Origin: Comamonadaceae bacterium
Lineage (GTDB): Bacteria > Pseudomonadota > Gammaproteobacteria > Burkholderiales > Burkholderiaceae_C
Reading direction: 5' to 3'
DNA: 38,164 nt
Assembly (NCBI GenBank): GCA_947455935.1
Contig: CANGPV010000010.1
Location: forward strand, 1 to 38,164
In this document: positions 1-38,164 of the stretch, piece after piece
Layout: each line of letters opens with the position of its first letter
Position numbering within the stretch: the stretch's first letter is position 1
Translations under genes and position numbers: made by a program
The notes under the pieces: generated by a model
The model's database searches: none
What the model saw: only the letters and a program-made list of their open reading frames with translations
Told to the model about the DNA's origin: nothing

Positions 1-1
1 A

Positions 2-538
2 CAAACCCACCGTCGTGTGGTGTTGCAGGGTGAGTGGTTGAACGACAAAACTGTTTATCTAGATAACCGAGCGCATCTAGGCCGCATGGGTTTTTGGGTG
101 ATGACTCCGTTGCGTGTCCAACGTGGACAGGTGGTGTGGGTGCAGCGTGGCTGGGTCGAGCGTGATGCAAACGACCCACGCCAAATGCCTGCATTGCCGC
201 TTCCCTTGGACGCCGAACCTATCGAGGGCCGCATTGCACCGCCCTTGTCACATATGGTTGAACTGGGCGAGGGGCCTGCTTTGTCTGCCCAGAACTTGCC
301 CCAGATAAGGGCAAATTTGGACTTGCCACAGATGCAATCGCTGGTGCAGGACAATGTCATGGCGGTGGTGGTGCAAACAGGCGCTGAGGGTGGCGGTTTG
401 CGTCGTGATTGGCCGCAAGTAGCTGCCAGCGCAGGCAAGAATCAGGCTTACGCATTTCAATGGTTTGCCCTCAGTGCGCTGTTGGCATTTCTTTACCTCT
501 GGTTTCAATGGATCAAAGCCTACCGACATGGCCGATAA
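2..538 (+). CDS. SURF1 family cytochrome oxidase assembly protein (5'-truncated by window edge)
   Basis: Frame stays open to the left edge (QTHRRVVLQGEWLNDKTVYLDNR...); SURF1-like 'HRRV..G.W', 'WVQRGWV', C-terminal TM 'YAFQWFALSALLAFLYLWFQW'; followed by heme A synthase, ctaB and SCO genes. Confidence 0.85.
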   Translation, partial: QTHRRVVLQGEWLNDKTVYLDNRAHLGRMGFWVMTPLRVQRGQVVWVQRGWVERDANDPRQMPALPLPLDAEPIEGRIAPPLSHMVELGEGPALSAQNLPQIRANLDLPQMQSLVQDNVMAVVVQTGAEGGGLRRDWPQVAASAGKNQAYAFQWFALSALLAFLYLWFQWIKAYRHGR

Positions 539-1223
539 ACACCCTGACGATTCTTTACCGCAACCCTTGGGGCTGACGGTTTATGACCTGCCTGAACCTG
601 GGGCGGTGGCTGACGCAGATGCACGGCAAACTGCGGGTGGGCGCTTGCGCATGTTGTTGGTGCTGTTGGTGTGTGCGGCCCCCGTTATGGCTTCTTACTT
701 GACCTATTACGTCCTGCGGCCACAAAGTATTCGCAGCTTTGGCGAGTTGATCTTGCCCGTGGTGACCATGCCCGATATTCAGGCCAAAAATTTACAAGGC
801 AACACAGTGGCTTTGCGCAGCCTGCTCAACCAATGGCTGCTGGTCAGTGTGGCACCTGCCGCTTGCGACAGCGCATGTCAGCAAAACCTGTTTTTGCAAC
901 GCCAAACCCGTGCGGCTTTGGGGCGTGAGCGGGACCGCACCGATTGGGTGTGGCTGGTCAGTGACGAAGCCCCCGTTGATGCGGCTTTGCTGTCTGGTTT
1001 GCAAGATGCCGTGGTGTTGCGTGTGCCTCAAGCGGATATCGCCCAATGGCTGTCGCCGCAGGCTGGCCACGCGCTGCAAGACCATTTGTATTTGGTTGAT
1101 CCGCATGGCGACTGGATGATGCGCTTTCCTGCCCATTTGCAAGCCGACCAAGCCACTCGGTTGCGCAAAGACTGGGAGCGTTTATTGCGTGCCGCTGCTT
1201 CGTGGGATAAGGCTGGACGCTGA
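528..1223 (+). CDS. SCO/thioredoxin-like single-TM protein in cytochrome oxidase cluster
   Basis: Start chosen at MADKHPDD (overlaps SURF1 stop); N-terminal TM, CX3C motif (CDSAC), downstream DHLYLVDPHG segment resembling the SCO His region. Confidence 0.7.
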   Translation: MADKHPDDSLPQPLGLTVYDLPEPGAVADADARQTAGGRLRMLLVLLVCAAPVMASYLTYYVLRPQSIRSFGELILPVVTMPDIQAKNLQGNTVALRSLLNQWLLVSVAPAACDSACQQNLFLQRQTRAALGRERDRTDWVWLVSDEAPVDAALLSGLQDAVVLRVPQADIAQWLSPQAGHALQDHLYLVDPHGDWMMRFPAHLQADQATRLRKDWERLLRAAASWDKAGR

Positions 1224-1227
1224 CACC

Positions 1228-2361
1228 ATGCAAGAAGTCGATGTCTTCAACCTAGAACCTGTGTTGCGATTGCTGTTGCTGGCCGTGGTGGTGGCCTTGG
1301 GGCCTGTGTCGTGGGTGTGGTTGCGTCATCGCCACCATGATGTGCCGCAACGTGTGCATCAACTCACCGCGTTGACGCTGTTTCTGTGTTTCGATCTGGT
1401 TTTATTTGGTTCTTTCACCCGTTTGAGTGACTCGGGGCTGGGGTGTCCCGATTGGCCAGGTTGCTATGGCTATATGTCCCCGGTGGGTGCCAGTGGTGCC
1501 ATTGACCAGGCGCAAGCCATCATGCCCCATGGCCCTGTCAGCCACAGCAAGGCGTGGATTGAAATGATCCACCGCTACTTGGCCATGACCCTGGGTGTGT
1601 TGATACTCACCTTGGCGGTGTTTTCGTGGCAGCGCGATCGTTCTGTGTGGGGTTGGCCCACACTCAGTTTGGTTTGGGTGTGTGTGCAAGGTGCGTTTGG
1701 CGCATTCACCGTCACCCAAAAATTATTTCCCGCTATCGTCAGCTTGCATTTGATGGGTGGCATGTTGTTGTTGGTGCTTTTGTTGTTGCAACTCTTGCGA
1801 CAGCGCCATGCGCCTTGGGCCGAGTCTCGCCTTCCTTTGCCCACAGCTGCACGAGCTTGGTTGTGGGTCAGTTGGGTATTCTTGTTGCTGCAAATCGTCT
1901 TGGGTGCGTGGGTCAGTTCCAACTATGCTGTCATGGCTTGCGACACCTATCCTTTGTGCCAAACGTCTTGGTGGCCAGAGATGAATTTCGACAAAGGCTT
2001 TGAGTTGTGGCGATCTTTGGGTGTGGATGCTGATGGCATGCCTCTGCCGTTTCAGGCTTTGACTGCGATTCACTTTAGCCATCGATGGCATGCCGTGCCT
2101 GTGGCGCTGATGCTGTTGATCTCTGCTTTTTTAATGCACAAACATGGTTTGCGCAGCCAAGCGCGGGGTTTGTGGCTGTTGGTGTTGTTGCAGTTTGTCA
2201 CTGGCATATCCAACGCGGTGTTGGGCTGGCCCTTGCTCGCGGCCTTGTTGCATACCGCCAGTGCAGCAGGTTTGCTGTTGTTGTTAAGCTGGGCTTTAGG
2301 CATCACCGAGTCTCGACCTTCAGGGCACATCGCCACGACTTTTTCCAGGCCTGTTTTATGA
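1228..2361 (+). CDS. ctaA: Heme A synthase (COX15/CtaA family)
   Basis: Multi-TM protein with '[22 protein letters not shown]' and '[10 protein letters not shown]', 'HFSHRWHAV' motifs; start MQEVDVFN. Confidence 0.92.
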
Positions 2362-3260
2362 GAGCGCTATCAAGTTTCATGCCCTTACGGTGGCAGCAAT
2401 TCAACGCCTTGACCAAACCACGTGTGATTCAACTCATTGTGTTTTGTGCCCTCATTGGCATGGTGTTGGCTGTACCCGGTGTGCCATCGTGGGCTGACGT
2501 TCAATTGGGCGCCATTGCGTGTTTGGGTATTTGGTTTGTCTCGGGGGCAGCCGCAGCTTTCAATTGCATTGTGGAGAAAGCCATTGACGCTCGCATGAAG
2601 CGCACCTCGTGGCGACCCACAGCCAAAGGCGAGTTAAGTGACCGCGACACCTTGCTGTTTTCAGCGGTGTTGTGTCTATTGGGTTCTGCTATTTTGTACA
2701 TCTGGGTCAACCCCTTGACCATGTGGCTGACCTTTGCCACGTTTGTCGGTTACGCCATCATTTACACCGTCATCTTGAAACCACTCACGCCGCAAAACAT
2801 CGTCATTGGCGGCGCCTCGGGGGCCATGCCGCCGGTGCTGGGTTGGGCTGCGATGACGGGAGAGGTCAGCCCCGAGTCCCTGATTTTGTGTCTGATCATC
2901 TTTTTGTGGACACCACCTCATTTTTGGGCCCTGGCCTTGTACCGCGTCGAGGATTACCGCAAATCGGGCTTGCCCATGCTGCCAGTCACGCATGGCAACG
3001 AGTTCACCCGCTTGCAAATTTTGCTCTACACCTTTGTGCTGTTGGCCGCTTGTTTGATGCCCTTTGTGTACCGCATGAGCGGCTGGTTTTACTTGGTCAG
3101 CGCAACCATCCTGAGCGTGATGTTTTGCGTTTACGCTTGGGCGCTGTGGCGCAATTACTCGGATGAGTTAGCGCGTAAAACTTTTCGGTTCTCGCTCTAC
3201 CACTTGAGCCTGTTGTTTGCCGCTTTGTTGATCGATCACTATTTGCCGGGGACTGTATGA
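2358..3260 (+). CDS. ctaB: Protoheme IX farnesyltransferase
   Basis: UbiA-family '[17 protein letters not shown]', '[19 protein letters not shown]', '[26 protein letters not shown]'; ATGA overlap with ctaA stop. Confidence 0.95.
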
Positions 3261-3832
3261 AACGTGTGCTGGGATGGGCTCTTGTGTTGCTGGCTTTGCT
3301 AGCTTGCTCGCCTGACAAGCCGCGTTTTCAGTCCATTGATTTAACCGGTGCCGACTACGCCAAAGGCTTTAGCTTGCCTGACATGCACGGTCAAACCCGA
3401 ACCCTTGCAGACTTCAAAGGCAAAGTGGTGATGGTATTTTTTGGCTATACACAGTGCCCCGATTTTTGCCCCACCACCTTGAGTGAGATGGTGCAGATTA
3501 AGAAAGACTTGGGCCCACGCGGCGACAACATGCAAGCCATCTTCATTACCTTAGACCCCGAGCGTGACACGCCCGAGTTGCTCCAAGCCTATATGGGTAA
3601 CTTTGACCCCAGCTTTATCGCCTTGGTGCCCAGTCTGAATGACTTGCCCGCTCTGGCCAAAGACTACAAGATTTATTACAAAAAAGTGGCGGGTGCCAAG
3701 CCCGCCAATTACACCTTGGACCACTCGGCGGGAACGTATATTTACGACACCGAGGGCCAACTGCGCTTGTATGCACGCTATGGAATGGGAGCACCGGCTT
3801 TAAGCGCCGATATCACCCAGTTGCTTAAGTAA
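3257..3832 (+). CDS. SCO1/SenC family copper chaperone lipoprotein
   Basis: Lipobox LLAC, CPDFC (CX3C), [14 protein letters not shown] overlap with ctaB. Confidence 0.92.
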
Positions 3833-4763
3833 ATTCCAGCAAAGCGGCTTTCATTTTCTTCATGGCTGCCACTTCGATTTGGCGGATGCGCTCGGCGCTC
3901 ACACCGTATTCGGCGGCCAATTCGTGCAGCGTCATACCGCCCGAGCTGTCGTCGTTGACTTTCAACCAGCGCTCTTCCACGATACGGCGGCTACGCTCGT
4001 CCAATACTTCCAAGGCCTGCGTGATGCCGTCGCTGGACAAGATATCGCGCTGATGCGCTTCAATCATGGCGGTGGGTTCGTGGTGGGCGTCAGCAAGGTA
4101 AGCAATGGGACCGAAGGCGTCATCACCGTCGTCAGTACTGACGGGGTCTAGCAAAACGTCGCCGCCAGCCATGCGGGCTTCCATTTCAATCACTTCTTCG
4201 CGCTTGACGTTCAGCTCTTTGGCTACGCAGTCAATTTGCGCATCGCTCAAGCTGTCACGGGCGACGGTGTTGTGGTCTTCACCTGCGTCAGCGCGGAAGC
4301 CTTGCTTCATCGAGCGCAAATTGAAAAACAGTTTGCGCTGTGCCTTGGTGGTGGCAAGTTTGACCATGCGCCAATTTTTGATGATGTATTCGTGTATTTC
4401 AGCCTTGATCCAGTGGATGGCGTAGCTGACTAAACGCACACCTTGGTCGGGGTCAAAACGCTTAACCGCCTTCATCAAGCCCACATTGCCTTCTTGAATC
4501 AGGTCAGCGTGGGGCAGGCCATAGCCCAAGTACTGGCGAGAAATGGACACCACCAAGCGCAGGTGCGACAAAATCAATTTACCAGCGGCATCAAGATCGT
4601 TGTTGTCTTTGAGCTGGCGGGCAAAGGCTTGTTCTTGCTCCAAGGTAAGCATGGGCAAGCGGTTGGCCGCAGTTATATAGGCTTCTATATTGCCAAGCGG
4701 AGGCACCAAAGCCCAAGGATTGGCAGCAACAGGTGCTTGAGTGGAAAGACTTAAAGCGGTCAT
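3825..4763 (-). CDS. rpoH: RNA polymerase sigma-32 (heat shock sigma factor)
   Basis: Sigma-70 regions 2 and 4, RpoH-box-like QRKLFFNLR, 312 aa; 3' end overlaps convergent SCO gene by 8 nt. Confidence 0.95.
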   Translation of the reverse strand: MTALSLSTQAPVAANPWALVPPLGNIEAYITAANRLPMLTLEQEQAFARQLKDNNDLDAAGKLILSHLRLVVSISRQYLGYGLPHADLIQEGNVGLMKAVKRFDPDQGVRLVSYAIHWIKAEIHEYIIKNWRMVKLATTKAQRKLFFNLRSMKQGFRADAGEDHNTVARDSLSDAQIDCVAKELNVKREEVIEMEARMAGGDVLLDPVSTDDGDDAFGPIAYLADAHHEPTAMIEAHQRDILSSDGITQALEVLDERSRRIVEERWLKVNDDSSGGMTLHELAAEYGVSAERIRQIEVAAMKKMKAALLEFT

Positions 4764-4795
4764 GTGGGTCTCCTAAGGGACGCGATAGCCCTATA

Positions 4796-4822
4796 TTAGC
4801 ACTCTCCAATAGAGAGTGCTAA
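4796..4822. promoter_or_regulatory. CIRCE operator (HrcA binding site) in rpoH promoter
   Basis: TTAGCACTC-TCCAATAGA-GAGTGCTAA, exact match to the CIRCE consensus TTAGCACTC-N9-GAGTGCTAA, 33 nt upstream of the rpoH ATG. Confidence 0.95.
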
Positions 4823-4872
4823 GGATTTTTCGGGTTTACCCTGTTACTTGTGTTGACATAAGATACACGTTA

Positions 4873-4889
4873 ATATACCATTTGTATAT
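4873..4889. promoter_or_regulatory. Candidate autoregulatory operator of the TA module
   Basis: Perfect inverted repeat ATATAC-CATTT-GTATAT between a TTGACA (4853-4858) and the antitoxin start. Confidence 0.45.
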
Positions 4890-4916
4890 CTAATGTACAT
4901 GCATAAGGAGATCGTC

Positions 4917-5186
4917 ATGCGCGATGCCGCCATCAACCTGCGAGCCCAACCTGAGCAGCGAGATTTGATTGATCAGGCCGCGACCTTGCTTCGCAAAAAC
5001 CGCTCTGACTTCATGTTGGAGGCTGCCTGTGACAAAGCGCAGGCCGTTTTGCTTGATCAGGTGTTTTTCAGTTTGGACGCTGCCAAATTTCAAGCGTTCA
5101 ACGCCATGCTGGATGCCCCCATCCAGCCTAATGAGGGGCTTGCGCGTTTGTTAGAAGTTAATGCGCCTTGGAAAAATGGCACATGA
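4917..5186 (+). CDS. DUF1778 (TacA-like) antitoxin
   Basis: MRDAAINLRAQPEQRDLIDQAATLLRKNRSDFMLEAA..., RHH-type antitoxin; AAGGAG 7 nt before the ATG at 4917; overlaps the next gene by ATGA. Confidence 0.85.
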   Translation: MRDAAINLRAQPEQRDLIDQAATLLRKNRSDFMLEAACDKAQAVLLDQVFFSLDAAKFQAFNAMLDAPIQPNEGLARLLEVNAPWKNGT

Positions 5187-5665
5187 ACCTGCAAAGCCCA
5201 GCTCTGCTGACGCAAGACCACCAAGTCCATGCATTCGATTGTGGCGAAGCGGTTTTGGATGAATGGCTCAAGCGCCGAGCCTTGGCCAACAACATCAGTG
5301 GTGCCAGCCGTACGTTTGTTGTGGCTGACGATTACCATGAAGTGATGGGCTATTACGCATTGGCAGCTGGCGCCGTGACGCATCAGGAATCAAACCGTAC
5401 CATTCGGCAAAACATGCCCGACCCTATTCCAGTAATGGTGTTAGCACGATTGGCTGTGGATATTCGTGCGAAGGGAATGAAGCTAGGTGCAGCCTTGCTG
5501 CGCGACGCCTTGCAGCGTTGCATTCAAGTGTCCCAAAATGCAGGTGTACGCGCCTTGCTTGTCCATGCCTTGAACGATAAAGCTCGGCAGTTTTATGAAC
5601 ACTACGGCTTTAAAGCTGCGCCAACACATCCAATGACCTTGATGCTGAGTATCAGGAGCAGCTAA
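5183..5665 (+). CDS. GNAT-family acetyltransferase toxin (TacT/AtaT-like)
   Basis: GNAT fold sequence (VMVLARLAVD...LGAALLRDAL...FYEHYGFKAAPTHPMTLML), immediately after the DUF1778 gene. Confidence 0.85.
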   Translation: MNLQSPALLTQDHQVHAFDCGEAVLDEWLKRRALANNISGASRTFVVADDYHEVMGYYALAAGAVTHQESNRTIRQNMPDPIPVMVLARLAVDIRAKGMKLGAALLRDALQRCIQVSQNAGVRALLVHALNDKARQFYEHYGFKAAPTHPMTLMLSIRSS

Positions 5666-5689
5666 ATCACGCTTCGGCGGTGGTAAGCC

Positions 5690-6973
5690 CTAGGCTGGTT
5701 TTTGAGGCAGCCCTTTTTTACCCGCAAACACCGCCTTCCCCCCCATGGCCTCTTCAATTCGCAAGCCCTCGTTCCATTTGGCCATGCGTTCCGACCGCGC
5801 AAACGAGCCCACTTTCAGCTGTCCCGTGTCCCAGCCGGTGGCCAAGTGGACGATGGCGGTGTCCTCGGTTTCCCCTGATCGAGCTGATACCACCATGCCC
5901 CAACCTGCTGCCCGCGCCACGTCCATGGCCTGCACGGTTTCGGTGACGGTGCCAATTTGGTTGGGTTTGAGCAGCACCGCGTTACAGGCTTTGTCGCGGA
6001 TGGCTTGGGTCACCAAGCTGGCTTGGGTCACCAAGTAATCGTCGCCCACCACCTGAATGCGATGGCCTACCGCGTTAGTGAACGCCTGCATTCCTGCGGT
6101 ATCGCCTTCTGCAAACGGGTCTTCCACTGACACAATCGGGTATTTGTTCACCCAGCCCAGCAAGACCTCCAGCCAAGCTTGGCTGTCGTAGTCGTGCTGC
6201 TCTAACCCCAAGGTGTAGCTGCCCGCACGGCCAAACTCGGAGGCTGCAATGTCCAATGAGATGGCCACTTGATCGTAGTTGTAGCCTGCCGCATCAATAG
6301 CGCGGGTCAAGGTTTGCAGCGCTTCTTCGTTGGAGTCGAAAGCCGGCCACCAACCACCTTCATCGGCCACACCGGCAAGTTTGCCTGCAGCGGCCATGAG
6401 TCTGCCGGCAGCGTGGTAAACATTGGCCACCATCACCAGCGCTTCATCAAAACTCTGGGCGCCCAAGGGCATGACCAAAAAATCTTGAATATCGACCCGT
6501 CGCCCGGCATGGGCGCCACCGCCAAAAATTTGAATTTCAGGCAAGGGCAGGCGTACAGGTTTGTCATTGGCGAGATAGCGCCACAAGGGCAGATGCTCGC
6601 TGGCGGCCGCAGCTTGCAACACCGCCAGCGAGGTGGCGATGGTGGCATTGGCACCCAAGCGGCTTTTCAGCGGCGTGCCGTCCAGCGCGATGAGTGTGTG
6701 GTCTATCTTGGCTTGATCTCGTGCATCTAGCCCTAGCAAGGCTTGGGCAATCGGGCCATTCACTTGGGCCACCGCTTGGCTGACATCCAGCCCACCCAAA
6801 AGTGGACCCCCATCACGCAACTCCAATGCCTCACGGCTGCCGCGTGAGGCCCCTGCGGGTGCCACGCCGCGCCCTTGTGCGCCGTTGCTCAGTTGCACAT
6901 CCACTTCCAGCGTAGGGCGTCCACGGGAGTCCCAAATACGTCGTGCGTGCAGGTGTTGAATCGAGGTGCTCAT
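5690..6973 (-). CDS. Enolase-superfamily protein, divergent enolase paralog
   Basis: Full-length enolase (GASRG, DEGGWWPAF, SVEDPFAEGD, VGDDYLVT, LLKPNQIGTVTET, SARSGETED); start ATG 6973 overlaps the upstream gene stop (TGATG). Confidence 0.88.
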   Translation of the reverse strand: MSTSIQHLHARRIWDSRGRPTLEVDVQLSNGAQGRGVAPAGASRGSREALELRDGGPLLGGLDVSQAVAQVNGPIAQALLGLDARDQAKIDHTLIALDGTPLKSRLGANATIATSLAVLQAAAASEHLPLWRYLANDKPVRLPLPEIQIFGGGAHAGRRVDIQDFLVMPLGAQSFDEALVMVANVYHAAGRLMAAAGKLAGVADEGGWWPAFDSNEEALQTLTRAIDAAGYNYDQVAISLDIAASEFGRAGSYTLGLEQHDYDSQAWLEVLLGWVNKYPIVSVEDPFAEGDTAGMQAFTNAVGHRIQVVGDDYLVTQASLVTQAIRDKACNAVLLKPNQIGTVTETVQAMDVARAAGWGMVVSARSGETEDTAIVHLATGWDTGQLKVGSFARSERMAKWNEGLRIEEAMGGKAVFAGKKGLPQKPA

Positions 6974-7983
6974 CAAGGTGTCCAGTGTTGGCGCAGGGTC
7001 TGCAGTTGCAGAGCAGGGTGCTTTAAAAATTGAATGGCAAAGCGTCGAACTGTATCGCGCTGTGTGTCGGTGGTGATGTATTCAACAGGTGACTTGCCGT
7101 CCACACGTGCCAGCAGCATGCCTGCCAGCAGAGCGCAGGTGCGGGCCTCCAGTGCCTTGGGGTCTTCCCAATGAACCGCAGACAAATAGGTATGCGACAA
7201 AGCGTCAAAGCTGGCCAAGTAATCGGCGTGGTGGGCGGGTTGCCACAGGCATTTCAGCAATAAATGGTTGAGTACAAAGGCCACATCGAAAGCGGGGTCG
7301 CCGTACCAAGCGCATTCGGCATCCAAAAACACCGGGCCTTGGGGGCCGACCAAGATATTTTTGGGGCTGACGTCGCCATGCACCAAGACATGTTTGTGTG
7401 CCAAGGTTTGCTGCACCAAACCGTGCAGAGCCTGAGCGCAATCGGGGTGACGCAAGGCGGTGGCGTTGAAATAAGGGTCGAGGCGAATGGCGATGAAATC
7501 AGCATCGTGATCAAAGGCCAGAGCCAGCGCAGCATTGTGGGCGCTGGCCCCATGCCAGGTCGCTAAACAATGGGCTACTTGCTCGGCGGTATGGACATTC
7601 ACCACGCCATCACGCAGTTGCTGCTTCCACACCGGATGCTGCTCAGGGGCCAAATACGCCATGGCGAACACGCAGTCGGTTTCGTCCTCACCCAACAGCT
7701 TTGGCACCGCTTGCGGTAAATGCTGGGCCGCAAAGCGCAGCCAAGCCACTTCGTCGCGGTTACGTTTGACCGGCGCTTCCCACAGCGCCGCCACTTTGAG
7801 TTGCGGCAGTGCCCGTTTGAGGCAAAAGCTTTGCGTGGGTGTGTCCACCCGCACGATGAGCGAGGACACCCCGCCGGTGAGTGGCGTGAAAGTGACGCTG
7901 TGCTGTGCATCCAGCAAGCCCATGCGTTGCAAGGGTGCGATCAGCTCGGGATGGGGTTCAGCCAAAGGGGCAAGCCTTACCAA
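6973..7983 (-). CDS. APH/choline kinase-like phosphotransferase
   Basis: Kinase motifs CLKRALPQLKV, VHGDVSPKNILVG, FLDAECAWYGDPAFD; probable TTG start at 7983 just upstream of the DUF962 stop (alternative start at 8037). Confidence 0.85.
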   Translation of the reverse strand: MVRLAPLAEPHPELIAPLQRMGLLDAQHSVTFTPLTGGVSSLIVRVDTPTQSFCLKRALPQLKVAALWEAPVKRNRDEVAWLRFAAQHLPQAVPKLLGEDETDCVFAMAYLAPEQHPVWKQQLRDGVVNVHTAEQVAHCLATWHGASAHNAALALAFDHDADFIAIRLDPYFNATALRHPDCAQALHGLVQQTLAHKHVLVHGDVSPKNILVGPQGPVFLDAECAWYGDPAFDVAFVLNHLLLKCLWQPAHHADYLASFDALSHTYLSAVHWEDPKALEARTCALLAGMLLARVDGKSPVEYITTDTQRDTVRRFAIQFLKHPALQLQTLRQHWTP

Positions 7984-8441
7984 GAGACGGCGAATTTTTG
8001 AAGCAAGGGACGCAGCACAAACAGCGGCCCCACCCACAGGTATTGCACATCTTCAAAGAACGAAGGTTTTTTGCCCTCTAGTTTGTGGCCGATGAATTGC
8101 AACACCCAAGCGCCCACAAAGATGGCCACGCACAGCGGCAGGCGTAGATCGCCCATGGCGTGAACCAAGGCCAGCAAAAGCGCTGACCAAACGCCCATCG
8201 CCATTAAAAATACCCCCGACAAGCGGGCGTAGTACACCATGCTGGCAGCCATGAAGGCATAGGCCAGCGCGGGGTGAATGCAAAAAATCAAGCCAATCAG
8301 GCTGAGCATGATGAGGGGGATGGCGATGAAGTGGATGCGCTCATTCACCGGATGCTGATGGCTTTCGCCGTAGTGGGCCAGCAGTTGGTCTATGCGCCGC
8401 TCGGGCAAAGTGTCTTCCATGGTGTTATTGACGCTGTCCAT
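7977..8441 (-). CDS. DUF962 / Mpo1-like (YGL010w-like) membrane protein
   Basis: HYGESHQHPVNERIHFIAIPLIMLS... and WVLQFIGHKLEGKKPSFFEDVQYLWVGPLFVL. Confidence 0.85.
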   Translation of the reverse strand: MDSVNNTMEDTLPERRIDQLLAHYGESHQHPVNERIHFIAIPLIMLSLIGLIFCIHPALAYAFMAASMVYYARLSGVFLMAMGVWSALLLALVHAMGDLRLPLCVAIFVGAWVLQFIGHKLEGKKPSFFEDVQYLWVGPLFVLRPLLQKFAVSW

Positions 8442-8458
8442 GAGGCTCTCCTGCCAAT

Positions 8459-9460
8459 TCAGTTGATGAGTGCTTGGGCGAATTCTTGTGCATTGAAGGC
8501 TTGCAAGTCTTCCAGCTTTTCGCCAATGCCGATGAAATACACCTTCAGTGGTTTGTCATCTGGGCCCAAGCGTTGCTTGGCCCACAAGGCAATGGCCGCC
8601 AGCACACCCCCTTTGGCCGTGCCGTCGAGTTTGGTGACGATCAAGCCGGTGAGACCCAGCGCTTCATCAAACGCTTTGACTTGCGCTAATGCGTTTTGCC
8701 CCGTGTTGCCATCAATCACCAGCAGCACTTCGTGGGGCGACGTGGCATCGGCTTTGTGAATGACACGCTGGATTTTTTTCAGCTCATCCATCAGATGCAA
8801 CTGGGTGGGCAAACGTCCCGCGGTGTCGATCAGCACCACATCACGCCCACGGGCTTTGCCAGCGGTGACCGCGTCAAAGCTCACCGCAGCAGGGTCTCCT
8901 TGGTCTTGGCTGATGATTTCAACCTGATTGCGGTCGGCCCACACCAGCAACTGTTCTTTGGCGGCGGCGCGAAAGGTGTCGGCAGCGGCCAGCAAAACGC
9001 TTAAGTTTGCATCGCTTAAATGGCGGGTGAGTTTGCCAATCGTGGTGGTTTTGCCCGCGCCATTCACCCCTGCCACCATGATGACCGTGGGCTTGTGCGC
9101 TGCCAGTGACAACTCGCCTTGCAGCGGCAGCAGTACCTCGGTCAGAACCTCGGTCAGCAACATTTTCACCTGCTGAGGTTGGGTGCTGCCGCTGGCTTTG
9201 ACGCGTAACTTCAAAGCTTGCAATACAGCCTGGGTGGCGGGCATACCCGCGTCGGCCATCAACAATGCGGATTCAAGTTCTTCGTACAAAGCGTCGTCAA
9301 TGACCTTGCCGCCAAAGACACTGGTGATGCTGCTGCCCGTGCGTTGCAAGCTGCTGCGCAAACGACCCAGCCAGCTTTGGGCGGCAACTTGCGCAGCTGA
9401 TGTGCTACTTTCAGCTAAAGCCGCTGGCGCAGGGGTCTTTCGTTTGAACAGACTGAACAT
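8459..9460 (-). CDS. ftsY: Signal recognition particle receptor FtsY
   Basis: SRP GTPase motifs GVNGAGKTTTIGKL, DTFRAAAKEQL, DTAGRLPTQ, TKLDGTAKGG; start reassigned to MFSLFKRK (the longer ORF to 9895 is antisense to the M16 gene). Confidence 0.95.
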   Translation of the reverse strand: MFSLFKRKTPAPAALAESSTSAAQVAAQSWLGRLRSSLQRTGSSITSVFGGKVIDDALYEELESALLMADAGMPATQAVLQALKLRVKASGSTQPQQVKMLLTEVLTEVLLPLQGELSLAAHKPTVIMVAGVNGAGKTTTIGKLTRHLSDANLSVLLAAADTFRAAAKEQLLVWADRNQVEIISQDQGDPAAVSFDAVTAGKARGRDVVLIDTAGRLPTQLHLMDELKKIQRVIHKADATSPHEVLLVIDGNTGQNALAQVKAFDEALGLTGLIVTKLDGTAKGGVLAAIALWAKQRLGPDDKPLKVYFIGIGEKLEDLQAFNAQEFAQALIN

Positions 9461-9526
9461 AAGGTCAAGGGTTTCTAGAATGGCGAGTTGCTTGCCGTGC
9501 TGGCCAGCGTTAATTGAACCCATTCT

Positions 9527-10954
9527 ATGAAACCCATTGTGTTGACCTTTCTGCAAGCCCCATGGCGTTGGTGCTTGGCTTGGGCGCTGGCATTGACCCA
9601 GCTGTCTGCCAACGCACAAAGCGCTCCTGACGCCCAGCAATTCACCCTCAGCAACGGCATGACCTTGATTGTTAAGGTCGATCCACGTGCACCCACAGCC
9701 GTGCACATGCTGTGGGTGCGGGTGGGCTCCATGGACGAGGTGGACGGCGTGTCGGGCGTTGCCCATGTGTTGGAACACATGCTCTTCAAAGGCACGGCCA
9801 AGGTCAAGCAAGGTGAGTTTTCGCGCCGCGTGGCGGCTTTGGGTGGGCGTGAAAACGCATTCACCAACAAGGACTACACCGGTTATTACCAGCAAATACC
9901 CGCCAAGCGTTTGGCCGAGGTGATGGCGCTGGAAGCTGATCGCTTTGCCAACAACCAGTGGCCTGATGTTGAGTTTGCAAAAGAAATTGAAGTGGTCAAG
10001 GAAGAGCGGCGTATGCGCACCGAAGACTCACCTCGCATGTTGATGTATGAGCAGCTCTACGCTACGCAGTTTGTGGCTTCACCCTATCGCCGTCCCATCA
10101 TTGGTTGGATGAACGATTTGGACGCCATGACACCGCAAGATGCCCGTGACTTTTACCGCCGCTGGTATGTGCCTGCTAATGCCGCCGTGGTGGTGGTGGG
10201 TGACGTGGACGTGGCCGAGGTTAAGCGTTTGGCGGAGTCCACCTATGGGCAAATTCCCTCGGGTGTGGTGCCCACTCGCAAGCCTCGCTTAGAGCCTGCA
10301 CAAACCGGCACCCGCCGAGTGCAGATCAAAGCGCCTGCCGACCAAGCCTATCTGGCCCTGTCGTGGAAAGTGCCCAACTTCTCTGGCTTCGAACCCACCG
10401 AAGATAACCGCGACGCTTTGGCGCTGACTTTGTTGGCCGCCGTTTTAGATGGTTACACCGGTGCCCGCTTGGACCGCTCCTTGGCGCAAGGCGAGGGCCG
10501 TGTGGCCGACAGCGCGGGTGCCTCCAACACCATGAGTGGCCGTGGTCCGCAGGTGTTCATGCTCGATGGCGTGCCAGCCAAAGGCAAAACCCCCGAGCAA
10601 CTTGAGGTCGCCTTACGCGCCCAAATTACCAAAATTGCCAAAGAAGGTGTGAGCGAAGCCGAAATGCGCCGCGTCAAAGCGCAATGGATGGCGTCCAATG
10701 TGTACCAGCGCGACTCGATCTTCAACCAAGCGCGTGAATTGGGAAGCAGCTGGATTGAAGGTATGCCGCTGGACAGTGCCGAACGGGTCATGGACAGTTT
10801 GAACACCATCACCGCAGCCGACCTACAGGCTGTCGCGGCCAAATATTTCGGCGATGACACGTTGACGGTGGCTACCTTATTGCCGCAACCGGGGGCGAGG
10901 GCGTTTCCACGCAAACCTGCTGCACCTTCTCGCCACGGGGAGGCTGCACGATGA
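9527..10954 (+). CDS. M16 family zinc metallopeptidase (HXXEH present)
   Basis: Signal peptide; HVLEHMLFKGT inverted zinc motif. Confidence 0.92.
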   Translation: MKPIVLTFLQAPWRWCLAWALALTQLSANAQSAPDAQQFTLSNGMTLIVKVDPRAPTAVHMLWVRVGSMDEVDGVSGVAHVLEHMLFKGTAKVKQGEFSRRVAALGGRENAFTNKDYTGYYQQIPAKRLAEVMALEADRFANNQWPDVEFAKEIEVVKEERRMRTEDSPRMLMYEQLYATQFVASPYRRPIIGWMNDLDAMTPQDARDFYRRWYVPANAAVVVVGDVDVAEVKRLAESTYGQIPSGVVPTRKPRLEPAQTGTRRVQIKAPADQAYLALSWKVPNFSGFEPTEDNRDALALTLLAAVLDGYTGARLDRSLAQGEGRVADSAGASNTMSGRGPQVFMLDGVPAKGKTPEQLEVALRAQITKIAKEGVSEAEMRRVKAQWMASNVYQRDSIFNQARELGSSWIEGMPLDSAERVMDSLNTITAADLQAVAAKYFGDDTLTVATLLPQPGARAFPRKPAAPSRHGEAAR

Positions 10955-12270
10955 AACGCATCACTTGGTTATTTTTTTGCTTTTTGCCAGCGCTCACATG
11001 GGCCGGTATTCCCATTCAACACTGGACTCTGGCCAATGGTGCCAAGGTGTATTTGGTCGAAGCGCCCGGTATCCCCATGGTTGATGTGCAAATCGAGTTT
11101 GATGCGGGTTCACGCCGTGACCCCAATGGACAAGCCGGTTTGGCTATCGCCACAGGGCGCATGATGGCCAAGGGCATCAAAGCGGCCCATGGTCAGTCGG
11201 CCATGGATGAAAACCAACTGGGCGAAGCTTGGGCCGATTTGGGTGCCATGGTGAGTGCCAATGCCAGCGCCGACCGCATGAGTTTTTCGCTGCGCAGCTT
11301 GACCCGTCCCGAACTGCTTGAAGCCGCCATCGCCTTGGCCGCGAGGCAGTTGGCCGCCCCCAGTTTCCCCAGCGACGTGTGGCAAAGCGAGCGTGAACGT
11401 TGGGTGGCCTCGATCCGCGAATCCAATACCAAACCATCTACCCAAGCGACCAAAGCATTCAATCAAGCGGTGTTTGGCGACCATCCCTATGGCGCAGAGA
11501 TTGACGAGGCCAGTTTGCGCCGCATAGACACCGCCGCCATGGCGCAGTTTTTGTCCCGCCATTTGTTGTTGTGCCAAGCCAAGATCAGCGTGGTGGGCGC
11601 AGTCAATCGAGCGCAAACCGAACGCATATTGAACCAGTTGCTCAGCGGCTTGCCCAAACACAGCACTTGCCCTGCGTTGCCCAAAGTGGCCGAGGTCGCA
11701 CCCTTGAAAGCTGCTTCCACCTTGCGAATTCCTTTTGAATCCGCCCAAGCCCATGTGTTCATGGGCCAGCCTGGCATTGCGCGTCAGCACCCTGATTTTT
11801 TTGCCCTGACCTTGGGTAACTACATCTTGGGTGGCGGCGGTTTTGTGTCACGTCTGACCGAACAGGTGCGTGAAAAACGCGGCTTGAGTTACAGCGTGTA
11901 CAGCTATTTCTCACCTGGCCAGCACGCCGGCGCGTTCACTGTCGGGCTGCAAACCCGCCCTGACCAAGCCGCCCAAGCGGTGCAAGTGGCCAGCGATGTG
12001 CTGGCCGAGTTTGTGCGAGAAGGCCCGACCGATCAAGAAGTGCAAGCTGCCAAAGATTTTTTGATCGGCGGTTTCGCCTTGCGCTTGGACAGCAACCGCA
12101 AATTGCTGGACAACCTCAGCAACATTGCTTGGTTTGAATTGCCCTTGGACTATCTGGATACCTGGTCGGCCGAGATGGACAAACTCACCACACAACAGAT
12201 ACAACAGGCTTTCGCTCGCGCCGTTCAACCTGAGCGCATGGTGACCGTCATTTTGGGTGCCAAGCCTTGA
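10951..12270 (+). CDS. M16 family peptidase-like protein lacking HXXEH (probably non-catalytic partner)
   Basis: M16 homology (GGGFVSRLTEQVREKRGLSYSVYSYF) but GLAIATGRMMAKG at the zinc-motif position; ATGA overlap with the preceding gene. Confidence 0.88.
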   Translation: MKRITWLFFCFLPALTWAGIPIQHWTLANGAKVYLVEAPGIPMVDVQIEFDAGSRRDPNGQAGLAIATGRMMAKGIKAAHGQSAMDENQLGEAWADLGAMVSANASADRMSFSLRSLTRPELLEAAIALAARQLAAPSFPSDVWQSERERWVASIRESNTKPSTQATKAFNQAVFGDHPYGAEIDEASLRRIDTAAMAQFLSRHLLLCQAKISVVGAVNRAQTERILNQLLSGLPKHSTCPALPKVAEVAPLKAASTLRIPFESAQAHVFMGQPGIARQHPDFFALTLGNYILGGGGFVSRLTEQVREKRGLSYSVYSYFSPGQHAGAFTVGLQTRPDQAAQAVQVASDVLAEFVREGPTDQEVQAAKDFLIGGFALRLDSNRKLLDNLSNIAWFELPLDYLDTWSAEMDKLTTQQIQQAFARAVQPERMVTVILGAKP

Positions 12271-12824
12271 AGCCTGGTGAGGTACGCATCATCGGAGGTG
12301 CGTGGAAGCGCAGCAAGCTGCCCTTGCCACGCGGAGTAGAACTGCGTCCCACGCCCGACCGCGTTCGCGAGACCTTGTTCAACTGGCTGGGGCAAGACTT
12401 GAGCGGCTGGCACTGCCTTGACGCATTTGCAGGAACTGGTGCGCTGGGTTTTGAAGCTGCGTCGCGGGGCGCTGCCAGTGTGCTGCTGTGCGACAGTCAA
12501 GCCTTGTGTATAGAGGCCATGGCCAAAAGCCAAACCAAGCTGGCAGCTTCGCAACTGCGTTTGGTCCGTGGCGAAGCTTTATCGGTGTTGCGCCAGCAAG
12601 CCCCACACAGTCTTGATTTGGTCTTGTTAGATCCTCCTTACAACTTCCCGCATTACCCCATAGCCTTGTCGGCGGCGCTGGCTTGCCTCAAACCGACGGG
12701 GCATGTCTACCTTGAAGCGGCCAAAGCATGGACCGAGCAAGACTTGAGCGCCTTGGGCTTGCGGCTGACACGACACCTGAAGGCGGGCGCGGTACACGCC
12801 CACTTGTTACAGCCAGCGGCATAA
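12267..12824 (+). CDS. rsmD: 16S rRNA (guanine966-N2)-methyltransferase
   Basis: VRIIGGAWKRSKL, RPTPDRVRETLFNWL, LDAFAGTGALGFEAASRGA, LLDPPYNF; TTG start overlapping the previous stop. Confidence 0.92.
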   Translation: MKPGEVRIIGGAWKRSKLPLPRGVELRPTPDRVRETLFNWLGQDLSGWHCLDAFAGTGALGFEAASRGAASVLLCDSQALCIEAMAKSQTKLAASQLRLVRGEALSVLRQQAPHSLDLVLLDPPYNFPHYPIALSAALACLKPTGHVYLEAAKAWTEQDLSALGLRLTRHLKAGAVHAHLLQPAA

Positions 12825-12855
12825 TGCCTCGACCTGTTCGCCGCTAGGAGCGCGT

Positions 12856-13615
<760 letters not shown>

Positions 13616-13626
13616 CCGCTTAAGCG

Positions 13627-13908
13627 CTATTCAGCAGCCGCTGCTTTGCGCGTCTTTTTCGTCTTGGCTTTTTTCTTTTTGGCTTTGTCCTTCACCCCGT
13701 CGCTGGCTTGCGCTTTGAACGCTCGCGGTTTGCTTTTGTCAGCTACCTTGTCCGACTGCGAGTCCTCGCAGGGCTTCATTTGGCCATCACGCTCACATAA
13801 AAGCGCTGGTTTGTCTTTGGGCTTGGCGTGGGTGACTGGGGCGCTTGCCAGCCACAGGCTAAGCAGGCTCAGACCCAGCGCGTGGGTCAGCAGAGGGGTG
13901 TTTTTCAT
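13627..13908 (-). CDS. Small secreted protein with Lys-rich C-terminus
   Basis: [28 protein letters not shown] signal peptide; [21 protein letters not shown] tail; start reassigned from the longer ORF. Confidence 0.6.
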
Positions 13909-14539
13909 GCGAATCGCCTTCCTTGGTGGGAGAGGCCGCCGCCGGACGTGGCGGTTTAGGCCTGGGCGGTTTGCTGGTGTGCACCACTTGCATGGCTTTT
14001 TCCATCTCACCGCTTACCAGACAGGCTAAGGCTTGCAGGCTGCGGTTGATGGAAGTGTCAATCACTATTCGCTGTTCTGGTGCAGGCTTCTTCAAAACCC
14101 AGTGAACCACTTCCGACTTGACACCAGGGTGACCAATGCCTATGCGCAATCGCCAGTAAGCGTCCGTACCCATTTGGGCGTGTATGTCGCGCAGACCGTT
14201 GTGACCTGCATGGCCGCCGCCGAGTTTGAGTTTGGCCTCGCCGGGGGTGAGATCGAGTTCATCATGGACGACCAGCATTTGCTCTGGCGCAATTTTGTAA
14301 AACCGCGCCAAGGCCGCCACCGATTTTCCCGACAGGTTCATGAAGGTGGCGGGTTTGAGCAACCAAATGCCTTGGCCCTGCACCGAGGCTTTGGCCACCC
14401 ATCCGTGGAAATTTTTGTCGGGCTGAAGCGGCACTTTGAGTTGCGCGGCCAGTTGGTCTATCCACCAAAAACCAGCGTTATGGCGGGTGTGCTCGTATTC
14501 AGCGCCTGGGTTGCCTAAGCCGACAAACAGTTTGATCAT
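13859..14539 (-). CDS. pth: Peptidyl-tRNA hydrolase
   Basis: [60 protein letters not shown]. Confidence 0.95.
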
Positions 14540-14607
14540 GCAGGAATTATCTACCCGTCCTCCCGCTGACCCACACTGTCGGACAGCGAGTAACTCTGAG
14601 GTTGTGA

Positions 14608-14681
14608 AGCGCGGTAGGGGCCAGGGCTGCTTGCTGCGGGCTATCACCATCTCGCTTCGCAGCCCTTGCCCCTGCCGCGCT
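14608..14681. repeat. Long imperfect palindrome (23-bp arms, 28-nt loop) in the rplY-pth intergenic region
   Basis: GCGCGGTAGGGGCCAGGGCTGC (14609-14630) versus GCAGCCCTTGCCCCTGCCGCGC (14659-14680), two mismatched positions, plus A14608/T14681. Confidence 0.85.
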
Positions 14682-14732
14682 GGCAAACTAAGCTACTTCG
14701 CTGCGCACGCCATGACGCTATTTCATGAGGAC

Positions 14733-14760
14733 AAAAAAAGCCCGCATGAAGCGGGCTTTC
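14733..14760 (-). terminator. Rho-independent terminator of rplY
   Basis: Minus strand GAAAGCCCGC-TTCAT-GCGGGCTTTTTTT. Confidence 0.85.
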
Positions 14761-14778
14761 AAGGGTAAGGGAAGAAGA

Positions 14779-15408
14779 TTACTTCTTGCCTTTGCCTTTG
14801 GCAGGTGCCGCGGCAGCAGGAGCGGCGGCTTCAGGGGCAACTTCTTCAGCAACGGATACCACGCTGACCAACACGGGGTTGTTTTTGCCATGAACCACCG
14901 CTTTGACGCCTTTGGGCAAGGCAACGTCGTTGACGTGCAACGAATGACCTTTTTTCAAGTCGCTCAAATCGACGGCGATGAACTCGGGCAAATCGGCCGG
15001 CAAGCAGGTGACTTCCAGTTCATTCATGACGGGGTTGACCAAACAGGCATCCGCTTTGACGGCGGGTGAGTTTTCTTGGCCGCTGTAATGCAGGGGCACT
15101 TTCATGTGCAACACGGTGTCGGCTTCCACACGTTGAAAGTCGATGTGCAGCACAAGTTGTTTAAAGGGGTGGTATTGAACGTCGCGCAGCAGCACTTTTG
15201 AAGTTTTGCCATCCAATTCCATCTCGAGGATGGTGGCGTGGAAAGCTTCTTTTTTCAGTGCATGCCACAGTGCGTTGTGGTCGAGTTCGATGGATTGGGG
15301 TTGATGTGCCTTGCCACCGTAGACGATGCCCGGTGTGCGACCGGTGATACGCAGACGGCGGCTCGCACCCGTTCCCTGCTTAGAGCGCTCAAAAGCGACA
15401 AATTTCAT
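14779..15408 (-). CDS. rplY: 50S ribosomal protein L25 (Ctc form)
   Basis: [32 protein letters not shown]; long CTC domain; located next to pth and prs. Confidence 0.94.
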
Positions 15409-15422
15409 TTTCTTCTCCTGAT

Positions 15423-15449
15423 GAAGTCCACCGCGACCAGTGTGACTTC
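15423..15449 (-). promoter_or_regulatory. Hairpin in rplY 5' leader
   Basis: GAAGTC-CAC / GTG-(T)-GACTTC stem just upstream of the rplY SD. Confidence 0.5.
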
Positions 15450-15456
15450 GGTTTTT

Positions 15457-15477
15457 AAAAAGAGCTGCGAACAGCCC
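15457..15477 (-). terminator. Intrinsic terminator between prs and rplY (TTCG loop)
   Basis: Minus strand GGGCTG-TTCG-CAGCTC-TTTTT. Confidence 0.65.
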
Positions 15478-15507
15478 CGCTGTGTTGTTTTCTGACTGGG
15501 TTCGGGC

Positions 15508-16482
15508 TTAAAAAAGCTGATCCTGATCAGAGAACAAACTCATGACCGACTCTCCTTTGGCGATGCGCTGAATCGTTTCTGCGATCAGGGGTGCCACCGA
15601 GAGTTGGCGAATTTTGGAACACGCCATCGCTTGCGCGTTGAGCGGGATGGTGTTGGTGACCACGACTTCATCCAAGGCAGCGCCTTCGGTGATGCGCTCA
15701 ATGGCCGGGCCAGAAAAAATCGGGTGGGTGCAATAGGCGTAGACTTTTTTTGCGCCGCGCTGCTTGAGCACTTCTGCGGCTTTGACCAAGGTGCCGGCGG
15801 TATCGATCATGTCGTCCATCACCACGCAGTTTCGGTCTTCGATGTCGCCAATGACATGCATGACTTCGGACACATTGGCTTTGGGGCGGCGCTTATCGAT
15901 GATGGCCAAATCGCAGCCCAGTTGTTTAGCCAAAGCGCGGGCACGTACCACGCCGCCCACATCGGGCGAAACCACGATCAGGTCATCGTAGTTTTGTAAG
16001 CGCAAATCGCCCAGCAACACGGGCGATGCGTAAATATTGTCCACGGGAATATCAAAAAAGCCTTGGATTTGATCGGCATGCAAGTCCATGGTCAGTACCC
16101 GCGCCACGCCGACGGTTTGTAGCAAATCGGCCACGACTTTGGCGGAAATGGGCACACGCGAGGAGCGGGGGCGGCGATCTTGGCGGGCATAGCCGAAATA
16201 GGGGATGACAGCACTGATGCGTTCGGCCGAGGCACGCTTGAGCGCGTCGACCATGATCATCAGTTCCATCAGGTTTTCATTGGTGGGGTAGCAGGTGGAC
16301 TGAACCACAAACACGTCGCGTGCGCGCACGTTTTGGTTGATTTCGACCGTCACCTCGCCGTCCGAGAAACGGCCCACCTCAGCCGCGCCGAGTTTGATGC
16401 CCAGGTGCTCTGCGATTTCGGCGGCCAACACAGGATTGGCATTGCCGGTGAAAACCATGAAATCGGAGGGAGCGTTTGACAT
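15508..16482 (-). CDS. prs: Ribose-phosphate pyrophosphokinase
   Basis: [60 protein letters not shown]; start reassigned to MSNAPSDF. Confidence 0.95.
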
Positions 16483-16531
16483 GGCTGGCGTGGATGGTTG
16501 AAAAAGCACTTCTGGCGAAGTACAAAAAGGG

Positions 16532-16608
16532 TGGCAGGGGAAGAAGGATTCGAACCTTCGCATGCTGGAATCAAAATCCAGTGCCTTAACCAACTTGGCG
16601 ACTCCCCT
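16532..16608 (-). tRNA. tRNA-Gln (anticodon TTG)
   Basis: Cloverleaf AGGGGAG...CTGGATTTTGATTCCAG...GGTTCGAATCC...CTGCCA, 77 nt with encoded CCA. Confidence 0.93.
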
Positions 16609-16641
16609 ACACGGGAAACGTATTTTTCAACACACTTCCAG

Positions 16642-17487
16642 TTAATCGTCGCAGGAAATCCATCGGTGCAAAGGATGAACCTCCAAATTGCTGCAAATCC
16701 GCCAAGTCCATCCTTCGGGGGGGTGGGCTAACACCGTCGAAGGCTTGAGTTGGGCAAACACCGCGCTACCTGAACCCGTCATCCGAGGTTGCAAACTTTG
16801 GTTCTCCAGCCAACGCAGGGCTTGAAATACCTCGGGACACAGCCTTTGGGCAACAGCTTGCAAGTCATTGCGCCCGAAGGCGTAAGGCTGTGCAGCAAAG
16901 TCGAGCATTGTAGCAGGCCGAGAGTCACGAACTAAGCTCGGGTCCTGAAAAATCGTGGCTGTGGACAGGCCTTGTTGCGGTTTGAGCACCACAAATCGCG
17001 CTGGGGGCAGGTCTATGGCCTGTAACTGCTCGCCAATGCCTTGTACCCAAGCGTTTCGACCGCCTAAAAAAAACGGCACATCTGCACCCAATGCAGTGCC
17101 AATCGGCAGCAGTCGAGACAGTGGCCAGTTCAGTCCCCAAAGTCGGTTCAAGGCCAACAAAGTGGTGGCTGCATCTGAGGATCCCCCACCCAAACCTGCT
17201 TCAGCGGGGATATTTTTTTGCACCCGAATCAGTGCGCCCAACGAGGTGCCACTGGCTTGCTGCAAGGCCTGCGCTGCTTGCAAGCTCAGGTCAAGTGCTG
17301 GCAATGAGGGGCCGAGGTCTTGGCGGACAAGTTGGCCGTCTTCTCGCAGGTCAAAGTGCAGCACATCCCACCAATCGATCAGCATGAAAGCCGATTGCAG
17401 CAAGTGATAGCCATCGCTGCGTCGTCCAGTGACGTGCAAAAACAAATTTAACTTGGCGGGTGCGGGAACGTGGTGCAAAGACTGCAT
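16642..17487 (-). CDS. ispE: 4-diphosphocytidyl-2-C-methyl-D-erythritol kinase
   Basis: APAKLNLFLHVTGRRSDGYH; EAGLGGGSSDAATTLLALN; MTGSGSAVFA. Confidence 0.94.
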   Translation of the reverse strand: MQSLHHVPAPAKLNLFLHVTGRRSDGYHLLQSAFMLIDWWDVLHFDLREDGQLVRQDLGPSLPALDLSLQAAQALQQASGTSLGALIRVQKNIPAEAGLGGGSSDAATTLLALNRLWGLNWPLSRLLPIGTALGADVPFFLGGRNAWVQGIGEQLQAIDLPPARFVVLKPQQGLSTATIFQDPSLVRDSRPATMLDFAAQPYAFGRNDLQAVAQRLCPEVFQALRWLENQSLQPRMTGSGSAVFAQLKPSTVLAHPPEGWTWRICSNLEVHPLHRWISCDD

Positions 17488-17502
17488 GGCAAGAAACCAG
17501 TT

Positions 17503-18024
17503 TCAGGGGTTGGGGTCGAGCAGCACCGTCAACTGCAAACCAGGCAAAGGTTCCCGGCGTTGTGCACCTACACGACGCCCCTTGGGTAGCGCCTCGGCCT
17601 GTATGACCCAGCCCTTCACAGGTGGGCCAGCGCCGTCCAGCCACGCCATCAACTCAGGCAAGGGGAGTGCAGCACCTGTCAAACGCAAGGTCAATTCGTC
17701 CATAGAAGCAAATTGTTGCACTTCAGCGCCTTGTTGCAAGCTCGCACCTTGCGGGTTCCATCGCACCATCGCCAAGGTGGTGCCCAACGGCGAAAGTATG
17801 CTGAGTTCGCCTTGTTCGGGGCGACCCGTCATTTCAAAACTGGTGGTGAATTGCTCGGCAGGCGTTTTTTCTACTCTGAGGGTTAAGCGACCCTCCCAGT
17901 GTCCCTTCGCCGCAGGGTTGGCTGGGTCGACTGCCACATGCCGAGGCGCGTGGCTGCAAGCCGTCAGCAAAACAAGCATGGCACCACATACACCGTGCCA
18001 GCCTTGCTTGCCAGTCAACATCAA
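17503..18024 (-). CDS. lolB: Outer-membrane lipoprotein LolB
   Basis: Lipobox LLTACS; position next to ispE; LolB-like length and context. Confidence 0.82.
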   Translation of the reverse strand: MMLTGKQGWHGVCGAMLVLLTACSHAPRHVAVDPANPAAKGHWEGRLTLRVEKTPAEQFTTSFEMTGRPEQGELSILSPLGTTLAMVRWNPQGASLQQGAEVQQFASMDELTLRLTGAALPLPELMAWLDGAGPPVKGWVIQAEALPKGRRVGAQRREPLPGLQLTVLLDPNP

Positions 18025-19790
18025 AGTTTGACTTTCAGCCGTTTCAAGGTTTGCAGCAGCAGTTCGTTACTTTGGTCAGCGCGCATGGCTTCGCGCCAGA
18101 TTTTTTTGGCTTTTTCTTGTTGACCCAAGCTCCAATGCACCTCTCCCAAATGGGCGGCTATTTCAACATCGGGGCGATTGGCATAGGCGCGTTCCAAAAT
18201 CGCCAACGCTGAAAGTTTGTTGCCCAAGCGAAATTCCACCCAGCCCAGGCTGTCAACGATGTAGGGGTCTTCAGGGGAAAACTCCAGTGCTTTGACAATC
18301 AGGTCTCTGGCCTCGGGCAGTCGTAAATTGCGGTCTGCCAAGGAGAAACCCAAGGCGTTGTAGGCGTGCTGAAAATCGGGCTTGGCGGCGATGATGCTGC
18401 GCAAGAGTTTTTCCATCTCGTCCAAACGCCCTAATTTTTCAGACATCATGGCCACTTCATAGCGCAGATCCATGTCGTCGGGTTCGTCTTTGCTGGCTTT
18501 GACCAAGACTTGGTAAGCATCGTCGTATTTCTTAAAGTCGCGCAGCAACTTCACCTCTGCTTGCAAGCGGGCTCGCTTGGCCTGAGGGGTGTTGGTAGGC
18601 AGTTGCGCAATCAGCGCACGTGCTTTGGCCATGTCGCCTTTACTGGCTAACAAGGTGGCGCGTTGCACCTGTACTTGTGTGAGTTGCTCGGGATCGTCAA
18701 TTTTGCTTAACCACGACTCAGCCTCGGCATTGTTTTTGGCTTTGATGGCGAGTTGCGACAACATCAAATAGGCTTGCGACAGACCGCGTACTTCTTGTTT
18801 GTCTTTTTCCAGTTCAATAAAATTCAGCAGCGAGGCCTTGGCCTGGGCATCTTGCGCCTGTTCAACTTGTACAGCACCCAACAGCAACCACACATCCGAG
18901 AAATTAGGCATCTCGTTGGACAGCGCTTGCAATTGAACCAAAGCGTCATTTAAGCGTTGGTTGTCAATCAGCACCCGCGCATAGCTAAGTTGCAAATTGT
19001 GTTGCCCCTTTTTTTGCAACGCTTTGAGAACCAGCTCCTCGGCCTGAGCCTCCCCCAGAGACAGCAACTCCAATGCCAGCATGGCGGGTTCAGGGGAATC
19101 GGGTGACTTGGCCAGCGCTAACTTAGCGGCTTCCACGGCTTGTGGCAATTTTTTGGCCCATATACGCATACGACCAATGGTGGCCCAGGCGACAGCCGAT
19201 GTGCTTTCTTGGCTGGTGAAAGGCACTAATGCTTGTTCAACCACTGCATTGGCGAGTTCTTTGTCTTGCGCTTGGGAATAAATTTGGGGGATACCAACAA
19301 TCCCTTCGACTTGCTGCTCGGGGGGCAGCAAACTGATGCTTGAGCGCAGGGTGGTAACGCTCTCGGCCAATTGGTTCAGCGCGATCTGGATTTGCAGCAC
19401 ATAGCTGTTGGCTTCATGCGATTTGGGATGGGCTTTTTTCCAGGCTTTGGCGCTCTCGAGTGCCGAGGGCCCCGAGCGGGCTGCTAAAGCTACTTCAACC
19501 GAACGTTTGTAAATCGACTCGTCACCACTTTTGCGAGCAGCTTCAAAAATCAGCGAGTAACCCGCCGCCGGGTCGCCTTTGGCTACTTGCATCTCGCCCA
19601 GGAGAATGAGCATCATCCACTCGGCGTTGAGATTGGAGTTTTCGATGACAGCGGGTTCTGCGGTACCGGGTTGCGCTTGCGCTTGCTGCGCCCAAGCCGA
19701 ATGAAAGAGGCTGCCAAACAAGGTCAGGCTGGTTGCCCCCGCCAGCCAAGCGCGACGCAGTGCATGCAAACGTGTGTAAGTATTCATCAT
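18021..19790 (-). CDS. TPR-repeat protein (exported)
   Basis: Signal peptide, repeated TPR-like helices (e.g. [52 protein letters not shown]). Confidence 0.88.
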
Positions 19791-19826
19791 CGAATGATAA
19801 TCGCAGCATTCCCCAGTCTGCTTGCC

Positions 19827-20642
19827 ATGCCCGAATTACCCGAAGTTGAAGTGACTCGCCTGAGTTTTGCCTCTCGCATTGCGGGCGCCAAGGTATTGAA
19901 TGTAGCCATGGGCAAGCCCTTGCGCTGGCCCTTGGGCTGTGCGGTCAGCAGTTTGCAGGGACTGAACGTGATCGGTGTTCGACGTCGTGGCAAGTATTTA
20001 TTGCTCGATTTAAACCAAGGCCTGTTGCTTATTCACCTTGGAATGTCGGGGTCTTTGTCGTTTGGCCCTGCCTTAAGTCCGCCTGGCCCCCATGACCATT
20101 TCGATTGCCATACCGACAAAGGCTTGTTGCGCTTGCATGACCCTAGGCGCTTTGGCGCGGTGGTGTTTGTCCCAAGCCAAGACAGCCCTGTCGCACACAA
20201 GTTGCTAGGCCATTTGGGCGTGGAACCTTTGGAAGACGGTTTCAGCGCCGATGCGTTTGCGAAAGCTTTGAAAACCCGATCAACGGCCATCAAACAACTG
20301 CTGTTGGCAGGCGACGTGGTGGTGGGCGTGGGGAATATTTACGCCAGCGAAGCCTTGTTTTTAGCCGGTATTCGACCGACCACCCGTGCGTGCCGCATCA
20401 GCAAACCCCGCGCTTTCAAACTGCATGCAGCCATTCAACAGGTGTTGAAAGCTGCCGTTGCCTTGGGTGGGAGCAGCTTGCGGGATTTTTCTAATGCGCA
20501 GGGGCAAGACGGCTATTTCCAGCTTCAAGCCATGGTCTACGACCGCGCGGGAGAGCCATGCCGTGTGTGTGCCTCGCCCATCAAACGCATGGTGCAAGGG
20601 CAGCGCTCAACGTTTTACTGTCCCCAATGCCAAAAACCTTAG
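19827..20642 (+). CDS. mutM: Formamidopyrimidine-DNA glycosylase
   Basis: [12 protein letters not shown]-terminal zinc finger [25 protein letters not shown]. Confidence 0.96.
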
Positions 20643-21667
20643 TTAGCTCGGCCAGTTTTGCCAAGCGCTTGCTGGCGTGGCAAAAGCATCATGGCCGGCA
20701 TGATTTGCCTTGGCAAGCCAATGCAGATCCCTACCGCGTTTGGTTGTCAGAGATCATGTTGCAGCAAACCCAAGTGGTTACTGTCATTCCTTATTTCACC
20801 CAGTTTGTGCAACGTTTTCCCACGGTGAACGACTTGGCCCAAGCCAGTTTGGATGAGGTTTTGGGCATGTGGAGTGGGCTGGGTTATTACAGCCGCGCTC
20901 GCAATTTGCACCGTTGTGCACAAGCTGTGGTGAGTGAGCATGGCGGGGTATTTCCCGCCGGCAAGGACGCTTTGCAAGCCTTGCCAGGCATAGGTCCCTC
21001 AACCGCTGCGGCCGTAGCCTCGCTGTGTTTTGCGCAGCGTGAAGCCATACTGGATGGCAATGTGAAGCGGGTGCTGACCCGCGTACTGGGCTTTGGCCAT
21101 GATTTATCAGTAGCCACCTATGAGAAGGCGTTGTGGCAACTTGCCCAAGAGGTGTTACCCAAACGCGGCGCCGATATGCCGCGCTACACCCAAGGGATGA
21201 TGGATTTGGGCGCAACCTTGTGTACCCGCAGTCGCCCCGCTTGCGAGCGATGCCCCATGTTGGGCTTGTGTGTGGCGCAACAGCAAGGGCAGCCCACGGC
21301 TTATCCGGTGAAGTTGCGCAAACTCAAGCGCAGCGCAGAATCGTTGTGGCTGCTGTGCGCCAGGACTGAGGATGGTGAAGCGCTCTTAACTCAACGTCCC
21401 GACAGTGGGGTGTGGGCGAGCTTGTACACACCGCCCTTGTTTGACAGCGAACAGGCTTTGCTTGCTGCTTTACCCCCTGCACTGCGGAGCAAAGTCAGCA
21501 TGGCCCCTGCCTTTGTGCATGTGTTGACCCACAAAGACTTGCATTTGCATGTGGCGCATTTGCGGTTGCCTCAAGCAACTGCATTGGCAGTGGGGAAGTG
21601 GTTCGATCGCAGGATGTGGCCCGCGCTGGGCTTGCCTGCGCCTGTGCGCAAGCTACTGCAAGACTAA
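20627..21667 (+). CDS. mutY: A/G-specific adenine glycosylase
   Basis: [19 protein letters not shown]; HhH; C-x6-C-x2-C-x5-C FeS motif ([17 protein letters not shown]); overlaps mutM by 16 nt. Confidence 0.95.
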
Positions 21668-22533
21668 ACCGTGTCAAGCTCGCGGTGGCGCTTGAGGCTA
21701 ACCCAGTCGGGAGAAAAATGCCTATGCAAAGCTTCTACCAAGAACACCGATCGGTGCTGACCTCCCGTGCACCCGATAGCCACCGTCACATAGCTGCGAT
21801 GATCATTTTTCAAAGAGGGCAACCATTGCTCTAAAAACTGGCATATATGGGCTTGCATGTTTTGCACGGGCGTTTGGTGCTCTAACCAAAGCGCTACTGC
21901 AGCGTCCCGCCCTGTGAGGGCTTTCAGGTCGGGTTCGTAATGGGGATTGGGCAACATGCGCACATCGAAGACAAAGTCGGCATGCACAGGAATGCCCCGT
22001 TTGAAAGCGAAAGACTCGAACATCAGGGTGAGCTGTGCGCTGGGTGCAGACACCAGCGAATGCACATAGTCTTGCAACTTCACCGCACGCAGCAAACTGG
22101 TGTCAATGATGTGCGACTCTTCGCGCAAATCAGACAAAAGTTGGCGTTCCAATTCGATGGCTGCTGCCAAATCACGGGTAGAGACCGCCGCGCCTTTGTC
22201 CGCTCGAGAGAGCGGATGGTTGCGCCGCGTTTCAGAAAAACGATGCACCAAGGTGTCGGTGTTGGCATCTAAAAACAGCAACCGCACATTCACCTGTTGT
22301 TCGCGCAGTTGCGCCAGTTGGGCAGGCACCAAGTGCAGGGCGTGGGCGCTGCGCACATCCATGGCGATGGCCACTTTGTCTTGCTGGGTCTGGTCTTCCA
22401 AATGCACAAAGGGCAGCAGCAGTTCGGGGGGCAGGTTGTCCACGCAGTAATAGCCCGCGTCTTCCAAGGCATGCAAAGCAATGGATTTGCCTGAACCCGA
22501 CATGCCCGTGATGAGGATGAGTTCGCGGTTCAT
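21664..22533 (-). CDS. rapZ: RNase adapter RapZ / nucleotide-binding protein
   Basis: [44 protein letters not shown]. Confidence 0.95.
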
Positions 22534-24209
22534 GTGCGTGCAGTCTTAGGCTTGGGGGCCGCCTTGGTCATGGCTTGCAACATTTCACGTGCATGGGCGT
22601 GGGTGGTGTCAGACAAACGCTCGCCACCCAACATGCGGGCAATTTCTGCGACCCGCTGTTCGCCCTCAGCAGGGGTGACAACGCTTGAAACGCCAGTTTT
22701 GTCGGCATGTTTGGCCACCACCCAATGGTGGTCTGCGCAGGCAGCAACTTGGGGCAAATGGGTGACCGCCAACACTTGGCGGTCTTTGCCCAATTGCTTC
22801 ATCAAACGGCCTACGGTTTCAGCGACAGCGCCACCGACGCCTGCATCGACCTCGTCAAAAATCAGTGTTTGTGCTGTACCCAACTGGCTGGTGGTAACAG
22901 CGATGGCCAAGGCGATACGAGAGAGTTCGCCCCCTGAAGCCACTTTGCCAACCGGGCGTGGCGTACTGCCAGCGTGACCAGCCACCAAAAATTGCACCTC
23001 TTCCAAACCATGGCTGGCAGGTTCTGGCAGGGCCTGCAATTGCACTTGAAATTGACCGCCTTGCATACCTAAGCTTTGCATGGCTTGGGTGATGCTGGCT
23101 GCCAGTTTGGGCGCTGCAGCCTGGCGAGCTTTGGATCGTTTTTTGGCCTCCATCATGAAGGCATTTTGGGCTTGTTGCTCTGCGGCTTCGAGCGCTGCTA
23201 CATCGGCTGCAGCGTCGAGCTTGGTGAGTTCTTGCTGCCATCCGATGTAGAGCACAGGCAGTTCTTGCGGCGTACGTTTGTAGCGGCGTGACAAAGCCAC
23301 CCATAAACCCATGCGAGCGTCAATCTCGGCCAAACCTTGGGGGTCTAAATCAGCGCGGCGCAACCACGCCTGCAAGCTGTGGGCTGCATCTTCGGCTTGC
23401 GCCAAAGCCGAGCCGAGTTGATCGCTGAGTTGTTGAAACTCTGGTTCGATATGTGCTTGCTCTTGCATGGCTTTGACAGCCTGCGCCAAATGGCTGTGGG
23501 CTCCATCTTCATCGTTCAAATGGGCGATAGCTGTTTGCGCTGCGTCCATCAGTGACTGCGCGTGTGACAAGCGGCTGTGTTGGGCGTTGAGCTCATCCCA
23601 TTCATCTGCACCCGGGGCGAGTTTGTCGACCTCGCTAATTTGCCAACTCAGGCGCTCACGTTCTTGTTGCAACTGGTCTTGTGCCAAGCGTGCGTGTTCC
23701 AAGGTTTGCAGGCGCTCTCGCCAATCGTTCCATAGCGTTTGCAAAGCTTGTGCAGGAATTTGGGCGTAGGCATCCAGCAATTCACGCACGGCGCTGGGTC
23801 GCGTGAGACTTTGCCAAGCATGTTGCCCGTGAATATCCAGCAATTGGTCGCCAATTTCACGTAACTGGGTGGCGGTAGCGGGGCTGCCGTTGATCCACGC
23901 TCGGCTTTTGCCTTGGGCATCAATGCTGCGTTTGAGCAGCAGCTCATCGGCAGCGTCAAAACCGTTGATGTGCAACCAAGGCTGCAAATGTGCAGGTGTG
24001 GTGAACTCAGCGCACAGCTCGCTACGTGCCGCGCCTTCTCGCACCACGCTGGCTTCGGCACGGGCACCCAGCACCAACTGCAATGCGTCTATCAAAATAG
24101 ATTTACCAGCCCCAGTTTCGCCGCTGAGCACGGTAAAGCCAGCGCCAAACTCGAGTTCGAGTTGGCGAACAATGACAAAGTCACGCAGGCTGATGCGTTG
24201 CAAGCTCAT
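22530..24209 (-). CDS. recN: DNA repair protein RecN
   Basis: SMC-like [41 protein letters not shown]. Confidence 0.95.
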
Positions 24210-25105
24210 GAACCACCCTCATTCCAATGCAGTTTATGCCGCAGTGTGTCAAAGTAATTCCATCCCGTGGGGTGAAGAAATACCGCATGGTGTGGTGATT
24301 TACGCACCACCAAGCGGTCGCCCATCTGCAAGCTGGCCATGGATTGCATGTCGAAATTGGCGCTGGCATCGCGCCCGCCCACCAACTCGATGCTGATTTC
24401 AACAAGGTCCGCCAATACCAAGGGGCGATTTGAAAACGTGTGGGGCGCTATTGGCACCATCACCAAGCCGCCCAAGGCGGGTTGCAACAAAGGGCCGCCT
24501 GCAGACAAAGCGTAAGCCGTCGAACCTGTGGGGGTAGAGATGATGAGGCCATCAGCGCGTTGGTTGGCCACAAAATGCCCATCCACCGATACGCGCATTT
24601 CCACCATGCCCGACGAGGCACCACGGTTGATCACCACATCGTTCAGAGCCAGTGCGTCAAACACACAGTCAGGGCCACGCCACACCTGGGCGTGCAACAA
24701 AATACGGTGGTCTTCCTCGTACTGGCCTAGCAACATGGGTTCTAAAGCAGCTTCCATCTGATCTAAGGGAATGTCGGTGATGAAGCCCAATCTGCCTTGG
24801 TTAATGCCAATCAAGGGGATGCCATGGGGTGCCAGTTGCCGCCCAAAACCCAGCATGGTCCCGTCGCCGCCGACGACCAGCGCCACATCGCAATGTTGGG
24901 CAATACCTGCAACGTCCATCACAGGGCAGGCGTGGTTTTCCCACTGCGCGGCTGTCTCTTTTTCAATCACCACATGGCAACCTTGGCGTTGCAAGAAATC
25001 TACCAATGACGTCAAGATAGGTTGACCAGTCGCCGTGCTGGCCGCATGGCTTGAAGAAGTATGGGATTTGCCGATAACGGCGATATGGGAAAACTGGGGC
25101 TGCAT
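24206..25105 (-). CDS. nadK: NAD kinase
   Basis: [46 protein letters not shown]; start MQPQFSHI. Confidence 0.94.
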
Positions 25106-25145
25106 AGGGCAAATTACATCATTAAAATGCCCTGAAAGGATGACC

Positions 25146-26153
25146 ATGCTGGACGATCGCGCCAAGTTGTTGCTTAAGACCCTGGTGGAGCGCTATATCG
25201 CTGACGGCCAACCCGTGGGTTCTCGTACCCTTTCCCGCGCCAACGGCATAGAACTGTCGCCAGCCACTGTGCGCAACGTCATGGCCGATTTGGAAGACAT
25301 GGGCCTGATCGTCAGCCCCCATACCTCGGCGGGGCGCATTCCTACAGCGCGTGGCTACCGTTTGTTTGTCGACACCATGCTGACCTTTGACCGTGAGCAT
25401 TTGCAAACCCCCAGTTTGGTGGCCGAGCAACCGCAAAAAGTCATCAGCAGCGCAGCACAACTGTTGTCCAACCTCTCCAACTTTGTCGGGGTGGTGATGG
25501 CACCCAAGCGCAGTTCGGTGTTTCACCATATCGAGTTTTTGCGCCTGTCCGACAAACGTGTGTTAGTCATCATCGTCACCCCCGAGGGTGATGTGCAAAA
25601 CCGGGTGATATTTACCGACACCGATTTTTCGCAGTCGCAGTTGGTGGAAGCGTCCAATTACCTCAACGCACATTTCGCTGGGATGGCCATCGATCAGGTG
25701 CGTGAACGTCTGCAAGCTGAGGTGGAGAGCTTGCGCAGCGAAATTGCTGCACTGATGCAGGCTGCCGTCAACTTCAGTTCGGAGGCCTTGGTGCAAACCG
25801 AAGACGAGGTGGTCATCAGTGGCGAGCGTAATTTGTTGTCTGTGTCCGATTTTTCCAGCGACATGGGTCAATTGCGCCGCGCTTTCGACTTGTTCGAACA
25901 AAAAGCACAACTCATGCGCTTGCTTGATATTTCCTCGCAAGCCGAAGGCGTGCGTATTTATATCGGTGGCGAAAGCCAAATCGTGCCGTTTGAAGAGTTG
26001 TCAGTGGTCAGCGCCAATTACGAAGTTGACGGCCAAGTCGTGGGTACTTTGGGGGTGATTGGCCCGACCCGCATGCCCTATGACCGCATGATTCAAATTG
26101 TGGACATCACCGCAAAGTTGGTGAGTAACGCCTTAAGTCACAAGTCAAATTAA
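25146..26153 (+). CDS. hrcA: Heat-inducible transcription repressor HrcA
   Basis: [59 protein letters not shown]; start at 25146 or 25140. Confidence 0.95.
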
Positions 26154-26267
26154 CAAACCTTTTTAAAATGGCTGTTAATTACATAAGCTGTTAGATTTAA
26201 AAAAACACAATCACTCGCTTTTCGTGGGTAATCGTGTGTTGTGGTGCACGCCCATGGGTGACACTTG

Positions 26268-26304
26268 TCTGAAATGTCGCAACATGTATATGCGCACATT
26301 CAGA
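26268..26304 (+). promoter_or_regulatory. Hairpin overlapping the SD of the TerB-like gene (candidate translational switch or operator)
   Basis: TCTGA(A)ATGT-CGCA[ACATGTATA]TGCG(C)ACAT-TCAGA: 13 bp with two single-nt bulges; SD AGAGG at 26302-26306, ATG 26312. Confidence 0.6.
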
Positions 26305-26311
26305 GGCAACC

Positions 26312-28567
26312 ATGAACGCACCCCAGTCATCGGTAGCTACCGATGAAATAGATGATGAACCCATTGAATTAACGCCTTTTCTATCTTTGGCGGTGGCCTT
26401 GCTTTACATGTTGATGGCCGATGGGGAAATTGACGATCACGAATCCAGTCAATTACAGGCGGTCATCGGCGGCAACCAAGATGTGTTGGAGCTGGCATTT
26501 GAGTACGTGGAAACCACTGCCTTGGATCAATTTCTTAAGGATGCGCCACCGCTTCTCAGCAATGAAGACAAGTTGTGTATTTTGTGCAATTTGTGTGATT
26601 GTTTATTGGCTGATGGTGTTAGTCAGCAGGTAGAAGAAGAATTGTTCCAAAGTATTTGCAAGGCCTTTGGTTACTCTTCAAAATCTTTTTCCACCTATCA
26701 CAGTGCCATTGCCCTCAAAAACGAAAAATCTTTATTAGGGCCTTATGACGCCACACAACTTAATGAAGATGTCATTACGCCGCACTTGGCGATTGCTGCT
26801 TCATTGCTTTACATGATGGCTGCTGATGGAGATATAGCCGAGGAAGAAATTGGTCAGTTACAGGTGGTCATCGGAGAGTTTGAGCATTTGCAAGACTTCG
26901 CCATGAAGTATGTGCGAAAAGTGAAGATGAACCAGTTTTGTAGCCAAGTGACTTCTGTGTTGAATGCAGATCAAAAATTACTGATCTTGGCCAATGTGTG
27001 CGACTCCATGATGTCTGATGGCAAAGTGGTTGAGATAGAAAAACGCTTGTTTGAAAACTTGCTTGACGCATTCGATGTCTCAGAAAAACAATTCAGCTCG
27101 TATTACGCTCCTTTGGAAATCAAAAACTTCAAGCCATTTGGCAGCGACGAGGAAGTGAAGTCTTTGCACACCCGAAAGCGAAATCGCAGAAAAGGTGCAG
27201 GACGAAGTTTTGGCATGAGCTTGTCCCACAAGCACAGTAACGCCAACGGCAAGCGTGAGATTGATGATGCAGCTAACCAAGGCGAGTGGGAAGGTCAAGA
27301 GTCCCATGGCAGTCTGAGCGACATTGTCACGCGGACCATGCAGGAAAACATCCAACAAGTCAGCGGTACGTTTGAAGATGCTAACGATGTGGAACTGGTT
27401 GCAGTCAACGCCACAGAAAAGCTCAAACAAGATGCTTTTGCACAAGAAGGGGACGACCCCAATGTGCAAAAGATTCAAGAGCAAGCGAATCTTTCCAATG
27501 TGCAAAAAATTGGCGCTAATGGTTTCCAGATCAATCGCCAAGGTTTGGGTGAAGGTGGTTTTGCTGATAACCGTCAAGGCTTGGACTTTGCTGCTTATAT
27601 GTCGACATCACCTAATTTGGTGTCAGATATTCGCTTGGATGGCTTGCAGAAAAATATTGATCAGGTGCATGGCAAATTAGATCGGATCAATCCCAAAAGA
27701 CATGAAAAAACTGCGATCACGCCGCTACCTGTTGACCCTGTACCCACGTCTCCTAAAGTGCAGATAGATGAAGTACAAATTCGGAACACTGTCACAGTAG
27801 ACAACAGTTGGCCTGAGTTGAATTTTCAAACGGTTATTGTCCCCAAGGTTGAAAGACCTCTTCGGAAAATCCCCACAGCTATAGTTTCCAACACTATCGC
27901 GTCTGATGAATTTCCCACTGAAACACAGGCCGAAGTTTTGACAGACTTTGGCTCAGAAGTTGATTCTGTTGAGGCGTTGGCGGTACCGCAAGATGTGCCA
28001 TCTATTGCGCATGAAATTAAGTCGAATCATGAAGCAGCGTTGCCCAAGTCTGTCAGTGTTGCTGCCAAACCCAGCATTGCTGTCAAACCCAGCAGGGCGT
28101 TGAAATTTATGGGTTTGGCCACCGCCTGTGTGTTACTGCCCATGGGGGTCTATGGGTATGGTGCCCTTTACCCCACGCTCAGTTGCCAAGGACAAGCTCA
28201 GCAGTCGCGGTTCTGGACCACCGAGGGTGACACCACATCGACTGCCATGGTGCAAGAAAACCGCGTGGTTGAAACTCATCGCATAGAAATTCGTCGTGGC
28301 GAGGTGTATTTGGATAACCACCGCTTTCCCTTGTACAAAGAACTCAACCGCGATAACTATTTCGCCGCGCAAACGCCAGTGGGTTTTCACGGCAGCTACA
28401 CCACCCATGCAGTGGAAAACATGTCCTATGCGTTTGACTTCAATACTGCGACCCAAGTATTGAATATTTACACGCAATCCAATGGCATTCGTTTCATCGA
28501 GGGTGAGGTCGGTCAAATGAAGGTGAGCGCTGTATTTATGGGTCAGTGTGAAAAGCCTTGGTTCTGA
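26312..28567 (+). CDS. Tandem TerB-like domain protein with Asp/Gln-rich linker, one TM helix and C-terminal extracytoplasmic domain
   Basis: Two ~120-aa repeats (FLSLAVALLYMLMADGEIDDHE.../HLAIAASLLYMMAADGDIAEEEI...), linker, TM FMGLATACVLLPMGVYGYGALYP, then about 130-aa tail. Confidence 0.75.
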   Translation: MNAPQSSVATDEIDDEPIELTPFLSLAVALLYMLMADGEIDDHESSQLQAVIGGNQDVLELAFEYVETTALDQFLKDAPPLLSNEDKLCILCNLCDCLLADGVSQQVEEELFQSICKAFGYSSKSFSTYHSAIALKNEKSLLGPYDATQLNEDVITPHLAIAASLLYMMAADGDIAEEEIGQLQVVIGEFEHLQDFAMKYVRKVKMNQFCSQVTSVLNADQKLLILANVCDSMMSDGKVVEIEKRLFENLLDAFDVSEKQFSSYYAPLEIKNFKPFGSDEEVKSLHTRKRNRRKGAGRSFGMSLSHKHSNANGKREIDDAANQGEWEGQESHGSLSDIVTRTMQENIQQVSGTFEDANDVELVAVNATEKLKQDAFAQEGDDPNVQKIQEQANLSNVQKIGANGFQINRQGLGEGGFADNRQGLDFAAYMSTSPNLVSDIRLDGLQKNIDQVHGKLDRINPKRHEKTAITPLPVDPVPTSPKVQIDEVQIRNTVTVDNSWPELNFQTVIVPKVERPLRKIPTAIVSNTIASDEFPTETQAEVLTDFGSEVDSVEALAVPQDVPSIAHEIKSNHEAALPKSVSVAAKPSIAVKPSRALKFMGLATACVLLPMGVYGYGALYPTLSCQGQAQQSRFWTTEGDTTSTAMVQENRVVETHRIEIRRGEVYLDNHRFPLYKELNRDNYFAAQTPVGFHGSYTTHAVENMSYAFDFNTATQVLNIYTQSNGIRFIEGEVGQMKVSAVFMGQCEKPWF

Positions 28568-28571
28568 CGTT

Positions 28572-29057
28572 GTGAAATATCAATGGGTTTGGACTTGTAT
28601 CTCTTGTCTGGTTGTGACTGCTTGCTCGCAGTCAACAGGTGAAGAATATTTTTGCGAAAGTTATGCGCAAGAAAGCATGACCAATGTGTACAAGCAGCAA
28701 ATTGTCCGCTTGAATGAAAAAGAGATTTGCGTCATTTGGCCGCTCGACACTGTTCAGTGTGCTCAATTTGGCAAACCTACTCTGACCCAGTGGTTTGAGG
28801 GGAGTGATGGCAAAAGGGAGGTGCGCGGCCATCTTCAAGCGTCGCTTTCTGCGCAACAAGCTTATGTAGATATCGTGCCTTTTGTGCGTGACAAAGGCAA
28901 TGCGTCAACGGGTGTGCCAGCCCCGACTGAACATCTTGAGTTTGTATTTCGTCTCTCAGATAAAAGCTTGCAACTCACCCCTGCACAACAAGCATCCAGG
29001 GCGATGGAGTTTGTATGCAAGCCGTGGGTGAAGCAAAAATGGTGGGCGATTTACTGA
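28572..29057 (+). CDS. Putative lipoprotein of unknown function
   Basis: VKYQWVWTCISCLVVTACSQ lipobox; GTG start 4 nt after the preceding stop (alternative GTG at 28548). Confidence 0.65.
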   Translation: MKYQWVWTCISCLVVTACSQSTGEEYFCESYAQESMTNVYKQQIVRLNEKEICVIWPLDTVQCAQFGKPTLTQWFEGSDGKREVRGHLQASLSAQQAYVDIVPFVRDKGNASTGVPAPTEHLEFVFRLSDKSLQLTPAQQASRAMEFVCKPWVKQKWWAIY

Positions 29058-29072
29058 ATACAATCGGCTCTA

Positions 29073-29149
29073 GGGCCTATAGCTCAGTTGGTTAGAGCAG
29101 AGGACTCATAATCCTTTGGTCCCTGGTTCGAGTCCAGGTGGGCCCACCA
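29073..29149 (+). tRNA. tRNA with CAT anticodon (likely tRNA-Ile2 read with lysidine rather than elongator Met)
   Basis: GGGCCTATAGCTCAG...GAGGACTCATAATCCTT...GGTTCGAGTCC...TGGGCCCACCA; C4-G69 and C5-G68 pairs. Confidence 0.9.
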
Positions 29150-29184
29150 CATTCTTTGTTTACAAACACGGATCAATCACATGT

Positions 29185-29190
29185 TATGAT
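29185..29190 (+). promoter_or_regulatory. Extended -10 (TGTTATGAT) of tRNA-Arg/greB
   Basis: TG-T-TATGAT 11 nt upstream of tRNA-Arg. Confidence 0.5.
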
Positions 29191-29201
29191 TTGCGTCCTG
29201 T

Positions 29202-29278
29202 GCGGCTGTAGCTCAGTTGGATAGAGTACTTGGCTACGAACCAAGGGGTCGTGGGTTCGAATCCTGCCAGCCGCACCA
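29202..29278 (+). tRNA. tRNA-Arg (anticodon ACG)
   Basis: GCGGCTGTAGCTCAG...CTTGGCTACGAACCAAG...GGTTCGAATCC...CAGCCGCACCA. Confidence 0.95.
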
Positions 29279-29289
29279 TTTATACATAT

Positions 29290-29841
29290 ATGAGTAAAGC
29301 CTTTACCCGCGAGTCCGATCAGGACGACGACGAAGACAACTCCCCATCCCTACCTAGCGGCAGTAAAAATTACATCACGCCGCATGGCTATGCGCTTATG
29401 CGCACCGAACTGCTGGACCTGATTGACAACGAGCGTCCCAAAGTCGTTGAGATTGTGCATTGGGCTGCAAGCAATGGTGACAGGTCTGAAAACGGTGACT
29501 ATATTTACGGCAAAAAACGTTTGCGTGAAATTGACCGTCGAATACGTTTTCTCACCAAGCGTCTGGAGATTGCTGTAGTGTCAGACCCTGGTATTCACTT
29601 TGGCAATGACCAAGTTTTTTTTGGCGCTACTGTTAGTTATGAAGACCAACATGGTGTTGGAAACACCATCACCATCTTAGGGGTGGATGAGGCCGACAGC
29701 TTAAAAGGGCAAGTCAGTTGGGTGTCACCGATTGCGCAAGCCTTGCTAAAAGCGCGTGTGGGCGATGTAGTGAAGTTGCAAACGCCCAAGGGTAGCTTGG
29801 ACATTGAAGTCTTGTCGGTGATTTATCCCGCGAAACCTTGA
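29290..29841 (+). CDS. greB: Transcription elongation factor GreB
   Basis: GreA/GreB motifs: NYITPHGYALMRTEL, ENGDYIYGKKRLREIDRRIRFLTKRLE, ISPIA-like VSPIAQALLKARVGD. Confidence 0.93.
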   Translation: MSKAFTRESDQDDDEDNSPSLPSGSKNYITPHGYALMRTELLDLIDNERPKVVEIVHWAASNGDRSENGDYIYGKKRLREIDRRIRFLTKRLEIAVVSDPGIHFGNDQVFFGATVSYEDQHGVGNTITILGVDEADSLKGQVSWVSPIAQALLKARVGDVVKLQTPKGSLDIEVLSVIYPAKP

Positions 29842-32078
29842 GAGGCTCGCTGCGAAAACGCTCTGCTGGCTTTGCTGACCGAAGGTAAGCGTTGCAAACT
29901 GCCCAATACCGACTGCAAATGAGCGGCATCTTGCACGGCGATCAAGAAACGCAAATCGGTAGCTTCTTTGCCACTGACTTCATCCACCATGCTGACGAGT
30001 TTGATATCAGCCTCTGCCGAAGTGATGGCCGCTGCCACACTGGCCAACACACCTTTGCCGTTCAATACCGTGACCACAATGCTGACTTCAAAACTGCGAA
30101 CGGGTTCATCTGACCATTCCACCGAAATAAAACGCTCGCTATCTTTGGTTTTAAGGCGTTGAGCCACCTGACAGCTCTCCATGTGTATCACCAAACCTTC
30201 ACCGTGACCTAAATAGCCGAGGATGGCATCACCTGGCAAGGGATGGCAGCACTGCGCATATTGCACCGAGGCGTTGTCGCTGCCATCGACCACCACGCTG
30301 CCTTGCGACAAGGTTTCGTGGGCGGTGAAGCGTTCTCGACTCAGCAGCAGTGGGTCAGGACGCTCGCCCAAATCGGCCAATAACTTGACCAAGCGCTTGG
30401 CCACAATGGTGGCGACACGTTTACCTAAACCAATGTCGGTAAGCAACTCATTAAGGTTTTTACTGCCTGTGAAGCGCAGCAATTTGTCCCACAAGGTCTT
30501 GTGTGCTGTATCGGTGGCGGGGAGTTGCGCAAAACCTTCCGCTCGCAAAGATTGCAACAATAATTTTTCGCCCAAGTCTTGTGACTCCGACTGCGCACGG
30601 GTTTTCAAATAGTGGCGAATTTTGGAACGGGCACGACCGGTTTTGACAAAGCCTAACCATGCAGGGTTGGGTGTGGTGTCTGTTGAAGTAAGGATTTCCA
30701 CCACATCGCCGTTGCTGAGTTCGCTGCGTAAAGACACTGGCTGACCGTTGACATTGGCACCTAAGGTACGCTCGCCCACATTGGTATGTACCGCATACGC
30801 AAAATCCACCACGGTCGCTCCACGTGGCAAGGCCATGATGTGACTCTTTGGGGTGAACACGTACACCGCATCAGGGAACAAATCAACTTTCACGTGGTCC
30901 CAAAACTCTGCGGCATCGCGGGTTTCGTCTTGGATATCAAGCAATGATTGCAGCCACTGGGTGCCTGAGCGTTCAGCACGTTCATGGCTAGGGTCGCTGT
31001 CTTTGTACATCCAGTGGGCAGCCACGCCTGACTCAGCCACCACATGCATGGCTTCAGTACGCAGTTGAAACTCGACATTGATGCCTGCAGGCCCAACCAG
31101 CGTGGTGTGTAAAGACTGGTAGCCGTTGACCTTGGCAATGGCAATATGGTCTTTGAACTTACCTGGCACGGGTTTATACAGCTGATGCAAGATCCCTAAA
31201 CCGGTGTAGCAGTCAACCAAGTTGGGCACCAAGATACGCATGCCGTAAATATCGGTGACTTGCGCAAAGCTAAGGTGCTTTTGGTCCATCTTTTGATAGA
31301 TGGAGAACAGAGTTTTTTCTCGCCCAAAAATATGAATATCTAGCTTGGCGTTTTTGAATGCCCCTTCCACATCGCGTTGCAGTTTTTGCAGCAAATCACG
31401 GCGTCGGCTGCGGGCTTTGAGCACCGCTTTTTCCAATATCTGATATCGCCAAGGGCGAAGATAGCGAAAGGCCAAATCTTGAAGTTCGCGGTAGGTTTGG
31501 TTCAAACCCAAGCGATGTGCAATCGGCGCGTAAATCTCTAAGGTTTCGCTGCTGATGGCCTTCCAGCGTGTACGCGGCATGGCCTCCATGGTGCGCATAT
31601 TGTGGGTGCGGTCTGCGAGCTTGACCAAAATAACACGCACATCACGTGCCATGGCCAGCAGCATTTTGCGAAATGACTCGACTTGACCTTCTTCTTGGGT
31701 GTCAAAGCTGAGTTTGTCGAGTTTGGTAAGACCATCTACCAAGTCAGCCACATGGGGTCCAAATTTTTCCAGCAGATCGACCTTGGTGACGCCACAGTCT
31801 TCCATCACATCGTGCAAAAGCGCTGCCATCAAGGCTTGGCTGTCAAGCTTCCATTCGGTGCATTGCAAAGCCACGGCAATGGGGTGGGTGATATAGGGCT
31901 CGCCGCTTCTGCGGGTAACGCCAAGGTGAGCTTCGTCTGCGAACCGGTAAGCGCGTTTAACGTGCTCTACGCCATCTGCGCCAAGATAGTCCAGTTTGGC
32001 CTCAAGCAAGGCAAAACTGGCCGCCGCTGCATTGCTGGCAGGGGTAGGAGGAGGGAGGATTTTGTCGGCGGACAACAT
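29823..32078 (-). CDS. spoT: Bifunctional (p)ppGpp synthetase/hydrolase (RelA/SpoT)
   Basis: HD domain HPIAVALQCTEWKLDSQALMAALLHDVMED, synthetase region, TGS and ACT domains; 751 aa; downstream of rpoZ. Confidence 0.95.
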   Translation of the reverse strand: MLSADKILPPPTPASNAAAASFALLEAKLDYLGADGVEHVKRAYRFADEAHLGVTRRSGEPYITHPIAVALQCTEWKLDSQALMAALLHDVMEDCGVTKVDLLEKFGPHVADLVDGLTKLDKLSFDTQEEGQVESFRKMLLAMARDVRVILVKLADRTHNMRTMEAMPRTRWKAISSETLEIYAPIAHRLGLNQTYRELQDLAFRYLRPWRYQILEKAVLKARSRRRDLLQKLQRDVEGAFKNAKLDIHIFGREKTLFSIYQKMDQKHLSFAQVTDIYGMRILVPNLVDCYTGLGILHQLYKPVPGKFKDHIAIAKVNGYQSLHTTLVGPAGINVEFQLRTEAMHVVAESGVAAHWMYKDSDPSHERAERSGTQWLQSLLDIQDETRDAAEFWDHVKVDLFPDAVYVFTPKSHIMALPRGATVVDFAYAVHTNVGERTLGANVNGQPVSLRSELSNGDVVEILTSTDTTPNPAWLGFVKTGRARSKIRHYLKTRAQSESQDLGEKLLLQSLRAEGFAQLPATDTAHKTLWDKLLRFTGSKNLNELLTDIGLGKRVATIVAKRLVKLLADLGERPDPLLLSRERFTAHETLSQGSVVVDGSDNASVQYAQCCHPLPGDAILGYLGHGEGLVIHMESCQVAQRLKTKDSERFISVEWSDEPVRSFEVSIVVTVLNGKGVLASVAAAITSAEADIKLVSMVDEVSGKEATDLRFLIAVQDAAHLQSVLGSLQRLPSVSKASRAFSQRASQGFAG

Positions 32079-32122
32079 AGGCTTAACTGTAGCGTTTTGT
32101 CAGGCCCATGGCGCAGGGGTGA

Positions 32123-32150
32123 AAAAAAAGCACTGCGTTGGCAGTGCTTT
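32123..32150 (-). terminator. Intrinsic terminator between rpoZ and spoT
   Basis: Minus strand AAAGCACTGC-CAAC-GCAGTGCTTTTTTTT, 10-bp perfect stem. Confidence 0.85.
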
Positions 32151-32186
32151 GCTTGATTTAAGGTGCTTGCCTTAGGCAGCGATACC

Positions 32187-32390
32187 TTAACCGGGTACTT
32201 TTTTAAGCATTTCCAAGCCAATCTTGCCTGCAGCTATTTCGCGCAAAGCAGTGACGCCAGGCTTGTTTTTGCTCTCTATCTTGGGCGTGTGACCTTGGGC
32301 CAGCATGCGGGCACGGTAAGTGGCGGCCAAAACCAACTGGAAACGGTTAGGGATTTGTTCGAGACAGTCTTCAACAGTGATGCGTGCCAT
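32187..32390 (-). CDS. rpoZ: RNA polymerase omega subunit
   Basis: [30 protein letters not shown]. Confidence 0.95.
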
Positions 32391-32406
32391 GGTGGTGCTC
32401 CGGTGG

Positions 32407-33030
32407 TCAGGTGAGTTTCAAGGCTTGGAAAATATCGCTTCGAATTCTGCGTTGCGACGCGTATTTGAGGCGCTGCGCATGAACGATAGCTTTGAGATCA
32501 AATAAAGCTTTATCAAAAAGTTGATTAATTATAACGAAGTCGAACTCGTGGGCCTGGGCCATCTCTTGGGCGGCATTGGCCAAGCGGACTTCGATCACAT
32601 CGGGAGCGTCTTCACCACGGCGTTGTAAGCGGGCACGTAACTCTTCCCAACTGGGCGGTAGGATGAAAATCAGCACTGCATTGGCAAACAAACGTTTGAT
32701 TTGAATAGCGCCTTGAAAATCAATCTCCAAAATAACGTCCATGCCTTGCGCAATACGTTCTTCAATGGTCGCTTTGCTGGTGCCATAGCGGTTGCCATGT
32801 ACGTGGGCCCACTCCAAAAAAGCTTGGGAGGCGATCATGTCATCGAATTGTTTATCGTCAATGAAAAAATATTCGCGGCCATGGAACTCTTGGCCACGGG
32901 GTGCGCGGGTGGTGTGTGACACCGAGGGTTGCACACCTGCGTCAAGCTCCATCAAGGCTTTGACCAAACTGGATTTGCCTGCACCGCTGGGTGCTGCAAC
33001 CACATACAGATTGCCAGGGTATGTCGTCAT
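32407..33030 (-). CDS. gmk: Guanylate kinase
   Basis: [42 protein letters not shown]. Confidence 0.96.
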
Positions 33031-33938
33031 CATTCGAGGTTTTGAACTTGTTCGCGCATTTGCTCGATCAGCACCTTCATGTCCAGCGAGATGCGCGTCA
33101 TCTCGATGGCGCTGGCTTTAGAACCAAGTGTATTGGCTTCGCGGTGCAGTTCTTGAATGAGAAAGTCCAGACGTTTGCCCACCCCTTCTTTATGGGTAGC
33201 GAGTTTGAGCAAGCGGCTGATTTCATCCAAATGGGTTTTGAGACGAGTGACCTCTTCAGCTACATCGGCGCGTACAGCAAAACTGGCCGCCTCCGCTAAG
33301 GCGCGTTCTTGAACAGTGTCGGGCAATGCGTGGGCGTCTGCCAGTGCCATGGCTTCACGCCAACGCTCAAGGAACCGCTGGCGCTGGGATTCCACGGTGA
33401 GAGGCACCAAAGGCAGGGCAAGGTCTGCCAAGGCGTGCAACTGTTGTGCGCGTTGCAATAAATCATCGGCTAAACGTTGACCTTCGCGTTGTCTGGCTTC
33501 ACCCAACTGATTCAGGACTTGCAGACCTAAAGCCACAACTTGTGCACTCCAGTCTTGGCTGGGCAGCAGGGGGCCGTGGCTGAGTCGAATCACTTCGGCC
33601 ACGGACAGCAGCGGGGCATCGTGCAAGGTATGTCGAACTTGTTGCTGTATCTCGACAAGGTTTTGCAGCAAAGCTTTGTCAGGGACGGGCATGGCATTGG
33701 CTTGATGGGTTTCTAGATGAGCGCGAAGTTCAACTTTGCCACGTTTGATGTGCTGACCCATCAATTCGCGCAAGGCGGGTTCATGCTGGCGCAATTCATC
33801 CGGCAAGCGAAAGCTGATGTCCAAAAAGCGGCTGTTGACACTGCGTATCTCCAAGCCCAAACGCGCACCTTGGGGTGCATTAGCAAGATCCAGCGAGGTT
33901 TGGGCGCTGGCGTAACCGGTCATGCTTTGCAGGGACAT
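33030..33938 (-). CDS. yicC: YicC family endoribonuclease-like protein
   Basis: [52 protein letters not shown]. Confidence 0.94.
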
Positions 33939-34033
33939 AGGAGGCTTTAAGTGAAAGAAGCATTATCTCTGCTGAGCCTGACAGGCTTGAAGGACAATAC
34001 CAGCCATCCCCACCCTACGTACTTCATACCACC

Positions 34034-34762
34034 ATGAGCTCTATACCCTCACGTCTTCACCGCGCCAACGACGCTTTACGCCCCATCACCATCACTCGCC
34101 ACTACACCATACATGCCGAGGGTTCGGTCTTGATTGCGTTTGGCAACACCAAGGTGTTGTGCACAGCGTCAGTTGAAGAAAAAGTACCGCCGCATAAACG
34201 TGGCAGCGGTGAAGGCTGGGTAACTGCTGAGTACGGTATGTTGCCCCGCGCTACCCATACCCGAAGTGATCGCGAGGCAGCAAAGGGCAAGCAAAGCGGA
34301 CGTACCCAAGAGATTCAGCGCTTGATTGGTCGTTCTATGCGAGCAGTATTCGACTTGAAAAAATTGGGTGAACGCACCATTCAGCTTGACTGCGATGTGT
34401 TGCAAGCCGATGGTGGAACCCGCACGGCAGCTATCACGGGTGCTTTTGTGGCAGCACAAGATGCGGTCAATGGTTTGATTGCCAAAGGTCTGATCGCTTC
34501 AAGTCCCATCCATCACCATGTCGCTGCCATTTCTGTGGGGCTGCTCCATGGTCAAGCCTTACTGGACTTGGAATACACCGAAGATTCTGTGTGCGACACC
34601 GATATGAATGTGGTCATGACCAGTGACGGCGGGTTTGTCGAAGTGCAAGGTACAGCTGAAGGTGTGGCCTTCACCCGTAGCGAAATGGACAGCTTGCTGT
34701 CTTTGGCTGACAAGGGCATTCGTGAATTGATCAATCTGCAACACAAGGCCCTGAGCGAATGA
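34034..34762 (+). CDS. rph: Ribonuclease PH
   Basis: [79 protein letters not shown]. Confidence 0.96.
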
Positions 34763-35376
34763 ATGTGGCAACCCCTACCTTGGTTTTGGCATCTAACAAC
34801 GCGGGCAAACTCGCCGAACTTCAAGCCCTGTTTGCGTCCTTGGGTGTGGCGTTGGTGGCGCAATCGACATTGAATATCCCAGAAGCCGACGAGCCATTCC
34901 ATACCTTCGTTGAAAACGCTTTGGCCAAGGCGCGCCATGCCAGTTTGCACAGCGGCTTGCCTGCTATCGCAGACGACGCGGGTTTGTGTGTGGATGCCTT
35001 TGGTGGCTTGCCTGGTGTGCAAACAGCTTTCTATTGCACTCAGTTTGGTTACCCCAAAAGCGACGACAACAACCGCAAGGCATTGCTAGAGCAAATGCTT
35101 GGCATCACTGAGCGACGTGCGGCCTTGGTCAGTACCTTGGTGGCGGTACGCAGTCCCCAAGACCCAGAACCCTTGATTGCCACAGGCCGTGCGGTAGGAG
35201 AAATTACCACTGAACCCATGGGAGACAAAGGGTTTGGCTTTGATCCCGTCATGTGGATTCCCTCAAAGGGTAAAACTTTTGCCCAGATGACGGAGGAAGA
35301 AAAAAATGCCTTAAGCCACCGAGGGCAAGCAGCAAGGGCTATGTTGGCGTTGATGCAAATGCGTTGGTTTGCATGA
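34759..35376 (+). CDS. rdgB: dITP/XTP pyrophosphatase
   Basis: [54 protein letters not shown] overlap with rph. Confidence 0.95.
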
Positions 35377-36581
35377 CGTTAGATATTCAGCATTTGATGC
35401 GGCCGGGCACCTTGTCGCTGCCCTCGCTGCCGCCTTTGTCTGTGTATGTGCACCTGCCTTGGTGCTTAAAAAAATGCCCTTACTGCGATTTCAATTCGCA
35501 TGAAATGCGTCAAGCTGAACTGCCCGAGCAAGCTTATTTGGACGCGGTGTGTGCTGACATTGAGGCAAGTTTGCCCTTGGTGTGGGGTAGGCAGGTGCAC
35601 AGCGTTTTCATCGGCGGAGGCACACCCAGTTTGTTTTCAGCGCAGGGTATTGCTCGCTTGATCAGCGATGTGCGGGCACGTTTAAATTTAGTGCCAGACT
35701 GTGAAATCACTTTGGAAGCCAACCCCGGCACATTTGAGAAAGAACGTTTTCATGCTTTCAGACTTGCAGGTGTGAATCGCTTGTCTGTGGGGGTGCAAAG
35801 TTTTAACGATCAACATTTACAGGCTTTGGGGCGTGTACATAACGCTGACCAAGCAATAGCGGCGGTGGGGGAGGCCGCACAAGCGTTTGAGACCTTCAAC
35901 ATTGATTTGATGTACGCCTTGCCCAGTCAAACCATGGCGCAACTGGACGAAGACTTAAAAGTTGCGCTAGCGCTGAAGCCCCCTCACCTGTCCATTTACC
36001 ACCTGACGATAGAGCCCAACACGCTGTTTGCCAAATACCCACCATCAGACCTACCCGTTGAGGATTTGGCTTACGACATGTTGGACCGCATCACCGAGCA
36101 AACGCAAGCCATAGGTATGCAACGCTATGAAGTGTCAGCCTATGCCAAGGCGGGACACCGCTGTTGGCACAACACCAACTACTGGCAATTTGGCGACTAT
36201 TTGGGTGTAGGTGCAGGAGCGCACAGCAAGCTGAGCTTTGCCCACCGAGTGGTGCGCATGGTCAAGCACCGCGAGCCCAAGCTCTACATGGAAAAAACCA
36301 CGGGTGAAGGTGCAACAGCTTCGTTTGAAGAAGTTTCACGCGAACATCTGCCCTTTGAGTTCATGCTGAATGCCACTCGTTTAAAGGACGGTTTTGAACT
36401 GAAGTGGTTCACTGAGCGAACCGGACTCCCCCTTAGTTCAATTGCGTCAACTTTGGACAAGGCGCAGTCTTTGGGATTGATTGAGCGTGATTTGCAAAAG
36501 GTGTTCCCAACTGAGCGTGGCTTTGATATGTTGAGTGATTTGCAAGCTTTGTTTTTACCGCATGAATCATTGAACGCTTAG
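35373..36581 (+). CDS. hemW: HemW-type radical SAM protein
   Basis: VYVHLPWCLKKCPYCDFNSHE; FIGGGTPSLFS; VGVQSFNDQHLQALGRVH; ATGA overlap with rdgB. Confidence 0.94.
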   Translation: MTLDIQHLMRPGTLSLPSLPPLSVYVHLPWCLKKCPYCDFNSHEMRQAELPEQAYLDAVCADIEASLPLVWGRQVHSVFIGGGTPSLFSAQGIARLISDVRARLNLVPDCEITLEANPGTFEKERFHAFRLAGVNRLSVGVQSFNDQHLQALGRVHNADQAIAAVGEAAQAFETFNIDLMYALPSQTMAQLDEDLKVALALKPPHLSIYHLTIEPNTLFAKYPPSDLPVEDLAYDMLDRITEQTQAIGMQRYEVSAYAKAGHRCWHNTNYWQFGDYLGVGAGAHSKLSFAHRVVRMVKHREPKLYMEKTTGEGATASFEEVSREHLPFEFMLNATRLKDGFELKWFTERTGLPLSSIASTLDKAQSLGLIERDLQKVFPTERGFDMLSDLQALFLPHESLNA

Positions 36582-36636
36582 CCTTTCCAGCCTACAAAGC
36601 TGGTTAGAATCACTAGCGCTAAGACACACACGATTA

Positions 36637-36724
36637 GGAAGCGTGGCAGAGTGGTCGATTGCACCGGTCTTGAAAACCGGCAACGGGAAACCGTTCGTGA
36701 GTTCGAATCTCACCGCTTCCGCCA
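36637..36724 (+). tRNA. tRNA-Ser (anticodon TGA)
   Basis: GGAAGCGTGGCAGAGTGG...CCGGTCTTGAAAACCGG...long variable arm...GTTCGAATCTCACCGCTTCCGCCA, 88 nt. Confidence 0.95.
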
Positions 36725-36780
36725 ATATGCCAATTTATCCACACTGACAAAAGTCTTTGTGTGGCAGATATAAATAATGG

Positions 36781-37554
36781 TCAGTAGTTGCTGCCACCAT
36801 TGATTTGAATGCCCTGGCCTGTGATGTGGCTTGATAAATCAGAGGCGAGGTAAAGCATCAAATTCGCAACCTCGACCGGATCGGCATACCTTCCATCAGG
36901 AATGGACGCCGTGCGTTGCGCACGCAGTTGTTCGGCTGAACCTGTCGCTTGTGAAGCTTCAATGTCACGCAACATTTCTGTGTCAACAGGCCCAGGGCAC
37001 ACTGCATTGACGCGGATACCTTTGCGAGCCACTTCAATGGCTGCAGTTTTGGTCAGACCCATGACTGCATGTTTGCTGGCGGTGTAGGGGCCCAGTTTGC
37101 GGGTTGCCAAAAAAGATCCCAGCGAAGCCGTATTGACCACAGCACCTTTGCCTTGTTGAATCATGATGGGCAGAACGTATTTAAGTCCTAAAAATACGCC
37201 TCGGACATTGATGTTCATGACTTTTTCAAACACTTCCAAGGGGTAGTCCACCAAGGAATGGATTTCACCTTGCCATGCTGCATTGTTCATAAAGATATCA
37301 ATTCGCCCCCATGTTTGCATGGCGGTATTCACATAGTTTTGAACTTGTTCTGGATCGCTGACATCTGCTTGGACAAACATGGCCTCGCCACCGATATTTT
37401 CGATGAGTGATTGGGTTTGAAGTCCCGCTTCTTTTGCGATATCAACCAATAACACTTTTGCGCCAACTTGGCCCAATGCCAAAGCCACTGCGCGGCCAAT
37501 GCCACCCGCTGCGCCAGTGACCAAAGCTACCTGACCGGAGAAATCAATTTTCAT
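36781..37554 (-). CDS. Short-chain dehydrogenase/reductase (SDR)
   Basis: VALVTGAAGGIGRAVAL; NNAAW; YTASKHAVMGLTKTAA; GQGIQINGGSNY. Confidence 0.92.
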   Translation of the reverse strand: MKIDFSGQVALVTGAAGGIGRAVALALGQVGAKVLLVDIAKEAGLQTQSLIENIGGEAMFVQADVSDPEQVQNYVNTAMQTWGRIDIFMNNAAWQGEIHSLVDYPLEVFEKVMNINVRGVFLGLKYVLPIMIQQGKGAVVNTASLGSFLATRKLGPYTASKHAVMGLTKTAAIEVARKGIRVNAVCPGPVDTEMLRDIEASQATGSAEQLRAQRTASIPDGRYADPVEVANLMLYLASDLSSHITGQGIQINGGSNY

Positions 37555-37643
37555 TTTGTGCACCCAAAGGGAAAACCCCTAAATTCAGAATATATTTGCA
37601 GGTAGATAATCATACCAGTCAGTAACACTCTGTGGGAAATGCT

Positions 37644-38164
37644 TTGACAATTGATTTCAGCCATACAAATTGGCCTTCGCTGAGCGTTAGGCAAGAGTTG
37701 CTGCGTCAAAGGTACCCGGTGTGGAAGCCCATGACATTGGATGATTTGCTAGACAAAAACGCCCAAGAATTTCCGGGCAGACCATTTGTTATCACCCATA
37801 GCCAAAGTTGGACCTATGCAGACATGCATTCTTGGGCAAAACGATTGGCCGCAGGTTTAATCAACAGTGGTGTCAAAACTGGGGACCATGTGGCGATGTT
37901 GATGGCCAATTTCCCAGAATTTATCGCCATCAAGTTTGCTATAGCAATGGTAGGTGCCGTTGCAGTACCCATCAATTTTTTAAACAAGCGAGATGAACTG
38001 GGTTATGTGCTCAAGCAGTCTGACGCGGTCTTGCTAATCACCATGGACAGGTTCAGAGACTTGTCCTATCTTAAATTCTTGGACGAATTAGCACCTGATT
38101 GGGAAGAGCAGGGCGGAGGTAAGACGCTTCCCATGTTGAAAAAGGTGGTTGTTTTTCACACTGG
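37644..38164 (+). CDS. AMP-dependent acyl-CoA synthetase/ligase (3'-truncated by window edge)
   Basis: Open frame from TTG 37644 to window end: ...GRPFVITHSQSWTYADMHSWAKRLAAGLINSGVKTGDHVAMLMANFPEFIAIKFAIAMVGAVAVPINFLNKRDELGYVLKQSDAVLLI. Confidence 0.88.
   Translation, partial: MTIDFSHTNWPSLSVRQELLRQRYPVWKPMTLDDLLDKNAQEFPGRPFVITHSQSWTYADMHSWAKRLAAGLINSGVKTGDHVAMLMANFPEFIAIKFAIAMVGAVAVPINFLNKRDELGYVLKQSDAVLLITMDRFRDLSYLKFLDELAPDWEEQGGGKTLPMLKKVVVFHT

Follow-up and report, generated by a model that had tools for sequence, protein, structure and literature searches.

A tandem-TerB membrane protein and its co-encoded lipoprotein as a candidate auxiliary module of a DISM-kinase/OmpR-type two-component system

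Organization of the locus and genomic context

The window, by which we mean the whole 38,164-bp stretch of DNA analysed here, is contig 10 of a 2.1-Mb genome that is split into 151 contigs and 84.85% complete. Most related public records carry titles of Comamonadaceae or Burkholderiales MAGs. The window encodes a 751-residue tandem-TerB membrane protein, hereafter BIG, and a lipoprotein gene whose GTG start codon lies 4 nt past the TGA of BIG (Table 1). An earlier note on this DNA had recognized the 4-nt gap and had given the length of the lipoprotein as 162 residues, one more than it has. In the surroundings of the operon, neither a canonical sigma-70 promoter nor a terminator exceeded the shuffled background.

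Table 1 Features of the BIG-lipoprotein locus and of a candidate co-regulated operon. Coordinates refer to the window unless another locus is named.
Feature	Coordinates	Strand	Basis
Predicted operator: tandem 10-bp half-sites CGTGGGTAAT CGTGTGTTGT (26223-26242), weak GGTGCACGCC, then CATGGGTGAC	26223..26262	+	motif model
BIG, tandem-TerB membrane protein, 751 aa, ATG start	26312..28567	+	ORF, Pfam TerB, genus relatives
TerB domain 1 (predicted cytoplasmic)	26384..26689	+	PF05099, 29 bits alone, above cut-off
TerB domain 2 (predicted cytoplasmic)	26783..27097	+	PF05099, 36.6 bits alone, above cut-off
Four units of 12-residue repeat N-x-Q-x-[ILV]-x7 (residues 384-431)	27461..27604	+	exact period
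Short conserved linker helix DLQKNIDQVHGKLDR	27626..27688	+	near-invariant columns; AF2 helix
Predicted transmembrane helix (residues 595-619)	28094..28168	+	AF2 helix 255-279 of 411-residue fragment
Predicted periplasmic 9-strand beta-barrel domain, invariant Cys pair	28175..28564	+	AF2, alignment
Lipoprotein, 161 aa, GTG start 28572, lipid Cys18 at 28623-28625	28572..29057	+	ORF, lipobox
TPR, PqqD-like, ATP-grasp, PLP decarboxylase, SIR2/urea-transporter-like operon	L195 (G000:C11 16000-35000) 7808-15834		

The gene pair is located between hrcA and tRNA-Met in the window genome and in its sister genomes. The position described earlier is thus correct for the window, but it is clade-specific; the usual neighbour of BIG in relatives is a two-component system. 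In relatives with a readable site, the hrcA-tRNA interval measures 0.6-1 kb and is devoid of BIG. The AT-richness that had been suspected by eye was borne out by calculation: the GC content of BIG is 46.5% (GC3 49%) compared to 54% (GC3 66%) for hrcA, and greB, gmk, and the gene of the partner kinase described below (46%) are likewise low. Given the interval without BIG in relatives and a low GC content that is shared with the partner kinase, the accessory insertion proposed earlier holds in the form of a clade-specific relocation or gain at the hrcA-tRNA site. A phage origin was rejected after phage records gave no match, as was a plasmid origin, because five plasmids showed weak TerB-domain matches and nothing else. 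The hrcA-tRNA interval seems to be variable. In locus L082 of genome G362, a secreted-looking protein of 1329 aa is encoded near BIG, after position 8623, instead of tRNA genes, and L107 likewise contains additional genes between tRNA-Met and tRNA-Arg.

BIG contains two TerB domains

The Pfam family TerB (PF05099) matched BIG with a whole-protein E-value of 1.6e-14 and a score of 54.7 bits, the cut-off being 24.4, and each half exceeded the cut-off separately (Table 1), which confirms the TerB identity proposed for both repeats. The acidic motif pairs pointed out earlier correspond to two conserved DG...E motifs per half in a 15-member alignment, in which D28G29/E35, D92G93/E99, D163G164/E170, and D227G228/E234 are invariant or nearly so. 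Profile searches of BIG revealed neither a DnaJ/J domain nor an N-terminal HTH DNA-binding domain of the CadC-like kind, but TerB domains only.

The TerB domain is common, and its function is not settled. Both N-terminal domains of BIG belong to the same family as the TerB of ter operons, and the four conserved DG..E motifs would fit a classical Ter function, in which BIG would be a determinant of tellurite, metal or phage resistance; a predicted co-regulated operon encoding a PF15632 ATP-grasp protein (see below) points in the same direction. We nevertheless consider this improbable, because the window genome, at 84.85% completeness, gave no TerB match beyond the two in BIG, the PADLOC defence models returned 0 families for the five proteins searched, and the searches for related phages and plasmids gave the results described above. 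Linked terZACDEF genes were not seen in the neighbourhoods inspected, the genome being 85% complete. In ter operons, TerB is a stand-alone protein, whereas BIG joins two TerB domains in one membrane-anchored protein that is associated with a two-component system.

The 12-residue repeat, the periplasmic domain and the lipoprotein

The short repeats described earlier in the linker (NVQKI and NRQGL, two of each) are present, although not as separate repeats: they make up a single array of four units with an exact period of 12 residues, NVQKIQEQANLS NVQKIGANGFQI NRQGLGEGGFAD NRQGL... (Table 1). In the proteins of 38 relatives we counted 216 such units, with N at position 1, Q at position 3, and mostly I, L or V at position 5. 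Runs of at least two units at an exact period of 12 occurred in 32 of the 38, the longest comprising 13 units, and shuffling the linker of the window protein 20,000 times never produced a four-unit run. Relatives of the repeat were found neither in Pfam nor in the PDB. The AF2 pLDDT remained below 50 across the repeats, which suggests disorder or a structure requiring partners; a folded repeat solenoid was rejected on the same grounds. The linker also contains the short segment DLQKNIDQVHGKLDR, in which the columns L, Q, I, V, H, and L are invariant or near-invariant and which AF2 models with low confidence as a helix (residues 99-119 of a 411-residue fragment).

Residues 595-619, which are predicted to span the membrane, form a hydrophobic stretch preceded by basic residues. 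The strands of the predicted periplasmic domain that follows were modelled with a pLDDT of about 65-91. Its best Foldseek match was 1r0u, YwiB of B. subtilis (E 2e-4), and weaker matches (E > 0.004) were to lipocalin/hemophore/TbpB-like barrels. Profile matches and the AF2 model together support the architecture of tandem TerB domains, linker, transmembrane helix and tail outlined earlier.

The lipoprotein carries the lipobox VTA|C, whose cysteine is invariant together with further Cys in an alignment of 11 members. Its AF2 model is all-beta with a mean pLDDT of 83.5. Sequence searches identified no solved relatives of the tail or the lipoprotein, and the family libraries searched contained no match for the 12-residue repeat, the tail, or the lipoprotein family; all other parts of the system are of known kinds. 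The architecture had earlier been called unrecognized, and the gene pair indeed matches no family searched apart from TerB. Tail and lipoprotein share a C..PW ending; homology between the two was rejected as a sequence claim (hhalign probability 0.3%).

The coupling of the two genes is strict, as had been suspected: of 84 genus genomes, 12 encode the lipoprotein, exactly those with a window-type BIG tail (including G313, where both genes lie at contig ends), compared to 0 of the 72 others. The remaining BIG proteins retain both TerB domains and the repeats, have different tails, and are not accompanied by the lipoprotein.

The layout of the two genes, in which a membrane protein whose periplasmic domain is C-terminal is followed by a periplasmic partner, predicted here to be barrel-like, resembles that of VtrA/VtrC and ToxR/ToxS, the co-component systems described in PMC9214523 and PMC4933562. 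By analogy, the tail of BIG and the lipoprotein might form one lipid-binding barrel that conveys a ligand signal to the TerB domains. Operon order, the C-terminal periplasmic domain, the immediate downstream periplasmic partner and the predicted barrels agree with such a receptor, and VtrC was the top PDB fold match of the lipoprotein, although this likeness is non-significant (E 0.077, prob 0.47, TM about 0.3). In contrast to these systems, BIG lacks the DNA-binding domain that defines them and carries TerB domains in its place, its partner is a lipoprotein, and the response regulator is a separate protein. A co-component receptor, which can be compatible with the reading that we prefer below, thus appears unlikely.

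Two-component systems accompany BIG in relatives

TerB matches were found in 52 genomes of the genus. Two-domain BIG proteins are common, being encoded in 48 of the 84 genomes, and the other four genomes with matches have a single short TerB protein only. Outside the genus the tandem arrangement is rare, with one further case among 399 genomes of the order, in another family (L246). Free-standing single TerB proteins of about 140 aa (G330, G334, G341, and G320; L112 5166-5582) occur in part of the genus and are 40-45% identical to one BIG repeat.

In about 27 loci of relatives, BIG is adjoined by genes for a response regulator and a histidine kinase. The earlier interpretation had captured the architecture, the coupling and the insertion, but had missed this two-component regulator. 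In one set of loci, the response regulator, the kinase and BIG are co-oriented and the kinase is about 460 aa long; the other set has kinases with a 7TMR-DISMED2 sensor, most of which are encoded divergently from BIG. The BIG-like gene of L246 is divergent from a kinase that shares 41% full-length identity with the co-oriented type of about 460 aa.

In the genome of the window, the kinase/regulator pair is located on a separate contig from BIG (G000:C41 9369-12013). A search of this genome with the DISM kinase identified a full-length homologue at C41:9390-11270, directly followed by a regulator that shares 76% identity with the BIG-adjacent regulator of G354 and 53-72% with those of other divergent loci. 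The pair contains HisKA, HATPase_c, and the extracytoplasmic sensor 7TMR-DISMED2 as well as Response_reg and Trans_reg_C, which are exactly the Pfam domains of a 7TMR-DISM kinase with an OmpR-family regulator. We know of no described pair of this kind with a tandem-TerB accessory protein, and the literature searched, which did not include the main survey of Ter systems, contained no paper joining TerB domain, tellurite resistance, and two-component signalling. All checkable sister genomes have the DISM pair at the same locus, apart from BIG. In a second unlinked locus type, BIG lies beside tRNA-Ala (L100-L102) and the pair is kept elsewhere in the genome.

DISM-type regulators (at least 54% identity) were detected in 24 of the 84 genomes, 23 of which also encode BIG. 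A regulator of either type was present in 44 of the 48 genomes with two-domain BIG compared to 4 of the 36 without (Fisher p 1.6e-14; counts tallied by hand, with a p-value that takes the genomes as independent, although they are related). In G315 and G377, which are 82% and 70% complete, BIG was present and no regulator was detected. Conversely, G366 has the two-component system, while BIG was not detected; its DISM pair, at L142 (G366:C2 88000-104000) 6185-8814, is preceded by the upstream motif described below, and this genome may reveal targets of regulation in the absence of BIG.

Most of these genomes come from one genus, so that the counts are not independent, and the association could in principle be a genomic accident of shared ancestry between unrelated neighbours. 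We regard such an accident as very improbable, because the association survives rearrangement, being found in two unlinked locus types, in both orientations, with two kinase types and in a distant family, and because a predicted operator is kept where the flanking sequence has diverged.

A predicted operator is shared by BIG and the kinase

Tandem arrays of half-sites are expected for OmpR-type regulators. The divergent kinase/BIG promoters of other species contain tandem direct repeats with a period of 10, roughly YRTGDGYATT. We built a 20-bp weight matrix from ten such promoters, all of them from outside the clade of the window, and ran it over whole contigs; the sites in the window and in L131, which had been seen by eye before the motif was fixed, were left out of the scored model. 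When both strands of the window (38,164 bp) were scanned, 26223-26242 scored highest with 20.1 bits (runner-up 12.7), 70-89 bp upstream of BIG, at a score of 20 for which 0.006 occurrences per such window are expected under independent bases. The third and fourth half-sites in Table 1 were read by eye, the fourth, 30 bp further (CATGGGTGAC at 26253), being visible in sister promoters as well. The highest score of the partner contig belonged to 9270-9289 with 16.3 bits (runner-up 13.3), 80-99 bp upstream of the kinase. In every sister BIG contig and complete kinase contig scanned, the top site was upstream of the gene.

Held-out promoters of the DISM type mostly ranked first in their own contigs, including the BIG promoters of the window, L107, L108, L082, L155, and L040, and the kinase promoters of L131, L146, L149, L150, and L142. 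BIG promoters associated with the other kinase type scored at most 9.0, and no good motif was present in the promoters of L100, L101, and L144. The pattern RTGDGYWWTYRTGDG, formulated when the site in the window had already been seen, has its single exact match in the own genome at this site. With one mismatch it matched 59 times, compared to 31 times for a reversed-pattern control, indicating that roughly half of these matches are due to chance; we therefore retained high motif scores alone.

At 25.3 bits, the strongest site detected in the own genome precedes the gene for a periplasmic TPR protein, in an operon (Table 1) that is possibly a peptide or nucleoside-like biosynthetic cluster. Its ATP-grasp protein matches PF15632, 'ATPgrasp_Ter' (E 3.8e-19), a family named for the Ter biosynthetic pathway. 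The TPR protein is confined to four genomes of the window clade, and the best motif is upstream of its gene in all four. In G367, the best site (23.2 bits) is located upstream of a gene for a TPS-type secreted protein; here, tandem half-sites precede an adhesin-like gene of the TPS/ESPR two-partner-secretion kind (L145 14802-15999), which lies close to the kinase pair and is a candidate further target. Judging from its predicted sites at BIG and at the TPR operon, the DISM-type regulator probably acts on several targets, and BIG would be one of them.

These sites might also mean that BIG and the lipoprotein are a pure output of the system, for example an envelope tether or scaffold that does not signal back. 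The operator at BIG and the second predicted target operon would both be expected in this case. However, a mere target would not be expected beside two kinase/regulator types in two families of an order, nor to track the pairs in 44 of 48 genomes. We therefore view a purely effector role as doubtful, if somewhat more plausible than the co-component receptor discussed above.

BIG and the lipoprotein as a regulated auxiliary module

The explanation that we favour, with a probability of roughly 60%, is that BIG and the lipoprotein constitute a regulated auxiliary module of a DISM-kinase/OmpR-type two-component system for envelope signalling. Regulation of the gene pair by this system is well supported by gene linkage, co-occurrence, and the shared predicted operator, and the two gene products probably modulate envelope signalling. 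Binding of the regulator at the predicted sites, the sign of regulation, the direction of the signal and the ligand are what we infer from these sequence comparisons. The cytoplasm-to-periplasm direction assumed in the earlier note is one option; signalling from the envelope to the genes would fit the circuit at least equally well.

In the proposed mechanism, the kinase and the regulator encoded on C41 would control both their own promoter and that of BIG and the lipoprotein, with the regulator binding to the tandem 10-bp direct repeats. BIG would reside in the inner membrane with both TerB domains in the cytoplasm, connected by the flexible 12-residue-repeat linker and one transmembrane helix to a lipocalin-like domain in the periplasm, which would act together with the co-translated lipoprotein. 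The periplasmic barrel and the lipoprotein would sense the envelope, and the TerB pair a cytoplasmic or membrane cue, possibly a divalent metal. As an accessory sensor or modulator, BIG could then feed the status of the envelope, and possibly that of cytoplasmic divalent metals or the membrane, back to the kinase, similar to the action of DjlA on the Rcs phosphorelay.

This feedback is the weakest link of the model, and we propose it on the basis of the persistent association with two kinase types and the precedent of DjlA. In E. coli, DjlA is an inner-membrane protein with a single transmembrane segment and a cytoplasmic TerB-like domain, and its overproduction activates the Rcs phosphorelay (PMC11709261). 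It thus provides an example of a TerB-bearing membrane protein that acts on a histidine-kinase phosphorelay. DjlA differs from BIG in that it has one TerB domain, a short N-terminal periplasmic part, and a J domain, whereas BIG combines two TerB domains with a repeat linker, a large C-terminal periplasmic domain and a lipoprotein partner. The J domain is required for the Rcs effect and absent from BIG, which limits the analogy.

More tentatively, BIG may represent an undescribed, widespread class of three-part envelope systems, in which a tandem-TerB protein serves as a second sensor by means of its repeat linker and variable tail. Such systems might integrate cytoplasmic metal or membrane cues with periplasmic ones, use lineage-specific two-component partners, and have a Ter-type biosynthetic operon as output.

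Gene order, co-occurrence, and the predicted operator tie TerB to a specific signalling circuit, which turns the general question of whether TerB relates to stress into defined, testable hypotheses, and an orphan protein family would gain a testable place in envelope signalling. The hosts are free-living freshwater bacteria, some with complete genomes. Two MAGs titled Bordetella parapertussis and Rickettsia typhi (L044, L045) also have close relatives of BIG and look mislabelled. Finally, in four loci of the DISM type (L085, at 9084-10079, L086, L087, and L089), a gene with an Ion_trans domain, resembling voltage-gated channels, is located directly 3' of BIG.
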